From: an uncultured Dehalococcoidia bacterium
Lineage (GTDB): Bacteria; Chloroflexota; Dehalococcoidia; Lucifugimonadales; GCA-2712585
Assembly (NCBI GenBank): GCA_958295715.1
Contig: OY282371.1
Coordinates: 1,721,697 to 1,785,696, forward strand
Length of the DNA stretch: 64,000 bases
Reading direction: 5' to 3'
A program made the translations under genes and the position numbers. The first letter of the stretch is position 1; each line of letters starts with the position of its first letter. The notes under the pieces were generated by a model. The model saw nothing but the letters and a program-made list of their open reading frames with translations, made no database searches and was not told the origin of the DNA. Shown here in pieces: positions 1 through 64,000 of this stretch.

Positions 1-920
1 GGGTCCCGCTGGACCGGGCTGCACCCGGAGAAGTCCAACTCCCCAATGGTCAGGGACGTCGAGTCCTGCCGCCGGCCGGGGCCGCCCTCCGGGTTCCCGT
101 CGTCGGGCAGTCCCCCGGCGATGTCCAGACCCGCGGCGTAGATGCCCCCCGGCGACGGGGCGCGCTGCCGGAGGTGACGCCCTTGAAGCTGGCTCCGCTG
201 CCCCGCCGAGAACAGGCCCCCTCGCCCCGACAGAGGCAGCAGCAGATACTGGGTGCGGAACAGGGGATGGTCCTCGCCCAGCCGCTCCCTCTCGGCCTCC
301 ACGTACTCGCGGTAGGGCGGGCTGTGCTGGGCCACCTGGTCCCACGGAACGGAGAAGCCCCGCTTAACGCCGTCCCGCCGTTCCAGTTCCAGGTTGGCGT
401 CCCGCGCCTCATCCAAAAGCGTGTGCCCGTCCCACGGGGTCCCGTACAGTACCGTGGTGACGTTGGTGGAGGCCCCCATGGGGCGGAACTCCTTGTAATA
501 CTTCTGGGGTTGAATGGACTGGGCCTCGTCCATCTCCATGAGCAGGTGGGCCGTGTTGCCCACCACGTTGGCCTGCGGCTCCGCGCTCAGGAAGATCTGG
601 CGCGCCCTGCCGAGGACCATCACGTGGCCGGCCTCCATGCGCCAGAAGCCGGAGTACCCGGCGTCGTCCAGGCGCGCTTTCAGGCGGTCGACGCTTATGA
701 GGGCCTGAGGCATGAAGGTGGGCGCGGCCTTTATCAGGTTTCCACCCCGCGCGATGGACATGGTGAGCAGAAGGGTGGCGATTTGGGCGGAAAGCTCGTT
801 CTTCCCGCCCTGACGCGCTATCTCAACGGTGAAGGTCTCACCCTTGCGATGGACGACGCTATCCATAATCGCCCTTCCAATCTCCAACTGGTACGGCCTC
901 AGGGGCTGCAAACGTCCCAT
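1..920 (-). CDS. Phage terminase large subunit, partial (3' end beyond window)
   Basis: Packaging motor ATPase/nuclease of a tailed phage or phage-derived element. The frame is open for 306 codons from an ATG at 920 to the window edge, with a strong AAAGGAGG ribosome site just upstream. Residues 35-42 read ARQGGKNE, a terminase-style Walker A variant; LLMEMDEAQ (126-134) is Walker B plus catalytic Glu; GTPW near 160 fits the coupling motif. GLDIAGG near 264-270 fits the first acidic strand of the RNase H-like nuclease. The C-terminal nuclease lies outside the window. It is the last visible gene of a packed minus-strand cluster. Other P-loop families are less likely because the motif order and the GLD nuclease start match terminases. 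Confidence 0.8.
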   Translation of the reverse strand, partial: MGRLQPLRPYQLEIGRAIMDSVVHRKGETFTVEIARQGGKNELSAQIATLLLTMSIARGGNLIKAAPTFMPQALISVDRLKARLDDAGYSGFWRMEAGHVMVLGRARQIFLSAEPQANVVGNTAHLLMEMDEAQSIQPQKYYKEFRPMGASTNVTTVLYGTPWDGHTLLDEARDANLELERRDGVKRGFSVPWDQVAQHSPPYREYVEAERERLGEDHPLFRTQYLLLPLSGRGGLFSAGQRSQLQGRHLRQRAPSPGGIYAAGLDIAGGLPDDGNPEGGPGRRQDSTSLTIGELDFSGCSPVQRD

Positions 921-934
921 CCCAGGCCTCCTTT

Positions 935-1153
935 CTACGCCAGTAGCCGTATGACCAGGTCGGTTATCACGGCCCCCAGGATTATGAGAAGCAGCGCGTT
1001 GACGCGGCCCTTCACCTCGTCAAACTGCTTTTGGAGATGCTCTATGCGAAGGTCCAGCAGGGCCTCCGGGGCAGGTGGCGGCTGGGGCGGCCGCCAAAGC
1101 TTCTTGCTCCCGACGACCCGGCGCAGGGCCTTGCCAAGCTCCGTGGTCTTCAC
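935..1153 (-). CDS. Small coiled-coil protein with C-terminal membrane segment (phage module)
   Basis: A 72-residue protein of no recognised family. It starts at a GTG whose bases overlap the TGA of the preceding gene (GTGA junction), so translation is probably coupled. Residues about 28-48 form a charged amphipathic helix (LRIEHLQKQFDEVKGRV), and residues about 50-72 are a hydrophobic membrane segment that ends the protein. This soluble-helix plus tail-anchor layout recalls XhlA-type haemolysin/holin accessory proteins, but similarity cannot be shown by eye. It lies 14 bases upstream of the terminase gene. Confidence 0.6.
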   Translation of the reverse strand: MKTTELGKALRRVVGSKKLWRPPQPPPAPEALLDLRIEHLQKQFDEVKGRVNALLLIILGAVITDLVIRLLA

Positions 1154-1467
1154 TGGGCGGCGCTCCCAATCTCCAACTCCCTGCCCAACCCGTTGAGGAC
1201 GCCCACTATGTTGTCGTACAGGTCATCCTTGGCCTTGGGCGACAGCTTGTAGCGGAAGGCCACGGCCTTGATGAGCAGGTCAATCCCCTTGTAGAGGAGG
1301 CCCAGGTTGTCGGGCTGCTCCTCCACAAGCTCCCGCAGCTTCATGCGCAGTAGGGCTATCTCCTCGTCGATGCCCTCCAACCCCCGCGCCTCGGAGAGCC
1401 TGACCCGGCCCGCCTTGGAGAGGACGTCGGCGTAGAACTCCCGGGCGGCCGGCTTGGTCTTAGCCAC
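1150..1467 (-). CDS. Hypothetical phage-module protein
   Basis: About 105 residues, mostly alpha-helical and charged, no recognised domain. A TTG lies further upstream (1491), but the GTG at 1467 has a GGAGG nine bases before it and is preferred. The N-terminus is basic (AKTKPAAREF); the middle has leucine-rich helices (IALLRMKLRELVEEQ). Size and position directly before the terminase cluster would suit a small terminase subunit or a head-region protein; that is inference from position only. It overlaps its upstream neighbour by 8 bases and its downstream neighbour by 4. Confidence 0.55.
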   Translation of the reverse strand: MAKTKPAAREFYADVLSKAGRVRLSEARGLEGIDEEIALLRMKLRELVEEQPDNLGLLYKGIDLLIKAVAFRYKLSPKAKDDLYDNIVGVLNGLGRELEIGSAAQ

Positions 1468-1609
1468 CGGCTTCACCCTCCAGGGCCTCAAGCAACCCGG
1501 GCAAGGCGTCCTCCGGCACGGTGAGGGCCGACCGGAGCATCCCCAACAGGAGATACAGCGACGCCAATTCCCACTGCTCCTCAGCTATGGCCGCTTCCAA
1601 ACTTATCAT
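1460..1609 (-). CDS. 49-residue hypothetical protein (phage module)
   Basis: A short acidic protein (MISLEAAIAEEQWELASLYL at the N-terminus, ending EALEGEAGG). It begins one base after the TAG of the preceding gene and its TAA overlaps the start of the next. A GGAGGAG lies about 11 bases before the ATG. Support comes from the perfect fit in a chain of overlapping genes, the ribosome site and the helical leucine pattern rather than homology. Function unknown. Confidence 0.45.
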   Translation of the reverse strand: MISLEAAIAEEQWELASLYLLLGMLRSALTVPEDALPGLLEALEGEAGG

Positions 1610-1610
1610 C

Positions 1611-1952
1611 CTAAGCGCCACTCCTCCCGGCGGCGGGGCCGCCCTTCTTCAGTCTCGCCATCACAAAGCTCAAGACCAGCAGGGACGCCGCAAGGGGAAG
1701 CAGGCCCACGAAGAACCGCAGCTTTGCGCTCTCCAGCATCTCCCCCGCCCCGCTCCCGGTGATGGAGGGCAGGAGGCCCAGAAAGAGGCTCTGGAGCATG
1801 AAGGCCAGGCTGATTACCGCCAGGGTGAAGGCCCCCAGGCGGCGGCGCCTCTGCCGCGCGGCGTAGATGAGAAACCGCGCCGCGTTGAAGCCGCCGGCCA
1901 ATGCCGTCAACCAACTCTGAAGGACGAGGGCCCACTCCCAACCACCTATCAA
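1611..1952 (-). CDS. Three-helix membrane protein, first gene of phage module
   Basis: About 113 residues with three hydrophobic stretches (near LVLQSWLTALAG, FTLAVISLAFMLQSLF and FFVGLLPLAASLLVLSFVM) separated by basic turns. I prefer a TTG start at 1952, six bases after a TGGAGG; an ATG at 1982 in the same frame lacks a ribosome site and would begin almost at the transcription start. Its promoter sits directly upstream. The family is not recognised; a holin-like or membrane-anchoring role is possible. Confidence 0.5.
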   Translation of the reverse strand: MIGGWEWALVLQSWLTALAGGFNAARFLIYAARQRRRRLGAFTLAVISLAFMLQSLFLGLLPSITGSGAGEMLESAKLRFFVGLLPLAASLLVLSFVMARLKKGGPAAGRSGA

Positions 1953-1998
1953 CGGCTGCCTCCATCTCCGACCACCTGTCATGGAAAGACTGCCGCCA

Positions 1999-2027
1999 AT
2001 AATAGAATTGTTGTTCTGTTATGTCAA
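1999..2027 (-). promoter_or_regulatory. Strong sigma-70-type promoter for phage module
   Basis: On the minus strand, TTGACA (2027-2022) and TATTAT (2004-1999) are separated by 17 bases of AT-rich sequence. This is among the best housekeeping-promoter matches in the window. It faces the small membrane gene and the terminase and is divergent from tRNA-Leu. Confidence 0.75.
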
Positions 2028-2076
2028 GGGGCGGCAGTCGCTCCCGCACCATCTTCCGGCTCAGCGGCGTCCGATG

Positions 2077-2105
2077 TGGAAAGACGGCGCGTCAAGGGTT
2101 AGAAT
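2077..2105 (+). promoter_or_regulatory. Probable tRNA-Leu promoter
   Basis: TGGAAA and TAGAAT separated by 17 bases end 8 bases before the tRNA. The -35 box is only a partial match; position supports it. Confidence 0.45.
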
Positions 2106-2113
2106 AGCCCTAG

Positions 2114-2199
2114 GCCGAAGTGGCGGAATGGTAGACGCGCCGGTCTCAAAAACCGGTGGGGGCAACCCCGTGTCGGTTCGACTCCGACCTTCGGCACCA
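2114..2199 (+). tRNA. tRNA-Leu (anticodon CAA)
   Basis: An 86-nt tRNA including an encoded CCA. The acceptor arms GCCGAAG and CTTCGGC pair fully; the D arm is followed by an anticodon stem CCGGT/ACCGG around the loop CTCAAAA, giving anticodon CAA (reads UUG). A long class II variable arm (GGGG/CCCC) and a canonical GGTTCGACTCC T-loop follow. It is read away from the phage-like genes, which lie on its 5' side; a repeat block begins about 20 bases after it. Confidence 0.96.
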
Positions 2200-2219
2200 C
2201 GCCACCCCCGCCCCGGGAG

Positions 2220-2760
2220 CCCTTCCCGTCATTCCCGCCTCTCCCTTCCCGTCATTCCCGTGCAGGCGGGAATCCAGGAACCCTACATAACAAGACCAAC
2301 GCCCCAAATCCCGGCGCCAACGCGTAGGGGCGTCCCCCTCGGTGGGAGTGAGGCTCGGCCTCTTCGCCCCCGTCCACGGCTAAGCCGATGCGCCCCCACT
2401 CTTGGCGCGTTGTTGCGCGGTTGCCCCGTAGCAACCGAGGTAAGAAAGATGGATTCCCGCCTGCGCGGGAATGACGGGCAAGGAGTAGGCGAACCGCGAA
2501 TGACGGACAGGGGGGAGATGCGCCGCGGCTTCTGGCGTCGGTCCTGCGACGTGGCGGGGGATGGATTCCCGCCTGCGCGGGAATGACGGAAAAGGGGAGC
2601 CGGGCGACGGGGGCCGGGGTCGTCCCCGCCGGCGCTGCGACGCCGCGCGGCGGAGGCCGCACATCCACGCGCCACGGCAGTACCAACGCTCTTCAAAACA
2701 AGGTGGGCGCGCGCGCCCTTCCCGCCTGCGCGGGAATGACGGGTAGGGAGTAGGCGAACC
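2220..2760. repeat. Intergenic repeat block A (ATTCCCG palindromes)
   Basis: Holds four copies of the window's main palindrome (ATTCCCGCCTGCGCGGGAAT and variants) near 2246-2272, 2450-2476, 2562-2588 and 2718-2742. The first two are in opposite orientation and bound a roughly 235-bp segment, like terminal inverted repeats; the segment ends GTAAGAAAGATGG before the second arm, wording seen again in blocks B and C. The last copy carries the GGGCGC/GCGCCC companion motif. No gene is supported here. Confidence 0.85.
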
Positions 2761-2814
2761 GCTAAAACCGGCCAAAGCCGCCGTAAAGGATATCTCAAGG
2801 CCGCGCCCCTATGT

Positions 2815-2820
2815 TATAAT
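2815..2820 (+). promoter_or_regulatory. -10 box of the DUF4389 gene
   Basis: A perfect TATAAT about 49 bases before the start codon. No good -35 hexamer is visible at the expected spacing. Confidence 0.5.
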
Positions 2821-2868
2821 GCCGTGGCTATTCCAACCCACGCGGGAATATCATAAGGAGGTGTAACC

Positions 2869-3483
2869 ATGGCCTATAGCTCAGCCGCTCCGGTGACCCT
2901 CGAAATCGAATCGCCGTTAAACCTATCTCGCCCTCATCTGCTCCTCAAGGTCTTTCTTGGCTTTATCTACGTAGGCATCCCTCACGGCATCATCCTGTAC
3001 TTTTACGGAATAGCAACCTATATCGCCAGCCTCATCGCCTTCGTAGCCGTACTCATCACAACCAGGTACCCCCAAGGAATCTTCGACTTCATCGTCGGAT
3101 ACCACCGTTGGAACACGCGGGTCGCGGCCTATTCGCAACTCTTTATGACCGACAAGTACCCGCCCTTCTCCGCGTCTTCCAAGGCCGACTACCCCGTCGA
3201 CCTCAGAATCCAGCGTCCGGAGAACCTCTCCAGGGGGCTGGCCCTGCTGAAGTTCCTCTTCGGCTGGCTCTACGTGGGCATTCCCCACGGGCTCGCCCTC
3301 ATCGTCTACGGCCTGCTCGTCTTATTCGCCATGATTTACACCTTCTTCTACATCCTCTTCACCGGCAGGTATCCCCTACAGATATTCCACTTCACCGTGG
3401 GATTACTCCGGTGGAGTATGCGGGTCGACGCCTACCTGTCATACATGCGGGACGAGTACCCCCCCTTCAACGGCAGGCCCTAA
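2869..3483 (+). CDS. Membrane protein with two DUF4389 repeats
   Basis: A 204-residue integral membrane protein of unknown function. It is an internal duplication: residues about 20-103 and 120-202 each hold PxxLLKxxxGxxYVGIPHG, a hydrophobic helix, TxRYPxxIFxFxVG, RW, and a closing D/EYPPF. These are hallmarks of DUF4389, whose members often carry one or two such units. Each unit has about two membrane segments. The start has an ideal AAGGAGGTG six bases before the ATG. The gene stands alone; a CCGTTGGG/CCCAACGG hairpin at about 3496-3530 follows it without a T-run. Confidence 0.88.
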   Translation: MAYSSAAPVTLEIESPLNLSRPHLLLKVFLGFIYVGIPHGIILYFYGIATYIASLIAFVAVLITTRYPQGIFDFIVGYHRWNTRVAAYSQLFMTDKYPPFSASSKADYPVDLRIQRPENLSRGLALLKFLFGWLYVGIPHGLALIVYGLLVLFAMIYTFFYILFTGRYPLQIFHFTVGLLRWSMRVDAYLSYMRDEYPPFNGRP

Positions 3484-3598
3484 GTCCAGCCGCGTCCGTT
3501 GGGGCCGAGGTTCTCGAACGGTCCCAACGGACCGCTCAACGCCAGGGTCCGGGTTCCCGCGCAGGCGGGAGTATCCCGGTGGAAGCGGCCGCCGCCGC

Positions 3599-3627
3599 TT
3601 GACAGCCCCGCGGCCCCTGGGTAAACT
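3599..3627 (+). promoter_or_regulatory. Promoter of the acyl dehydratase/SDR operon
   Basis: TTGACA, 17 bases, TAAACT. It ends 27 bases before the ATG of the first dehydratase gene; no other good promoter is seen before the next three genes. Confidence 0.6.
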
Positions 3628-3654
3628 CGTGGCTCACTGAGGGAGGAGTTGCCC

Positions 3655-4113
3655 ATGCCCGACGCGGCCCCGGACGTTGAATCTCTAAGGAAACGATTTC
3701 TTGGGCAGATAAGCCCCCCGGAGGTCATGGAGGTGGAGAAGGGCCACGTCATCGCCTTCGCCAAGGCCATTGACGACCCCAACCCCCTCTGGAACGACGA
3801 GGCCCAGGCCCGCCAGTCCCACCTCGGCGGGATGGTGGCGCCGCCGACCTTCCTCCGCGCCGCCCGCACCCAGCGCCTGGAAGACCTGCCCCCCGACTTC
3901 CCCTACACCCGCCTCCTGGATGGCGGCAGCGAGTGGGAGTACTTTGAGGCCGTTAGGCCCGGCGACCGGATAACCGCCGTCAACAGGATAGCCGACATCT
4001 TCTCCCGCGCCGGAAGCCTGGGCCCCATGATATTCGTGGTCAGCGAGACCACCTACACCAACCAGTTCGGACGGGTGGCCGCCACCCAGAAGAACACCTC
4101 CATACGATACTGA
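3655..4113 (+). CDS. FAS1-like/MaoC N-terminal-type dehydratase subunit
   Basis: A 152-residue hot-dog-fold protein of the FAS1-like dehydratase type, which pairs with a MaoC-type partner to hydrate or dehydrate enoyl/3-hydroxyacyl thioesters. Visible marks are the early helix VIAFAKAIDDPNPLWND, the GGMVAPPTFL segment that follows it in the family, and the C-terminal strands ending in TNQFGRVAATQ. The ATG at 3655, six bases after GGGAGGAG, is chosen over the in-frame TTG two codons earlier. This subunit type usually lacks the catalytic Asp/His, which sit in the next gene 13 bases on. The substrate cannot be told. Confidence 0.82.
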   Translation: MPDAAPDVESLRKRFLGQISPPEVMEVEKGHVIAFAKAIDDPNPLWNDEAQARQSHLGGMVAPPTFLRAARTQRLEDLPPDFPYTRLLDGGSEWEYFEAVRPGDRITAVNRIADIFSRAGSLGPMIFVVSETTYTNQFGRVAATQKNTSIRY

Positions 4114-4126
4114 GAGGCCCCCTTCA

Positions 4127-4564
4127 ATGACCGATTACCCCTATTGGGAAGACGTGAAGGAGGGCGACGAGCTACCCCCCCTCACCAAGCGACCCACCAC
4201 CCGGCAGCTGGTCAGGTACGCCGGGGTCTCCGGCGACTTCTACGAGATTCACTACGACAAGGAGTTCGCCATAAGCACGGGCCTTCCGGGGGTAATCCTC
4301 CACGGCGCCCTCAACAGCGCCTTCCTGGGCCAACTCGTCATCGACTGGATGGGGCCGAGGGGCGTCCTCAAGAAGCTGGGCTGCCAGTACAGAGGAATGT
4401 CCAAGCCCGGCGACGTCCTCACCTGCAAGGGCGTTGTGACCAAGAAGCGCTTGCAGGACGGCGAGGGCCTCGTGGACTGCGAGGTGTGGGTGGAGGACCA
4501 GACGGGCAGGAAGTTCACCCCGGGCTGGGCCACCGCGGCCCTGCCGGTGAGAGCGGCCACATAA
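4127..4564 (+). CDS. MaoC-type acyl dehydratase (R-hydratase-like)
   Basis: A 145-residue hot-dog protein. It carries the R-specific hydratase signature as SGDFYEIHYDKEFA (near residues 36-49), with the catalytic Asp and His of the D-x4-H hydratase motif, followed by GVILHGALNSAFLG. With the preceding FAS1-like subunit it should form a heteromeric enoyl-thioester hydratase/3-hydroxyacyl dehydratase. The two downstream short-chain dehydrogenases would oxidise the 3-hydroxyacyl product, so the four genes look like part of a beta-oxidation-like or polyketide/sterol side-chain pathway. The thiolase and acyl-CoA ligase are not in this window. Confidence 0.85.
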   Translation: MTDYPYWEDVKEGDELPPLTKRPTTRQLVRYAGVSGDFYEIHYDKEFAISTGLPGVILHGALNSAFLGQLVIDWMGPRGVLKKLGCQYRGMSKPGDVLTCKGVVTKKRLQDGEGLVDCEVWVEDQTGRKFTPGWATAALPVRAAT

Positions 4565-4630
4565 ATTCCACCCCGGCGCGGCGGCCCCATGCGCCCCGCG
4601 CGCTAAGCCGGCCGGACAAAGGAGATTAAG

Positions 4631-5557
4631 ATGGCGGGAGTTCTACAGGGCAAGACGGCCATAGTAACGGGCGCGGGCAGAGGCATAGGCCGCGGCGTCG
4701 CCCTGCTCATGGCCCAGCAGGGGGCCAACCTCGTCGTCGCCGACCCGGGCGCAAGCCTCGACGGCTCCGGCGGCTCCTCCTCCATCGCCGACTCCGTGGT
4801 CGACGAAATCACCGCAGCCGGCGGCCAGGCCGTCGCTTCCTACCACTCTGTGGCCTCCATGGACGGCGGCCAGGCCATCGTACAGACCGCCCTGGATTCC
4901 TTTGGAAGACTCGACATCGTCGTCACCTGCGCCGGCATCCTCAGGGACCGCATGATCTTCAACATGACCGAGGAGGAGTGGGACTCGGTCATCGCCGTCC
5001 ACCTGAAGGGCACCTTCACCGTGGTCAAGCACGCATCCATCCTGTTCAGGCAGCAGCGCTCCGGGCGCATCATCACCTTCAGCTCCGAGTCGGGTCTCAT
5101 GGGAAACTCCGGCCAGGCCAACTACGGCGCCGCCAAGTCGGGTATAGCCGGGTTCACCAAGGTTCTGGCCAGGGACCTGGGCAGGTACGGCGTCACGGCC
5201 AACTCCATAGCCCCCAGGGCCTACACCCGGATGACCTCGGAGATACCCGCCGCCGCCAGCCAGATACGGGCGCAGCAGGGCGTGGCCGCCATTGAGGGGG
5301 AGGAGGACTTGGAGTCGGCCAACCCGGAGGATGTCGCCCCTTTCACCGTCTTTCTCGCCAGCGACCACGCCGCCAACGTCAACGGCCAGACCTTTTTGGT
5401 CTACGGCGGCGTGGTCTCCCTTCTATCCCAACCCAGGCCTGAGCGGTCCATCTTCAACGGCGAGGCCCGGTGGGACCTGGACGCCCTGGCCCCCCTGGCC
5501 CGCGGCCTCCTGACGGCGGACGTTCCCAACCCCGCGCCGCCACAGCCGCCGCGGTAA
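4631..5557 (+). CDS. Short-chain dehydrogenase, copy 1 of tandem pair
   Basis: A 308-residue NAD(P)-dependent SDR oxidoreductase. The cofactor motif TGAGRGIG is at residues about 14-21 and the active-site YGAAK in the middle, with the catalytic Ser in FSSESG. The classical NNAG reads TCAG. The VVADPGASLDGSGGSS insert resembles the dehydrogenase unit of multifunctional 3-hydroxyacyl-CoA dehydrogenases (HSD17B4-like), fitting the two dehydratase genes upstream. AAGGAG lies eight bases before the ATG. The first ~190 residues are almost identical to the next gene; the C-terminal 110 residues have diverged, including the TRMTSEI segment near the substrate. Confidence 0.85.
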   Translation: MAGVLQGKTAIVTGAGRGIGRGVALLMAQQGANLVVADPGASLDGSGGSSSIADSVVDEITAAGGQAVASYHSVASMDGGQAIVQTALDSFGRLDIVVTCAGILRDRMIFNMTEEEWDSVIAVHLKGTFTVVKHASILFRQQRSGRIITFSSESGLMGNSGQANYGAAKSGIAGFTKVLARDLGRYGVTANSIAPRAYTRMTSEIPAAASQIRAQQGVAAIEGEEDLESANPEDVAPFTVFLASDHAANVNGQTFLVYGGVVSLLSQPRPERSIFNGEARWDLDALAPLARGLLTADVPNPAPPQPPR

Positions 5558-5588
5558 GGGCCACCCATTTGAACGCAACGGAGTAGCC

Positions 5589-6497
5589 ATGAGAGAACTC
5601 CTTAAGGGCAAGACGGCCATAGTAACGGGCGCGGGCAGAGGCATAGGCCGCGGCGTAGCCCTGCTCATGGCCCAGCAGGGGGCCAACCTCGTCGTCGCCG
5701 ACCCGGGCGCAAGCCTCGACGGCTCCGGCGGCTCCTCCTCCATCGCCGACTCAGTGGTCGACGAAATCACCACCGGCGGCGGCCAGGCCGTCGCTTCCTA
5801 CGACTCCGTGGCCTCCATGGACGGCGGCCAGGCCATCGTCCAAACGGCCTTGGACTCCTTTGGACGACTGGATATCGTCGTCACCTGCGCCGGCATCCTC
5901 AGGGACCGCATGATATTCAACATGACCGAGGAGGAGTGGGACTCGGTTATCGCCGTCCACCTGAAGGGCACCTTCACCTTAGCCAAGCACGCGTCCATCC
6001 TGTTCAGGCAGCAGCGCTCCGGACGCTTCATCACCTTTAGCTCCACCTCCGGGCTTATCGGCAACTCCGGCCAGGCCAACTACGGCGCCGCCAAGGACGG
6101 CGTGGCCGGCCTGACCAGGGTCATGGCCCGGGACCTGGGCAGGTACGGCGTCACGGCCAACTCCATAGCCCCCAGCGCCGAGACCCGCATGATAGGCGCC
6201 GTGCCCGACGCGTCGCGCCAACTGCGGGCGGCCCAGGGCATCGCGGGGGCGGGGGGCGGCGCCCTGCGGGGGCACCCCGACGACGTGGCCCCCTTCGTGA
6301 CGTGGCTGGCGTCGGACGAGGCCGCCCACGTCAACGGCCAGGTCTTCTACGTCACCAACGGCCTCGTGAGCCTGCTCAACCAGCCCCAAGCCGCCCGGAC
6401 CATCAACAAAGAGGGCAGGTGGACGGTGGATGAGCTTATAAAGGTATTCCCCATAACTTTAGGCGTGGACCTGTACAACCCGGCCCCGGCTCCTTAG
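5589..6497 (+). CDS. Short-chain dehydrogenase, copy 2 of tandem pair
   Basis: A 302-residue paralogue of the preceding gene with the same TGAGRGIG, TCAG and YGAAK motifs and the same HSD17B4-like insert. It starts 31 bases after copy 1 with GGAG six bases before the ATG. DNA from about 5608 to 6170 matches 4654-5216 with only scattered, mostly silent changes, so the duplication is recent or kept alike by gene conversion. Beyond the TRM motif the proteins part (GAGGGALRGHP here), suggesting a changed substrate pocket. Its last codons are also copied into the downstream tail repeat. Confidence 0.85.
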   Translation: MRELLKGKTAIVTGAGRGIGRGVALLMAQQGANLVVADPGASLDGSGGSSSIADSVVDEITTGGGQAVASYDSVASMDGGQAIVQTALDSFGRLDIVVTCAGILRDRMIFNMTEEEWDSVIAVHLKGTFTLAKHASILFRQQRSGRFITFSSTSGLIGNSGQANYGAAKDGVAGLTRVMARDLGRYGVTANSIAPSAETRMIGAVPDASRQLRAAQGIAGAGGGALRGHPDDVAPFVTWLASDEAAHVNGQVFYVTNGLVSLLNQPQAARTINKEGRWTVDELIKVFPITLGVDLYNPAPAP

Positions 6498-6620
6498 GAG
6501 CGACGCCGCGCCCCGACCCGTCCCGCTAACCCTGCGAGGGGGCGTAGACCTCTACAACCCGGCCCCGGCTCCCCAGGGGTGACGCCGCGCCCCGGCCCGC
6601 CCTGCTAACCCTGCGAGGGG
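6462..6620. repeat. 79-bp direct duplication across convergent gene ends
   Basis: Two units of about 79 bases lie head to tail (about 6462-6540 and 6541-6620, roughly 90% alike). Each contains the 3' tail of the dehydrogenase (TACAACCCGGCCCCGGCTCC) and the reversed 3' tail of the GNAT gene (CTAACCCTGCGAGGGGGCG). The first unit supplies the real dehydrogenase stop, the second the real GNAT stop. The outer halves are spare copies. Confidence 0.8.
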
Positions 6621-7177
6621 GCGGCCAAGGCGTCCCTTGCGGCCAACTTCTCCTCCCGCACCCGCTCCCAACGGCCCCGGCGTATCTCCATCAGGATGAA
6701 CTTCCGCTCAGACCGCCGCACCGTTCTAACGGCGTCGAAACCGCACTTCTCAAAGCACCGCCGCGCCCGCGTGTTCCAGTCCAGGGTGTGCAGGTAGAGG
6801 CGGTTCATTTTCATGGACGAGAAGACGTGGTCCAGCAGCGTGACCATCACGTCGAAGCCGTAACCGTTATTCCAGTAGCCGCGGTCGCCTATCATAATGC
6901 CTATCTCGGCCTCGCGGTTGATGACGTCGATGTCGTAACACATGCAGTTGCCTATGTAGACGCCGTCCATAGTGTCAACGGACATCCGCTTCACCCACAC
7001 CATGGGCTGCTCCAACTGGCCGCGGAAGACGCGTAGAAACTCATCGTAGCCCATCGACAAGGGCAGGGCCGCGTCCAACTCCGAAAGCTCCGGGTCCGAC
7101 CGCCACAGGTACTCATTCCAGGCGTCGGCCAGCCTCTTCTCCCTCAGCGCCACCCTGCCGCCCTGCAAGAGGGCCAC
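6605..7177 (-). CDS. GNAT-family N-acetyltransferase (RimJ/RimL-like)
   Basis: A 190-residue acetyl-CoA-dependent acyltransferase. The fold is recognisable from the N-terminal VALREKRLADAWNEYLW, the central beta strand AEIGIMIGDRGYWNNGYGFDVM (acetyl-CoA binding, RimJ-like G/W-x-x-G/N pattern), and the RLYLHTLDWNTRARRCFEKCGF block that closes RimJ/RimL-type enzymes. The acceptor may be a protein N-terminus, an amine or an antibiotic and cannot be told. The GTG start shares one base with the TAG of the Nudix gene, so the two are translationally coupled. It converges with the dehydrogenase. Confidence 0.85.
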   Translation of the reverse strand: MALLQGGRVALREKRLADAWNEYLWRSDPELSELDAALPLSMGYDEFLRVFRGQLEQPMVWVKRMSVDTMDGVYIGNCMCYDIDVINREAEIGIMIGDRGYWNNGYGFDVMVTLLDHVFSSMKMNRLYLHTLDWNTRARRCFEKCGFDAVRTVRRSERKFILMEIRRGRWERVREEKLAARDALAAPSQG

Positions 7178-7644
7178 TAGCCCGCCGCCTCCCCTTCTTG
7201 GCTCCTCTTTTCAATCATGGTCATGGCCCTGTCCACCATCTCCGACTCCGTGGCGAAGGTGAGCCTCTCCCGCGCGGCCTCGGCCGGGACCCACTCCACT
7301 TCGTCGAACTCCGAGTCGTGGTCCTCGGCGCTGCCGCCCCTGTGGGACATTAGGTAGAAGTGGACCGTCTTGTTGTAGCGGGTTGGCCCCGGCCCCGCCT
7401 GAAACCAGTAGTTAACGCTGCCCAAGGAGTCTTCCACCTCGACCCGGAACCCCGTCTCCTCCTCCACCTCCCTGACCGCCGTCTGTAGGATGGTCTCGCC
7501 CCGGTCCGGGGTCCCCTTGGGAAGCCTCCACCGCTCCGGTTCGCGGATCCCGCACAAGACCACCTCCACCTCCCCGCCCCTTCTGCGGTACACCACGCCC
7601 CCGGCCGACACCGCCCTTTCCACCCTTCCCTTGAATCTCCCCAT
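7177..7644 (-). CDS. Nudix hydrolase
   Basis: A 155-residue pyrophosphohydrolase of nucleoside diphosphates linked to another group. The full Nudix box is present (G-x5-E-x7-REVEEETGF within GTPDRGETILQTAVREVEEE), preceded by SAGGVVYRRRGGEVEVVLCG and ERWRLPKG as in AP4A/NTP-type members. The ATG at 7644 lies eight bases after AAGGAG, better than the GTG two codons earlier. It is the first gene of a two-gene unit with the acetyltransferase. Substrate not determinable. Confidence 0.88.
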   Translation of the reverse strand: MGRFKGRVERAVSAGGVVYRRRGGEVEVVLCGIREPERWRLPKGTPDRGETILQTAVREVEEETGFRVEVEDSLGSVNYWFQAGPGPTRYNKTVHFYLMSHRGGSAEDHDSEFDEVEWVPAEAARERLTFATESEMVDRAMTMIEKRSQEGEAAG

Positions 7645-7797
7645 AAACACGACTCCTTACCGCCTGACGCTTCCCCCTATAGATGCCAAGATTCTAAGCG
7701 TGGGTGGAAAGGCCGTCAAGCCGGGCAGGAAGGCCCGCTTCATGTTAAAGTAGAGGAAGCGTTTAACGACCGCGTAATCCAACCAGGAGACCCGTTT

Positions 7798-9081
7798 ATG
7801 GCATACTCAGACACAGTTATGACCAAGACCGACCGCAACCTATGGAACGCCATAGTCAGCGAGGCCATGGCCCTGCTCAAGTACAACGCCTACGCCGTTA
7901 AAGCCCTGGAGGAGGGCCACCCGGAAATCGCCCAGATATTCCAGGAGACCGCCGGGGCGGAAAACATCCACGGCATGAACCACCTCCGCACCGCCGGGGC
8001 CATCAAGTCCTCGGAGGAGAACCTGGTGGAGGTCACCAAGGGCGAGGCCAAGGAGATAACCTCCAAGTACCCCCGCATGATTCGCGAGGCCCTTGACGAG
8101 GGGCGGCGCGACGCCGCCCGGGCCTTCACCGTGGCCATGGACAGGGAGCGATACCACCTTGAAAGCTTTATGAAGGCGTCGGACGTCCTCCGCGCCAAGC
8201 TGGACCGTGAGCAGTCCGGCGACGCGCGGCCCGTCCTCGTTCCCCAGACCGTCGAGTACGTCGCCGCCCCGGAACCAGTCGCCGCTCCCACCGCCGCGGC
8301 GCCCCCGGCGTCCGCCGGAGCCGAGCGCCACGACGCGCATCACCTCATCCGCGCCGAGTCCGAGTTCCCCCAAGCCGTCCACGAGATAGCCCAAGAGCGG
8401 TGGCGCGTGGCGGCCTTTGGGCGGGTCCGCGAGGTCATCTTCGGGGCCCAGGACGGCCTCATCAGCATCCTGGCCCTCGTCACCGCCGTGGCCACCGCAT
8501 CCAACGACACGACAACCGTCGTCATCGCCGGCCTCGCCGGGGCCCTGGCCGGCATGATATCCATGGCCACCGGCACCTACCTCGGCTCCAAGGCCGAAAA
8601 GGAGGTCTTCCAGGCCGAAATCGAGAAGGAGGCCAAGGAGCTTGAGGAGAACCCCGCCGAGGAGATGGCGGAACTCGTCTTCTTATATCACCAGCAGGGC
8701 ATGACCTATCACGAGGCCAGGGAGATGGCCGAGCACATCGCCTCCGACAAGGAGCTTTGGCTCCGCACCCTGGTTGAAAAGGAGCTTGGCATCGACCCGG
8801 ACCTGGTGTCCAACCCCCTAAAAGACGCCCTCACCATGGGGGCGACCTTCATAGTGGCGGCCATGGTTCCCATAATCCCCTACTTCTTCATGGGCGGGAA
8901 CCTGGCCATCGGCGTCTCGGCCGGGGCGGCCCTGGCCGGCCTCTTCGTCCTTGGCACCGCAAAGGGACGCCTGGTGAAGAAGTCGCCGCTGCTCCAGGGG
9001 CTGGAAATCCTGGCCATCGGAACCGTGGCCGCCGGCATCGGCTGGCTCCTCGGCGAGGTCATACCCGGCATCATCACCTAG
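7798..9081 (+). CDS. Rubrerythrin-VIT1/CCC1 fusion (MbfA-like iron exporter)
   Basis: A 427-residue membrane protein joining a ferritin-like diiron domain (about 1-135) to a VIT1/CCC1 iron/manganese transporter domain (about 200-427) by an Ala/Pro linker. Diiron ligands are visible as E22, E55-x-x-H58, E97 and E117-x-x-H120. The transporter half begins REVIFGAQDGLISILALV, the VIT signature, has the EEMAELVFLYHQQGM cytoplasmic metal-binding helices, and ends in paired membrane helices. MbfA proteins with this layout export iron and protect against oxidative stress; the same role is inferred here. AGGAG precedes the ATG. No Fur or Irr box was identified. Confidence 0.88.
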   Translation: MAYSDTVMTKTDRNLWNAIVSEAMALLKYNAYAVKALEEGHPEIAQIFQETAGAENIHGMNHLRTAGAIKSSEENLVEVTKGEAKEITSKYPRMIREALDEGRRDAARAFTVAMDRERYHLESFMKASDVLRAKLDREQSGDARPVLVPQTVEYVAAPEPVAAPTAAAPPASAGAERHDAHHLIRAESEFPQAVHEIAQERWRVAAFGRVREVIFGAQDGLISILALVTAVATASNDTTTVVIAGLAGALAGMISMATGTYLGSKAEKEVFQAEIEKEAKELEENPAEEMAELVFLYHQQGMTYHEAREMAEHIASDKELWLRTLVEKELGIDPDLVSNPLKDALTMGATFIVAAMVPIIPYFFMGGNLAIGVSAGAALAGLFVLGTAKGRLVKKSPLLQGLEILAIGTVAAGIGWLLGEVIPGIIT

Positions 9082-9163
9082 GAGGCCAACCCAGGGGCCT
9101 TTAGCGACTGCATCACCGCCTGTCCAAGGCTGTGGCCGGTTAGTATTGCGGGCGTAAAAGCTA

Positions 9164-9169
9164 TATAAT
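9164..9169 (+). promoter_or_regulatory. -10 box of AT-rich gene copy 1
   Basis: A perfect TATAAT about 54 bases before the ATG. No convincing -35 at 16-18 bases. This stretch is missing in front of copy 2. Confidence 0.45.
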
Positions 9170-9222
9170 ACCCATAAGGCTCGCGCTTTGAGCCTAAATC
9201 AGAGGAGGGTAGAAACCTCGAA

Positions 9223-9627
9223 ATGATAGATTCACCGAATCAGCAGATCATGGATGAACCACTTTTCCGACGCAGAGACATCCAAGCCTTAGACATTATC
9301 AGGGAAGCCCTGAAGGATCATGTGCGCGATATCAACCTGATTAAACTTGAATGCATGATATATGGGGGCGACCGGGCAATTTATTACTATCGTGACATCA
9401 ACTGCGAAGAGGCGAAGCGATTATGTAGCATAGAATTATCGGATGTCCTCCGCCTTAAAATAACAGAGTGGGATAACGGTGAAAACAAGAGAAAAGAAAA
9501 ATTTCTGATTGTTGATTCGTGGGACGCCTTCCGAGAACACTTGGATAAGATCCGAGAGTACGCCGCCAGGGGCGAATGGATAAAGCGTACCCACCCCAAA
9601 TCTAAGTACTCCAGATATCCTCATTAG
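9223..9627 (+). CDS. Unknown 134-residue protein, tandem copy 1
   Basis: Not recognised. A charged soluble protein with an acidic/basic helix-strand pattern: an N-terminal helix (RRDIQALDIIREALKDHV), a strand region with YYYRD, then ITEWDN, KEKFLIVDSWDAFREHLDKIREYA and a basic tail. GC content is visibly lower than the flanks (near half), with codons such as TTA, ATA and AGA that neighbours avoid, a sign of foreign origin. The GGAGGG ribosome site lies unusually far (about 12 bases) from the ATG. No signal peptide or membrane segment. A second copy follows 185 bases on. Confidence 0.65.
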   Translation: MIDSPNQQIMDEPLFRRRDIQALDIIREALKDHVRDINLIKLECMIYGGDRAIYYYRDINCEEAKRLCSIELSDVLRLKITEWDNGENKRKEKFLIVDSWDAFREHLDKIREYAARGEWIKRTHPKSKYSRYPH

Positions 9628-9708
9628 CCACGATACGGTTACCAGATACTCCTAGAGCCTTCCGGCATCATCCCTGCCAATCGGTAGGGGTGGGAGCCTA
9701 CCGTTCCA

Positions 9709-9757
9709 CCATTCGGAGCCGTGGCCGCCGGCATCGCCTGGCTCCTCGGCGAGGTCG
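9709..9757 (+). repeat. Displaced copy of the 3' end of the MbfA-like gene
   Basis: About 49 bases here nearly match 9012-9060 (GTGGCCGCCGGCATCG, then CTGGCTCCTCGGCGAGGTC). The match breaks before the stop codon and jumps to sequence equivalent to 9171 onward. About 110 bases, including the -10 box, are therefore absent from this copy. It marks the left edge of the duplicated unit. Confidence 0.85.
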
Positions 9758-9812
9758 TCAGCCATAAGACTCGCGCTTTGAGCCTAAATCAGAGGAGGGT
9801 ATAAACCTCGAA

Positions 9813-10217
9813 ATGATAGATTCACCGAATCAGCAGATCATGGATGAACAACCTTTCCGATGTAGAGACATCCAAGCCTTGGGCATTGTCAGGGAAGCCC
9901 TGAGGGATCAGGTGCACGATACCAACCTGATTAAACTTGAATGCATAATATGCGCGAGCTATCACGCAATTTTTCTTTATCGTGACAGCGACTATGAAAA
10001 GGCAAAGCGATTATGTAAGGTCGAAAAATCGGATGTCCTGCGATTTAGAATAACAGAGTGGGATGAAGTCAAAGGCAAGAGAAAAGAAAAATTGATGCCT
10101 GTTGATTCGTGGGATGGCTTCCGACAAAACATGGATAAGATACGGGAGTATGCCGGCGTGGGCAACTGGATGGACCGCACCCGCTACAAGAATGGATTCA
10201 TCAGATATCCCCATTAG
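9813..10217 (+). CDS. Unknown 134-residue protein, tandem copy 2
   Basis: Paralogue of the gene at 9223-9627, same length, about 70% identical by eye, beginning with the same 13 residues (MIDSPNQQIMDE). The 5' leader is copied too, including the distant GGAGGG. The middle is the most changed part (ICASYHAIFLYRDSDYEKAKRL against MIYGGDRAIYYYRDINCEEAKRL), while ITEWD and VDSWD are kept. The open frame survives considerable divergence, which suggests selection on the protein. Its own promoter was lost in the duplication; it may be read from copy 1. Function unknown. Confidence 0.62.
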   Translation: MIDSPNQQIMDEQPFRCRDIQALGIVREALRDQVHDTNLIKLECIICASYHAIFLYRDSDYEKAKRLCKVEKSDVLRFRITEWDEVKGKRKEKLMPVDSWDGFRQNMDKIREYAGVGNWMDRTRYKNGFIRYPH

Positions 10218-10257
10218 ACGCGATACGGCTATCAGACAATCCTAGAGCCTTAGGGCG

Positions 10258-10905
10258 TCACCCCTCCACCATGCGGAAGCCCAACGCCCGGCCAAACTGG
10301 TATTGCAGCGTGTAGGCCACCGTCTCCACGTCAACCGGCTCAGCCAACAGCCTGTGCAGCGACGTCACCTTCCCCGCCGGGGCGCCGCAGGCCACAATGT
10401 GGCGGTAGTAGTCCAAGTCAACGCCCACGTTCAGCGAAAGGCCGTGGAAGGAGACCCCGCGGCTAATCTTCACGCCAATGGCCCCAATCTTCTCGCCGCC
10501 CACCCACACCCCCGTGGCCCCCTCCGGCGCGTCCGCGGCGACGCCGTAATCCGCCAGACTCCGCACCATCACCTCCTCCAAGGCCCTGACGTACTTCAGC
10601 GGGCCGCCCCACCGCCTCAAGTCCAGAATGGGATAGGCCACCAGCTGCCCCGGGCCGTGGTAGGTGGCCTCCCCGCCGCGGTCAACCTCATAGACCGGCG
10701 TCCCCATACTGCCAAGCTCCTCCCGGTCGAAAAGCACGTGGTCCCACGAGCCGCGGCGTCCCAGGGTGTACACGTGAGGATGTTCAACAATCAGCAGCGT
10801 GTTGGGACGGTTCCCCACCCGCACCTCCTCCACCAACCCCTTCTGCATCTCCCAGGCCCGCAAGTAGTCCATCGTGCCCAGGTTGACGACACGGCAGACG
10901 TCCAC
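10258..10905 (-). CDS. lipB: Octanoyl-[ACP]:protein N-octanoyltransferase
   Basis: Transfers octanoate from acyl carrier protein to the lipoyl lysine of E2 and GcvH proteins, the first step of lipoate assembly. The 215-residue length is typical. Signatures are DRGGEATYHGPGQLVAYP (near 78-95), GEKIGAIGVKISRGVSFHGLSLNV, and HIVACGAPAGKVTSL with the catalytic Cys and nearby Lys. A GTG start lies five bases after the E2 stop, so it is the last gene of the 2-oxoacid dehydrogenase operon and would lipoylate the E2 made from the same message. LipA is not in the window. Confidence 0.94.
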   Translation of the reverse strand: MDVCRVVNLGTMDYLRAWEMQKGLVEEVRVGNRPNTLLIVEHPHVYTLGRRGSWDHVLFDREELGSMGTPVYEVDRGGEATYHGPGQLVAYPILDLRRWGGPLKYVRALEEVMVRSLADYGVAADAPEGATGVWVGGEKIGAIGVKISRGVSFHGLSLNVGVDLDYYRHIVACGAPAGKVTSLHRLLAEPVDVETVAYTLQYQFGRALGFRMVEG

Positions 10906-10910
10906 CGCAG

Positions 10911-12179
10911 CTAGGATATGGGCGCGCCGGGTCCCATTCCTTCCAACCCCGACTTCACCGACCGCAGGAAGGCCGCGGCCTCGTACCCGTCTATTATGCG
11001 GTGGTCAAAGGACAGGCACATGTTCATCATAGACCGCGCCACGATGTCATCGCCAACCACCACCGGCCGCCTCTGGGTCGACTCGGTGGTCAGGATGCCC
11101 GCCTGGGGGAAGTTGATTATGGGCTTGGAAACGAGGGTGCCCAGGGCGCCGGCGTTGTTCACCGTGAAGGTCCCGTCATGCACCTCATCCAGGCTCAGGC
11201 TGCCCTCCCGCGCGTGGCTCACCAGACTGCGGAGGGCCTTGTTAATGTCGGATATGCTCAGCGAGTCGGCGTTTCGGATGACCGGCACCACCAACCCGGT
11301 GGGAGCGGCCACGGCCACGCCCACGTGAACGCCCTTCTTGAGGGCCACCCTGCCATCGCGCCACGACGCGTTGAGATAGGGATGCTCTTTAAGGGCCACG
11401 GCCACCACCTTTATCACGAAGGGCAGGGCCGTGATATCCTGCCCCTCGGCCCGCAGCCGCTCCCGCGTCGCCTGCCGGAGCTCCAGCAAGTTGGTGACGT
11501 CCACCTCAATCATCGTCCAGGCGGTGGGAATCTGCGACGCGCTCATGGCCATGTTCTGGGCTATGATGCGCCGCACCGGGGTAAGCTCCACAATCTCCTC
11601 GTCGTCCCTGGCGACGGGAGGCGGAGCCGGCGTCCCGGCAACTGGCGTCGCTGCCGTGGACGCCTCTATGAAATCCAAAACGTCCTTCTTGGTCACGCGG
11701 CCATTTATCCCGGTGCCCCGCACCCGCGACAGGTCCACCCCGCGCTCCTGGGCCAGCTTCATCACCACCGGGGAGTAGCCGCGGCGCGCCGGAGGGGCCG
11801 GCTCAGGCGCGGCCTCCTCCCCGCCCGACGCCCCGGTGGGACCCACGCTTACCCTGCTCTCCACCAGGACCCCCACCGTGCCGGCGCTGCTCGCCCTCTC
11901 GGGTGGAGGTTTTGGCGCGCCTGCCAGGGCCTCCGCGTCCTCCGTATCCATCTCGGCTATCACCGCGCCAAAGGGGATGGTGGCCCCTTCCTGCACCAGA
12001 ATCCTGGTCAACACCCCGCCAAAGGGCGCGGGCATCTCCATATTCACCTTGTCGGTGATAACCTCCACCAGCGGGTCGTACTTCTCCACCCTATCGCCGG
12101 GCTTCTTCAGCCACCGGTCGATTATCCCCTCGACGACGGACTCGCCCACCTGTGGGAGTTCTATAGGAACAATAGGCAT
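10911..12179 (-). CDS. 2-oxoacid dehydrogenase E2 component (dihydrolipoyl acyltransferase)
   Basis: Core acyltransferase of a pyruvate/branched-chain 2-oxoacid dehydrogenase complex, 422 residues. An N-terminal lipoyl domain (about 1-78) carries the lipoylated Lys in ITDKVNMEM. A flexible Pro/Ala-rich linker is followed by a peripheral subunit-binding domain (RRGYSPVVMKLAQERGVDLSRVRGTG...GRVTKKDV, about 130-170), a second linker and the catalytic domain (about 195-420) with SFDHRIIDG near the end. It lies between E1 beta and lipB on one transcript. Substrate preference cannot be read from sequence; no E3 gene is nearby. Confidence 0.92.
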   Translation of the reverse strand: MPIVPIELPQVGESVVEGIIDRWLKKPGDRVEKYDPLVEVITDKVNMEMPAPFGGVLTRILVQEGATIPFGAVIAEMDTEDAEALAGAPKPPPERASSAGTVGVLVESRVSVGPTGASGGEEAAPEPAPPARRGYSPVVMKLAQERGVDLSRVRGTGINGRVTKKDVLDFIEASTAATPVAGTPAPPPVARDDEEIVELTPVRRIIAQNMAMSASQIPTAWTMIEVDVTNLLELRQATRERLRAEGQDITALPFVIKVVAVALKEHPYLNASWRDGRVALKKGVHVGVAVAAPTGLVVPVIRNADSLSISDINKALRSLVSHAREGSLSLDEVHDGTFTVNNAGALGTLVSKPIINFPQAGILTTESTQRRPVVVGDDIVARSMMNMCLSFDHRIIDGYEAAAFLRSVKSGLEGMGPGAPIS

Positions 12180-12189
12180 CGTTTACCCT

Positions 12190-13173
12190 CTAGTACGCCG
12201 CCAGCTTCTGAAGGGCGTCTCTAATTTTGTCGGCGTTAAGCATATAAGCGTCCTCCAAGGTGGAGGCGAAGGGCATCGTCGGCACGTCGGGGCCGCACAG
12301 CCGCATGATGGGGGCGTCCAAGTCTTCAAAGGCCTCCTCGCCGATAATGGCCGACACCTCGGCGCCAACGCCTCCCGTCGTGTTGGCCTCGTGAACTATC
12401 AACGCCTTCGCCGTCTTCCTCACCGACGCCAAGATGCCCTCCTTGTCCAAGGGCCTCAGCGTGCGGAGGTCCAGCACCTCGACGCTCACCCCCTCATCCT
12501 CCATCATCTCCGCCGCCGCCAGGCAGTAGTGCAGGGCCAGCCCGTAGCTGATAACCGTCACGTCGGCGCCCTCGCGCTTCACGTCGGCCACGCCGATGGG
12601 CAGCGTGTACTCCCCATCCGGCACCTCGCCCCGCACCCCGCGGTAGGTCTTCTTGTGCTCCAGGCACACCACCGGGTTATTGTCCCTAATGGCCGCCTTC
12701 AGCAGGCCCTTGGCGTCGTAGGGGTTGGAAGGCGCTATCACCTTGAGGCCCGGGGTGTTGTACAGATAGCTCTCAATGTTTTGGGAATGGAACAGCCCGC
12801 CGCGCACGCCGCCGCCGTAGGGGATGCGCACCACCATAGGGGCGGGAAGCACGCCGTTGCTGCCGTAACACACCCTGGCGGCCTCGCCGATTATCTGATT
12901 CGCGGCGTACCACCAGAAGTCGGAAAACTGGATCTCCGCGATGGGACGCAGCCCCTTGAAGGCCAGCCCCAAGGCTATCCCGGCTATGGAGGCCTCGGCC
13001 AAGGGCGTGTCGATGACCCGCCGCTCCCCGAACTCCTCCACAAACCCCTGAGTGGCCAGAAACACCCCGCCCCGGGCGCCCACGTCCTCGCCCAGGGTCA
13101 TCACCCGCGAGTCGGCGACCATCTCCTCGCGCATCGCCTCCCTCACGGCCTCTATAACAGACTTAACGGTCAT
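12190..13173 (-). CDS. 2-oxoacid dehydrogenase E1 beta subunit
   Basis: A 327-residue beta subunit of a thiamine-diphosphate-dependent E1 decarboxylase. It has the transketolase pyrimidine-binding domain with LGEDVGARGGVFLATQGF, GIALGLAFKGLRPIAEIQFSDF and PYGGGVRGGLFHSQNIES, and a C-terminal transketolase domain with EVLDLRTLRPLDKEGILASVRKT. Family length is normal. AGAGGAAGG precedes the ATG, nine bases after the E1 alpha stop. PDH and branched-chain E1 beta proteins are too similar to separate by eye. Confidence 0.92.
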   Translation of the reverse strand: MTVKSVIEAVREAMREEMVADSRVMTLGEDVGARGGVFLATQGFVEEFGERRVIDTPLAEASIAGIALGLAFKGLRPIAEIQFSDFWWYAANQIIGEAARVCYGSNGVLPAPMVVRIPYGGGVRGGLFHSQNIESYLYNTPGLKVIAPSNPYDAKGLLKAAIRDNNPVVCLEHKKTYRGVRGEVPDGEYTLPIGVADVKREGADVTVISYGLALHYCLAAAEMMEDEGVSVEVLDLRTLRPLDKEGILASVRKTAKALIVHEANTTGGVGAEVSAIIGEEAFEDLDAPIMRLCGPDVPTMPFASTLEDAYMLNADKIRDALQKLAAY

Positions 13174-13182
13174 CGCCTTCCT

Positions 13183-14217
13183 CTAGGGAGAGTACACGTG
13201 GCGCATGAGGGTTGAAGGGTCCGGCGGCTCGGCCTTCTCGGCCTCCTCCGTGGCCCGGTTCACCTCTTCCCGCGCCTCGCCCCGTATCCTCTCCTCCTGA
13301 CTGGTCGTCAGGACGCCTATATTCGTTAGATAGCTCCGCAGCTTGACCAGCGGGTCCCGGCCCTTAGACGCCTCTAAGTCCTCGGCGCTGCGATACCTGG
13401 TGTCGTCGTCGTCGGAGGTGTGGGGCCTCAACCGCTCCACCTTCATCTCCAAGAAGGTCGGCCCGCCGGACTCCTCCCGCGCGCGCTCAATGGCCGCCTT
13501 CACGTTCTGGTACACCTCCAGCAGGTCCGTGCCGTCCACCACCCGCCCCGGGAAGCCGTATCCCGCCGCCCTGTCCGCCAGGTCCTTAATGGCCATCTGC
13601 TTCTCTTGGGGCACCGAAATGGCCAGCCGGTTGTTGTAGCAGACGAACACCACCGGGGCCTTGTGGACGCCGGCGAAGTTCATCGCCTCGTGGCACTCCC
13701 CTTGGCTGGAGCCGCCGTCGCCAAAGCTGACCAGCGTCACCGTCTTCTCACCCAAAATCTTGCACCCGATGGCGTATCCCACCGACTGGCACAGGTTGGA
13801 ACCCACCACGTTGGAGGTCTGTATCATGGGCCGGTCGGTGGACGCCCCTTGCAGGAGGAACTGCCGGCCTCCGTTGAAGCTGTCCCCCTCCTTGCCGAGG
13901 TGCCCTATCACCAGTTCCATCGGCGTTATGCCGAACACCAGCTTAAGGGCCATGTCGCGGTAGTAGGGAAAGAGGAAGCAGTCGCCATCCTCCTTGGCGG
14001 CCAGTCCAACCCCCAACGACGCCGCCTCCACCCCCTGACACGACGCCACCAGCGGCGCCTTGCCCTGCCTGTTCAAGGCCCACAGCCTGTCGTCCAAGGC
14101 GCGGGTCAACGTCATCTTGGCGTAGAGACCAAGCATCGCCTCATCGGTCAGCCCAAGACTGCGATGCAACGGCATGGCCTCCGTCCCCAGCGACGCGCCT
14201 TCCCCGGTCTGGAACAT
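13183..14217 (-). CDS. 2-oxoacid dehydrogenase E1 alpha subunit
   Basis: A 344-residue alpha subunit of the E1 decarboxylase. The thiamine-diphosphate motif is present as FGDGGSSQGECHEAMNFA running to CYNN, and the phosphorylation-loop region reads ERLRPHTSDDDDTRYR. The ATG at 14217 is six bases after GGGGAGG and is preferred to the TTG two codons before it. It heads the operon E1 alpha-E1 beta-E2-lipB. A terminator-like hairpin ends only some 24 bases upstream of this start, and the promoter is about 220 bases upstream, so the leader may control expression. Confidence 0.92.
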   Translation of the reverse strand: MFQTGEGASLGTEAMPLHRSLGLTDEAMLGLYAKMTLTRALDDRLWALNRQGKAPLVASCQGVEAASLGVGLAAKEDGDCFLFPYYRDMALKLVFGITPMELVIGHLGKEGDSFNGGRQFLLQGASTDRPMIQTSNVVGSNLCQSVGYAIGCKILGEKTVTLVSFGDGGSSQGECHEAMNFAGVHKAPVVFVCYNNRLAISVPQEKQMAIKDLADRAAGYGFPGRVVDGTDLLEVYQNVKAAIERAREESGGPTFLEMKVERLRPHTSDDDDTRYRSAEDLEASKGRDPLVKLRSYLTNIGVLTTSQEERIRGEAREEVNRATEEAEKAEPPDPSTLMRHVYSP

Positions 14218-14240
14218 GCGCAACCTCCCCTAAAAACTAA

Positions 14241-14268
14241 GTGGGGGCATCCGACGGGACGCCCCCAC
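14241..14268 (-). terminator. Terminator-like hairpin in the E1 alpha leader
   Basis: On the minus strand GTGGGGGCGTCC and GGATGCCCCCAC form a 12-pair stem (one G-T wobble) around CGTC, followed by TTAGTTTTTAG. This has the form of a Rho-independent terminator. It lies downstream of the promoter at 14441-14470 and directly before the ribosome site at 14224-14230, so it is more likely an attenuator than the end of the preceding gene. Confidence 0.65.
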
Positions 14269-14283
14269 GCTGCTTGTGAATTC

Positions 14284-14308
14284 ACCTTGGGCCGGTAATG
14301 CCCAAGGT
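14284..14308 (-). promoter_or_regulatory. Second leader hairpin upstream of E1 alpha
   Basis: A perfect 9-pair stem, ACCTTGGGC/GCCCAAGGT, with a 7-base loop, 16 bases before the terminator-like hairpin in the same leader. It could be part of a switch. No known riboswitch consensus was recognised. Confidence 0.45.
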
Positions 14309-14440
14309 CTGCCTAATTATGCGGCTAATGTTGATTATCATGTGCTGGCGCTTATCAACGGATTGCCCTGTCTCAACGGACCGCGCCCAAACCGGATGCG
14401 CCATCCTGAGCCTCCCGGCAACCCCATCCTGACACTGAAA

Positions 14441-14470
14441 ATTTTAGCCAAGCAACCCCTCCCATGTCAA
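14441..14470 (-). promoter_or_regulatory. Promoter of the 2-oxoacid dehydrogenase operon
   Basis: TTGACA (14470-14465) and TAAAAT (14446-14441) with an 18-base spacer on the minus strand. Transcription should begin near 14434, giving a leader of about 215 nt before E1 alpha. Confidence 0.7.
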
Positions 14471-14497
14471 GGAACCGCGGGGAAAGAACCCCGGCCG

Positions 14498-15166
14498 CTA
14501 CACCGGGGCGAACCGCGGGCTCCCCCAGTCCTCCGACGGGTTGGCCGCCATCAGACGGATGAACATCGGGACCAGGAAGGCCATGATTCTCGCCCCGTCT
14601 TGCACCTGGCTGCGGTTCAAAGACCCGTTCCAGGTCGCCCCGCCGTGAATCAACTGGTTCCGCAGAACGTACAGCCGGTTGAACACCTCGGTCAGGATGA
14701 AGTGGGTGTCCTCGTAGGCGAAGGCGCGGTGGGCCAAGTCCCCCCTTCTGTTAAAGTCAGACTCCCAACTGAAACGCCCGAACCCGCTGTGATAGTCCCA
14801 GAACTGTTTGAAGAAGAACTTGTTGTTAAGCAACACCCTAATAGGCCCGTGGAACCGGCCCCAGATGGCGTTGCGGACCGTGTTCTTCGAGTCAAGCCTC
14901 AATATCTTGTCGAAGTACTCGGAGAACCGGTTTTGCTCATACGGCTTCAGGTCTCGCCGAATCTCCCTGTCGTAGGCCGCATTGAAGGCGATCCAGTAGA
15001 ATATGAAGGCCGCATCGTCGTCGCCCTTCTCCCGCTTGGCGCGCTCCAACCAGCTTAAGGCCCGACGCATCCGCAGGCGCAGCTTGTCCGGCAAACTGCC
15101 CCAGAGGTCCCTGTCCGCCTGAAGCCCCCTAAAGGTCAAATCCTTGCCCCTAGACTCAAGAACCAT
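14498..15166 (-). CDS. HEPN-domain protein, probable ribonuclease-type
   Basis: A 222-residue soluble helical protein. Near the C-terminus, R169-N-x3-H174 within VLRNQLIHGGATW is the R-x4-6-H motif of HEPN domains, and an upstream helix has FIFYWIAFNAAYD, typical of Apea-like/large HEPN families. Many such proteins are RNases in defence or toxin systems; others have lost activity. No nucleotidyltransferase antitoxin gene lies beside it. The gene has a good AAGGAGG seven bases before its ATG and sits between the PIG-L gene and the dehydrogenase operon. Function is inferred from the motif only. Confidence 0.65.
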   Translation of the reverse strand: MVLESRGKDLTFRGLQADRDLWGSLPDKLRLRMRRALSWLERAKREKGDDDAAFIFYWIAFNAAYDREIRRDLKPYEQNRFSEYFDKILRLDSKNTVRNAIWGRFHGPIRVLLNNKFFFKQFWDYHSGFGRFSWESDFNRRGDLAHRAFAYEDTHFILTEVFNRLYVLRNQLIHGGATWNGSLNRSQVQDGARIMAFLVPMFIRLMAANPSEDWGSPRFAPV

Positions 15167-15207
15167 GGCGCGCCTCCTTCCACAAAACGGCCCGACCGCC
15201 GCTCGGT

Positions 15208-15936
15208 TTACAGCATGAACACCTGGAATCCCACCGCCAACTCCGTTCCCAACCTCTGCCCCGTTTGCTGGGCGAACTGCCGCAGAAGAGGCGCCGGCTC
15301 AGACCCCTTGGCCAGGTTCTCAAGGTAGACCCGGTGCTCCATGAGGGACGCCATCCCCTTCGAGAAGGTGTCCGTCACGTCCACGGCATGGGTGGAATAG
15401 GGAGACGCGGCCACGCACACCATCTTTACCCCGCTCCAAGGCTCCAGCCCCTCATCCCTGAGTTCAGGAAAGATCCAGCGGTTCCCCGCGTCCTGGGCCG
15501 CGTCCAAGACCGCCAGCCCGACCCACCGGTGGTCCGCGAAGTTGAAGGATGGGCCGCCAAAGGTGTCGTGGTGGTTAAGGGTGATGAGGGCCTCCGGGCG
15601 ATGCCTGCGGATGGCCCGCGCGATGTCGCGACGCAGCCGCGGCCCGTACTCCACCACCCCGTCGCGATGGTCCAAGAACTCCACCGTCTGCACGCCCACC
15701 ACCGCGGCGCTCCGGCGCTCCTCCTCTTCCCGCAGGGGGCCGACCTCCTCCGGCGGCATGGCGTCTATTCCCGCCTCTCCCCTGGTCGCCAGCAGGTAGA
15801 CCACCTCCTTACCCTGGGCGGTCCAACGGGCCACGGCGCTGGCGGCCCCGTACTCCAAGTCATCCGGATGGGCGGCCACGGCCATGGCCCTGGTCCAGTC
15901 CTCCGGCAGAGGCTGCAAACGCTGTTCCTCTTCCAT
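15208..15936 (-). CDS. PIG-L (LmbE-like) deacetylase family protein
   Basis: A 242-residue zinc-dependent de-N-acetylase of the family including MshB and BshB, which deacetylate GlcNAc conjugates in mycothiol/bacillithiol synthesis. The metal motif AHPDD sits near residue 22; HHDTFGGPSFNFADHRWVG supplies the second His region, and LITLNHHD is typical. The ATG at 15936 lies four bases after GGGAGGG. It is 42 bases before the HEPN gene on the same strand. Its neighbours upstream are SCO1664 and DUF3090 genes, across a 430-base repeat-filled gap. The substrate is not determinable. Confidence 0.88.
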   Translation of the reverse strand: MEEEQRLQPLPEDWTRAMAVAAHPDDLEYGAASAVARWTAQGKEVVYLLATRGEAGIDAMPPEEVGPLREEEERRSAAVVGVQTVEFLDHRDGVVEYGPRLRRDIARAIRRHRPEALITLNHHDTFGGPSFNFADHRWVGLAVLDAAQDAGNRWIFPELRDEGLEPWSGVKMVCVAASPYSTHAVDVTDTFSKGMASLMEHRVYLENLAKGSEPAPLLRQFAQQTGQRLGTELAVGFQVFML

Positions 15937-16010
15937 CAACCCTCCCTGTAGACAGTTCTCGCCTTATGTTAACACAAACACCCCGGCCAGATTGTCGCCC
16001 ACCGCCCTTT

Positions 16011-16345
16011 CCGTCATTCCCGCGTAGGCGGGAATCCATCTTTCTTGCCCCCGTTGCGACAGAGCAACCGCGTAACGATGCGCAGGGGCGTGGGCTCAGC
16101 CATGGCAAATGCCTCTACGGGTGGCCCTGGGCTTGAGGCGCTGGTTCTGGTATGTAGACTTCCTGGATTCCCGCCTGCGCGGGAATGACGGATAAGAGGG
16201 AAGGATGGGAGCGCGCCGTTGCGCGGGTGGTCTACCGCAACGCCGCCGGGGATGGATTCCCGCCTACGCGGGAATGACGGTGGGGGGAGCGGGAAGGGCG
16301 CGTGCGCCCACTTTGTTTTGAAGAGCGTTGGTCCTGGTTGGGACT
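16011..16345. repeat. Intergenic repeat block B
   Basis: Two facing palindromes (about 16014-16040 and 16164-16190) bound a roughly 180-bp segment with the CCATCTTTCTT sequence next to the left arm, the same element as in block A but inverted. A third palindrome at 16254-16281 is followed by the GGGCGCGTGCGCCC hairpin and CACTTTGTTTTGAAGAGCGT companion motif. The rest of 15937-16365 shows no gene. Confidence 0.85.
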
Positions 16346-16365
16346 TCCTGGATGAACGCCCCGCC

Positions 16366-17112
16366 CTAATACCGGCGCATCTTGGGGAAGCCCTTCATGG
16401 ACGCCAGCCAGTCTACCCGCTCGATAAGGGCCTCAAACTCCCGGGGTCGCAGCAACGCCGCCAACTCCTGAAGACGGCCCTTGGGCGCCTCCGCCTCCTC
16501 CAGCAGACGCTCCATATCCCTCAAGAGCGGCTCCTCCAACGACTCTCCCCAAAAGTCCCAAATCACCGTGCGCAGGGTGGGAACGCGGTTGAAGGTCAAG
16601 CCGTGGTCTATCCCCCACACCCGCCCATCCAGCCCCTTGATGCAGTGCACGGCCTTGCGGTCCGCGTTGTTGGCTATCAGGTCAAAGCAGGCAATCACCT
16701 TAAGCTCCGACCTGTGGGACTGCCGCAGCGTCCTGTAGTAGGAGTTGGCCTCGTGCTCAACGTAGCGCTGCATGGAGCCAACGCCGTAAGGCCCCTCCCT
16801 GATGACCGTTTCCGGTATGAAGGGCCACCCGAGGACTTGGCTCAACAGGTAGGCGGCGTACTCGCGCTTGTACAGCGTCCCCGACTCGAAGTCCCAGAGG
16901 GGCGCTTCGCCATCCCGGGGCTTGTAGATGGCCCGCAACTCCCGGCCGTCGGCGTCCCTCACCGTGGTCAGGAAGGTGTAGTTGGAACCCACGGGGGTGA
17001 GGATGCAGGACACCACCTCCCCTTCCCGCAGAAGCCGCGACGCCCACTCCTCGCCGGTCGCCGGGGAGCCGGGACTCCGGGGCGCGTCAGGGCTCGATGG
17101 GCTGGTGGCCAT
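16366..17112 (-). CDS. SCO1664-family protein (PI3/4-kinase-like fold)
   Basis: A 248-residue protein matching the SCO1664 family, distant from lipid/protein kinases and usually next to DUF3090. Signs are the strand ELRAIYKPRDGEAPLWDF, the YLLSQVLGWPFIPETVIREGPYGVGSMQ segment, and DLIANNADRKAVH...VWGIDHGLTFN, resembling the kinase catalytic and metal loops (N-A-D-R and I-D-H-G). The ATG at 17112 overlaps the DUF3090 stop by 26 bases, implying coupling. Earlier in-frame starts give an unlikely Pro/Ser-rich extension. Function unknown. Confidence 0.8.
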   Translation of the reverse strand: MATSPSSPDAPRSPGSPATGEEWASRLLREGEVVSCILTPVGSNYTFLTTVRDADGRELRAIYKPRDGEAPLWDFESGTLYKREYAAYLLSQVLGWPFIPETVIREGPYGVGSMQRYVEHEANSYYRTLRQSHRSELKVIACFDLIANNADRKAVHCIKGLDGRVWGIDHGLTFNRVPTLRTVIWDFWGESLEEPLLRDMERLLEEAEAPKGRLQELAALLRPREFEALIERVDWLASMKGFPKMRRY

Positions 17113-17608
17113 TGGCGCGAACACACATGTGACCGTCGGCGTTGATGGGAAGGCCGCAGAGCAGGCACCGCGGCCTCCCGGCGGCGCAGACCTCCAGGGC
17201 CTCTTTTGACAGCCCTTGGGCCTCATCAAGGGGCACCCAAAAGCTTAGGTCGGGGGTATCGTCGCCGGGCGACTCCCGGTCAAAGGCCAGGAATAGGAAG
17301 GACTTGGAGGCGGCGTCGGGCACAAGGGAGAGGCTGCCCAGCTTGAACTCCAAGTAAAGGTTGCCGCCGGTCCAGGTAGGCTCAGGCTCGGGCCTGCGAC
17401 CGCGGTCGCCCTCGCCGGGCAGGTCTTCGCCTATCTCGTCGATGTAAACGGCCAACTGCTGAAGCTGCTCCTTCTCGAGCCACAGGTGGGCCGAGGCCCT
17501 GCCCGCTTCAATAACGAGCCTAAAGGTGCGCCGCCCCGGCTCGCCCACCGCCTGGGCGCCGATGCTGGACACGATACCAAAGTTGTTGTTGGCCCTGTAT
17601 CGCGGCAT
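17087..17608 (-). CDS. DUF3090 family protein
   Basis: A 173-residue protein of unknown function. It shows the DUF3090 pattern: IGAQAVGEPGRRTFRLVIEAG, LEKEQLQQLAVYIDEI, a central EFKLGSLSLVPDAASKSFLFLAFD, and the C-terminal zinc-ribbon-like CLLCGLPINADGHMC followed by RANGH, equivalent to GHxCPRxNG in the family. In Actinobacteria this gene sits with SCO1664, a phosphomutase-like gene and mshC. Here SCO1664 follows with overlapping frames and a PIG-L deacetylase lies beyond it, a partial echo of that neighbourhood. Confidence 0.85.
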   Translation of the reverse strand: MPRYRANNNFGIVSSIGAQAVGEPGRRTFRLVIEAGRASAHLWLEKEQLQQLAVYIDEIGEDLPGEGDRGRRPEPEPTWTGGNLYLEFKLGSLSLVPDAASKSFLFLAFDRESPGDDTPDLSFWVPLDEAQGLSKEALEVCAAGRPRCLLCGLPINADGHMCVRANGHQPIEP

Positions 17609-17723
17609 GATGCGCTAAATCTTAATCCGTATAGGCCAAACTGACAACCCAACCCCAATGCAAACTCCCACCCTTTCCCCGCGCCCTCCTGGCAAACAGG
17701 GGCAAACAGCCGGCGGGCCCCGT

Positions 17724-17753
17724 TTGACACCCAGCCGCGCCCATCGGTAACAT
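17724..17753 (+). promoter_or_regulatory. Promoter of the molybdopterin oxidoreductase gene
   Basis: TTGACA, 18 bases, TAACAT, ending 32 bases before the GTG start. A TTGACA/TAACAT pair also precedes the lipoprotein gene at 60052. Confidence 0.5.
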
Positions 17754-17785
17754 ATACCCCCGAAACTATAGGAGAACCGCCCACA

Positions 17786-18394
17786 GTGCTTTTTAAGAGA
17801 CGCGACAAGGTTAAAAAGGCTCCGCAAAGGGAGAACGTCCCGCCGGGGCAGTTCGTGACAGAAAAGCTGCCCGTCCTCACCTACGGCCCCACGCCAAAGA
17901 TAGAACTCAGCCAGTGGCGCCTCCGGGTCTTCGGCCTCGTCGAAAAGGAGTTGGACCTGAATTGGGAGGAGTTCGCCCAGCTTCCCTCCACCTCCGTGGA
18001 GGCTCCCTTCCACTGCGTGACCCAGTGGAGCCGGCTGGAGAACACCTGGGAGGGGCTTCTGTTCACGGACCTGGCCGAGATGGTGACCCCCAAGCCGGAG
18101 GCCGCCTTTGTCATGGCCCACTGCTACGGCGACTACAGCGCGAACCTTCCTCTAGAAGTCCTCATGGACGGCATGTCTCTGCTGGCCCACAAGCACGACG
18201 GCCAGCCCCTAACCGCCGACCACGGCGGCCCCCTGCGCCTGGTGGCGCCCCAGCGCTACGGCTGGAAGAGCGCCAAGTGGCTGCGCGCCATCGAGTTCAT
18301 CGCCGAGGACCGCCCCGGCTTTTGGGAGACCCGCGGCTACCACAACAACGGCGACTACTGGAAGGAGGAGCGCTTCTGGCCGGAGCTCAGTTGA
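17786..18394 (+). CDS. Sulfite-oxidase-like molybdopterin oxidoreductase
   Basis: A 202-residue protein with the oxidoreductase molybdopterin-binding domain of the sulfite oxidase/MsrP (YedY) fold. C77 in FHCVTQWSRLEN is the expected molybdenum-ligating Cys; GDYSANLPLEVLMDG, GGPLRLVAPQRYGWKSAKW and GYHNNGDYWKEERFW are conserved cofactor-contact segments. It lacks a Tat signal and the dimer domain, matching the short cytoplasmic sulfite-oxidase-like group. It starts at GTG after an AGGAG. Physiological substrate unknown. It is transcribed away from the DUF3090 gene. Confidence 0.85.
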   Translation: MLFKRRDKVKKAPQRENVPPGQFVTEKLPVLTYGPTPKIELSQWRLRVFGLVEKELDLNWEEFAQLPSTSVEAPFHCVTQWSRLENTWEGLLFTDLAEMVTPKPEAAFVMAHCYGDYSANLPLEVLMDGMSLLAHKHDGQPLTADHGGPLRLVAPQRYGWKSAKWLRAIEFIAEDRPGFWETRGYHNNGDYWKEERFWPELS

Positions 18395-18433
18395 CGCGCC
18401 CCTTATAGACCCCCGCCGGCTAGAACCAGGCCC

Positions 18434-19315
18434 CTAGCCACCCGGCTTGCCGTTATCCCGCCCCAACTTCTCCAGCCTGCCGCCGTGGAACAGGTACTGG
18501 TTGGCGTAACCCGCATACTGCCCAAAGTAGCCCTGGGCCCACGACGACACCTCCGAATACGACGCCTTTTCTCCCTTCAGATACCACACCTCCACGGCCC
18601 TTCTTATCCACCGGTCGATGGGAAAGGCCTCCCCCTTGTCTAGGGAAAAGAGCAGTACGCAGTCGGCTATCTTATCCCCGATGCCGGGCGCCTGGATAAG
18701 CCGCGCCTTGGCGTCACTGTAGGAAGCGATGCGCAGCTCCTCCAAGTCCAAGGTCCCCTCGGCCACCTCCACCGCCGCCTTTGCCAGATACTTGGCCCTG
18801 AACCCCAACCCCAGGTCGCGGAGGGCCTGCTCCCCCGCGGCGGCCACCCGGTGGGCGGGGGGGAAGGTGTAAAGCGTGCGCCCGTGGAGGGTAAGCGGCT
18901 CCCCGAAGGCCTCGGCCATCGAGTCCATGTTGGCCCCAATGCGGACGATGTTTGAGTTGGCCGAGCAGATATAGGCCGCCAGACACTCCCACGGCTCCTG
19001 GCGCAAAACGCGCAGCCCCGCGTAGCCCTGGGTCAGCCCCTCCATGCGCGGGTCCAGGTTAATCCCCCGGTAGACCTCCGCCAGGTCGTCCTCCAGCCGG
19101 AAGTAGTCCCGCAGCATATCCAGCAGCGACTCCGTGGGCGGCGGCGTTGAGTGGACCTCCAGGCCGGCGGGCGTTTGGCGCAGCTTCAGCAGGTTCCCGC
19201 GGACCACGCACCAGTGCCACTCCCCATCCCGGCGCCACCGGTGGGCCTGGCCGCCCTCCAGCGTGGCGGGAAGGTCGAGGGGCGGCGGGACGCGCAGGAT
19301 GGCCGGGCTATCCAT
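18434..19315 (-). CDS. OGG1-type 8-oxoguanine DNA glycosylase
   Basis: A 293-residue base-excision repair enzyme. The N-terminal domain (about 1-110) resembles the OGG1/AlkA beta domain. The helix-hairpin-helix segment is IQAPGIGDKIADCVLLFSLD, containing the catalytic Lys of bifunctional glycosylase/AP lyases, followed by AFPIDRWIRRAVEVWY with the conserved catalytic Asp. Length and motif order match OGG1-like bacterial members. The stop of dinG lies only three bases upstream of its start, so the pair is probably one transcript, linking oxidative base repair with a helicase-nuclease. Confidence 0.88.
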   Translation of the reverse strand: MDSPAILRVPPPLDLPATLEGGQAHRWRRDGEWHWCVVRGNLLKLRQTPAGLEVHSTPPPTESLLDMLRDYFRLEDDLAEVYRGINLDPRMEGLTQGYAGLRVLRQEPWECLAAYICSANSNIVRIGANMDSMAEAFGEPLTLHGRTLYTFPPAHRVAAAGEQALRDLGLGFRAKYLAKAAVEVAEGTLDLEELRIASYSDAKARLIQAPGIGDKIADCVLLFSLDKGEAFPIDRWIRRAVEVWYLKGEKASYSEVSSWAQGYFGQYAGYANQYLFHGGRLEKLGRDNGKPGG

Positions 19316-19318
19316 CCA

Positions 19319-22093
19319 TCACCACCTGCCGATAGCCTCCGCTATAGAGGCCATGGGGCCTATCTTCAGGGTGCACTCGGGCAGGGAGTCGAGAAACGCG
19401 CGGCCATAGGACTTGGTGAGCACCCTGCGGTCCAACACCAAGACAACCCCCCGGTCGCGGGCGTTCCGGATCAGGCGGCCAAACCCTTGGCGGAAGCGCA
19501 GAACCGCCTTGGGCACCGCGTACTGGCTGAAGGAGTTGTCGTACTGCTCCCCCCGGGCGGCGAAGATGGGGTCGCTGGGCACGTTGAAGGGCAGCTTGGC
19601 GAGGACCAAGGCCTTCAGAACGCCGCTGGGCATATCCACCCCCTCCCAAAAACTGCTGGCCCCCAGCAGCACGCTGGCGGGGTTGTCGATAAACCTTCTC
19701 ATCACCCGGTGGGGGGAGCCGTCGACCCCCTGAGCCAAAACGGGAATGCCGTCCTCCTCCACCGTCTCAATGAGGGTCTGCCGGGCGGCCCTCAAAGCCG
19801 AGTGGGAGGTGAACAGGGCCAGGGTGTGTCCCCTCGTCTCCTTCACCACGGCGGCCAAGCCCCGCTCCAACGCCTCGCGGTAGCCGCGCGCGCCCGGCGG
19901 GGGGATGTCGTCGGCGATGGCCAGAAGGGCGGCCCGCTTATAGTCGAAGGGCGACCCCACCCTTAGCTCCTCAGCCTCCTCGAGGCCCAGCCGGTGGCGT
20001 ATGAAGTTGAAGCTGCCCTGGGCGGTGAGGGTGGCGCTGCTCAAGACCACCGACTCCTTCTGGTCGAACAGTTCCGACTTCAGCGTCGGGCCCACGTCCA
20101 GCGGCGCGGAATGAAATACCAGGGTGGAGTCGCGCTCCTGGGCGACCCAGTCGATGCGCTCGTCCTGGAAGTCGGCGCTCACCAGGGTCCGCAGCCGCCC
20201 GCGGAGGTCCCCGGCCTCCTCCAACCAGTTCTCGAAGCTGGATGCCAGGGTGTCCCAGTCGCCCGCGTCCCTCAGGGAGAGGACGTCCAGATGCCGGTAA
20301 AGCCGCTCCACCTTCTTCTGGGCCTCGGCCAGGGCGACGTCGCAGTTCTCCCACGCTATCTCCAGGTCAGACCAGTCGGGCTGCGCCCTGCTGCTGCGGC
20401 TGATGCGGAGCAGGACCCGGTAGTCGCTCTCCCTCTGGTGGTTCCTGACAAACTCCTCCACCAGGCCCCACATGCGGCTCCATACGGTCCGCAGATGGGG
20501 CGCGAACCCTTCCAAGTCCCCTATCAGGTCCTTGGCGCGGCTCTCCTGCACAGGCGATAGCGATGCCCGGCGCAGGAGGCCCTGACCCTCCGCCACGGCG
20601 CGGAACACCGCGTCCAACTGCTCTTGCAGCCACCCCTGCGACGCCTGGAAGCCAAGCTGTTGGGTGGCCTGCTCCTCAAGGTGATGGGCCTCGTCGATGA
20701 TGAGATGCTGGTATTCGGGGATGAGGCCGCCGCCCCGGGCCAGGTCAGAAAGCAGCAGGGCGTGGTTCACCACCACCACGTGGGCGGCCTCGGCCCTGTC
20801 CCGTGCCGCTCGCAGAAAGCACCCGCCCTCTCTCAGGCCGGGGCACAACCCCTTGTCGCCGGCCGACACCCGGCCCCACAGGAACGAGTCTCTGCCCGCC
20901 AAGTTTATCTCCGACCGGTCGCCTGAGGATGTGTCTTGGAGCCAGACCAGGCACTTGCTCAGGAGCCGCGCCTCGGCCACCGACAGGCCGTCGCTCCGCG
21001 ATAGGTTGGTCCACCGGCGCGCGCAGAGGTAGTTGGCCCGGCCCTTAAGCCCCACGGCCCGCAGCTCCTCGGCGTCCAACTCCCCGCCCTCCTGTAGGGC
21101 GCGGTCGAGGGCCGGGATGTCCTTTTGCAGAAGCTGCTCCTGTAGATTTATCGTGTTGGTAGACACCACCACCCTGGCGCCGTTCTTCACCGCGTGCAGT
21201 ATGGAGGGCAGCAGGTAGGCCACCGTCTTCCCCACCCCCGTGCCCCCCTCCACCATCAGATGGCCCCCGTTGTTCAAGGACTCCGTAACCGCCGAGATCA
21301 TCTCCGCCTGCTCCGGGCGATGCTCAAAGCCGGGGAATGCCCGGGACAGAAGCCCCTCGGAGGAGACCAGCCCCCTCAATGCGTCGTCATCCAGGGGCTG
21401 GGGCGGCTCCTGAGACCGGCGCAGGGGGGCGGGACGGGTCAGGCGGCCTCTGAGGTCACGCATGTCGATGCCCGCCGGGGCCGCGTCAGCGCCGTTCAGC
21501 AGGTCCCGCATCCCCCACTTGGCCCTGAGAGCCATGGCCCTTATGCTGTTGGAAACGGCCGGGTCCAGGCCCCTGGCCCGTTCCAGCAGACACAGGAACA
21601 CGCCCCGCGTGGTCTGCGCATCGTCCAAGGCGCGGTGGGACCTTTGGGGGTCGACGCCTAGCGCCTTGGACAGCAGGGGCAGGGAGTACTCAGCCGCCCC
21701 CGGAAGGAGGGTCGCGGCCATGTCCCACGTGTCGTAGGTGGGATTGCTCAGGGGCAACTCGTGCTTGGCCAGAAACTCCATGTCAAAAGACACGTTATGG
21801 CCCACGATGGGGTGGGAGCCGACGAACTGGGCCAGCTTCCCGGCCACCGCCGCAAAGGGGGGCGCCCTGTCCACGTCCCTCTGCCTGATGCCCGTCAGTC
21901 TCTGGATAAAGGGAGGAATCGCGGTGTAGGGGTTAACGTAGGTCTGGAAAACGTCAAGGGCCTCGGCGCCACGGAACTTGACGGCCCCAACCTCGATGAT
22001 GCGGCAGCGGTCGGGTTCCAACCCCGTAGTCTCCAGGTCTAGGGCCACGTAAACCCTGTCCTCAGCCGCCTCTTGGGGGGTCAGCGGGAGCAC
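19319..22093 (-). CDS. dinG: DinG-family helicase with N-terminal DEDDh exonuclease
   Basis: A 924-residue DNA repair protein. Residues about 12-170 are a DnaQ-like 3'-5' exonuclease (ALDLETTGLEP, GHNVSFDMEFL, HRALDDAQTT). The helicase follows: Walker A GGTGVGKTVAYLLP, DEAH box IIDEAHHLEEQ, four cysteines (CARRW, CLVW, CPGL, CFLRAA region) for an XPD-type iron-sulfur cluster, and the late motif RFRQGFGRLIRNARDRG. This is the Firmicutes/Chloroflexi DinG layout rather than the shorter E. coli one. The start is GTG with AAGGA seven bases before it. Confidence 0.92.
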   Translation of the reverse strand: MLPLTPQEAAEDRVYVALDLETTGLEPDRCRIIEVGAVKFRGAEALDVFQTYVNPYTAIPPFIQRLTGIRQRDVDRAPPFAAVAGKLAQFVGSHPIVGHNVSFDMEFLAKHELPLSNPTYDTWDMAATLLPGAAEYSLPLLSKALGVDPQRSHRALDDAQTTRGVFLCLLERARGLDPAVSNSIRAMALRAKWGMRDLLNGADAAPAGIDMRDLRGRLTRPAPLRRSQEPPQPLDDDALRGLVSSEGLLSRAFPGFEHRPEQAEMISAVTESLNNGGHLMVEGGTGVGKTVAYLLPSILHAVKNGARVVVSTNTINLQEQLLQKDIPALDRALQEGGELDAEELRAVGLKGRANYLCARRWTNLSRSDGLSVAEARLLSKCLVWLQDTSSGDRSEINLAGRDSFLWGRVSAGDKGLCPGLREGGCFLRAARDRAEAAHVVVVNHALLLSDLARGGGLIPEYQHLIIDEAHHLEEQATQQLGFQASQGWLQEQLDAVFRAVAEGQGLLRRASLSPVQESRAKDLIGDLEGFAPHLRTVWSRMWGLVEEFVRNHQRESDYRVLLRISRSSRAQPDWSDLEIAWENCDVALAEAQKKVERLYRHLDVLSLRDAGDWDTLASSFENWLEEAGDLRGRLRTLVSADFQDERIDWVAQERDSTLVFHSAPLDVGPTLKSELFDQKESVVLSSATLTAQGSFNFIRHRLGLEEAEELRVGSPFDYKRAALLAIADDIPPPGARGYREALERGLAAVVKETRGHTLALFTSHSALRAARQTLIETVEEDGIPVLAQGVDGSPHRVMRRFIDNPASVLLGASSFWEGVDMPSGVLKALVLAKLPFNVPSDPIFAARGEQYDNSFSQYAVPKAVLRFRQGFGRLIRNARDRGVVLVLDRRVLTKSYGRAFLDSLPECTLKIGPMASIAEAIGRW

Positions 22094-22112
22094 GGCGGCG
22101 TCCTTGCGGCCC

Positions 22113-22805
22113 TCAACCCAGGAACGGTTGGAGGCTGCCGGCCCTCAGGCCGTGGGTGGCGCTGTAGCGGCCCAACCGCAGGGCCTGTATAAACTGCTCT
22201 TCAGACCGTATATCGTCCTCAAACACCGTGGCGCACCGGCCCAGACCTTGAACGGAGTGGGCGTCGCTGCCCCCGGTCCCCCTCAGGCTCACCCGCTCGG
22301 CCACATCCCGCGCAAAGGCGTTCTCGCTGTCAACCGTGTTGCCGTTGGCCACCTCCACGGCGTCGGCGTAACCGAAGACGGGATGCCCCGCGGCCTCATC
22401 GATAGAGGCGGGAAGGGGGGAACCGTCCCTGTACAGCAGCGGCCTCCGCATCCCTCCGGGGCTGTGAACACCTCTGAAGGGATGGGCGGTAATCATAAAG
22501 CCCTTCACCCTGTCCACCTCGCGGCGAAGCTCCCGGATCTGAGAGATGCCGGACACGTAGCCGTCCAGGCCGAACACCAGAACGTGGCCCATGTCCGTGT
22601 CCACCTCGACGCCGCGAATCAGGAGCAGGTCGTGCTTGCGGGCGAAATCGGCGAACTCGTGACGGTCCCAGAGGGTGTTGTGCTCCGTAACGCAGAGGCC
22701 CGGAAGCCCCAGGCGCTTGGCCTCCTCTGCCATCTCTTGAGGGGAAAGGCTGCTGTCGCTGCTGCCCTTGGTGGTGTGTACGTGCAGGTCTATAACCGTC
22801 GCCAT
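22113..22805 (-). CDS. PHP-domain phosphoesterase
   Basis: A 230-residue metal-dependent phosphoesterase. Metal-binding motifs are DLHVHTTKGSSDSSLS (motif I), TEHN (motif II), RGVEVDTDMGHVLVFG, ITAHPFRG and the closing GGSDAHSVQGLG. Family members hydrolyse nucleotides, AMP or histidinol phosphate; the substrate is open. It lies 19 bases upstream of dinG on the same strand. Its promoter places the likely transcription start only a few bases before the ATG. Confidence 0.88.
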   Translation of the reverse strand: MATVIDLHVHTTKGSSDSSLSPQEMAEEAKRLGLPGLCVTEHNTLWDRHEFADFARKHDLLLIRGVEVDTDMGHVLVFGLDGYVSGISQIRELRREVDRVKGFMITAHPFRGVHSPGGMRRPLLYRDGSPLPASIDEAAGHPVFGYADAVEVANGNTVDSENAFARDVAERVSLRGTGGSDAHSVQGLGRCATVFEDDIRSEEQFIQALRLGRYSATHGLRAGSLQPFLG

Positions 22806-22815
22806 CAGCCGGCAT

Positions 22816-22845
22816 ATTGTAAGCGGTAGCGAGTGAAAGCGTCAA
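22816..22845 (-). promoter_or_regulatory. Promoter of the PHP-dinG-ogg unit
   Basis: TTGACG (22845-22840), 18 bases, TACAAT (22821-22816) on the minus strand. The -10 box ends only 10 bases before the ATG, so the message may be leaderless or nearly so. Confidence 0.6.
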
Positions 22846-22854
22846 TCCGCCTCC

Positions 22855-23770
22855 CCGGGTTCCGTCATTCCCGCGTCCCTCCCGTCATTCCCACCAGCCC
22901 CCACCAGCATCCCCTCTCCCCATTCTCGTCATTTCCGCGTCCCATCCGTCATTCCCGCCACCCTCTTATCCGTCATTCCCGCGCAGGCGGGAATCCATCC
23001 CCTCCTCACCGCATCCCATGGCAACCCCGAAACCCTCAACGCAGAACCAACGCTTCAATCCCTAGCGCCGCCCTTGAGCGTCGTTGCTCGGTCGCCCTGT
23101 ATCAGCGGGGGGTAAGAAAGATGGATTCCCGCCTGCGCGGGAATGACGAGAGGGTGAGAGGGGGGAAGGGCGGATGGGGGCGGGAATGACGGATGGGAGG
23201 GGCGGCAACCCCGAAATCCTACAATGCAGAACCAACGCTCCTCAAAACGAAAAAGGGCGAACGCGCCCTCCCCGCGTCCCTTCCGTCATTCCCGCCGCCC
23301 TCTTTTCCGTCATTCCCGCGAAGGCGGGAATCCAGGAAGCCTACATCCGATAACCAGCGCTTCAATCCCAAGCGCCGCCATTGAGCGTCGTTGCTCGGTC
23401 GCCCTGTATCAGCGGGGGTAAGAAAGATGGATTCCCGCCTTCGCGGGAATGACAGAAAGGGGGGGGGGATCGGGAAGCGCCCAATGCAGAACCAACGCTC
23501 CGCAAAACAAAAGTGGGCGCACGCGCCCTTCCCGCCTTCGCGGGAATGACGAGAGGGTGAGAGTGGGAATCCAGGAAGCCTACATCCGATAACCAACGCT
23601 TCAATCCCAAGCGCCGCCCTTGAGCGTCGTTGCTCGGTCGCCCTGTATCAGTGGGGGTAAGAAAGATGGATTCCCGCCTTCGCGGGAATGACGAGAGGGT
23701 GAGAGCGGGAAGGGCGGATGGGGGCGGGAATGACGGAGGGTCGGCGCCGGGGCCATCCCCACCGCCCGCC
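22855..23770. repeat. Intergenic repeat block C with inverted-end elements
   Basis: A dense array of palindromes between the divergent PHP and xer genes. Three composite units (about 22974-23145, 23307-23455 and 23535-23692) share the interior motif CGTCGTTGCTCGGTCGCCCTGTATCAG and the edge GGTAAGAAAGATGGATTCCC; the middle one is cleanly bounded by inverted palindromes. GGGCGC/GCGCCC companion motifs with CCAACGCTCC lie at about 23230-23265 and 23490-23530. Open frames across the block are by-products of repeat composition; no gene is supported. Confidence 0.88.
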
Positions 23771-23864
23771 CCAAGAAGGCCAAAGCCTGCACGCAAACCC
23801 CTCATAAGCAAAACCGCCGGTGTGCTACCCTTCTCACGATACTAACAATAGCACGAGGATTGCT

Positions 23865-24773
23865 ATGCAAGAGCCCATTGATTCGTTTCTCAACCATCTG
23901 GTTGTAGAAAAAGGCTTCTCCCACAACACCCTGGAGGCGTACCGGAACGACCTGTACCAGTTCTTCAGCTACGTCGAAGGGAACCTGCCCTCGGTCAACG
24001 GCGCTAGCACCTGGCAGCAGGTGGACCTGGCCATGCTGACCAACTACGTCTTCAGCCTCAGGGGCAAGAAGAGCTACCGGGATAGCACCGTGGCCCGCAA
24101 GGTCGCGGCCATCCGCTCCTTCTTCAGCTTCCTGGTCCTGGAAGGGCACATAGAAAAGGACCCCAGCGAGTCCCTCAGCGCCCCGCGTCCCGGCCGTTCC
24201 CTCCCCAAGCATCTCTCGGAGGAGGAGGTTGAGCGCCTCCTGAGCGCGGCCAAGGGCCAGAAGACCCCGGAAGGCCACCGGGACTGGGCCATCCTGGAGC
24301 TTCTTTACGCCACCGGCCTGCGGGTGACGGAGCTCATCTCCCTCGACCTTCAGAACGTCAACGTCAACGAAGGTCACGTCAGGTCCATGGGCAAGGGCGG
24401 CAAGGAGCGGTTCACCTACCTTTACGCCCGGGCCGTGTCGGTGCTGGACGACTACCTCAAGAACGCCCGGCCAAAGCTGACGTCCAACAAGAAGGAGAAG
24501 GCCGTCTTCCTCAACCGCCGGGGCGAGCGGCTGACCCGCCAGTGGGTATGGGCCATACTCAAGGCCAGCGCCAAGCGCGCCGGCGTCGACAAGCCCATAA
24601 CCCCCCACGTGCTGCGCCACAGCTTCGCCACCCACATGCTCCAGGGCGGCGCCCCGCTGCGGCACGTTCAGGAGCTCTTGGGACACGCCAGCATCACCAC
24701 CACCCAGATATACACCCACCTCACCAACGACCACGTGCGCGAGGAGTACGAGAAGGCCCATCCCAGGTCCTGA
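23865..24773 (+). CDS. XerC/XerD-type tyrosine recombinase
   Basis: A 302-residue site-specific recombinase of chromosome-dimer-resolution size. The N-terminal SAM-like core-binding domain (about 1-90) begins PIDSFLNHLVVEKGFSHNTLEAYR. The catalytic residues are all present: Arg in ATGLRVTEL, Lys in GKGGKER, HxxR in HVLRHSFATHM, His in LLGHASITTTQ and Tyr in IYTHL. The ATG at 23865 follows ACGAGG; earlier in-frame codons are in non-family sequence. XerC and XerD cannot be told apart without a tree. It could act at dif or serve an integrated element. Confidence 0.9.
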   Translation: MQEPIDSFLNHLVVEKGFSHNTLEAYRNDLYQFFSYVEGNLPSVNGASTWQQVDLAMLTNYVFSLRGKKSYRDSTVARKVAAIRSFFSFLVLEGHIEKDPSESLSAPRPGRSLPKHLSEEEVERLLSAAKGQKTPEGHRDWAILELLYATGLRVTELISLDLQNVNVNEGHVRSMGKGGKERFTYLYARAVSVLDDYLKNARPKLTSNKKEKAVFLNRRGERLTRQWVWAILKASAKRAGVDKPITPHVLRHSFATHMLQGGAPLRHVQELLGHASITTTQIYTHLTNDHVREEYEKAHPRS

Positions 24774-24786
24774 GGCGTCGGGGCCG

Positions 24787-24816
24787 TTACACAGTAAGGG
24801 CCTTTTCTGATACACT
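24787..24816 (+). promoter_or_regulatory. Possible promoter of the cytidylate-kinase-like gene
   Basis: TTACAC, 18 bases, TACACT, about 62 bases before the ATG. Each box matches consensus at only four of six positions. Confidence 0.35.
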
Positions 24817-24878
24817 GGAGGGGATGACCCCTTGAGCAGTCCGGGATAACCTGGGCGCTCTCCCACGGGAGGTGACCC

Positions 24879-25598
24879 ATGGCGGTTGTAACCATTAACG
24901 GCCAGATAGGCTCCGGCGGGCGCGAGGTTGGGTTGCAAGTGGCTCACCACCTCCGCGCCGACTACGTGGACCGGCTGATAGTCGCCGAGGCGGCCAAGCG
25001 CATCGGGGCCACCGTTCAGGCCGTGGCAGGCAAGGAGTCCGAGGTCACCCGTCGCAGGGACCGGGTCGCCAGGTTCTTCCAAAACATGCTGGAACGCTCG
25101 GCCATGTCGGGGGCCGGCGGAGAGCCATACTTCGGGCCCGGCATCGACGTCATAATGTCCCGCGACTACTACACCGAGACGGGCGACGAGCCTATAACCC
25201 AGTCCTACGAGGTGAGCGACAAGAAGTTCCTTGAGGTCACCACCGCCGTGGTCAAGGACCTGGCCCAAGGCGGCAACGTGGTCATCGTGGGCCGTGGCGC
25301 CAACCTCATCCTCAAAGACACGCCCGCCGTGCTCCACGTGGGCATAGTCGCCCCAACGGAGCGCCGGGCCAAGATGATAATGGAGCGGGAGCATCTGGAC
25401 TATAAGGGCGCCATTGAGTTTGTGGAACAGCACGAGACCGCCAGAAAGACCTTCTTCAGCAAGTTCTACGACGTGGACCCCGACGACCCGTCGGTGTACC
25501 ACATGATAATCAACATGGCGTCGCTGAAGATAGAGATCGCGGGGGAGATAATCGCCCACGCCGCCCAGGACCTTACAACCACCCATCAAGGAGGGTAG
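24879..25598 (+). CDS. Cytidylate-kinase-like family protein
   Basis: A 239-residue P-loop kinase-like protein (Cytidylate_kin2 type). It begins VVTINGQIGSGGREVGLQVAHHL, a P-loop where the usual GxxGxGKS/T reads GQIGSGGRE, typical of this family. ADYVDRLIVAEAAKRIG is a nucleotide-kinase-like segment, NVVIVGRGANLIL the Walker-B-like strand, and APTERRAKMIMERE the lid with basic residues. Whether it phosphorylates CMP/dCMP is not established for the family. It precedes a small membrane protein gene and uvrC on the same strand. Confidence 0.83.
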   Translation: MAVVTINGQIGSGGREVGLQVAHHLRADYVDRLIVAEAAKRIGATVQAVAGKESEVTRRRDRVARFFQNMLERSAMSGAGGEPYFGPGIDVIMSRDYYTETGDEPITQSYEVSDKKFLEVTTAVVKDLAQGGNVVIVGRGANLILKDTPAVLHVGIVAPTERRAKMIMEREHLDYKGAIEFVEQHETARKTFFSKFYDVDPDDPSVYHMIINMASLKIEIAGEIIAHAAQDLTTTHQGG

Positions 25599-25604
25599 AC
25601 CCCA

Positions 25605-25955
25605 ATGCCCCAAAAAGGACGCCGCGTAGCCGCGAAACAGGCCAAACTCGGCCAGAAGCGAAGGAAGCGAAAGGGCCCATCGGGCATACCCGCCCAGCCG
25701 CCCGCCAGCGGCGTTGTACAGCCCACGACGCCAACGGCCGCGACCCCCGCGCCTGCCTCCGCCTCACCCATGACCCCGGCGACCCCGGCCCGGCGCGCCC
25801 CCGCCTACGCCCCGGCCATGAGCGCGGCCCGGCGGGTGGAGCCCAGAAACCGCCCCCTGGCATACGCCTACGTTGGGCCTGAGATGCGCCGCATAGCCAT
25901 TATCAGCAGCGTAATCATCGCCGTCATCGTAACCCTCAGCTTCGTACTCAACTAG
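25605..25955 (+). CDS. Basic single-pass membrane protein, hypothetical
   Basis: A 116-residue protein of no named family. The N-terminal 25 residues are strongly basic (AKLGQKRRKRKG), a Pro/Ala/Thr-rich disordered stretch follows, and one C-terminal membrane helix (IAIISSVIIAVIVTLSFVLN) ends the chain, so most of it should be cytoplasmic. It starts six bases after the kinase-like stop and ends eight bases before uvrC, so it is clearly within an operon. Confidence 0.7.
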   Translation: MPQKGRRVAAKQAKLGQKRRKRKGPSGIPAQPPASGVVQPTTPTAATPAPASASPMTPATPARRAPAYAPAMSAARRVEPRNRPLAYAYVGPEMRRIAIISSVIIAVIVTLSFVLN

Positions 25956-25963
25956 GCCGCCCC

Positions 25964-27844
25964 ATGCCCGCCCCCTCCTTAGCTCAACAGTTGAGGATTG
26001 TCCCCACCCAACCGGGCGTCTACCTGTTGAAGGACTCCGGCGGGAAGGTGCTCTACGTTGGCAAGGCGGCCAACCTGAAGTCCCGCCTGCGTTCCTACCT
26101 GACCTCCACGACGGGTCACGAGCCGAAGATACGGCGGATGCTCTCCCAACTGGCCGACTTCGACTACATCGTCACCGACTCGCCCGCCGAGGCCCTCATC
26201 CTCGAGAACACCCTCATCAAGAAGCGCCGCCCGCCCTTTAACGCGCGCCTCAAGGATGACAAGACCTATCCCTATATCAAGATCGACCGCAAGGAGGACT
26301 TCCCGCAGATTTACATCACCCGGCGCGTGGAGGACGACGGCGCCACCTACTTCGGCCCCTTCGCCACCGCCGGCAGCATCCGCAAGACCCTCGCCCTCCT
26401 CAAAAAGCTCTTCCCCTACCGCTCCTGCACTAAGGCCATAACCGGCCATGACTCGCGGCCCTGCCTGGAGTTCTACATCAACCGGTGCGCGGCGCCCTGC
26501 ACCGGACTAATCGATAAGAAGAACTACCATAGGATAATCGACCAGGTTATCCTGTTCATGCAGGGGAAGACGGAGCCGGTCATGGCCGACCTCCGGCAGA
26601 AGATGCAGGAAGCATCCGACGCCTTGGAGTTCGAGAGGGCCGCCGCCCTCCGCGACCAGACCAGGGCCATTCAACGGGTGGCTGAGGAACAGCAGATAAA
26701 GACGGCCTCCACCGGCTCCCATGACCTCGACGCCATCGGCATGGCCTCCCTCAACGACCAGGCCTGCGTGGAGGTCTTCTTCGTCCGCAGCGGCAAGCTC
26801 ATCGGCAACGACACCTTTGTCATGGACGGGACCCAGGACGACAGGCCGGAAACCGTTATGACGGGATTCGTCAAGCAGTTCTACCAGTCCGCCCCCTTCG
26901 TTCCAAAGCGTATCCTCCTCCAGCATCCCATAGAGGAGTCGGATGAGATACGGCAGTGGCTCAAGGAGAAGCGAGGCGGGGCCGTGGCCATCACCGCCCC
27001 TCAGCGCGGGGCGAACCGGAGCCTGGTGAAGATGGCCGCGGCGAACGCGTCCCACCGCCTCTCCCGGCTGAGGGCCAAGAGGTGGAGCAACGCCGACGCC
27101 CTGGAGGAGGCCATGTCGGAACTCCAGGAGGAGTTGAACCTCCCCGAGCCGCCGCGCGTCATCGAGTGCTACGACATCTCAAACCTCTACGGCAGCAACC
27201 CGGTGGGAAGCATGGTTGTATTTGAAAACGGCGCGCCCAAGCCCGCCCGCTTCCGCCGCTTCAAGATAAGAGGGGTCGCCGGCATTGACGACTACGCCAT
27301 GATGCAGGAGATGCTGCGCCGGCGCTTCAAGAGGCTGGCGGAGAGCCGCCGCGCAACCCCGCAGGGCGTCAGCGGGGTGGACGGCTCCTACCTGGACCGC
27401 AGGCAGGAGGCCTGGGCCGCCGCGCCTGACCTGGTCATCATAGACGGGGGGAAGGGACACCTGTCGTCCGCTTTAGAAGTCCTCCTTGAGCTTGGACTTG
27501 AATCCGTGCCGCTGGCCTCCCTGGCCAAGGAGAACGAGTGGCTCTTCGTGCCCCAGACCCCGGAACCCATCGCCTTGGAGCGGAACTCCCCGGCCCTTCA
27601 ACTGGTCCAGCGAGTCCGCGACGAGGCCCACCGGTTCGCCGTCACCTACCATCGGAAGCTCCGCAGCAAGGCGGGGGTGGCGTCGTCCATGGACATGGTC
27701 AGCGGCATCGGCCCCAAGCGCAAGAAGATGCTGCTGCGGCGCTTCGGCTCCCTGAAGGGCGTCAAGGACGCCGACCTGGATGAGTTGGTGGCCATCCCCG
27801 GCATCACCCGCTCCCTGGCCGTCAGGCTCAAGCAAACCCTCTAA
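25964..27844 (+). CDS. uvrC: Excinuclease ABC subunit C
   Basis: The dual-incision nuclease of nucleotide excision repair, 626 residues. An N-terminal GIY-YIG domain (GVYLLKDSGGKVLYVGKAANLKSRL, about 18-42) makes the 3' cut. A UVR helix (DALEFERAAALRDQ, near residue 215) binds UvrB. An RNase H-like domain with ECYDISNLYGSNPVGSMVVFENG and PDLVIIDGGKGHLSSA makes the 5' cut. Two C-terminal helix-hairpin-helix motifs (GIGPKRKKMLLRRFGS, IPGITRSLAVRL) complete it. CINRCAAPC-type cysteines, seen as INRCAAPCTG, fit the iron-sulfur/zinc knuckle. UvrA and UvrB are elsewhere. Confidence 0.96.
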   Translation: MPAPSLAQQLRIVPTQPGVYLLKDSGGKVLYVGKAANLKSRLRSYLTSTTGHEPKIRRMLSQLADFDYIVTDSPAEALILENTLIKKRRPPFNARLKDDKTYPYIKIDRKEDFPQIYITRRVEDDGATYFGPFATAGSIRKTLALLKKLFPYRSCTKAITGHDSRPCLEFYINRCAAPCTGLIDKKNYHRIIDQVILFMQGKTEPVMADLRQKMQEASDALEFERAAALRDQTRAIQRVAEEQQIKTASTGSHDLDAIGMASLNDQACVEVFFVRSGKLIGNDTFVMDGTQDDRPETVMTGFVKQFYQSAPFVPKRILLQHPIEESDEIRQWLKEKRGGAVAITAPQRGANRSLVKMAAANASHRLSRLRAKRWSNADALEEAMSELQEELNLPEPPRVIECYDISNLYGSNPVGSMVVFENGAPKPARFRRFKIRGVAGIDDYAMMQEMLRRRFKRLAESRRATPQGVSGVDGSYLDRRQEAWAAAPDLVIIDGGKGHLSSALEVLLELGLESVPLASLAKENEWLFVPQTPEPIALERNSPALQLVQRVRDEAHRFAVTYHRKLRSKAGVASSMDMVSGIGPKRKKMLLRRFGSLKGVKDADLDELVAIPGITRSLAVRLKQTL

Positions 27845-27899
27845 CCCCCCGACGCCGACAGCCGGATGCGGCCCGCCATCCCATCTCCCCGCTCCCGCC

Positions 27900-28830
27900 C
27901 CCCTATCCGTCATTCCCGCCCTCTTATCCGTCATTCCCGCCCTCCTTTCCGTCATTCCCGCGCAGGCGGGAATCCATCCTTCCCCATTCCCTCTAACGCC
28001 ATCGACCTCCTCTGACAAAACGCCGGGTTGGGGCGTCAGGCTGGGCCGGGGGCGTGAGAGCGACACATTCGCCGCTTTGGGTTGAAGCCTTCCTGGATTC
28101 CCGCCTGCGCGGGAATGACGGGAAGGGGGGAACCATCGACCTCCTCTGACAAAACGCCGGGTTGGAGCGTCAGCCTGGGCCGGGACATGAGAGCGACACA
28201 TTCGCCGTTTTAGGTTGAAGCCTTCCTGGATTCCCGCCTGCGCGGGAATGACGGGAAGGGGGGAACCATCGTTCCCCTCTGACAAAACGCCGTGCTGAGG
28301 CGTCAGGCTGGGCCGGGGGGCGGGAGAGCGACCCATTCGCCGCTTTGGGTTGAAGCCTTCCTGGATTCCCGCCCCCCTTCCCGCCATTCCCGCGCAGGCG
28401 GGAAGGGCGCGTGCGCCCACTTTTGTTTTGGGGAGGGTTGGTTCTGCATTGTGCGCTTCCCAATTCCGGCCCGCCAGCCGCCGCCCTTCCAGCCCCCCTT
28501 TTCCGTCATTCCCGCGCAGGCGGGAATCCATCCCTTTCCCATTCCCTCTAACGCCATCGACCTCCTCTGACAAAACGCCGGGTTGGGGCGTCAGGCTGGG
28601 CCGGGGGTGGGAGAGCGACACATTCGCCGTTTTGGGTTGAAGCCTTCCTGGATTCCCGTTTTCACGGGAATGACGGGAAGGGGGGAACCATCGACCTCCT
28701 CTGACAGAACGCCTGGTTGGGGCATCAGGCTGGGCCGGGACGTGAGAGCGACACATTCGCCGCTTTGGGTTGAAGCCTTCCTGGATTCCCGCCTTCACGG
28801 GAATGACGGATAGGAGCGCGGGACCCCCCC
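27900..28830. repeat. Intergenic repeat block D with 132-bp tandem units
   Basis: Five copies of a roughly 132-bp unit begin near 28001, 28133, 28265, 28556 and 28688. Each reads CCTCTGACAAAACGCC, then a GGGGCGTCAGGCTGGGCC-like stretch, GAGAGCGACACATTCGCCG, TTTGGGTTGAAGCCTTCC and one palindrome. A reversed GGGCGC companion motif with palindromes (28370-28535) sits between copies 3 and 4. Simple palindromes occupy 27905-27980. No gene is supported here. Confidence 0.88.
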
Positions 28831-28936
28831 TCTTAATCCGCGCGCCCGCCAGGCGAAAAACGCCGTATACCGCCTTTGGCCGCACTTGATTTCTCAACCT
28901 CAAGCCGTGTATCTTCCTTGTAGAGAGATTCACGCC

Positions 28937-29497
28937 ATGCTAAAGGTCACAATCACACTCCCCAGCGGCGCCACCGTAACCCTGGAGACCACCGAACCCG
29001 ACAGATACGGAGAGATCATCTCCTCTGCCCGCGAGTACCTGTCCCCGGAACCGTCCCACGACCGGAACGGCCTGGAGAACCTGACCGTAACCACCGGTGA
29101 GCCTCCCACCAGCCGCAACGGTCAGGAGGACCACGGCGCGGCGGCGGATGAGGCCCGCGCCAACGGCAACAGCCAGTTCCTCACCGACGACCGGTTCCTG
29201 GAATTCTGCCAAGACCTGGACCCCATCAGTGACATGCGCCGCGTGGTGGTGGCCGCGGAGGGCGCGCGGCGGTTCCTGGACATGAAACACGTCTCCGCCC
29301 AAGAGTTGGAGACCCTCTTCGACTTCGTCCAGTGGCCCAAGCCCACCAACTTCGTTCAAACCCTCCGCAACGCCGGCAGGAGCAACTTCCGGTGGCTCCA
29401 AAGAATCCCGGGCCGCTCCGGCTACTACTCCGTCACCGACCAGGGTCTGAGGGAGATAATCCCTGAGACGGCCGACACCTCCGCAACCGCTGGCTAA
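28937..29497 (+). CDS. Hypothetical protein with winged-helix-like C-terminus
   Basis: A 186-residue protein I do not recognise. The ATG at 28937 is chosen because LKVTITLPSGATVTLETTEP then forms a clean beta-hairpin start; an upstream in-frame codon gives unlikely sequence. A polar linker (about 45-85) precedes a helical C-terminal half ending FVQTLRNAGRSNFRWLQRIPGRSGYYSVTDQGLREI, whose pattern (Arg-rich recognition helix, beta-wing GYYSVTDQG) is like a winged helix. A DNA- or RNA-binding role is plausible but unproved. Confidence 0.6.
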   Translation: MLKVTITLPSGATVTLETTEPDRYGEIISSAREYLSPEPSHDRNGLENLTVTTGEPPTSRNGQEDHGAAADEARANGNSQFLTDDRFLEFCQDLDPISDMRRVVVAAEGARRFLDMKHVSAQELETLFDFVQWPKPTNFVQTLRNAGRSNFRWLQRIPGRSGYYSVTDQGLREIIPETADTSATAG

Positions 29498-29541
29498 AGG
29501 GACCCCGCCCCTATGCGCGGCTGGTAGCGGTCACCCGCCGT

Positions 29542-29570
29542 TTGACACCCCCCTATCTCCATGATACCGT
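29542..29570 (+). promoter_or_regulatory. Possible promoter of the thiolation operon
   Basis: TTGACA, 17 bases, TACCGT, ending 31 bases before the ATG of the sulfur carrier gene. The -35 is perfect, the -10 weak. Confidence 0.4.
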
Positions 29571-29601
29571 TTCGCTTCCACCCCCGGCCCCCTCACACGC
29601 C

Positions 29602-29799
29602 ATGAACGTTCTCATCAGAAACCCGATTAGACGGGAAGTCCAACTCCAGGGCAAGCGAAGGGTCAAGCGGCTCCTTGAAGAGCTCGACCTGAACCCCGAG
29701 TCCCATATCGTCATTCGCGACGGCGCCCTCCTGACCGCCGACGAATTCCTCCACGACGAAGACCGGGTGGAAATCATCTCGGCCATCTCCGGGGGCTAG
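29602..29799 (+). CDS. MoaD/ThiS/TtuB-like sulfur carrier protein
   Basis: A 65-residue ubiquitin-like protein ending in Gly-Gly (AISGG), the site of thiocarboxylation. It has the beta-grasp pattern NVLIRNPIRREVQL, KRVKRLLEELDLNPESHIVIRDG, LTADEFLHDEDRVEIISAISGG. The ATG at 29602 fits family length. The next gene, a TtuA-type tRNA thiolase, starts two bases after this stop, so the protein most likely carries sulfur to that enzyme, as TtuB does for TtuA. MoaD and ThiS roles are less likely given the neighbour. Confidence 0.85.
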   Translation: MNVLIRNPIRREVQLQGKRRVKRLLEELDLNPESHIVIRDGALLTADEFLHDEDRVEIISAISGG

Positions 29800-29801
29800 G
29801 C

Positions 29802-30737
29802 GTGCGCTGCCTCAAGTGCCGTCAGAAGGCCGCCGTGGAGTTGCGCCGGCACAACTCCGCCTTCTGCTCGCCCCACTACCTGGATTTCGTCGCAACCCAG
29901 ATGGCCCGCAACGTAAAGCGGCACCGGATGTTCGGCCCCCAAGACAGGGTTCTGGTGGCCGTGTCCGGCGGGAAGGACAGCTTGGCCCTGTGGGACCTGC
30001 TGCTGGAGGCCGGCTATCCGGCGTCGGGCCTGCACCTGCGACTGGGCATCGGCGACTACTCGTTACGCTCCGCCCAGACCACCCGCGCCTTCGCCGACGA
30101 CCGGGGCGCGCAACTCATAGAGTTCGACCTTGAGAGCGAGATGGGGTTCACGGTTCCCAAGCTGTCCAACATCCTCAAAAGGCCGCCCTGCTCCGGCTGC
30201 GGCCTCAACAAGCGATACCTCTTCAACAAGATAGCCTTGGACCGGGGCTTCGACGTGGTGGCCACGGGGCACAACCTGGACGACGAAGCGGCGACCCTCA
30301 TGGGGAACGTGCTCCACTGGCAAACGGACCCTCTGCGCCGCCAGTCGCCGGCCTTGGCGGCCTCCCATCCGGGCCTGGTGAAGAAGGTGAAGCCCCTCTA
30401 TACGCTAACGGAGCGGGAGATGGCGAGCTACTGCCTTCTGAAGGGCATCGACTACGTGATGGAGGAGTGCCCCAACGCAACCGGCGCCCGTTCCATCCTC
30501 TACAAAGACGCCCTGAACCGCATCGAGGCCCAGTCACCGGGCAGCAAGCAGCAGTTCTTCCAGGGATTCCTGGACAGGCTCAAGCCCCTGCTGCAAGGGG
30601 AAGCGGCCGTTGAACTGCGGGAGTGCGCCCTCTGCGGGCAGCCCACCACCGGCGAGACATGCGCCTTCTGCCGTATGCGGGAGCGGGCAGAAAAGCACAG
30701 CCCAAAGCCCGGAACCACGTCAAAGGTCAGAGGCTAG
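29802..30737 (+). CDS. TtuA/TtcA-family tRNA 2-thiolation protein
   Basis: A 311-residue ATP-dependent tRNA sulfurtransferase. An N-terminal zinc site (C3, C6, C22, H25) precedes the PP-loop VSGGKDSLALWDLL (residues 54-67). PPCSGCG (C130, C133) and the later Cys in EECPNATG would hold the iron-sulfur cluster. A C-terminal zinc ribbon CALCGQPTTGETCAFC closes it. Both zinc sites and the adjacent Gly-Gly carrier mark the TtuA group, which makes 2-thio(ribo)thymidine at tRNA position 54 in thermophiles; the product here is inferred. It starts at GTG. Confidence 0.88.
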   Translation: MRCLKCRQKAAVELRRHNSAFCSPHYLDFVATQMARNVKRHRMFGPQDRVLVAVSGGKDSLALWDLLLEAGYPASGLHLRLGIGDYSLRSAQTTRAFADDRGAQLIEFDLESEMGFTVPKLSNILKRPPCSGCGLNKRYLFNKIALDRGFDVVATGHNLDDEAATLMGNVLHWQTDPLRRQSPALAASHPGLVKKVKPLYTLTEREMASYCLLKGIDYVMEECPNATGARSILYKDALNRIEAQSPGSKQQFFQGFLDRLKPLLQGEAAVELRECALCGQPTTGETCAFCRMRERAEKHSPKPGTTSKVRG

Positions 30738-30783
30738 AAGCCCAGGAACCTCGGAAGCCTGGCCGCCCCTCGCCCAGCCGGTC

Positions 30784-31842
30784 TTAAGAGCCGGCGGCCA
30801 CCGCCACAGGCTCGCTCTTCTTGGCTCCGTTGCTGCTGCTAATGCCGCCGGGATACAGATGGCAGGCCACCTTGTGTCCCGGGGCCGTCTCCAAGAGGGG
30901 CGGGTCCTCAGTCTGACACTTCTTCATCAGGGTCGGGTCCGCCAAGGCCATGGGGCAACGGGGATGGAAGCTGCAACCGGAGGGCGGGTTTATGGGCGAC
31001 GGAACCTCGCCGGGCAGGATGATCTCCTCCCTGACAACGTCCGGGTGGGAGGGCAGGGCCGCCGAGAAGAGGGCCTTGGTGTACGGGTGCAGCGGGCGCT
31101 CGTAAAGCTCCTCGGTGTCGGCGTACTCCACAATCCGGCCCAGGTACATCACCACCGTCTGGTGGGCCAAGTACCTAACCGTGGCCAGGTTGTGGGCGAC
31201 CAGCAGGAAGGCCACGTTGCGCTGCTCCTGCAAGTCCTTCAGCAGGTTCATTATCTGGGCGCGTATGGACACGTCCAAGGCCGACACCGGCTCGTCCAGA
31301 AGGATGAGCTTGGGCGATGAGGCCAGACCGCTGGCCACCGCGATGCGCTGCCGCTGGCCGCCGCTGAACTCGTGGGGGAACAGGGACGCCTGGGCGGGAT
31401 GGAGCCCCACGGCGTTGAGCATCTCCGCGACGCGCTCGGCGGTCTCCCTGCGCGTAACCCGGCGGTTGACCACCAACGCCTCGGCTATGATGTCCCGCGT
31501 CCTCATGCGGGGACTCAACGAAGACCAAGGGTCCTGGAACACGGCTTGCACGTCTGCCCGGTAGTCCTTCAGGTCCTGACCCTTCAGCTCGTGAACGTTC
31601 TTGCCGTACACCTTAACGGTGCCCTCGGTGGGCTCTTCCAGCTTCAAAATGGTCTTCGCGGTGGTGGTCTTTCCGCACCCGGACTCGCCCACCAGCCCCA
31701 GGGTCTCGCCGTCTCTGATGGTGAAGTCAATGCCATCCACGGCCTTCACTTGGCCGATGGTCTTCATCAGAATGAGACCCTTGGTAACCGGGAAGTGCTT
31801 TTTAAGGTTTTCTACTTCGAGGAGGACGGGAGCTTGTCCCAT
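30784..31842 (-). CDS. Peptide/nickel ABC transporter ATPase (OppF/DppF-like)
   Basis: A 352-residue ATP-binding subunit. Walker A GESGCGKTTTAK, Q-loop VFQDPWSSLSPRM, signature FSGGQRQRIAVA and Walker B LILLDEPVSALD are complete. The C-terminal oligopeptide-transporter extension has PSGCSFHPRCP. It overlaps the preceding ATPase gene by 31 bases and is the last gene of the opp-like operon (permease B, permease C, ATPase D, ATPase F). The substrate may be a peptide, nickel or another solute. Confidence 0.9.
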   Translation of the reverse strand: MGQAPVLLEVENLKKHFPVTKGLILMKTIGQVKAVDGIDFTIRDGETLGLVGESGCGKTTTAKTILKLEEPTEGTVKVYGKNVHELKGQDLKDYRADVQAVFQDPWSSLSPRMRTRDIIAEALVVNRRVTRRETAERVAEMLNAVGLHPAQASLFPHEFSGGQRQRIAVASGLASSPKLILLDEPVSALDVSIRAQIMNLLKDLQEQRNVAFLLVAHNLATVRYLAHQTVVMYLGRIVEYADTEELYERPLHPYTKALFSAALPSHPDVVREEIILPGEVPSPINPPSGCSFHPRCPMALADPTLMKKCQTEDPPLLETAPGHKVACHLYPGGISSSNGAKKSEPVAVAAGS

Positions 31843-32837
31843 ATCTCATCTAGCCTCCAACAAGCTGCTGTGTGGTTCTCATCCGCGTCGAAATTGTCTG
31901 GGTACTCTTCCAGACACTTGTCCTTAACGTGGGGGCACCTGGCCGCGAATCTGCACCCAACGGGCAGGTCGTACAGGGCAGGCGGCTGCCCCTCAATCTG
32001 GTACAACCGCTCCACCCGCTCCTCCAACTTGGGAACCGACCCTATGAGGGCCTCGGTGTAGGGGTGGGACGGGTTGTTGAATATGCCCCGAACGGGTCCC
32101 TCCTCCACCACCCTGCCGGCGTACATGACGACCACCCGGTCGCACATCCGCGCCACAATGCCGAAGTCGTGGGTGATGAATATGATGCTCATGCCCGTCT
32201 CAACCTGAATGTCCTTGAGGAGGCGCAGGTACTGCAACTGGATGGTGACGTCGAGGGCCGTGGTAGGCTCGTCGGCGATAATCACCATCGGGTCGCAGGC
32301 CATGGCTATGGCCCCCACCACTCGCTGCTTCATGCCGCCGCTCATCTGGTGGGGGAAGTCATGCAACCGGCGCTGGGGGGCCGCCACCCTGACGCTTCTC
32401 AGCGACTCCTCCGCCTCGGTCTTCAGGTCCTTTGCATGTTCCCGCCGGTGGGTTAGGGCCTCGATAAGCTGGTTCCCCACGGTGTAAACCGGGTTCAGGG
32501 AGGTCTGCGGGTCCTGGAGTATCATGGATATCTTCCGACCCCGGATGTCCCGCATGTCCTTCTCGGACCGGCGGAGAATGTCCTCGCCGTCGAGGTTTAT
32601 CTCGCCGTCGATGATCCGGGACGCCGGTTTGGGGTTCAGCCGCATTAGGGAAAGGGCCGTCATGGTCTTCCCACAGCCTGACTCCCCCACAATGCCCAGG
32701 GTCTCGCCCTGCCTGACGGCGAAGTTAACCCCGTCGACGGCCTTCACCGTGCCCCAGCGATTGAAGAAGTAGGTGTGGAGGTTCTTGACCTCCAGCACGA
32801 CCTTGCCGTTGCCGTTGCCGTTCGTTTCTATAGCCAA
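31812..32837 (-). CDS. Peptide/nickel ABC transporter ATPase (OppD/DppD-like)
   Basis: A 341-residue ATP-binding subunit with Walker A GESGCGKTMTAL, Q-loop ILQDPQTSLNP, signature MSGGMKQRVVGAIA, Walker B VIIADEPTTALDV and H-loop FITHDFGIVARM. The C-terminal PVGCRFAARCPHVKDKCLEEYP extension has cysteines that in some relatives bind an iron-sulfur cluster. It starts at TTG two bases after the permease stop, with AGGTGA as ribosome site. It should form an ATPase heterodimer with the next gene product. Confidence 0.9.
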   Translation of the reverse strand: MAIETNGNGNGKVVLEVKNLHTYFFNRWGTVKAVDGVNFAVRQGETLGIVGESGCGKTMTALSLMRLNPKPASRIIDGEINLDGEDILRRSEKDMRDIRGRKISMILQDPQTSLNPVYTVGNQLIEALTHRREHAKDLKTEAEESLRSVRVAAPQRRLHDFPHQMSGGMKQRVVGAIAMACDPMVIIADEPTTALDVTIQLQYLRLLKDIQVETGMSIIFITHDFGIVARMCDRVVVMYAGRVVEEGPVRGIFNNPSHPYTEALIGSVPKLEERVERLYQIEGQPPALYDLPVGCRFAARCPHVKDKCLEEYPDNFDADENHTAACWRLDEIWDKLPSSSK

Positions 32838-32839
32838 GT

Positions 32840-34276
32840 TTATGTCACCTGCCTAGTCTTTGGGTCTAGCTTGTCACGGGTCCAGTCGCCCAGCAGGTTG
32901 AGGGATAGCACCGCCACCAGTATGGCCACTCCAGGGAAGAAGGAGACCCACCAGTTGGCCACTATAAGCTCCCGGCCGTCGGCCACCATCACCCCCCACG
33001 CCGGCGTGGGCCTGGGGATGCCGGCACCTAGGAAGCTGAGGGAGGCCTCAAAGAGTATGGCGGTGCCAAGCTGGAGGGTGGCCACAATCACCAGGGTGTT
33101 CAGCACGTTCGGGAAGATGTGCTTGAATATCACCCTAAAGTGGGAGGCCCCCGCGACCCGCGCCCGCTGAATGAAGTCCTGGTTCTTAACGCTCAAAGTT
33201 TCGCCCCTTGCCTGCCGGGCGTACAAAGCCCAATAGACAAGGGCAATTACAGTCACCACCGTTTGGAAACTTGGCCCCACCACCGCCACGAAGACCAGGG
33301 CCAGCAGAATGGATGGTATGGCCAGCTTGATGTCAACCAGCCTCATAATCACCGCGTCGACCCAACCGCCCAGGTATCCGGCCAGCAGGCCGAGGGTGGT
33401 GCCGACTATCCCGGCGAAGAGGATGGCGATTAGTGACACGGATAGGGATATCCGCGCCCCGTGTATCATGCGGGTCACCAGGTCCCGGCCCAGCTTGTCC
33501 GTGCCCAGCCAGTAGGTGGAGGAGCCGTCGGGGGTTAGCTGTCTAACGTAGTTGGGCTGGGCCAGTATCTCCGCTTCAGTCCCGTCTAGGCGCGTGTCCT
33601 GCATGGTGGCCACGCCCACCAGCGGCTCCACTACGTTCCCGCTGGCGTCCCTAACGTCTAGGGCGTCTTTGGCCTGGGTGCCCTGAATGGTGGCCCCCAG
33701 TGGCGTGAAGGTGACCTCCCCGCCGTTATCGGTGCCCATGAAGGCTACGCCGTTGGGAATCTCCTCGCCGCGGACGTAAATCCCCCCGCTGTCAAAGGCG
33801 ATGGGGTTCCGGATGACCACCAGTCCCGACGCCAGCTTGGACTGGACCGACGACTCCACGGCCCCGGGGTATACCAGGGACCTGCCTATCTTTATGATGT
33901 CGCCGCTGGTCTGGTACTGAATGATTCCCTGAAGCTGGTTGCCATCGACAACCGGCGTTCCCTGCCGCGTCACCACGGCGCCGGGGACTATCTCCCCGCC
34001 CTTGTAGACCTCTATCGAGTTGAAGTCCACCCCGCCGCGCAGGGTCGAGACCTTCGCCTTAATCCAAGCGGGGGGCACCAGCCTGTCCTGCAAAGTGCCC
34101 ACCTCCGGGTCGAAGCCCCTGCTGCTGCTCCACACGTTGGCGAATATGGCGGGCAACACGAGCACGAAGGCGATGATGAAGATGGGAACGAGGGGCAGTC
34201 TCCTCGCCTCGTGAAAGGTCTTCACTAACCGGGGAGGAGAGTACCAAGGTTTGTCCTTAGGTATAGATATTGCCAT
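32840..34276 (-). CDS. ABC transporter permease (OppC/DppC-like) with large extracytoplasmic insert
   Basis: A 478-residue permease, about 180 residues longer than usual. The first membrane helix is at about 29-48. Residues about 72-254 form a soluble beta-rich segment with repeated VVxxxG and GGxxxxGxE(I/E)P wording, and the normal chain resumes at WLGTDKLGRDLVTRMIHGARISL, the standard OppC entry. The EAA motif ARVAGASHFRVIFKHIFPNV and PTPAWGVMVADG are normal. The insert replaces the short loop between helices 1 and 2 and would lie outside the membrane, where it could contact the binding protein. Confidence 0.88.
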   Translation of the reverse strand: MAISIPKDKPWYSPPRLVKTFHEARRLPLVPIFIIAFVLVLPAIFANVWSSSRGFDPEVGTLQDRLVPPAWIKAKVSTLRGGVDFNSIEVYKGGEIVPGAVVTRQGTPVVDGNQLQGIIQYQTSGDIIKIGRSLVYPGAVESSVQSKLASGLVVIRNPIAFDSGGIYVRGEEIPNGVAFMGTDNGGEVTFTPLGATIQGTQAKDALDVRDASGNVVEPLVGVATMQDTRLDGTEAEILAQPNYVRQLTPDGSSTYWLGTDKLGRDLVTRMIHGARISLSVSLIAILFAGIVGTTLGLLAGYLGGWVDAVIMRLVDIKLAIPSILLALVFVAVVGPSFQTVVTVIALVYWALYARQARGETLSVKNQDFIQRARVAGASHFRVIFKHIFPNVLNTLVIVATLQLGTAILFEASLSFLGAGIPRPTPAWGVMVADGRELIVANWWVSFFPGVAILVAVLSLNLLGDWTRDKLDPKTRQVT

Positions 34277-34298
34277 AGTTTTCTATCTCCAAGACTCC

Positions 34299-35216
34299 CT
34301 AATTGTATCGAATTCTGGGGTCCAGGTAGGCGTAAAGAATGTCAACAACGAGATTGGACGCTATGAAGATGCTGGCCATGAACAACACCACCGCCTGCAC
34401 CACCTGGTAGTCCCGCGCCTGCACCGCCTCCACCGCTAGGAGGCCCGTGCCAGGCCACGCGAACACCGTCTCGGTCACCACCGAGCCGGTGAGCAGGAAC
34501 CCGGCCACCAGCCCGAAGTAGGTCAAGGGGGCAATGGCGGCGTTCCGGAGGCAGTGCTTCCAAATCACCTTCCACTCCGGCAGCCCCTTTATGCGCGCCA
34601 GCTTCACGTACTCGCTGTCCAGCACCTCCAGCATGGCGGAACGGGTGAGGCGCATCAGCGCGGCGACGTTAAACCAGCCCAGCGTTACAGCCGGCATTAT
34701 CATGTGGGTTATGCCGCCCCTGCCCGAGGTGGGCAGCCAGCCTAAGAGCACGGCGAACACCCACATGAGCACTATGCCCAGCCAAAAACTGGGCAGAGAT
34801 TGCCCAAGCAGGGCGACAATCTTGCCTCCCCAGTCGAAGGGCGTATCCTTTTTGGTAGCCACGATTATTCCGATGGTCAAGCCCATCACCGTGCTTATGG
34901 CCAAGGTGAAGGCGGCCAACTGCACCGTGGCGGGGAACTTCTCAAGCACAATCTCCAAGGCTCCGCTGCCCCACTTCCAAGACTCGCCCCAGTCGCCTTG
35001 CAGCACGTTCTTCATGTACAACCCGTACTGGACCACAATAGGCTTGTCCAGCCCCCACGCCTTCTCCACCCGCTCAAAGTCCTCGGGGGTGGCTTCAATG
35101 GGAAGCATCAGGTCCAGCACGTTCCCGCTGAGGCGGGTAAGGAAGAAGACCAGCATCGACACTCCAATAAGCGCGATGAAGGACTGTCCCACACGGTATA
35201 TTAGATACCTTTGCAT
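34299..35216 (-). CDS. ABC transporter permease (OppB/DppB-like)
   Basis: A 305-residue permease of normal length with six predicted membrane helices. It begins RYLIYRVGQSFIALIGVSMLVFFLTRLSGN; the EAA motif is ARIKGLPEWKVIWKHCLRNAAI. The ending IFIASNLVVDILYAYLDPRIRY is diagnostic of this subfamily. GGAGAGG precedes the ATG. It is first in the operon, and no solute-binding protein gene lies upstream; the one at 60.5-62.5 kb is the only candidate in the window. Confidence 0.92.
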   Translation of the reverse strand: MQRYLIYRVGQSFIALIGVSMLVFFLTRLSGNVLDLMLPIEATPEDFERVEKAWGLDKPIVVQYGLYMKNVLQGDWGESWKWGSGALEIVLEKFPATVQLAAFTLAISTVMGLTIGIIVATKKDTPFDWGGKIVALLGQSLPSFWLGIVLMWVFAVLLGWLPTSGRGGITHMIMPAVTLGWFNVAALMRLTRSAMLEVLDSEYVKLARIKGLPEWKVIWKHCLRNAAIAPLTYFGLVAGFLLTGSVVTETVFAWPGTGLLAVEAVQARDYQVVQAVVLFMASIFIASNLVVDILYAYLDPRIRYN

Positions 35217-35364
35217 GTCGCCTACCTCTCCTGAGTCCTAGTTAGAAACGCCAAGTTCGCAGGTGGGAACCCTGCCCCAGGGAAACCTTGCTGTGGTCTT
35301 CGCAACCCCGCCGGAAGGCCGCCGGGGATTGCATTACGGTAGTCCATGAAAATAGTTGGCGTGG

Positions 35365-35393
35365 AATATATCATAGACTTTTGGGAAATGCAA
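35365..35393 (-). promoter_or_regulatory. Promoter of the opp-like operon
   Basis: TTGCAT (35393-35388), 17 bases, TATATT (35370-35365) on the minus strand, about 150 bases before the first permease start. The surrounding 35340-35400 is AT-rich. Confidence 0.6.
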
Positions 35394-35427
35394 TAAATCA
35401 TCCACTTTGCCCAGTTAAGCCTTCCCT

Positions 35428-35826
35428 TTAGCCCGCGAAAGGCGCCTCAATCCCCTCTATTACGACCCTTTGGCCGGAACGGATCCCCCATAGGGGCGCC
35501 AAGTCCGTCACAACCCTTCCCATCACCGTCACCGCGCTGGCCGCCCTAATCTCATCGCCGCGGCTGGCGGGTGTGGGGCCGAAGAACACGCACAAGGCCC
35601 GGCCGGGCGGCCAGTAGGCGACGTCCCCGGCGTCGACGACCTCGCGGCCATCGTCGTTTCCGGCCTCAACGGGAACCGGGAAGTACACCTCGGCGCCCCA
35701 CACGCTGCAAACCGCCTCTATGGGAAGGGCCTCCCACAACCGGCGGGATATCTCGCCGCCGTCGAGCTCGGCCTCAACCGCGACGGATCCCGCCCTGATG
35801 CGAACCCGCATGGCCGCTGCCGCCAT
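35428..35826 (-). CDS. TM1367-type cyclophilin-like-fold protein
   Basis: A 132-residue protein of the Cyclophil_like family. It matches the family pattern: MRVRIRAGSVAVEAELD at the start, then LWEALPIEAVCSVWGAEVYF, REVVDAGDVAYWPPGRALCVFFGPTP and SAVTVMGRV. The fold is cyclophilin-like but prolyl isomerase activity is not established. The start overlaps the end region of gatA (six bases after its stop), so it appears to ride on the gatCA transcript. ATG 35826 is chosen; 35811 is possible. Confidence 0.83.
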   Translation of the reverse strand: MAAAAMRVRIRAGSVAVEAELDGGEISRRLWEALPIEAVCSVWGAEVYFPVPVEAGNDDGREVVDAGDVAYWPPGRALCVFFGPTPASRGDEIRAASAVTVMGRVVTDLAPLWGIRSGQRVVIEGIEAPFAG

Positions 35827-35831
35827 ACTTC

Positions 35832-37289
35832 CTAAACCTCGGCCCTGCGCCTGTGCCACCCGGCCACCTGCTCATAGGCGTAGCCAAGCCGGATGAGGGT
35901 GGGTTCCGAAAGGGCGGGCCCCATTATCTGCATACCCACGGGCAGACCCTCGGAGAACCCGCAGGGCACGCTGATGGCCGGGATGCCCGCCATGTTCGCG
36001 GGAATGGTGCAGATGTCGCTCTGATACATACTCAGCGGGTCGTGGCTCCGCTCGCCAAGGCGGAAGGCCACCGTCGGCGAGGTGGGGGTCACCAGGGCGT
36101 CAAACCGCCGGAAGGCGTCATCCAACTCCCGCCGTATCAGCGTCCGCACCCTCTGGGCCTTCAGATAGTAGGCGTCGTAGTAGCCCGACGACAGGGCATA
36201 GGCCCCCAGCATGATGCGGCGCTTCACCTCCGGGCCGAAGCCCTCGCCGCGCGTCATCTCCATAGCCCCCCAAATGTCCCGCCCCTCCCCCATAGAGAGG
36301 CCGAACTTCACCCCGTCGTAGCGGGCCAGGTTGGCGGAGCACTCCGACGGCGCGATTATGTGGTAGCAGGCGAGGGCGTAGCCGGTGTGGGGCAGAGATG
36401 TCTCCTCCACCTCCACCCCCAGCCCTTCAAGCAGGGCCGCGGCGGTAGAAACGGCCTCCTTCACCCCCGGCTCCGTGCCATCTCCAAAATACTCCCTGGG
36501 CAGTCCAACCCTCAAACCCTTCACCTCCCCCGTGAGGGACCGGGCATAGTCGGGAATCTCCACGTTCAGCGAGGTGGAGTCCCTGAAGTCGTGGCCCGCG
36601 ATGGCCTTGAGAACTAGGGCCGCGTCGGAAACGTCCTTGGTCATGGGGCCTATCTGGTCCAGGGACGACGCGAAGGCGATGAGCCCGTACCGGCTCACCA
36701 GCCCGTAGGTGGGCTTGAGGGCCACGATGCCGCAGAGGGCGGCGGGCTGCCGGATGCTGCCCCCCGTGTCGGAGCCGAGGGCGTATATGCACTCCCCCGC
36801 GGCCACCGCCGCCGCGCCGCCGCCGCTGCTGCCCCCGGGCGTCCTCTCCGTGTCCCAGGGGTTCCGCGTCGGGTGGAAGGCCGAGTTCTCCGTCGACGAC
36901 CCCATGGCGAACTCGTCCATGTTGCCCTTCCCCACCAAAACCGCCCCCCGTTCGTACAGCCTTTCAACGGCGGTGGCGCTGTAGGGAGGAACGAACCCCT
37001 CCAGCATCCGGGATGAGCAGGTGGTTCGAACCCCCTCCGTGCACATCACGTCCTTAATCTGGACGGGTATCCCCGCCAAGGGGCTGCCCTCCACGACGAG
37101 GCCGTGTTCGTCCACGCGGCGCGCCTGCTCAAGGGCCAACTCCCCCGTCACCGTGACAAAGGCCCCCACCCGGGGCTCAACCCGGTCGATGCGCTCAAGA
37201 CACGACTTGGCAAGCTCCACCGCGCTGGCCTCGCCCCGGCGCAGGGCGTCGTGGGCTTCGAGAAGGGTGAGGCCGTATAGATAGTCCAT
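35832..37289 (-). CDS. gatA: Asp/Glu-tRNA amidotransferase subunit A
   Basis: A 485-residue amidase of the GatCAB complex, which converts Glu-tRNA(Gln) and/or Asp-tRNA(Asn) to the amide. The Ser-cisSer-Lys triad is visible: Lys in IPVQIKDVMCTEG, cis-Ser in GGSSGGGAAAVAAG and nucleophile Ser in GSDTGGSIRQPAAL. The typical KPTYGLVSRYGLIAFASSLDQIGP block follows. The ribosome site GGAGGGG is built from the last codons of the preceding repeat unit. GatB is not in the window. Confidence 0.95.
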   Translation of the reverse strand: MDYLYGLTLLEAHDALRRGEASAVELAKSCLERIDRVEPRVGAFVTVTGELALEQARRVDEHGLVVEGSPLAGIPVQIKDVMCTEGVRTTCSSRMLEGFVPPYSATAVERLYERGAVLVGKGNMDEFAMGSSTENSAFHPTRNPWDTERTPGGSSGGGAAAVAAGECIYALGSDTGGSIRQPAALCGIVALKPTYGLVSRYGLIAFASSLDQIGPMTKDVSDAALVLKAIAGHDFRDSTSLNVEIPDYARSLTGEVKGLRVGLPREYFGDGTEPGVKEAVSTAAALLEGLGVEVEETSLPHTGYALACYHIIAPSECSANLARYDGVKFGLSMGEGRDIWGAMEMTRGEGFGPEVKRRIMLGAYALSSGYYDAYYLKAQRVRTLIRRELDDAFRRFDALVTPTSPTVAFRLGERSHDPLSMYQSDICTIPANMAGIPAISVPCGFSEGLPVGMQIMGPALSEPTLIRLGYAYEQVAGWHRRRAEV

Positions 37290-37290
37290 C

Positions 37291-37359
37291 CTACCCCTCC
37301 AGCGTCACGTTGACCTTGAAATGTCCGGCTGGCCGCCTGATTGCTGTGAACAGTGGCAT
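37291..37359 (-). CDS. 22-residue mini-ORF 2 between gatC and gatA
   Basis: Starts at an ATG two bases after the TAG of mini-ORF 1, with GGAGGGG just upstream; reads MPLFTAIRR...GHFKVNVTLEG and stops two bases before gatA's ATG. The last nine residues repeat GatC's C-terminus. It may act only as a relay for coupled translation. Whether a peptide accumulates is unknown. Confidence 0.35.
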   Translation of the reverse strand: MPLFTAIRRPAGHFKVNVTLEG

Positions 37360-37360
37360 C

Positions 37361-37429
37361 CTACCCCTCCAGCGTCACGTTAACCTTGAAATGTCCGGGT
37401 GGCCGCCTGCTTGCTGTGAACAGTGGCAT
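37361..37429 (-). CDS. 22-residue mini-ORF 1 between gatC and gatA
   Basis: Starts two bases after the gatC stop with gatC's own GGAGGGG as ribosome site; reads MPLFTASRR...GHFKVNVTLEG. Near twin of mini-ORF 2 (two residues differ). Arose by 70-bp duplication of the gatC end plus a short spacer. Confidence 0.35.
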   Translation of the reverse strand: MPLFTASRRPPGHFKVNVTLEG

Positions 37430-37430
37430 C

Positions 37431-37721
37431 CTACCCCTCCAGCGTCACGTTGACCTTGAAATAGTCTTGGATCCGGCGCGGCGCGTTGGCCAACGCCTCC
37501 TCCGCGTCCAACCCCGCGCCCGTCTCATCCTCCCGCATGACGGAGCGGAGCTCCACCGAGTGGCTGGTTGGAGGAACGCCCTCCGTGTCCACCTCCTGAA
37601 GGGCGCTGACGTGGGCCAGAATGTCCGAAAGCTGGCCGCCCAGGCGCTCCACCTCCTCGGACGTTAGCCCAATGCGACACAGGGCGGCGATGTGCCGCAC
37701 CTCCTCAGTTGATAAGGCCAT
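37431..37721 (-). CDS. gatC: Asp/Glu-tRNA amidotransferase subunit C
   Basis: A 96-residue stabilising subunit of GatCAB. It begins ALSTEEVRHIAALCRIGLTSEEVERLGGQLSDIL, the GatC pattern, and continues VDTEGVPPTSH and LRSVMREDE before the C-terminal NAPRRIQDYFKVNVTLEG. The ATG at 37721 has GGAGGGG eight bases upstream. A partial second copy of the leader (GCAGGGAGGGG) lies about 60 bases further up. gatA follows after two mini-ORFs rather than directly. Confidence 0.93.
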   Translation of the reverse strand: MALSTEEVRHIAALCRIGLTSEEVERLGGQLSDILAHVSALQEVDTEGVPPTSHSVELRSVMREDETGAGLDAEEALANAPRRIQDYFKVNVTLEG

Positions 37722-37899
37722 TCTCGCCCCTCCCTGCTCCGGAATTGACATCGGCTTATTGAATCGGAAGAGGGCTTGGCGACCAATTCCCCTCCCTGCT
37801 TCAGAATCGACCCTCAGTCTAACAAAGGGGCCGCATCCGCTCAACAACCGCCACCCACGCGCCCCTCCCCACTACCCCCGGCGCCGCGCCTCTCATCAT

Positions 37900-38370
37900 T
37901 CCCGCCCCTCCTTTTCGTCATTCCCGCGCCCCTTTCCGTCATTCCCGCGCAGGCGGGAATCCATCCCCTTTGCCGTAAGGCCAGCCACCGGTGGGGGGCG
38001 TCCCCTCACCCCCCATCCGTCATTCCCGCGCAGGCGGGAATCCATCTTCTCCCCGTTGCGCCCGGTGGGGAGGGCGAGGCGCCGCCACTAAATTGAACGG
38101 TGGAAGGGCAAATCTGAGGTTCCACGCATTGCTTTTGGACAGGCGTTCCTGAATTCCCGCTTACACAGGTTGCCCAACCCCGCCCAGGGATGGATTCCCG
38201 CCTACGCGGGAATGACGGAAAAGAAGTGCGGGATGGGCGGTGGGGTTTGCGCAGGGGTAGCGGGACCGCCACTTTGTTTTGCGAAACGTTGTCCTTGGGA
38301 TGAAGGGTTCCTGGATTCCCGTTTTCACGGGAATGACGGGAGGGAAAAGCGGGAATGACGGATGGGGAGA
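37900..38370. repeat. Intergenic repeat block E
   Basis: Palindromes at about 37937-37963, 38018-38043, 38190-38216 and 38311-38337, with ATTCCCGTTTTCACGGGAAT as the variant in the last. The companion GCCACTTTGTTTTGCGAAACGTTG lies at 38268-38291. The rest of 37722-38445 shows nothing that looks coding. Confidence 0.82.
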
Positions 38371-38445
38371 CGCCGCATCCGCTCAACAACCGCACCCCAC
38401 GCGCCACTCCCCACCAACACCGACGCCGCGCCTCTAGGCCCCTCC

Positions 38446-39003
38446 CTAATTATACCGGTTCATGGCGGCGTCGATGCCCTCTTTCAGCATACAGTCGACG
38501 CCATCCCCCACCCGGGCGATGACGTCCCGGAGGGTTCCCTTCTCCTCGCCGGCGAAGGCCCCCAACACGTGGCCGATGGACCCGTCGGAGTCCTCCGGCC
38601 TTCCGATGCCCACCCTAACGCGGGGGAACTCCCGGCTGCCAACCTCCGCAATGATGGAGACCATGCCCCGGTGCCCCGCGGCTCCGCCCCTCGGCCTCAA
38701 CCGGATGGTTCCCAAAGGCAGGTCCATTTCGTCGTAAACCACCACCATATCCTCAACCCGCGTCCCGAACCGGGCAAGCAGATAGCGAACTCCCTGCCCG
38801 CTGTCGTTCATAAAGGTGCGGGGCTTGCCCAGGGCCACCGGCGTCCCCTCCACCTCACCCTCCCCAAAGACCGCGTGCTTCCTGCGATGGGCGAGCCTGA
38901 CACCCCACCGCCGGGCCAGGTGGTCCACGCACATGAACCCAACGTTGTGGCGGCTGGACGCGTATCGCCTGCCCGGATTCCCCAACCCCACAATCAGCCT
39001 CAC
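38446..39003 (-). CDS. pth: Peptidyl-tRNA hydrolase
   Basis: A 185-residue enzyme that releases stalled peptides from tRNA. Signatures are LIVGLGNPGRRYASSRHNVGFMCVD with the catalytic His in HNVG, KPRTFMNDSGQGV and VVYDEMDLPLGTIRLRPRGGAAGHRGMVSI. The GTG at 39003 gives the family-standard start and lies four bases after the ligA stop; the longer frame upstream is ligA read out of phase. It follows ligA closely, likely on one message. Confidence 0.94.
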   Translation of the reverse strand: MRLIVGLGNPGRRYASSRHNVGFMCVDHLARRWGVRLAHRRKHAVFGEGEVEGTPVALGKPRTFMNDSGQGVRYLLARFGTRVEDMVVVYDEMDLPLGTIRLRPRGGAAGHRGMVSIIAEVGSREFPRVRVGIGRPEDSDGSIGHVLGAFAGEEKGTLRDVIARVGDGVDCMLKEGIDAAMNRYN

Positions 39004-39007
39004 CGGC

Positions 39008-41026
<2,019 letters not shown>

Positions 41027-41146
41027 TCAGGGCCTCCCTGTCTTCAAGCGCCCGCAAAAGGGCGAGTCAACCCGTGGGCCATAGTAGGCGCCGCCTTCTG
41101 AGTCCGTCATTCCAACCCAACCCCAAGCGTCTGCGTCGTTACCGTG

Positions 41147-41152
41147 TATAAT
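41147..41152 (+). promoter_or_regulatory. -10 box of the DUF1015 gene
   Basis: A perfect TATAAT 39 bases before the ATG; no clear -35. The intergenic region is shared with the divergent ligA. Confidence 0.45.
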
Positions 41153-41191
41153 ATCAGCGCTACAGGAAGTTTGTAAGCCTGAATCCGGAGA

Positions 41192-42493
41192 ATGGAGCCT
41201 TGCGCCTTGGCAGACGTGCGACCCTTTAGAGCCCTAGCGCCCAACCCCCAGATCGTGGGGAACCCCGCCGGCGTCATCTGCCCGCCCTACGACGTCATAT
41301 CGCCCCAAATGCGGCGGGACCTCTACCGCCGGCATCCCTTCAACCTGGTGCGTATTGAGGAAGGAGAGACCTTTCCCTCCGACGGTCCCGCGAACAACCG
41401 GCACACCCGGGCCGCGGCCACCCTGCGGCAATGGACGGAGTCCGGGGCCTTGGTCCGCGACGAGACCCCCGCCTTCTACCTGCTGCGACACCGCTTCCCC
41501 TTTGGCGGCGCCGTCAAGTCCCGCCTCAGCCTCATCGCCTGCGTCAGGCTGGAGGAGTACGAAAATCGGATAGTCCTGCCCCACGAGCACACCCAGGGCG
41601 CCGCCAAGGAGGACCGCCTGGCCCTCATGGAGACCACCCGCTCCAACATCAGCCAGATTATGCTGCTCTACCGCGACGGGGAGAGGAAGCTCTCAGGCCT
41701 CTTTGACGAAACGACCGCCGGGACCCCTGTGTTCGACTTCTCCGACCCTGAGGGCAGCGCCTTTCAGCTCTGGCGCATCGCAGACCCGGAGAAGACCGGC
41801 CACATAAGCGACGTGATGGCATCCAAGCCCCTCTACATCGCCGACGGCCATCACCGCTACGAAACGGCCCTGACCTACCGGGCGCGGCGCGGCCCAAGTT
41901 CCCACAGCCAGGCCCACGACTTCGTAATGAGCAGCCTGATAGAGATGGATGACCCCGGCCTGCTGGTCCTTCCCTATCACCGGGTCCTGGGCCGCCTAGA
42001 CGCTGAAAGAACGGAGCGGCTGGACTACACTATCGATAGCCTTTTCACCAGGGAACCCGCCGCCGCGGACCCGGAAACCCAACTCGACCGGCTGCTGCAA
42101 GAGATAGAGACTCGCGGCAGGGAGCAAAGCGTTATCGGCCTGGCGCAAGCCCACCGGAAGGGGGCCGAACTCCTCACCCTGCGCCCAGGGCTGCGGCCAA
42201 AGGAAAAAGGCCCCATAGCCTCCTTTGAGGCGTGGATACTGGAGGAGATGGCCTTGAAGCCGGTCTTGGGCGACTCGCTGAACAGCCACGTGACCTGGCT
42301 CCACGACGCCGCGGAGGCCGTGGAACTGCTGCGAGGGGGCAGCCACCAGGCGGCCTTCCTACTCAAGGCCCTGCCCATGGACCTGTTCGAGACCATAGTC
42401 AGCCGCGCCGAACGCCTGCCCCGGAAGTCGACCTTCTTCCACCCCAAGCTGCCCACGGGCCTAACCATAAACCCGCTATACGGCCCCCTCTAG
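41192..42493 (+). CDS. DUF1015 family protein (SerK-like)
   Basis: A 433-residue protein. The family start VRPFRALAPNPQIVGNPAGVICPPYDVISPQMR is clear, followed by HPFNLVRIEEGE, EYENRIVLPHEHTQGAAKEDRLALMETT and the conserved YIADGHHRYETALTYR. Some DUF1015 members (SerK, SbnI) are free-serine kinases; the HEHT and DGHHR regions correspond to their active-site segments, so a serine-kinase role is possible but not shown. It is monocistronic and converges with the aminotransferase across repeat block F. Confidence 0.88.
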   Translation: MEPCALADVRPFRALAPNPQIVGNPAGVICPPYDVISPQMRRDLYRRHPFNLVRIEEGETFPSDGPANNRHTRAAATLRQWTESGALVRDETPAFYLLRHRFPFGGAVKSRLSLIACVRLEEYENRIVLPHEHTQGAAKEDRLALMETTRSNISQIMLLYRDGERKLSGLFDETTAGTPVFDFSDPEGSAFQLWRIADPEKTGHISDVMASKPLYIADGHHRYETALTYRARRGPSSHSQAHDFVMSSLIEMDDPGLLVLPYHRVLGRLDAERTERLDYTIDSLFTREPAAADPETQLDRLLQEIETRGREQSVIGLAQAHRKGAELLTLRPGLRPKEKGPIASFEAWILEEMALKPVLGDSLNSHVTWLHDAAEAVELLRGGSHQAAFLLKALPMDLFETIVSRAERLPRKSTFFHPKLPTGLTINPLYGPL

Positions 42494-42539
42494 CAGGGAG
42501 GCTTAAGCAGCGCGAGGCCGCAAAGAAGGGCGCGTGCGC

Positions 42540-42945
42540 CCCATTCCGTCATTCCCGCTCTCACCCTGCCCCGTCATTCCCGTGAAAACGGGAATCCAGG
42601 AACCTTTCGCCGCAGAGCCAAGGCCCGAAACCCGGGCGTCACCCCCCTTTTCCGTCATTCCCGCGCAGGCGGGAATCCAGGAAGGCCCCAACCCAAACCA
42701 GCCAATGTGCCGCTCTCACGCCCCCAGTCCGGCCTACCGCGCCAACCCGGAGCGCTGTCAATAAATGAGGATGGCGTTATCAAGGAATAGGGAAAGATGG
42801 ATTCCCGCCTTCACGGGAATGACGGAAAAGAGGGCGGGCGGGCGGAATAGCGTTAGAGGGGATTGTGGAGCGCCGACGTGGAGCCGCTAACGCTCTTCAA
42901 AACTAGGTGGGCGCACGCGCCCTTCCCGCCTGCGCGGGAATGACG
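42540..42945. repeat. Intergenic repeat block F
   Basis: Palindromes at about 42573-42599 (TGAAAA loop), 42654-42680, 42798-42824 and 42925-42945. A companion GGGCGCACGCGCCC with CGCTCTTCAAAACTAGG precedes the last. 42494-42971 is otherwise featureless and separates convergent genes. Confidence 0.82.
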
Positions 42946-42971
42946 AACGAGTGGACGCCGGCAACCCCTCC

Positions 42972-44087
42972 CTAGGGCCGGGCCGCGGCCTTGAACCCCA
43001 CGGCGGGCAGAGCGACCCTTAAAGCGTCCATCAGCCCCGTTATCTCCGCCTCAGTCACGGCCCCCATGTGCCCTATGCGGAATATCCTGCCCTCCAACGG
43101 CCCCAAGCCCCCGGCCACCACCACGCCGTGCTCCGTCCTGAGGGCCTCCGTCAAGGCCTTCCCGTCGACCCCGTCGGGAACCCGCACGGCGGTGACGGTG
43201 TTGGAGGCCGTCGCCTCGTCGGCCAGCAGGGACAGCCCCAGGGCCTTGACCCCATCGCGGACCATCTCCCCAAAATAGGCGTGGCGGGCGTAAGTCTCTT
43301 CCTGTCCCTGGGCCAAGAGCCTGTCCAAGGACAGGTCTAGGGCGTAGAAGAGGGGCAGGTTGGGCGTGAAGGGCGTCTGTCCCCGCTCCAAGTAGGTCTG
43401 GGCCGTGGCCAGGTCAAAGTAGAACCCCCTGACCCCAACGGACTGCCGCGCCTCCCACGCCGCGGGGCCGAAGCTGATGAAGGATAGGCCCGGGGGCGTT
43501 AGGAACCCCTTCTGCGACGCCGTGGCCACCACGTCGCACCGCCACTCATCCACCGGCAGGGGGACGCATCCCAGGCTGCTTATGGCGTCCACCAGCAGCA
43601 GCTTGTTGAACTCCCCCTTCACCACCGCGGAGATGGCCTCCAGGTCGTTGGTCACCCCTGTCGATGTCTCATTGTGAGTCACCAGGACCGCCTTAACGCC
43701 GGGGTCGCCTTCCAAAGCGGTCCTCACCGCCAAGGGGTCCGCCGCCGTTCCCCATTCGAACTCCAGCCTTCGGACCTCGGCGCCGAGGGTCTCGGCCATG
43801 TCGGCGTACCTCTTGCCGAAGGAGCCGGTCACCGCGGCCAGGACCTTATCGCCCGGCGCCAGGGTGTTGACCAGCGAGGCCTCCAACGCCCCCGTGCCCG
43901 AGGCCGTCAGGATATACAGGTCGTTGGCGGTCATAAAGACCCGCTTCAACCGTTCGGTGGCGCTGTGAATGAGGGCCTTGAACTCCGGCCCCCGGTGGTT
44001 GATCATGGCGCCGCTCATGGCCTCCAACACGTCGGGCGGGCAGGGGGCCGGGCCTGGTATCCTCAAGTTCTGTTTGGGTATCTTCAC
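42972..44087 (-). CDS. Class V aminotransferase (alanine/serine-glyoxylate type)
   Basis: A 371-residue PLP enzyme. N-terminal NLRIPGPAPCPPDVLEAM and NHRGPEFKALI match the alanine-glyoxylate/serine-pyruvate group. TASGTGALEASLVN is the cofactor phosphate loop, LVDAISSLG holds the PLP-ring Asp, and ATASQKGFLTPPGLSF contains the Schiff-base Lys. The closing RIGHMGAVTEAEI is standard. A GTG at 44087 follows AAGGAGGGG closely and gives the family start; an ATG seven codons earlier lacks a ribosome site. It is last in the minus-strand run after tyrS. Confidence 0.87.
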   Translation of the reverse strand: MKIPKQNLRIPGPAPCPPDVLEAMSGAMINHRGPEFKALIHSATERLKRVFMTANDLYILTASGTGALEASLVNTLAPGDKVLAAVTGSFGKRYADMAETLGAEVRRLEFEWGTAADPLAVRTALEGDPGVKAVLVTHNETSTGVTNDLEAISAVVKGEFNKLLLVDAISSLGCVPLPVDEWRCDVVATASQKGFLTPPGLSFISFGPAAWEARQSVGVRGFYFDLATAQTYLERGQTPFTPNLPLFYALDLSLDRLLAQGQEETYARHAYFGEMVRDGVKALGLSLLADEATASNTVTAVRVPDGVDGKALTEALRTEHGVVVAGGLGPLEGRIFRIGHMGAVTEAEITGLMDALRVALPAVGFKAAARP

Positions 44088-44148
44088 AACCCCTCCTTGG
44101 ATGACCATAAGTTTTGGCGGGAAGGCGAAACTCCCACGCGGCGGCGGG

Positions 44149-45462
44149 TCAGGGCCGCCTGTCCATCTCCACCAACCGGGCGTACCGACGTCTGCCGACC
44201 CGGATGACGGCGCCGTTCCGCAGCGCGACGGACGCGCCGGTGTGCCGGGCCTCGTCAATCTCCACCGCCGACTGGGCCAGCAACCGCTTGGCCTCGCTCT
44301 TAGACTTGGCCAACCCCGCGGCCCAGATGAGGTCAGCCGTGGCCACGAGGCCGCCCTGGATGGGGGCCTCCCTCCGCGCCTCCTCCCCGTGGACGCCGTC
44401 GCTGCGGACTACGCACACCTCCCCCAACACCTCGTACCTCACCTCCGGGGCCTCCTCCGGGGCCTCCCGCCCCTGGACCGTTCGCTCAAAGTGGCGCCGA
44501 GCCTCCTCGACGGCCTTGGCCGGGTGGAACTGGGCCGTTATCTCAGCCGCCAGCCGCTTCTTCAACTCCATGGGGTTCACCGAACCCTCCGACGTGGCCC
44601 GCCGCATCTCCTCAATCTCCTCCGGCGGCGCGTCAGTCAGGAGGTCAAAGTAGTTGAGCATCAGGCCATCGCCTATGGACATCACCTTGCCGAACATCTC
44701 CTTGGGCGCGTCGTCAACGGCGACGTAGTTCCCCAAGCTCTTGCTCATCTTCTGCACCCCGTCGGTGCCCACCAGCAGGGGCATCAGGAAGCACTGCTGG
44801 GGCCTCTGACCCATCATCGATTGCAGGTCGCGCCCCACCAGCAGGTTGAACTTCTGGTCCGTGCCCCCGAACTCCACGTCCGACCGTATGGCCACCGAGT
44901 CGTAGGCCTGGAGCAGCGGGTAGAGGAACTCGGTAATGGCTATGGGCCGCCGGGCCTGATACCGCCGGGCGAAGTCGTCCCGCTCAAGGAACTGGGCTAA
45001 GGTGAACCGGCGGGTCAGGTCTATGACCGTTGCCAGGTTGAACTTGCCGAACCATTCGCTCTGGAGGATGGTCTCCGTCCTGTCCCTGTCCACAATCTTG
45101 AAGAACTGGGTCATGTAGGACTCCGCGTTGGCCATCACCTCCTGGTGGGTCAACATGGGCCGGGTGACCGACTCGCCGCTGGGGTCGCCTATCTGGGCCG
45201 TCCAGTCCCCAACTATGAGGATGACCTTGTGTCCCAACTCCTGGAGTCGCCGCAGCTTTCGAAGCCCCACCACGTGGCCCAGGTGAATGTCGGGCCTGCT
45301 GGGGTCGAAGCCCATCTTCAGGCGCAGGCTCTTGCCGCTCCGCAGCAACTCCACGAACTCCTGCTCCACGATTATCTCGGAGACGCCGCGCCGCAGGAGG
45401 GAGTTCAGCGTACAGTCATCCAGCAACGCGTCGCCTCGCTCCCTGGGCAAGGGCTGTCCGGG
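44149..45462 (-). CDS. tyrS: Tyrosyl-tRNA synthetase
   Basis: A class I synthetase of about 437 residues. The HIGH-like motif is PSRPDIHLGHVVGL, the KMSKS loop DGVQKMSKSLGNYV, with GDWTAQIGDPSG and EFGGTDQKFNLLVGR for substrate binding. A C-terminal S4 RNA-binding domain (KSKSEAKRLLAQSAVEIDEARHTG) is present. This wording fits the TyrZ/TyrS2 form. The start is uncertain: ATG 45462 overlaps ribF by 47 bases and directly abuts GGAGG; a TTG around 45426 next to the ribF stop is an alternative. Confidence 0.94.
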   Translation of the reverse strand, partial: PGQPLPRERGDALLDDCTLNSLLRRGVSEIIVEQEFVELLRSGKSLRLKMGFDPSRPDIHLGHVVGLRKLRRLQELGHKVILIVGDWTAQIGDPSGESVTRPMLTHQEVMANAESYMTQFFKIVDRDRTETILQSEWFGKFNLATVIDLTRRFTLAQFLERDDFARRYQARRPIAITEFLYPLLQAYDSVAIRSDVEFGGTDQKFNLLVGRDLQSMMGQRPQQCFLMPLLVGTDGVQKMSKSLGNYVAVDDAPKEMFGKVMSIGDGLMLNYFDLLTDAPPEEIEEMRRATSEGSVNPMELKKRLAAEITAQFHPAKAVEEARRHFERTVQGREAPEEAPEVRYEVLGEVCVVRSDGVHGEEARREAPIQGGLVATADLIWAAGLAKSKSEAKRLLAQSAVEIDEARHTGASVALRNGAVIRVGRRRYARLVEMDRRP

Positions 45463-46360
45463 CATCCTCCACGTCCCGCCCCATCTGCTCCACCAGGGCC
45501 GACGCCGTGGAGAACGCGGCCTCCTCACGCAGGAAGCTCACGAACTCCAAGCCGACGGTCTCCCCGTATATGTCGCCGCTAAAATCCATTATGTAAACCT
45601 CGACGCACCTCTCCCCGGGGCCAAAGGTGGGACGGACCCCGATGCTGGTCACCGACGGCATCCGCTCGCCGCCCACGACGGCCCACGTGACGTATATGCC
45701 GTTTCCGGGCGTCAGGGCGTTAGGCTCCGGGGCAAGATTCGCGGTGGGAAACCCCAGGTCCCTGCCCCTGCGCGCCCCTTCAATCACGACGCCGCTCAGC
45801 GAAAAGGGGCGGCCCAGCATCCCGGCGGCCTCGCCAACCTCGCCGGCGGCTATCATCCTTCTAAGCGCGCGGCTCCGGATGGGCTGGCCGTCCATGACCT
45901 CCGAATCCAGCCCCACAACCTCGAAACCCATCGCCTCGCCGAGGGCCGTAAGGGTGGGGAAATCCCCCTCACGCTTGTGACCGAGGGCGAAGTCCGACCC
46001 CACCACCAACAGCCGCATACGCAAACGCTCCACCAGCAGGGCCACGAACTCGGCGGCCCGCATCTCCGAAAGCTCCCTGGTGAAGTCCAAGGCCGCCAGG
46101 CAGTCCACCCCCTGGGCCTGGATTAGGGCCTTGCGCTGGGGCCACGGGGTTATGTACTCAACCCGGGCGTCGGGGTTCAGGACCGACCGGGGCTGGTTCC
46201 TAAAGGCGATGGCGGCAGTCAGTAGGCCGCGGGGCTCAGCTTCCTCCCGCAGCCGGCGGAACAGGCTTTGATGGCCCCGGTGCACCCCGTCGAAGGTGCC
46301 AATGGTCACCGCAACCGCCCGCCCCGGGGATGCTTCGGATAGCTGCTGCTCAACGGACAT
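45416..46360 (-). CDS. ribF: Bifunctional riboflavin kinase/FMN adenylyltransferase
   Basis: A 314-residue enzyme making FMN and FAD from riboflavin. The N-terminal adenylyltransferase has TIGTFDGVHRGHQSLF, GSDFALGHKREGDFPTL and IRSRALRRMIAAGEVGEA. The kinase half has FSLSGVVIEGARRGRDLGFPTANL and VEVYIMDFSGDIYGETVGLEFVSFLR. The ATG at 46360 follows CCGGAG by eight bases; earlier in-frame codons are in non-family sequence. It lies 110 bases after the MetF-like gene. Confidence 0.95.
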   Translation of the reverse strand: MSVEQQLSEASPGRAVAVTIGTFDGVHRGHQSLFRRLREEAEPRGLLTAAIAFRNQPRSVLNPDARVEYITPWPQRKALIQAQGVDCLAALDFTRELSEMRAAEFVALLVERLRMRLLVVGSDFALGHKREGDFPTLTALGEAMGFEVVGLDSEVMDGQPIRSRALRRMIAAGEVGEAAGMLGRPFSLSGVVIEGARRGRDLGFPTANLAPEPNALTPGNGIYVTWAVVGGERMPSVTSIGVRPTFGPGERCVEVYIMDFSGDIYGETVGLEFVSFLREEAAFSTASALVEQMGRDVEDARTALAQGARRRVAG

Positions 46361-46470
46361 GGGGTATGCTCCGGCCCCTTGGTTGCTTACAGGACTCATC
46401 GGGCGCTGGGTCTTGACAGAGATGGTAGCACAGGCGTTAGAGGGGGGCAACGGCAGGGGAACGCCGGGCC

Positions 46471-47337
46471 TCAGGCGCGCGTGCGCTTCAGGAACTCCGC
46501 GGCCGCCCCGTAGTCTCGCGCCCCGCCCTTGAGGATGGGCGGCACGAGGTATACCCCGCCCACGCCGGCCTCTAGGAACCCCTGCCACGTCTCAAGGGCT
46601 ATCTTAACGCCGCCGCGCCCCTCATCCAGCCGCCGTTGGACACCCTTAGGAATGGGGCCAAGGGCAACGCCGCCCTTGACCGGTATCTGCAACCCGTAGA
46701 AGACGGGACGTTCAAGGGACTGCCCCGCCACGACGCGATAGGCCGCCTCGAACCGCGCCTTATCCCCGGCGCAGAAGATGGGCTGGGTGACAAAGAAGTC
46801 GGCCCCGGCCAGGGCCTTGCGGTGGGTCAAACGCGCCTCCGCCTCAACGCCGCGGCCCAGGTCTATCACCCCCCCGACGCACAGACCGGTGGGAGGGCTG
46901 AGCCTGCGGCCCCGGAAGTCTCTGCCCCGGTTCATCTCCGCCGCCGCCCTTATCAACTCCGTGGGCTTGAAGTCGTCAACGGCCCTGACCCGCCCCTTGT
47001 CCGCCGCGCCGAAGGGGTCGCCCCCCATGACCAGCAGGTTCTCAAGACCGAGGAATCCGGCGCCGAGGAGGTGACTCTCAAGGGCCAGGCGGTTCATGTC
47101 CCTGGTGGCCAGGCTGAACACCACGTCCCGCCCCGTTTCCTTCTTAATGGCGTAGGACATCATGGCCGAGTCCACCCGCACCGCCTTGCCGGGGTTGTAG
47201 GCCACCGATACGAAGTCCACCTCCAGCCCGCGAGCCGCATCCAGGCGCGCGCGGGCCACGCCCTTGGGCGGCGTGAAGTCGCAGATGACCACCGGCCGGC
47301 CGCCCCGCTCCCGGTACGCGTCGATTACCTTAGCCAC
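46471..47337 (-). CDS. Methylenetetrahydrofolate reductase family protein
   Basis: A 288-residue FAD-dependent TIM-barrel protein like MetF. Visible marks are VVFSLATRDMNRLALESHLLGAGFLGLENLLVMGGDPF (MetF: RDRN...L...TGDPP region), GADFFVTQPIFCAGDKARFEAAY and PVFYGLQIPVKGG. The E. coli FEFFPP opening, whose Glu protonates the substrate, reads CDFTPP here, an Asp in place of Glu. It may be a MetF homologue of C1 metabolism with a different partner. The GTG at 47337 is five bases after AAGGAGG. Confidence 0.8.
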   Translation of the reverse strand: MAKVIDAYRERGGRPVVICDFTPPKGVARARLDAARGLEVDFVSVAYNPGKAVRVDSAMMSYAIKKETGRDVVFSLATRDMNRLALESHLLGAGFLGLENLLVMGGDPFGAADKGRVRAVDDFKPTELIRAAAEMNRGRDFRGRRLSPPTGLCVGGVIDLGRGVEAEARLTHRKALAGADFFVTQPIFCAGDKARFEAAYRVVAGQSLERPVFYGLQIPVKGGVALGPIPKGVQRRLDEGRGGVKIALETWQGFLEAGVGGVYLVPPILKGGARDYGAAAEFLKRTRA

Positions 47338-47399
47338 CGCGCCTCCTTCATATCCGTCATTCACTCTACCACATGGCTACTGCTTCCTCATTCCCACTC

Positions 47400-47790
47400 C
47401 CCTCTCCGTCATTCCCGCGAAGGCGGGAAGGGCGCGTGCGCCCACTTATGTTTTGAAGAGCGTTGCGAGCGTCTGGATTCCCGCCCTCCCTTCCGTCATT
47501 CCCGTGAAAACGGGAATCCAGGAACTCTACATATCAGAGCCAACGCCCCAAATCCCGGAGCCACACGTAGGCGCTCCCCTAACGCGGGTGTGGCAGTAAC
47601 GGGTCCGGCTCTTACCGGCGCGGGGCGCTGTTGCATTATCGCAGTGGAGGTAAGAGGGATGGATTCCCGCCATCCTATTCGTCCGCAAGGGCTGGGTCCG
47701 TTATGGTCGGGCCTCTGTGACAGCGACGTAACCTTCCTGGATTCCCGCTTTCGCGGGAATGACGGAGGGGAGAAGCGGGAATGACGGAAA
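47400..47790. repeat. Intergenic repeat block G
   Basis: Palindromes near 47408-47430, 47495-47521 (TGAAAA loop) and 47737-47765; the first is followed by GGGCGCGTGCGCCC and the CACTTATGTTTTGAAGAGCGTTG companion. It lies between the divergent MetF-like and aminotransferase genes; 47830-47910 looks unique. Confidence 0.8.
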
Positions 47791-47912
47791 AGGGAGGGCG
47801 GGAATGACGGGAGGAGAGGGGCGGGAATGGCGGATGGATGGACAGGGCCGACGCGCCCGCCGGTGACCGGCAGCCGCTTCCAACCATCCACGCCCCCATC
47901 CAACCGGAACAA

Positions 47913-47941
47913 TGGACACCCCCATCACCGGGCGCTATTAT
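47913..47941 (+). promoter_or_regulatory. Promoter of the class I/II aminotransferase gene
   Basis: TGGACA, 17 bases, TATTAT. It ends 54 bases before the chosen ATG and overlaps an apparent upstream start codon at 47912, which argues for the downstream start. Confidence 0.65.
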
Positions 47942-47995
47942 GAAGCCTGCGCCCCAACTAAGCCAACCACCCATCACGCCCCGAGAGGAGATGCC

Positions 47996-49201
47996 ATGTC
48001 CCCGAAAGGACTCGACTATTCTCAGCTGTACGCCAAAGATCTGCCACCCGCCGCAGGCCCATGGGAAGGGCTGTACCCCTATAACTTCGTCACGGGCCAC
48101 GGCAGCCCGGAACTCATCCCCGTTGAAGGCTTCATAGAGTCGGTCACCAACGCCCTCAAGAAGAACGGGCGGGACCTGGCCGTCTACTACTCCGACGGAG
48201 GCCCCTTGGGGAACCTGGCCCTCCGCGAGTTCCTGGTGAAGAAGCTGAAGAAGCATCGCGGCATTGACGTCACCGTGGACGAGGTGATGATCTGTTCCGG
48301 TTCCACCCAGTGCATCCTGCTAATCAACGACACGCTCTTGGAACCCGGCGACACCGTGATAACCGAGCAATTCACTTACTCCGGCGCCCTCAACAACGCC
48401 CGCCGCAAGAAGGCCAACGTGGTGGGCGTTCCCCTTGACGACGACGGGATGCGCGTGGACCTGTTGGAATCCACCCTGGCGGACCTCAAGGCCAAGGGCG
48501 TTAAGCCCAAGTACATTTACACCATACCGACCTGCCAGAACCCCACCGCCACCAACCTGCCCATGGACCGGCGCCGCGAGATGCTGCGGGTCAGCATGGA
48601 GTACGGCGTGCCCATCTTTGAGGACGAGTGCTACGCCGACCTTATATTCGAAGGCGAGTGGGAGGCCTCCATCCGCTCCCTAGACACCACAAACCACGTG
48701 CTGCACATAGGCTCCTTCTCCAAGTCCCTGGCCCCCGGCGTTCGCCTCGGCTACATAGTCGCGCCCCAGGACGTGATGAACCAGATGGTGGTGAGCAAGG
48801 TGGACGTGGGAACCAACATGGTGACGCCCATGATGGTCGCCGACTTCCTTGAGAACAACTATGAGGAACACATTGAGACCGTACGCGACATGCTCCACAG
48901 GAAACGCGACGTTCTCATCGCCGCCATGAAGGAGCGGTTCGGCCCCAAGGTGGACTTCTACGAACCCCGGGGCGGGATGCTCATGTGGTTCAAGTTCCCC
49001 GAAGGCGTGGACACCTCCGTGCCCTTGGACGCCGCCAAGAAGGAGGGCCTCATCTACAACCCGGGGGCCGACTGGGCCGTGGACCCGGCCAAAGGCTCCA
49101 ACTACATCCGCATCTGCTACGGCCTCCCCACCGAGGACCAGATCCGGGAAGGCGTCGAGGTGCTGGCCAAGGTCTTCAACCAGGAATTGGGCGACTTCTA
49201 G
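47996..49201 (+). CDS. PLP-dependent class I/II aminotransferase
   Basis: A 401-residue enzyme like 2-aminoadipate/valine-pyruvate aminotransferases and the catalytic half of MocR proteins, without a DNA-binding domain. VYYSDGGPLGNLALREFLVKKL, CSGSTQCILLINDTLLEPGDTVITEQFTY, YTIPTCQNPTATNLPMDRRREML, EDECYADL and HIGSFSKSLAPGVRLGYIV (Schiff-base Lys) are all canonical. GAGAGGAG precedes ATG 47996. The amino donor and acceptor cannot be told. It is flanked by repeat blocks G and H and appears monocistronic. Confidence 0.9.
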   Translation: MSPKGLDYSQLYAKDLPPAAGPWEGLYPYNFVTGHGSPELIPVEGFIESVTNALKKNGRDLAVYYSDGGPLGNLALREFLVKKLKKHRGIDVTVDEVMICSGSTQCILLINDTLLEPGDTVITEQFTYSGALNNARRKKANVVGVPLDDDGMRVDLLESTLADLKAKGVKPKYIYTIPTCQNPTATNLPMDRRREMLRVSMEYGVPIFEDECYADLIFEGEWEASIRSLDTTNHVLHIGSFSKSLAPGVRLGYIVAPQDVMNQMVVSKVDVGTNMVTPMMVADFLENNYEEHIETVRDMLHRKRDVLIAAMKERFGPKVDFYEPRGGMLMWFKFPEGVDTSVPLDAAKKEGLIYNPGADWAVDPAKGSNYIRICYGLPTEDQIREGVEVLAKVFNQELGDF

Positions 49202-49315
49202 GGGGAAGTCGCCCTCCCCGCGCCGGCCCGCCGCCCCTCCCGTCAAGGGAGAGCGAGGGCCGCGCGCACCTCACCGGTGGTGAATCAGCAGGTGGGGGGA
49301 TGGATTCCTGCCACC

Positions 49316-49630
49316 CCATCCCGTCATTCCCGCGTAGGCGGGAATCCAGGAACCCTTCATCCCAAGGCCAACGCTCCTCAAAACTTAAGCGGGCGCACGC
49401 GCCCTTCCCACCTCGCTGGAATAACGGAAGGGCGGCGGGAATCCGTAAGCCCCAACGCTCCTCAAAACTTAAGCGGGATCTCGCGCCCTTCCCGCCTGCG
49501 CGGGAATGACGGATAAGAGGGCGGGAATCCGGAAGCCACCAACGCTCCTCAAAACTTAAGCGGGCGCTCGCGCCCTTCCCGCCTTCGCGGGAATGACGAT
49601 AGAGAGCAGGTTGGAATGACGGATAGGGCG
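49316..49630. repeat. Intergenic repeat block H
   Basis: Three copies of the companion unit CCAACGCTCCTCAAAACTTAAGCGGG with GGGCGC...GCGCCC lie at about 49370-49412, 49453-49495 and 49540-49580. The second and third run into clean palindromes, the first into a degenerate one. One reversed palindrome is at 49322-49348. The region 49202-49734 separates convergent genes and shows no coding signal. Confidence 0.85.
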
Positions 49631-49734
49631 GCGGGGAGCCGGGGAGCCGCGTATCCAGGTCGGCTATAACCGGCGCCGGTCTCATTAGAGGGCCGGCCCA
49701 CACACTAATAAGCGTCGGGCATCATGCTATCCTC

Positions 49735-50571
49735 TCATGCCGTCGGTTGGGGCGGCTGCCACCACGCCAAGAGGGGCCGCATCGGGCGCGCGCCCCTCAG
49801 ACGCCAGCCGCCCTCAACGGCCTCCGTCTCCTCCCTCAACGCCTGGCCCAAGAGCCGGTCCTTGGCGCTGCCCTCCCTCAGAAACAGCCGCTCCCGCATC
49901 TGCCGCCACGCATCCTCCTGGCTGTCAAAGACGCCTGGCTCTGAGGAGGGAAGCTCCTCCGTCCGCGCGCTAATCCCCATCTCCCCCAAGACCTCCTCCA
50001 GATGGGAAAACCCCGGCAGCGGCAGCCGCTCCTCGCCGTGGACCCGCGCCCACAACCCGTATATCCCATGCTGGGGCGGGTCGCGAAACATGACCACCCA
50101 CGCCCGTTCCCTGGCGTGGGCCTCCAGCTTGCGAATGAAGGCGTCAATCTCCCGGACGGTATAAATAACGTGGCAGCAGAGGACCAGGTCCGCCGGCTCA
50201 ACCACCGCCTCCTCCCACCGCTCCGGGACCAGGCTAACGTTGGATACGCCGTGCCTCGACGCCTCCTCTAGCAGCGCCCGTCCCATGCTGGGGGAAGGCT
50301 CCACCGCCGTGACCCAACGGCACCTGAGGGCCAGGGGCAGGGCCATCCGGCCAGCGCCGGCCCCGACGTCGATAAGACTGTGACGCCTCTCAACCCTCCT
50401 GCCCAGAAGCTCCAGCAGCGGGTCGTCGGAGCGGTGGGGGTCTGCCCTGAAACCCTCCGTCATCCCGCTCCAGTGGTCGCCCTCTAGCGATGCTTGTTCG
50501 CGGAGCCTCTCCGTCTGGGCGTGTTCCGACTCCACCATAGCCCGCCATCTATGGGCCGCCATAGGCTTCAC
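49735..50571 (-). CDS. Class I SAM-dependent methyltransferase
   Basis: A 278-residue methyltransferase. Motif I is SLIDVGAGAGRMALPLAL; the acidic end of beta 2 is AVEPSPSM; DLVLCCHVIYTVREIDAFI is motif IV/V. The N-terminal 60 residues are helical and the C-terminus is Trp/Pro-rich. The acceptor is unknown; small-molecule type enzymes fit best. The GTG at 50571 lacks a good ribosome site, and the leader holds two copies of CCATRGGCTTCACCGG, so the start may be later (ATG 50538). Confidence 0.82.
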   Translation of the reverse strand: MKPMAAHRWRAMVESEHAQTERLREQASLEGDHWSGMTEGFRADPHRSDDPLLELLGRRVERRHSLIDVGAGAGRMALPLALRCRWVTAVEPSPSMGRALLEEASRHGVSNVSLVPERWEEAVVEPADLVLCCHVIYTVREIDAFIRKLEAHARERAWVVMFRDPPQHGIYGLWARVHGEERLPLPGFSHLEEVLGEMGISARTEELPSSEPGVFDSQEDAWRQMRERLFLREGSAKDRLLGQALREETEAVEGGWRLRGARPMRPLLAWWQPPQPTA

Positions 50572-50615
50572 CGGGGGGCCGCCATGGGCTTCACCGGGCC
50601 GCGGCGTTCCCGCGC

Positions 50616-51356
50616 CTACTCCGCCGTGACGCCGCCATCGATAACCATCTCGCTGCCCGTCACGTAGGACGACTCGTCGGAGGCTAGGAACAGGGCGCCG
50701 TAGGCCACCTCCTCCGGGTCACCCACGCGGCCCATGGGGACGGTGGCGGCCCGTTCCTCCCTGGTCCTCTCATTCTTATAGAGGGACATGGGCGTCCAGA
50801 TGGCCCCGGGGTGAATGGAGTTGACCCGTATCCCCTCCCCGGCGTACTCCACCGCCGCGCTCTTGGTGAACACCCGCACCGCCCCCTTGGAGGCGTTGTA
50901 GGCGGGGTATCCCACCGAGACCATCCCCGATATGGAGGATATGTTGATGATGGAACCGCCCCCTGCCCTGCGCATGGCGGGCAGCGCCGCCTTAGTTCCC
51001 AGGAACACCCCCTTGGCGTTGACCGCCATAATCCTGTCCCACGTCTCCTCGGAGGTCTCCTCCAGGGAATGCCGCTCGATTATCCCGGCGTTGTTCACCA
51101 GAACGTTCAACTTGCCGAACCTGGCCTCCGCCTCTGCGACAACCCGCCGCCAGTCATCGTCCTTGGACACGTCAAGGGCCAGGGCCAGGGCCTCGCCCCC
51201 GGAGTCGTTTATCTCCGACGCGACGGCCCGCGCCTCATCCTCCAACACGTCACTGACAACCACCTTGGCGCCCTCCCTGGCGAACAGCCGCGCCTCCGCG
51301 GCCCCCATCCCCCGCGCCGCCCCGGTAATCAAAGCCACCTTACCCGCTAGTCGCAT
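50616..51356 (-). CDS. Short-chain dehydrogenase (FabG-like), paralogue 1
   Basis: A 246-residue classical SDR. TGAARGMG (cofactor), NNAG, Ser in NISSISGMVS and YNASK (catalytic Tyr and Lys) are intact; the end VTGSEMVIDGGVTAE is standard for the group. GGGGGAAGG precedes the ATG. It is about 70% identical to the next gene upstream and starts 28 bases after that gene's stop, so the pair is a tandem duplication in one operon. The substrate is a secondary alcohol or ketone, otherwise unknown. Confidence 0.9.
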   Translation of the reverse strand: MRLAGKVALITGAARGMGAAEARLFAREGAKVVVSDVLEDEARAVASEINDSGGEALALALDVSKDDDWRRVVAEAEARFGKLNVLVNNAGIIERHSLEETSEETWDRIMAVNAKGVFLGTKAALPAMRRAGGGSIINISSISGMVSVGYPAYNASKGAVRVFTKSAAVEYAGEGIRVNSIHPGAIWTPMSLYKNERTREERAATVPMGRVGDPEEVAYGALFLASDESSYVTGSEMVIDGGVTAE

Positions 51357-51384
51357 CCTTCCCCCTACTCGCTATCAAATTTCG

Positions 51385-52122
51385 TTACTGGGCCGTGAAG
51401 CCGCCGTCTATCACCAACTCGCTTCCCGTCATGTAAGACGACTCGTCCGACGCCAGGAACAGGGCGCCGTAGGCCACCTCTATCGCCTCCCCGAACCGCT
51501 TCATGGGAAGCAGCCGGTCCCAGTCCTCATCCCCCCTCGTGTCCCCGTCCATCATCGCCGTCTTTATCACGCCGGGATGGATGGAGTTGACCCGTATCCC
51601 CTCCCTGGCGTACTGGATCGCCACGTTCTTGGTGATTATGCGCACGGCCCCCTTGGAGGCGTTGTAGGCGGGGTAGCCGAGGGACACCAGGCCGGAGATG
51701 GAGGATATGTTGATGATGGAGCCTCCCCCCGCCCGCCGCATCTCCGGGACCGCGCGCTTCATGCCGAGATACACCCCCTTGGCGTTCACGTCCAAGGTCC
51801 TGTCCCAGCCCTCGCCGTCGCCCTCCTCCAACTCCTCCCGCACGAGGATTCCGGCGTTGTTCACCAGAACGTTCAGCTTGCCGAACCTGGCCGCCGCCTC
51901 TGCGACAACCCGCCGCCAGTCATCGTCCTTGGTCACGTCGAGGAGGGAAAAGAAGGCCTCGCCCCCTGAGCCGTTTATCTCCGACGCGACGGCCCGCCCC
52001 TCATCCTCCAGCACGTCGCCAATAACCACCTTGGCCCCCTCCCCGGCGAAAAGCCGCGCCTCAGCCGCGCCCATGCCCCGCCCGCCGCCGCTAATAAGGG
52101 CCACCTTGCCCGCTAACCTCAT
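51385..52122 (-). CDS. Short-chain dehydrogenase (FabG-like), paralogue 2
   Basis: A 245-residue SDR with SGGGRGMG, NNAG, NISSISGLVS and YNASK motifs, close paralogue of the preceding entry. The ATG at 52122 follows GGAGGAGTT and gives the same MRLAGKVALI start as paralogue 1. It is first in the two-gene unit and divergent from the TPP enzyme gene 157 bases away, suggesting a shared control region and related pathway. Confidence 0.9.
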   Translation of the reverse strand: MRLAGKVALISGGGRGMGAAEARLFAGEGAKVVIGDVLEDEGRAVASEINGSGGEAFFSLLDVTKDDDWRRVVAEAAARFGKLNVLVNNAGILVREELEEGDGEGWDRTLDVNAKGVYLGMKRAVPEMRRAGGGSIINISSISGLVSLGYPAYNASKGAVRIITKNVAIQYAREGIRVNSIHPGVIKTAMMDGDTRGDEDWDRLLPMKRFGEAIEVAYGALFLASDESSYMTGSELVIDGGFTAQ

Positions 52123-52279
52123 AACTCCTCCTAAAACTCCAAACTCCGGCGACAACCATTATAGACCATACCGCCAAGGCCCTCACCCCCCGGCCTCCCC
52201 TCCGGCATCCAATGGACGAACGGCCCCCGATGTGGGAGTATGTCCGAGAGCCGTCACTTCCTACCGGAGGAAAAGAGCC

Positions 52280-53980
52280 GTGACTACAATGACAGCCGGC
52301 CAAGCCGTCGTGCAAGCCCTCAGAGGCCAGGGCGTGGAGTACGTGTTCGGCGTGGTCGGCTCCGCCTTCCTAGAGATTATGGACGCCATGCACGGCCTCG
52401 ACGACATCCGGTTTGTGGGGACGCGCCACGAGCAGGGGGCCGGCTTCATGGCCCTGGGCTACGCCCACGCGACGGGCAGGCCCGGGGTATGCATGGTCAC
52501 CAACGGCCCCGGGGCCACCAACCTAGTCACCGGGGTGGCCGGCGCATACGTGACCCACGCCCCCATGGTGGCCATCATCGGCGGCATCTCCCAAGAACAC
52601 ACCTTCCGCGGCTCCTTTCAGGAGGTGGACCACGCCGGCGTCTTCCGGCCCGTGGCCAAGGAGTCGATCCTGGTTCCCAACGCGCGGCGCATCCCGGACC
52701 TGATGCTCCACGCCTTCCGCGTCGCCACCTCAGGAAAGATGGGGCCGGTGGTGATAGACATACCAAGAGACATCCAGAACGAGACGGCCATTGACGTAGA
52801 CCCGGCCCTGCTGAGCGGCCGCCGCGATCCCCAGGCCCTCCCCGGCGACCCGGCCCTGGTTCGCAAAGCGGCCATGCTCCTCAGAAACGCCCGGTTCCCC
52901 GTGGTCCTGGCCGGCGGCGGCGTGAAGTGGAGCAGGGCACACCGGGAGGTCTGCTCGCTGGCCGAGACCCTAGGCGCGCCCATCGTCACCTCCTACGGCA
53001 GGGTCGACTCAGTCCCCAACGACCATCCCATGTACGTGGGCGGCCTCGGCCGGGCCGGCGCCCCGGAGGCGGCTGAGGCCGCGCGGCAAGCCGACGTCCT
53101 TATCGCCATCGGCTCCCGCCTGTCCCACTTCACCACCTTCTACGACCACCGCTACGTGCCCAGCAACGCCCGCGTCATCCAGGTGGAGATAGACCCGTCG
53201 GAACTTGGCAGGAATCTGCCCGTTGAGGTGGGAATAGCCGGCGACGCCGGGGCGGTGACCGGGGCCATCCTCCAACAGATCCGGGAGTCCGGCCCGCCGG
53301 AGCCGCCCCAGACCCGCCTCAACGCCGTGGCCCTGCTGCGGAAGCGGCGGCGCGAACGGCTCGACGCCGAGGCCCCGGTTCCCGGAAAGCCCCTCAAGCC
53401 CCAGCAGGTGTACCACCAACTCCGCGGCGTCTACCCGCCGGAGGCCCTAACCGTCATAGAGGCCGGGGCCGCCTCGGGTTACGCCTACGACCGGCTGCCC
53501 TTCACCCAGCCCTACAGCCTCACCAGCCCCCTTGACCTGGGGTGCATCGGCATCAGCTACCCCATGGCCCTGGGCGTGAAGATGGCCTGCCCCGACAGGC
53601 CGGTGATAAGCATAAGCGGCGACGGCGGCTTCCTAATGAACGTTCAAGAGTTGGAAACCGCCGTCCGGTGGAAGATACCCGTGGTGGCCATAGTGATGAA
53701 CAACAACTCGTGGGCCTCGGAGAAGGCCTACCAGAAGTTTTTCTACGGAGAGCGGTACATGGAGGCCGACATCACCAACCCGCCCCTGGACAAGCTCATG
53801 GACCTGTTCGGCGGCAGGGGGTTCTACGTGGACGGCCCCGCCGACATCCCCGCCGCCTTGAAGGATGCCCTGGCCTCTGAAGGCCCCACCCTCATAGAGA
53901 TACCCGTTGACCCCCAGGAGCTGCCCTACCCGGCCCGGGCCGCCGACGTGCTGAAGGACAAGAAACCCACCCTGTGTTGA
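52280..53980 (+). CDS. Thiamine-diphosphate enzyme (acetolactate synthase/Xsc-like)
   Basis: A 566-residue enzyme of the acetohydroxyacid synthase superfamily. It has the N-terminal TPP pyrimidine domain (VFGVVGSAFLEIMDAM, RHEQGAGFMALGYAHATGRPGVCMVTNGPGATNLVT, with the catalytic Glu in HEQGAG) and a central domain (VLAGGGVKWSRAH). The C-terminal TPP domain contains GDGGFLMNVQELETAVRWKIPVVAIVMNNNSW, the GDG-x-NN motif. GSFQEVDHAGVFRPVAKES recalls sulfoacetaldehyde acetyltransferase and related lyases. The GTG at 52280 is nine bases after GGAGG and preferred to ATG 52289. Substrate not assigned; true acetolactate synthase is less likely without a regulatory subunit. Confidence 0.86.
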   Translation: MTTMTAGQAVVQALRGQGVEYVFGVVGSAFLEIMDAMHGLDDIRFVGTRHEQGAGFMALGYAHATGRPGVCMVTNGPGATNLVTGVAGAYVTHAPMVAIIGGISQEHTFRGSFQEVDHAGVFRPVAKESILVPNARRIPDLMLHAFRVATSGKMGPVVIDIPRDIQNETAIDVDPALLSGRRDPQALPGDPALVRKAAMLLRNARFPVVLAGGGVKWSRAHREVCSLAETLGAPIVTSYGRVDSVPNDHPMYVGGLGRAGAPEAAEAARQADVLIAIGSRLSHFTTFYDHRYVPSNARVIQVEIDPSELGRNLPVEVGIAGDAGAVTGAILQQIRESGPPEPPQTRLNAVALLRKRRRERLDAEAPVPGKPLKPQQVYHQLRGVYPPEALTVIEAGAASGYAYDRLPFTQPYSLTSPLDLGCIGISYPMALGVKMACPDRPVISISGDGGFLMNVQELETAVRWKIPVVAIVMNNNSWASEKAYQKFFYGERYMEADITNPPLDKLMDLFGGRGFYVDGPADIPAALKDALASEGPTLIEIPVDPQELPYPARAADVLKDKKPTLC

Positions 53981-53982
53981 CC

Positions 53983-54011
53983 TGTACACGCCCGCCGGTA
54001 TTTGCTATATT
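53983..54011 (+). promoter_or_regulatory. Extended -10 promoter of rpsU
   Basis: TGCTATATT (54003-54011) is an extended -10; TGTACA at 17 bases upstream is a partial -35. It lies 46 bases before the rpsU start. Confidence 0.6.
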
Positions 54012-54056
54012 AAAAGCACACTGGTTTCAGCGCGGCTGAGTTAGGAGAAGGGGCAT

Positions 54057-54245
54057 ATGACCTTTGTTTCCCTGAATGCGGGAGAATCGCCGGAGAACCT
54101 CATCAACCGGTTCCGCTCAGGAGTGCAACGCTCCGGCATCCTGCGAGAGATAAAGCGCCGCCGCTACTTCCGGTCCAAGAGCCAGAAGGCCCGGGAGGCC
54201 GCCCAGCGCGCGGCCCGCCGCGCCCGCCGCCGCCGCCGCTTCTAG
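54057..54245 (+). CDS. rpsU: Ribosomal protein S21
   Basis: A 62-residue basic small-subunit protein. GESPENLINRFRSGVQRSGILREIKRRRYF is the S21 core, and the Arg/Ala-rich tail (AARRARRRRRF) is the usual rRNA-contacting end. GGAGAAGGGG lies before the ATG. It is monocistronic with its own promoter. No dnaG or rpoD gene follows, unlike the proteobacterial order. Confidence 0.94.
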   Translation: MTFVSLNAGESPENLINRFRSGVQRSGILREIKRRRYFRSKSQKAREAAQRAARRARRRRRF

Positions 54246-54356
54246 CCCCCCGCCCGGCGCCGGTCGCCCCGCGCCCCAACCCCCCTCCACCGTCGTTTGC
54301 CGCCTGCTCCTCAGGCACTCCACAACCCCCTCGTCCGACATTGCCGACGCCTCTTT

Positions 54357-54395
54357 CCTACCCGTCATTCCTGCGCAGGCGGGAATCCAGGAAGG
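54357..54395. repeat. Single palindromic repeat I
   Basis: One copy of the window's palindrome (GTCATTCCTGCGCAGGCGGGAATCC, here split by a changed base) between rpsU and the lipoprotein gene. The rest of 54246-54469 shows no gene. Confidence 0.75.
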
Positions 54396-54469
54396 GGGAG
54401 GAATCCATCCACTACCCAACCCTTTATCTAACAAAAGCGGCATGGCTCCTGCCGTGATAAGATAAAGCC

Positions 54470-56311
54470 ATGACCGCTTCAGCGCCTCGCCTGCTTGCCG
54501 CCATCCTTATCCTGATGGCCGCCATCCTTCTAACGGCCTGCGCCGGCGCCCCGGCGCCCACAGCTGCTCCCGCCCCCACCGTCACCGCGACGCCCGCTCC
54601 CACGGCATCCCCTAGACCCACTCCAACTCCCACCGCAACACCCACACCTCGGCCTACTCCTACTCCTACTCCAACGCCTACGCCGCAACCAACCCCTACC
54701 GCAACACCCACACCCACGCCACGGCCTACGCCTACGCCGCGACCAACCCCCACCGCAACGCCCTCACCCACGCCACGGCCTACGCCTACGCCGCGACCAA
54801 CCCCCACCGCAACGCCCTCACCCCGGCCTACTCCAACCCCCACCCCCACTCCTACGCCCACGCCGCGACCAACCCCAACGCCCACGCCCGCCTCCTATCA
54901 AATTGAGATAACCGGCGTCGAATCCCTCGACGCCGTGGACGGCCTGATAGAGACGCGGGTCTCCGTCCTCGTCACCAACCTCGGCCAGTCGCCCGGCCCC
55001 GCGGCGCAGCCCGTTGAGGCCGAGGTGGACGGCTTCGACGCCGAGGTGGTCCACCTAGTCACGCCCCTTCCCGGCGGCGAGAACGTCTCCTTCAACTTCA
55101 CCCGCCGCCTCTCCCCCGGCGACCACACGCTGTCCCTCACCCTTGGCGACGCCGCCGACACGACCAAAATCACCGCAAGGGCCGTTGACCTGTCCCTGAT
55201 AGCCCTCGGCAGCCGCGTAACGGGCAACGGCTTCATCGCCATAGACGCGACAGTGACTAACCACGGGAACCTGGCCGCCGAATCCGTGGCCATCTCAGCC
55301 GAGTGGTCGCCCGACGCTGAGTCCGGCCCCGGCTCCTACGGCCGGTTGGAGCGCGCCGCGTCCATCCCACGACTTGACCCCGGAGAGAACGTGGAGATAT
55401 CCGTGCCCATCCAGGCCCCCGCAGGCTCCTACAAATTCACCCTTACCGCTCATACCGACACCACCCCCGCCTTCAAGACCCGCAACGCCGACGAGACCTC
55501 CGTTCAGATGGACTACGTGGATCTGGAGGTCGCTGTTGGCAAGGTGCGCCGACTGGGTTACCGCGCCGACGGTAGCCGCCTATTGGAGATACCCTTCACC
55601 GTGACGAACCGGGGCGTGGCCCCCTCCGGCCCCATCAACGCCGGCGTCCTCTGCCTGGCCGAGCCTCCGAACTACTGCTCCATCATCCAAACCCTAGACC
55701 CCATCCAACCGGGGGCCGCCGCCAATCTCCTCCTATCCTTGGCCCTTCCTCAAGGGGAGAGCACCCTTCGAATCTTCGCCGGCGGCCCAGAGGACAGGTT
55801 CCAATCAGATGACAAGAATGTTAGGGAAATCAACGTCCAGGTGGCGGAGCGTTCCCCACCCCAACTCTCCATCGAAGTCGACACCGAGGTAACCGGCTAC
55901 TGGTCCGACGGGATGGCCGGCGTGGAGGTCACCGCGTTTCTCAGCAACGACGGTCGACGCCCCTTTGAAGACCCCGTTCAGGTGAACGTCACCTGCCTTC
56001 GCGACGACCTACCCATTGACAACTGCGGCCACTCCTTCACCGCCTCCATGGACGACGGATTCGAGGCAGACGCCCAGACCTTCGACCTGCGTCTCCCCAT
56101 GGGCCGCGTCTCCCTGCGGTTCGACCTCTACACGGACTCCGCCGCCACCCATCCTCCGGGTCAACGTCCCGGAACGCATCCTGGGCGTCACAAGGGAGGT
56201 GTGGGACTGCTTCAGCGACAGACCCGGCTACCGGGTGATGCGATCCCCCGGCGACTACTACGGCGGATGCGCCTCCTGGGAATCGGAGACCATAGCCAAG
56301 TGGCCCCATGA
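54470..56311 (+). CDS. Surface lipoprotein, N-terminal part of a frameshifted gene
   Basis: Begins with a lipoprotein signal peptide, [12 protein letters not shown] (Cys near residue 24). A Thr/Pro-rich spacer of about 120 residues follows, then about 410 residues of beta-sandwich repeats of the CARDB type (patterns [12 protein letters not shown]...[30 protein letters not shown]...[46 protein letters not shown]). These carry proteins on cell surfaces. At ACCC (56147-56150) the sensible frame shifts by one base; the remaining codons to 56311 are read-through. The continuation is the next entry. One base too many, real or from sequencing, would explain it. Confidence 0.8.
54570..54895 (+). repeat. 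Thr-Pro coding minisatellite
   Basis: Degenerate tandem repeats of 6 and 12 bases (ACNCCNACNCC) coding [10 protein letters not shown] wording, with a longer repeat of about 66 bases visible twice (near 54712-54775 and 54776-54835). Likely polymorphic in length. A reverse open frame across it is an artefact of composition. Confidence 0.85.
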
Positions 56312-57521
56312 TAGGCCCGTAAAGGTCTGGGCCACTGGGCATCGGGACTACGTCCGGATCCTGGAAGAGATCCTAAACGAATTCTCCCCCCTCCTGAACC
56401 TCACCTTCCAGCGCGTCGCCTCGGAGCGACACGCAGACCTAAAGGCCTATGTGGGGGTTCCCGTGGCCCACGCGGGGGACATAGGGTTTTCCGGTTTCTG
56501 CCAGGACCTCGCCGGCTGCGCCTCTGGGAGGGAGCGCAACGGCGTCTTGACGGAGGGCAGCATCGCCGTCTGGTTCAACGAGGACGCTTGGTGGACTGAC
56601 GTCGGACTGCTGGACACCCTTATTAAGCACATCATAATGCACGAACTCCTTCACGTCCTGCTCCCCATGAACCACCGGCTTCACCCTTCCAGTATTATGA
56701 ACTCCCAGAACGCCCCGCGTGTAGCGGTCCTTAGCGAGATGGACGAGGCCCTAATTCGCCTCTACTCCCATCCCCTGGTACGTCCCAACATGACCATGGG
56801 CCAAGTTAAATCCCTCATAGTCTTCAACGACGACCTCCTGGATGCAGAGCCATCCCCGCAGCCCGACGAATACCGGATAATCCAGCACGCCTTCGCCGCC
56901 CTCTGGGAAGCGGGTTCGGCCAGATTCAAGATGAGGGGCGGTTGGACCGGCTGGGGCTGCTATGAGTCTTTTGGAGGTTCCGATGATGGCGCCTACTACC
57001 ATGTCGCCGACTTTGGCACTTACTACCCCGGCCTGATTCAATTCCAGGATGGCGACCACCATTTCTACCTAATACAGCCCTTTGATGACGCGGGAACCTG
57101 GGAGTACTGGAGCCAAAGGGGTTCCGGGCAGTGGCAAAGGATCTCGGCCACCGCGTTCTACGAGACCACCGCCTGGGACAGCGAATTTTCCTCCCTCCAC
57201 ACCATGCTTGCCAGCATCCTCTTCTTCTCCAACGCCTCCGCCATTGACCTTTCAGTGAACTCGGACGGGACCCTGACCCTGGACGTGAGCCTGGACAGCG
57301 CCTTCATTCAGCAGATAACGTGGTCCAACGGAGAGACAATAGACGTGCGGCTGGTCCTCGACGCCGAGACTTATCATGTACGGGAGTACAGTATGGAATG
57401 GGACTTCGAGGTGCGCGGCGACTTCTGCTCCGGCTATGAGGTTGAGGCCTGGGACGGGGAGTACGGCGTGGAGTTGGAAGTCCCCGCCGCCATACGCCAA
57501 GAGTCGCAGAACCTCCCCTAG
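56016..57521 (+). CDS. Zinc metallopeptidase-like C-terminal part of the frameshifted lipoprotein
   Basis: The meaningful protein starts at about 56151 ([13 protein letters not shown]), continuing the CARDB lipoprotein; codons before that are the other frame. [17 protein letters not shown] contains HExxH with a third His six residues on, the form of a zinc metalloprotease active site, and IMNSQNAPR follows like a Met-turn. Upstream [13 protein letters not shown] and [28 protein letters not shown] form the N-terminal subdomain; about 240 residues of beta-rich sequence follow. Joined, the protein would be about 1016 residues, lipid-anchored outside the cell. The peptidase assignment rests on the motif alone. 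Confidence 0.7.
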
Positions 57522-57609
57522 ACCCCGGCGGCTTTTTCCGCCCTTCCCGCGCGCCGCCACCACCACCATCATGCCACGGCCTCTTCTCAAGGCATCCCCG
57601 CCCTCTCCT

Positions 57610-57672
57610 TTCCGTCATTCCCGCGTAGGCGGGAAGGGCGCGTGCGCCCACTTTGTTTTAAAGAGCGTTGGC
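57610..57672. repeat. Repeat block J: palindrome plus companion hairpin
   Basis: A palindrome half (GTCATTCCCGCGTAGGCGGGAAG) runs into GGGCGCGTGCGCCC and CACTTTGTTTTAAAGAGCGTTGG, a complete companion unit. The rest of 57522-57799 shows no gene. Confidence 0.8.
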
Positions 57673-57799
57673 GGCTCCACGTCTGTGCTCCACAACCCCT
57701 TCTGACGCCATTTCCACCGTCCTCCCCCTTCCGCCGTAGCCGCCCCTTCTTTAGGGAAAGGGGAGAGCGCCACGCTCCCATCTTCCGGGCCGTCCGCAA

Positions 57800-57828
57800 T
57801 TGACATCGGCCCTCTCAGAGGCTACATT
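57800..57828 (+). promoter_or_regulatory. Possible gdhA promoter
   Basis: TTGACA, 17 bases, TACATT. If used, the gdhA leader would be about 270 nt. A second weak site (TTTACACTATTAAG near 58014) lies closer to the gene. The intervening 57840-58090 holds no recognised element. Confidence 0.45.
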
Positions 57829-58103
57829 TAATACATATGCTGACCCGCTCAGAACCGACCTCCCCTTGCGCGGTTGCCCGTCCCACTGCCACACGAGGCA
57901 AAGGCCCAGAACCAACGCTTAATCCCTACCAAGGGCCTTCCCACGGGCCTTCCCAAACCCCTATCTTTTGCCGTGATTGGCCCTTCGATACGGTGCGCCA
58001 AGCGGGTCAAGTCGTTTACACTATTAAGAGCGCGTTAGTCGCCACGGCGAAAACACGTTCACGGGTCACAAGAAAACAACATCCAATTTAATGGAGGGAA
58101 TCC

Positions 58104-59378
58104 ATGACTCAGCAGGCGAATAACGCCACACTGGAAAAGCCCAGCGTATTTGCCATGGCCAGCCAGCAGTTCAACTCCGCCGCCGACAGGCTGGGGCTGG
58201 ACGACGGCATCCGCGCGGTCCTCGGCAGCTGCAAGCGGGAGTTCACCGTTAACTTCCCGGTCAAGATGGACAGCGGCGCAACCCAGGTCTTCACCGGCCA
58301 CCGGGTGCAGCACAACGTCTTCCGCGGCCCCGCCAAGGGCGGCCTTCGCTACCACCCGGACGTCACCCTGGACGAGGTGAAGGCCCTCGCCATGTGGATG
58401 ACCTGGAAGTGCGCCATCACCAACATCCCCTACGGCGGCGGCAAGGGCGGCGTCACCTGCAACCCCAAGCTCATGTCTAGGGCGGAGTTGGAACGGCTCA
58501 CCAGGCGTTTCGCCACCGAGATATCGCCCCTCATTGGCACCGTCTCCGACATCCCCGCCCCCGACGTGAACACCGACGGCCAGATTATGGCCTGGATCAT
58601 GGACACCATCAGCATGCACTCCGGCTACACCCAGCACGGCATCGTAACCGGCAAGCCCATCAGCATCGGCGGGACCCTGGGCCGCACGGAGGCCACCGGC
58701 CGCGGCGTGATGCTCATGGCCCGAGAGGCCGCCAAGGAGCGCGGCCTTCCCCTGGAGGGCGCCCGGGTGGTGGTGCAGGGCTACGGCAACGTCGGATACT
58801 GGGGCGTCTATCTCCTAGAGCAGCTTGGATGCAAGATAATCGCCGCCAGCGACAGCAGAGGGGCCATCTACGTGGAGCAGGGACTGGAGCCTGAGAGCCT
58901 GCTATCCCATAAGACCGACAACGGCTCCGTGTTGGACTACCCCGGCTCCCAGACCATCACCGACGCCGAGCTTCTGGAAATGCCATGCGAAATCCTCATT
59001 CCCGCCGCCCTGGAGCAGCAGATAACCGAGGAGAACGCCCCCAGAATCGACACGCAGATTATCGTAGAGGGGGCCAACGGCCCCACGACCCCGGAGGCCG
59101 ACGATATCTTTCAGGACCGGGGCGTCATCGTGATACCCGACATCCTGGCCAACGCCGGCGGAGTGGTGGTCTCCTACTTTGAGTGGGTGCAGGATATCCA
59201 GCACCTGTTTTGGGACAAGAGCGACGTGGACAACCGACTTGAGTCCATAATCACCCGCAGCTTTGACGAGGTGTTGAGCACGGCCAAGGAGCACGACGTG
59301 AACCTGAGGACCGCCGCCCTTATGGTGGGGGTGGAGCGGGTGGCTAACGCCCTAAACATCCGAGGCGTTTACCCCTAA
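58104..59378 (+). CDS. gdhA: Glutamate dehydrogenase
   Basis: A 424-residue NAD(P)-dependent enzyme interconverting glutamate and 2-oxoglutarate plus ammonia. GPAKGGLRYHPDVTLDEVKALAMWMTWKCAI has the substrate-binding Lys residues, and PYGGGKGGVTCNP holds the active-site Lys. PAPDVNTDGQIMAWIMD has the catalytic Asp, and VVVQGYGNVGYWGVYLLEQLG is the Rossmann cofactor motif. Length and wording match the hexameric small class of thermophilic/Chloroflexi type. GGAGGG precedes the ATG. A strong terminator follows, so it is a single-gene unit linking nitrogen and carbon metabolism. Confidence 0.96.
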   Translation: MTQQANNATLEKPSVFAMASQQFNSAADRLGLDDGIRAVLGSCKREFTVNFPVKMDSGATQVFTGHRVQHNVFRGPAKGGLRYHPDVTLDEVKALAMWMTWKCAITNIPYGGGKGGVTCNPKLMSRAELERLTRRFATEISPLIGTVSDIPAPDVNTDGQIMAWIMDTISMHSGYTQHGIVTGKPISIGGTLGRTEATGRGVMLMAREAAKERGLPLEGARVVVQGYGNVGYWGVYLLEQLGCKIIAASDSRGAIYVEQGLEPESLLSHKTDNGSVLDYPGSQTITDAELLEMPCEILIPAALEQQITEENAPRIDTQIIVEGANGPTTPEADDIFQDRGVIVIPDILANAGGVVVSYFEWVQDIQHLFWDKSDVDNRLESIITRSFDEVLSTAKEHDVNLRTAALMVGVERVANALNIRGVYP

Positions 59379-59413
59379 AGAGCGCCAACCCAACGGGACG
59401 ACCGCAATCAAGA

Positions 59414-59448
59414 AGAGGCCCCGGAGAACTCCGGGGCCTCTCGCTTTT
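59414..59448 (+). terminator. Rho-independent terminator of gdhA
   Basis: AGAGGCCCCGG and CCGGGGCCTCT form an 11-pair stem with a 6-base loop, followed by CGCTTTT. It starts 35 bases after the gdhA stop. Confidence 0.85.
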
Positions 59449-59497
59449 CTGGCTTTAGTTTCAGGGCGCCTTTGCCCCTGCCCTACTGGTCGCCTTG

Positions 59498-60052
59498 CTA
59501 GTTAATCGTGTAGTCCACATTCACCGATAGGGCCTGAAGCAGGTACGGATTCTCGAAAACCAATTGGTATAGGCCGCTGAGCTCCGCCTGGAATTCAAGG
59601 GTGTTGGTCTGCATATTATCGACGACGATTATCTGCTCCTCAACGGGGTCGACAATGGTGAGCTTGACCTCCGCCGTCACCTTGCCCTCTCCGCTCAAGT
59701 TGCCGGGGCCGCCGGTGGTGGCGCCTACCGAGTCGTAGGTGACGCTGACGTTGTCGCCGGCCGTGAGGGTCAATTCAAGGGACTGAAATCTCCTCGAGAG
59801 GATGAATAAGTCTTCCGTTCCGGAGGTGGAACTCGGCTGGGCGGGTGGAGTGTCGTCGACGGTGGTTCCGGAGTCGGCGGGGGCCTGGGTTGCCGCCGGG
59901 GTGGCGGCAGTGTCCCCGCCGCCCCCGCAAGCGGCGAGGGCCACCATGGCGATTAGGGCCAAAGCCGCGAGGGCCAAGGATAGAACTCTCCTGGGGGATG
60001 TCTTACTTCTCTTTTCGTTGTCGCTGGACGGGGTTGGGGTTAAGGGCTGCAT
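59498..60052 (-). CDS. Small secreted lipoprotein with GOLD-like beta domain
   Basis: A 184-residue protein. A basic N-terminus, hydrophobic LALAALALIAMVALAAC and the lipobox Cys (near residue 42) give an anchored lipoprotein; a Thr/Pro/Ser linker follows. The C-terminal 110 residues are beta-rich: QSLELTLTAGDNVSVTYDSVGATTGG, then VDNMQTNTLEFQAELSGLYQLVFENPYLLQALSVNVDYTIN, a pattern like GOLD/emp24 domains. Function unknown. It has its own promoter and converges with gdhA. Confidence 0.72.
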   Translation of the reverse strand: MQPLTPTPSSDNEKRSKTSPRRVLSLALAALALIAMVALAACGGGGDTAATPAATQAPADSGTTVDDTPPAQPSSTSGTEDLFILSRRFQSLELTLTAGDNVSVTYDSVGATTGGPGNLSGEGKVTAEVKLTIVDPVEEQIIVVDNMQTNTLEFQAELSGLYQLVFENPYLLQALSVNVDYTIN

Positions 60053-60096
60053 CTGCTATCTAATCTCCTTGAGACAGGGATTGGAATTTCAAGCGA

Positions 60097-60125
60097 ATGT
60101 TACGAGTTTAGCCTTTTTCTGTCAA
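60097..60125 (-). promoter_or_regulatory. Promoter of the small lipoprotein gene
   Basis: TTGACA (60125-60120), 17 bases, TAACAT (60102-60097) on the minus strand, 44 bases before the ATG. Confidence 0.6.
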
Positions 60126-60282
60126 GAAGCCGTGGCCTGACATTGAGGCCTTCTAGTGGCGGGCGGGCGTAGGCCCCTCTCCACCGCCTACCGAATTCAT
60201 CACCAGTGAGACACCCGCCACCGCCGTCATTCTCCCTTGACTAGAAAGGCGGCCGCTTGCGCTGGGAGGGCGGGGACGCCAC

Positions 60283-60350
60283 TTTGTTTTAGGTACGTTG
60301 GCCTTGGGATGAAGGGTTCCTGGATTCCCGCCTGCGCGGGAATGACGGAA
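60283..60350. repeat. Repeat block K
   Basis: The companion CCACTTTGTTTTAGGTACGTTGG (without its GGGCGC hairpin) is followed by CTTGGGATGAAGGGTTCCTGG and one palindrome at about 60321-60349. The same order occurs in block E. The rest of 60126-60490 holds no gene. Confidence 0.8.
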
Positions 60351-60493
60351 AAGAGAAGGGGCGTCGGCCCCTCTCCACCTCCCTCGGAACGGCGCGGGGC
60401 GTGACGCCAACTGGATGAGAGCATCCGGCTGACTAAGCGTGGGATGTCCTCAGAACGGCGCGGGGCGCCGGGCGTGTAGCGGAGGGTAGTGGA

Positions 60494-60530
60494 AGGACGA
60501 GGCCCCCGAATTCGGGGGCCTCGTCCTTTT
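60494..60530. terminator. Palindromic terminator after the solute-binding protein gene
   Basis: A perfect 34-base palindrome, AGGACGAGGCCCCCGAA with its exact complement, followed by TTT on the plus side. It lies 30 bases beyond the stop of the minus-strand solute-binding protein gene; on that side the T-run is weak (CCTT). Confidence 0.75.
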
Positions 60531-60556
60531 AGCCTTTCTATGAAGTAGGCGCTGGC

Positions 60557-62530
60557 CTACCTGTAGACGGGCGTGGTGTGCTCGTGGTAGCGCACGGGTC
60601 CCATGTGGAGCATGTTGACCTCGTACTCTTCAACCACTTCGGGGTTAACCGCGGCCTCAGCGAAGACCCAAACCAGGGGCACGCTGTAGTGGTTTGAAGT
60701 CCAAGCGTCTGCGAAGTCCTGGGCCGCCGCTATCCGCTCCGGGATGTTGGTTATCTCCGCGCACCGCATGTAGAGCTCAGAGGCTTCCGGCCATTCCCGG
60801 TAGGCCTGTCCGAGTTCCCAAACCATCGAGTAGGTGATGGCGTTGCAGGGCGGGTCTAGGGACGGGGAGGCCGACCACAGCCAGTTAGCTCCGTTGTGGC
60901 TGGGGTCGCGGGTCTTAGTTCTGAAGCTGCCGAAGCTGTCGGACCAGTCGAGGTTGGCGCTTATTCCAATCTCGGACCAGTAGCCAACAATCTGCTCACA
61001 GATGTCCGGCCATTCCGGAACCACCTTGTGGGTCAGCAGGCAGTCCAAGGTAGTCTCAAAGCCGTTGGGGTAGCCCGCCTCAATCAGGAGCTGCCGCGCC
61101 ATCGCGGGGTCTCCGTCACCGGGGTAGGGCCAGCCGCCGTCGGCTCCGGTCTCTCCATTAGGTCCGGGGAAGGGAGCCCACTCGTCTTTCCAGTCACTCC
61201 GCCACGGCGGGAAGTAGTCGACGAGGGGGAAGCCCAAGCCCTGGTAGAAAACCTCGTTGATCTCGTTCCGGTTGATGGCCAAGTTCATGGCGTGGCGAAC
61301 GTTGGGGTCCCGTATGGGAACGTCCTCGCTCCAGCCTTCCCTCTCGCCGCATTCGTGGGTCCTTCCGGGGGGCTGCATGCCGTTGGGGTCGAAGGGGCTG
61401 TAGGGAGAGCCGTCTGCGCTGCAGAAGGACATTTCCCTAAAGTGGACGAAGCCAAAGCCCTGGTGAATGCTGGGCAGGGTGCTCTGGAAGGTTACGAAAC
61501 CGGCGGCCTTCACCAGTTCGCGCTGGGTCCTCACCAGAGGAATGATGTCCGCCTCCTTGGCCAGCAGCATAGCCAGCCTGGTGGAGGCCTCCTGGATCTG
61601 GATTATCTCAAGCTCGTGGAACATCGGGGTGATGCGCCAGTGGTCTTCCACGCGCTCGTGGAAGTAGACGCCGTTGGTCTCGTGGGAGATGTAGCTCCAC
61701 GGGCCGTTCCCCACGGGGTCGTCCATGTAGCCGTCCTCGCCGCCAACGTCATCCCAGTGGTCGCGGCTCATTATGCCGGTGGACCACTCGTCCGAGAGCA
61801 GGAAGGAGATGTCCAGGTTAACCTTGGGCAGGTTCAAGGTGATTGAGTCGTCACCGTTGTCCACCCAGTTGTCGGTCCCGCCGAAGTAGGAGGCGTAACG
61901 GCCCGGGCTGCGGGCCAGGATGGTGTCGAGCTCTCCGCCCTCTCCGGTCTGGAGGTCCAGCATCATGAAGACGTCCTTCGCGCCGAAGGTGTAGTCATTC
62001 AAAGGCTCGGCGTTCTTGTAGAAGGGGACGCCGGTTCTCAGGCCGAAGTGCCAAGTCTTGCCGTCGCTCTCAACGCTCCAAGTGGTGGCGAGCTGAGGCT
62101 CCTCCACGTTGGTCTTGATGTTGCGGCCAACCATGTGGCTGTATATCGGCATGAGCTTTTCCGAGACCTGGCTCATGGGATAGGGCACCGTGAACTGCTC
62201 GTTCCCAGGCGGGAACGCAACCCTTAGCCTAGGCTGAACGGGTTCCATCATCATCGCCGTAGGAGCCGGCGTGGGTCGGGGCGTAGCCGTGGGCCTCGGT
62301 GTGGGCCTAGGCGTAGCCGTCATGGCAGGAGTGGCAGTACGGGTTGGCATGGCCGTAGCCGTGGGCATAGCCGTTGGCGCGGGCGTGGCGCGGGTCGGCG
62401 CCGGAGTGGCCGCAGGCGTGGGCGTGGCGTCATCGCCGCCGCAGGCGACGACAATGGCGCTCAAGGCCACCACGGCGGCCAAAATGCCGTAAAGCCTTCC
62501 TTTCCAGAGGAGTCTCTTGATACCTTTCAT
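60557..62530 (-). CDS. ABC transporter solute-binding lipoprotein, family 5
   Basis: A 657-residue extracytoplasmic peptide/nickel-type binding protein. The signal peptide ends AIVVACGG (Cys near residue 30). A Thr/Pro/Ala spacer of about 65 residues follows. The SBP_bac_5 core includes QLATTWSVESDGKTWHFGLRTGVPFY, DDPVGNGPWSY, RDPNVRHAMNLAINRNEINEVFYQG and EIGISANLDW. No permease lies beside it; the opp-like operon at 30.8-35.2 kb lacks a binding protein and is the obvious but unproved partner. Strong promoter and terminator make it a single-gene unit. Confidence 0.92.
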   Translation of the reverse strand: MKGIKRLLWKGRLYGILAAVVALSAIVVACGGDDATPTPAATPAPTRATPAPTAMPTATAMPTRTATPAMTATPRPTPRPTATPRPTPAPTAMMMEPVQPRLRVAFPPGNEQFTVPYPMSQVSEKLMPIYSHMVGRNIKTNVEEPQLATTWSVESDGKTWHFGLRTGVPFYKNAEPLNDYTFGAKDVFMMLDLQTGEGGELDTILARSPGRYASYFGGTDNWVDNGDDSITLNLPKVNLDISFLLSDEWSTGIMSRDHWDDVGGEDGYMDDPVGNGPWSYISHETNGVYFHERVEDHWRITPMFHELEIIQIQEASTRLAMLLAKEADIIPLVRTQRELVKAAGFVTFQSTLPSIHQGFGFVHFREMSFCSADGSPYSPFDPNGMQPPGRTHECGEREGWSEDVPIRDPNVRHAMNLAINRNEINEVFYQGLGFPLVDYFPPWRSDWKDEWAPFPGPNGETGADGGWPYPGDGDPAMARQLLIEAGYPNGFETTLDCLLTHKVVPEWPDICEQIVGYWSEIGISANLDWSDSFGSFRTKTRDPSHNGANWLWSASPSLDPPCNAITYSMVWELGQAYREWPEASELYMRCAEITNIPERIAAAQDFADAWTSNHYSVPLVWVFAEAAVNPEVVEEYEVNMLHMGPVRYHEHTTPVYR

Positions 62531-62608
62531 ATTTTACCCCCAAGATATTGTGTGCCAAGAATAGCTTGCAGGACATAGCCCCAAACCCCTTGGCAAAAGC
62601 CTAGAGAT

Positions 62609-62636
62609 TTTATAATCGTCTTCTGGATTTTGTCAA
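62609..62636 (-). promoter_or_regulatory. Promoter of the solute-binding protein gene
   Basis: TTGACA (62636-62631), 16 bases, TATAAA (62614-62609) on the minus strand, about 80 bases before the ATG. The surroundings are AT-rich compared with the region. Confidence 0.7.
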
Positions 62637-62699
62637 TACCTCAAACCGGTGGATATTTCCCGCGACTTAAGGAAACCGGCGCCGGCCCCGCCATCTCTC

Positions 62700-63690
62700 C
62701 CCTCCGTCATTCCACTTCTCATACCCGTCATTCCCGCCCTCCACCCCTCGTCATTCCCGCGCAGGCGGGAATCCAGGGGAGGGGTGGGGCCGGTAGCAGG
62801 CGGTACGGGGTGGACATGGCCGCCCGACCCTCTTTTGGCCGGTGGTTCAGCAACGGATGGCGTCCACGCGGTGCGCCTCTCGCAGAGATGCCGCGCGGTT
62901 GGAGGGCAGCGGCTTCTATCCGTGGCTGGCCTTGGGCTGAAGGGGGGATGGATTCCCGCGCTCGCCCCCTCTTTTCTCGTCATTCCCGCGCAGGCGGGAA
63001 TCCAGGGGCGGGGGGAATAGGCCGGTTGCGGAGGCTACGGAATGGACATGGCCGCCCGGCCCTCTTTTGGCCGGTGGCTCAGTAACGGATGGCGTCCATG
63101 GGTGATGCCCCTCGCAAGAGATGCCGCCTTTTCTCGTCATTCCCGCGCAGGCGGGAATCCAGGGGCGGGGGGAACAGGCCGGTTGCGGAGGCTACGGAAT
63201 GGCCATGGCCGCCCGGCCTCTTTTGGCCGGTGGGCTGAACGGGGGATGGATTCCCGCCCTCGCCTCTCTTATCCGTCATTCCCGTGAAAACGGGAATCCA
63301 GGAAGGTCACGTCCCTGTCACGGAGGTCTCGCCTTTACGAACGGACGGGAGCGCGCGCCGTGGCGCGGTTGGGCTGCGCAACGCCAGTGGGGGATGGATT
63401 CCCGCGTCCCTTTTCTCGTCATTCCCGCCCCCTTTCTCGTCATTCCCGTGAAAACGGGAATCCAGGAAGGTCACGTCCCTGTTACGGAGGTCTCGCCCTT
63501 ACGAACGGACGGGAGCGCGCGCCGTGGCGCGGTTGGGCTGCGCAACGCCAGTGGGGGATGGATTCCCGCCTGCGCGGGAATGACGGAAGGGGTGGTCCCG
63601 AGGCTTGGGGCGTTGGCTTTGGGGTGTAAGGTTCCTGGATTCCCGTTTTCACGGGAATGACGGAGGGGAGGGGCCGGAATGACGGAATAG
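62700..63690. repeat. Intergenic repeat block L with two kinds of long unit
   Basis: Three units (about 62767-62895, 62998-63127, 63157-63245) share GGAATCCAGGGG, GGCCGGT(A/T)GC, GACATGGCCGCCCG, CTCTTTTGGCCGGTGG and, in the first two, AACGGATGGCGTCCA. Two units (about 63285-63410 and 63445-63570) share AGGTCACGTCCCTGT, ACGGAGGTCTCGCC, TACGAACGGACGGGAGCGCG and CGCAACGCCAGTGGGGGATGG. Each is bounded by palindromes. No gene is supported in 62640-63700. Confidence 0.88.
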
Positions 63691-63700
63691 GGGAGGGCGG

Positions 63701-64000
63701 CTAGGAGTCGGGAGAGGGGCCGCGCCGCGCCCTGGAGCCTGGCCTCCGCCTCCGGGCCACGGCCAAACGCACGGTCGCCCGTCGCAGCTGCGCCACCGCC
63801 TGCTCCAGGTCCACGTCGGCCTCCCGCATGGCGATGCGCTCCTCCGCCATCCGCACGGCGGCTTGGGCCCGCTCCTCGTCGATATCCTCCGAACGCTCGG
63901 CGGCGTCGGCCAGAACGCTCACCCGGTTCTCCATCACCTCCAGAAACCCGCCCGACACCGCCATGAAGGTCTCCTCGCCGTTCTTGCGCACCATCAACTC
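63701..64000 (-). CDS. atpC: ATP synthase F1 epsilon subunit, partial (5' end beyond window)
   Basis: The C-terminal 99 residues are present. They open LMVRKNGEETFMAVSGGFLEVMENRVSVLADAAERSEDID, the end of the epsilon beta-sandwich, then continue into the two-helix C-terminal hairpin (RAQAAVRMAEERIA, LEQAVAQLRRATVRLAVARRRR). The frame is open to the window edge. Epsilon couples rotation to the gamma subunit and can inhibit ATP hydrolysis. The other atp genes should lie beyond the right edge, upstream on this strand. Confidence 0.93.
   Translation of the reverse strand, partial: ELMVRKNGEETFMAVSGGFLEVMENRVSVLADAAERSEDIDEERAQAAVRMAEERIAMREADVDLEQAVAQLRRATVRLAVARRRRPGSRARRGPSPDS

Follow-up and report, generated by a model that had tools for sequence, protein, structure and literature searches.

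The window, as we call the whole 64,000-nucleotide stretch of Dehalococcoidia DNA that was analysed, carries on its minus strand an apparent operon for a 2-oxoacid dehydrogenase complex, with E1 alpha first and lipB last (Table 1). The gene order E1 alpha–E1 beta–E2–lipB is the same in two genomes of the same GTDB family, G004 and G006. A rubrerythrin–VIT1 fusion protein (7798–9081, plus strand) is encoded near the operon here and also near it in G004 and G006, and two tandem paralogous ORFs of 134 aa each lie at 9223–9627 and 9813–10217 (plus strand), the first without a Pfam match and both without a PADLOC match. Upstream, on the operon's own strand, a 222-aa ORF at 14498–15166 has no match in Pfam, NCBIfam or PHROG; it looks HEPN-like from a weak CARF–HEPN match (PADLOC E = 0.026) and an RNQLIH motif.

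Table 1. The operon and its leader in the window, listed in the direction of transcription
Feature	Positions	Strand	Basis
Sigma-70-type promoter, TTGACA-18-TAAAAT	14441–14470	−	11/12 consensus positions
Conserved leader start, TTG after SD-like AGGG (7-nt gap)	14356–14358	−	Aligned starts in relatives
Isoleucine-rich leader peptide ORF, MIINISRIIRQTLGITGPR then stop	14282–14341	−	Ile density; homologous ORFs in G003, G004, G006
Invariant Ile–Ile codon pair ATA ATT, CATAATTA, just 5′ of hairpin 1	14314–14321	−	Identical in 4/4 family members
Hairpin 1 (protector, segments 1:2), 9 pairs, ACCTTGGGC/GCCCAAGGT	14284–14308	−	Folds in G000 (window's genome) and G004
Intrinsic terminator hairpin (segments 3:4), 12 pairs, tetraloop CGTC	14241–14268	−	Scan, shuffles, conservation
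T-rich tail of terminator, TTAGTTTTTA	14231–14240	−	Sequence; ends at E1 alpha ribosome site
Shine-Dalgarno of E1 alpha, GGGGAGG	14224–14230	−	Sequence
E1 alpha, 2-oxoacid dehydrogenase complex, first operon gene, ATG at 14217	13183–14217	−	PF00676 E = 5.8e-74; TIGR03181 below cut-off
E1 beta	12190–13173	−	NF006667 above cut-off
E2 acyltransferase	10911–12179	−	PF00198, PF00364, PF02817
lipB, lipoyl(octanoyl) transferase, last gene of apparent operon	10258–10905	−	TIGR00214 above cut-off

The DNA ahead of E1 alpha has the layout of a classical attenuator, with a promoter, a short leader and an intrinsic terminator in front of the operon's first gene. An earlier note on the window had picked out the promoter and a leader of about 215 nt, reaching from it to the E1 alpha start, with a 9-pair hairpin and then a 12-pair GC hairpin whose T-rich run ends at the ribosome site; all of these elements held up on re-examination. 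The promoter is the top match of its region, where 10 kb contained five promoter-like sites against 2.0 expected. Terminator-like sites in general are no more frequent than chance predicts (5 in 10 kb against 7.8 expected), and the 12-pair stem with its tail is the strongest of them. The GC content of this stem (9 G–C pairs) was matched by 0 of 300 dinucleotide shuffles of the window leader; the terminator is beyond chance. The leader as a whole also folds better than shuffled sequence (z = −2.4) and is single-copy within its genome.

Between the promoter and the hairpins lies a feature absent from the earlier note, a short ORF in which 6 of 19 codons specify isoleucine (14341 to 14282: ATG ATA ATC AAC ATT AGC CGC ATA ATT AGG CAG ACC TTG GGC ATT ACC GGC CCA AGG TGA). 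The ORF ends at the foot of hairpin 1, where the T of its stop codon is also the last base of the hairpin; the 5′ arm of the hairpin begins six bases past the ATA–ATT pair. The conserved start codon is TTG in G003 and G004 and ATG in G006, in all three behind an SD-like sequence and each in frame with the isoleucine codons of its own leader. In the window, the TTG (first base 14358) is one base out of frame with them; its frame ends at a TGA at 14340–14338 that overlaps the ATG at 14341, a codon without a good ribosome site. The isoleucine ORF of the window thus needs reinitiation at the ATGA overlap, direct use of the ATG at 14341, or a sequence error.

Several comparisons support a conserved leader. 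First, of seven members of the family examined, four contain the E1 alpha of the operon (the window's own genome, G003, G004 and G006), and all four retain the promoter, the isoleucine-rich ORF, hairpin 1 and the terminator, with E1 alpha proteins in the three relatives that are 60–73% identical to that of the window. A pattern search located the G003 leader on a different contig of its genome, directly ahead of a fragment of E1 alpha. Each relative has, at the matching position, a promoter of the form TTGACA/T, 17 or 18 nt, TAGAAT. The gene upstream of the leader varies: the window has the HEPN-like ORF there, G004 has an aminotransferase, and G006 has neither.

Second, the leader peptides (MISPISWIIRIRLIIRQTLSLTGPRQISS then stop in G003, MKFSSKDNIIIESIITQTLGIICPG then stop in G004 and MRIIIEAIIITKGFGP... 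in G006) share their isoleucines with the window. Over ten aligned codons, three isoleucine columns are invariant, one of them through synonymous codons, and the remaining residues drift. The best nine codons contain 5, 5, 5 and 6 isoleucines in the window, G003, G004 and G006, densities equalled in 3, 5, 5 and 0 of 1,000 dinucleotide shuffles, respectively, so that chance is an unlikely source of isoleucine density in four of four leaders.

Third, the distance from the ATA–ATT pair to hairpin 1 is 4–6 nt in all four leaders, so close that a ribosome stalled on the pair would mask the hairpin's 5′ arm, as ribosome-controlled attenuation requires. Both stems are kept in the relatives: hairpin 1 has one mismatch in G003 and a different sequence in G006, and the terminator is conserved in the four genomes, with both bases of one pair replaced among three of these. 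A covariation test on three or four leaders gave no significant result, as only four leaders exist, and most pairs are invariant. Because MAFFT misaligns G006, its leader was compared by eye.

Fourth, a covariance model built from three leaders and run against 247 genomes of the order matched only at the E1 alpha operon in the window's genome, G003 and G004, plus one site in G244. The model misses G006, whose hairpin 1 differs in sequence. The G244 match was rejected as a leader; it is a terminator between convergent genes.

A rival account of the terminator would be that it ends transcription of an upstream gene, or sets a fixed level of expression, without regulation. A co-directional ORF does lie upstream in the window (14498–15166), but the promoter sits between that ORF and the terminator, and the upstream gene changes among genomes while promoter, ORF and hairpins stay. 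We regard this account as very improbable. Conditional termination, as the earlier note had proposed, is well supported by comparison, given that the parts are kept in four of four family genomes despite differing upstream genes and that a second family shows a promoter-proximal terminator of similar sequence before E1 alpha.

This second family, f36, emerged from a scan of the regions upstream of E1 alpha in 82 further genomes of the order; a few of these regions were truncated at contig ends. Eleven f36 genomes have a terminator, mostly of a GGGGGC type, between a TATAAT promoter and E1 alpha, and such terminators are rare by chance (0 to 2 of 300 shuffles each); no such leader was found in the remaining families of the scan. 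Within f36, the leaders of genus g86 (L110 and L129–L138) have a conserved promoter (TTTGCCGTGCC..TATATAATC), a GGGGGCTTCTGACCAGCCCCC-type terminator and a ATTCTATTTTC tail before E1 alpha, which suggests a second attenuator-like leader. The leaders of these 11 genomes are mostly without an isoleucine-rich ORF. Ile–Ile pairs do occur in G197, G200, G206, G211 and G221, each expected in 12–28% of cases by chance, and G207, the sister of G206, has none; with these pairs within chance, we claim for f36 only the conditional-terminator layout and not isoleucine sensing.

The f36 leaders bear on a further reading, in which the terminator is conditional and is read by a protein, a small molecule or a trans-acting RNA, the isoleucine-rich ORF being incidental. 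That most of the f36 leaders pair a promoter-proximal terminator with no isoleucine-rich ORF would fit such a signal, as would the conservation of CATAATTA as nucleotides and not as codons alone. The isoleucine density of all four leaders in the window's family argues against it, as does the lack of a fitting Rfam class, and we consider it improbable. An Rfam 15 scan of the window leader gave no hit above the gathering threshold, and no meaningful one at any E value up to 5, which bears out the earlier note's statement that no known riboswitch class is recognisable.

A T-box would likewise sense the charging of tRNA and have a terminator at its end, and relatives in the family use one at ilvBNC. 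A T-box or other Rfam riboswitch was rejected for the dehydrogenase leader: RF00230 was unmatched in the window and the two relatives searched, with ilvB T-boxes as positive control, and no T-box bulge sequence was seen in the window leader. The ilvBNC T-boxes of G003, G004 and G006 score 106–115 bits with RF00230; such leaders stand before ilvBNC in the family at L069:11966–12177, L070:6630–6861 and L071:645–852. The ilvB leader of the window's own genome (L068, about 6600–6810) is T-box-like by eye and falls below the Rfam gathering score, with a changed T-box sequence (GGGTGGCGCCACGG).

We judge it probable, from the comparisons above, that the leader, placed before E1 alpha–E1 beta–E2–lipB, acts as a ribosome-mediated transcription attenuator and senses isoleucine through the charging of Ile-tRNA. 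The promoter, ORF and hairpins, with their conservation and spacing, are read directly from the sequence, and the isoleucine-rich leader peptide is most likely the sensor. We infer that Ile-tRNA is the signal and that the operon would be on when isoleucine is scarce. Transcription would begin at the promoter and a ribosome would presumably translate the short ORF. Under scarcity, the ribosome would stall at ATA–ATT and its footprint would mask the 5′ arm of hairpin 1. This would leave the 3′ arm free to pair with the terminator's 5′ arm, and RNA polymerase would continue into E1 alpha–E1 beta–E2–lipB. With plentiful Ile-tRNA, the ribosome would move on to the leader stop codon, at the base of hairpin 1; the terminator would then form and end transcription.

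This 1:2, 2:3, 3:4 arrangement of segments matches that of classical attenuators. The alternative pairing that would open the terminator stem, which the earlier note had recommended looking for, was sought by in silico folding of the RNA with a ribosome positioned on the last isoleucine codons. It is clear in G004, where the 3′ arm of hairpin 1 and the 5′ arm of the terminator pair at −15.7 to −16.7 kcal/mol, and in G006 (−10.5 to −10.8 kcal/mol; 17 of 1,000 shuffles as good). In G003 it is moderate (181 of 1,000 shuffles as good) and in the window it is weak, at chance level (616 of 1,000).

The direction of the switch could also be the reverse. With plentiful isoleucine, a ribosome translating the leader would advance as far as the terminator, or through it, and suppress it, as at pyrBI, so that abundant isoleucine would induce the dehydrogenase. 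Induction of this kind is the natural logic for a degradative enzyme, on which a switch that is on when isoleucine is scarce would be odd. Two of the leaders fit the on-when-scarce sense poorly: the isoleucine-rich frame of G006 has no stop before the terminator and continues through it and past the E1 alpha start, and the frame of G003 stops about 4–6 nt ahead of the terminator stem, where a ribosome would cover its 5′ arm. Abundant translation could therefore suppress the terminator in these two genomes. Against this, the leader stop of the window and G004 lies at the foot of hairpin 1, at least 13 nt before the terminator stem, which is the classical layout, and the antiterminators of G004 and G006 favour the classical sense. 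We consider the reversed sense unlikely, less so than a signal other than the peptide.

The identity of the enzyme bears on this question. In the window, G004 and G006, the E1 alpha of the operon scores below the NCBI cut-offs for pyruvate dehydrogenase, and G006 has a second, separate E1 alpha that passes one such cut-off, so that the operon complex is probably of a branched-chain type, a point in favour of the reversed sense. The E1 alpha loop HTSDDDDTRYR is short, of the length found in the Thermus enzyme, as opposed to the longer loop of Bacillus pyruvate dehydrogenase, and the protein is closer to the Thermus 2-oxo acid dehydrogenase (1um9), which we take to be a branched-chain enzyme; E1 beta is closer to pyruvate dehydrogenase. 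We regard the enzyme as probably not a pyruvate dehydrogenase and as likely to act on a branched-chain substrate. The window's genome yielded no HMG-CoA lyase, which acts late in leucine breakdown, and the complex need not therefore belong to a complete route of that kind.

Ribosome-mediated attenuators that read amino acids are a textbook means of controlling biosynthetic operons and tRNA synthetases, exemplified by the ilvGMEDA, ilvBN, trp and his leaders of E. coli. The leader described here shares with those four an ORF rich in one amino acid, a run of its codons before a protector hairpin, a terminator before the first gene and a possible antiterminator. It differs in that it controls an operon for a 2-oxoacid dehydrogenase instead of a biosynthetic operon, in that it encodes isoleucine only, with no valine and little leucine, and in the weakness of the window antiterminator. 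In the pyrBI attenuator, UTP is sensed through polymerase pausing; the leader ORF there spans the terminator, as in G006, whereas the input is UTP and not the isoleucine codons seen in the dehydrogenase leader. Actinobacterial ilvB leaders and the ilvB-II and ilvB-OMG motifs have an upstream ORF rich in branched-chain amino acids, which in Actinobacteria overlaps the terminator, again as in G006; all of these are located before ilvB (PMC1262725, PMC10272879), and the window leader has no Rfam match. In the open-access papers searched, no case of such a leader came up, either ahead of a 2-oxoacid dehydrogenase operon or in Chloroflexi. The device is most likely of a known kind, an amino-acid attenuator, with an unusual target.

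A more far-reaching reading, which we rate as rather unlikely, is that Dehalococcoidia recruited an amino-acid leader-peptide attenuator to the operon of a branched-chain-type 2-oxoacid dehydrogenase, next to the T-box on the biosynthetic ilv operon; its sense may be reversed, with abundant isoleucine giving read-through. If so, one cell would read its supply of branched-chain amino acids by two RNA devices, one for synthesis and one for breakdown. An isoleucine-reading attenuator before a 2-oxoacid dehydrogenase operon would widen the known use of attenuators, in a lineage known mainly from metagenomes, and the direction of the switch is a testable question that it raises.
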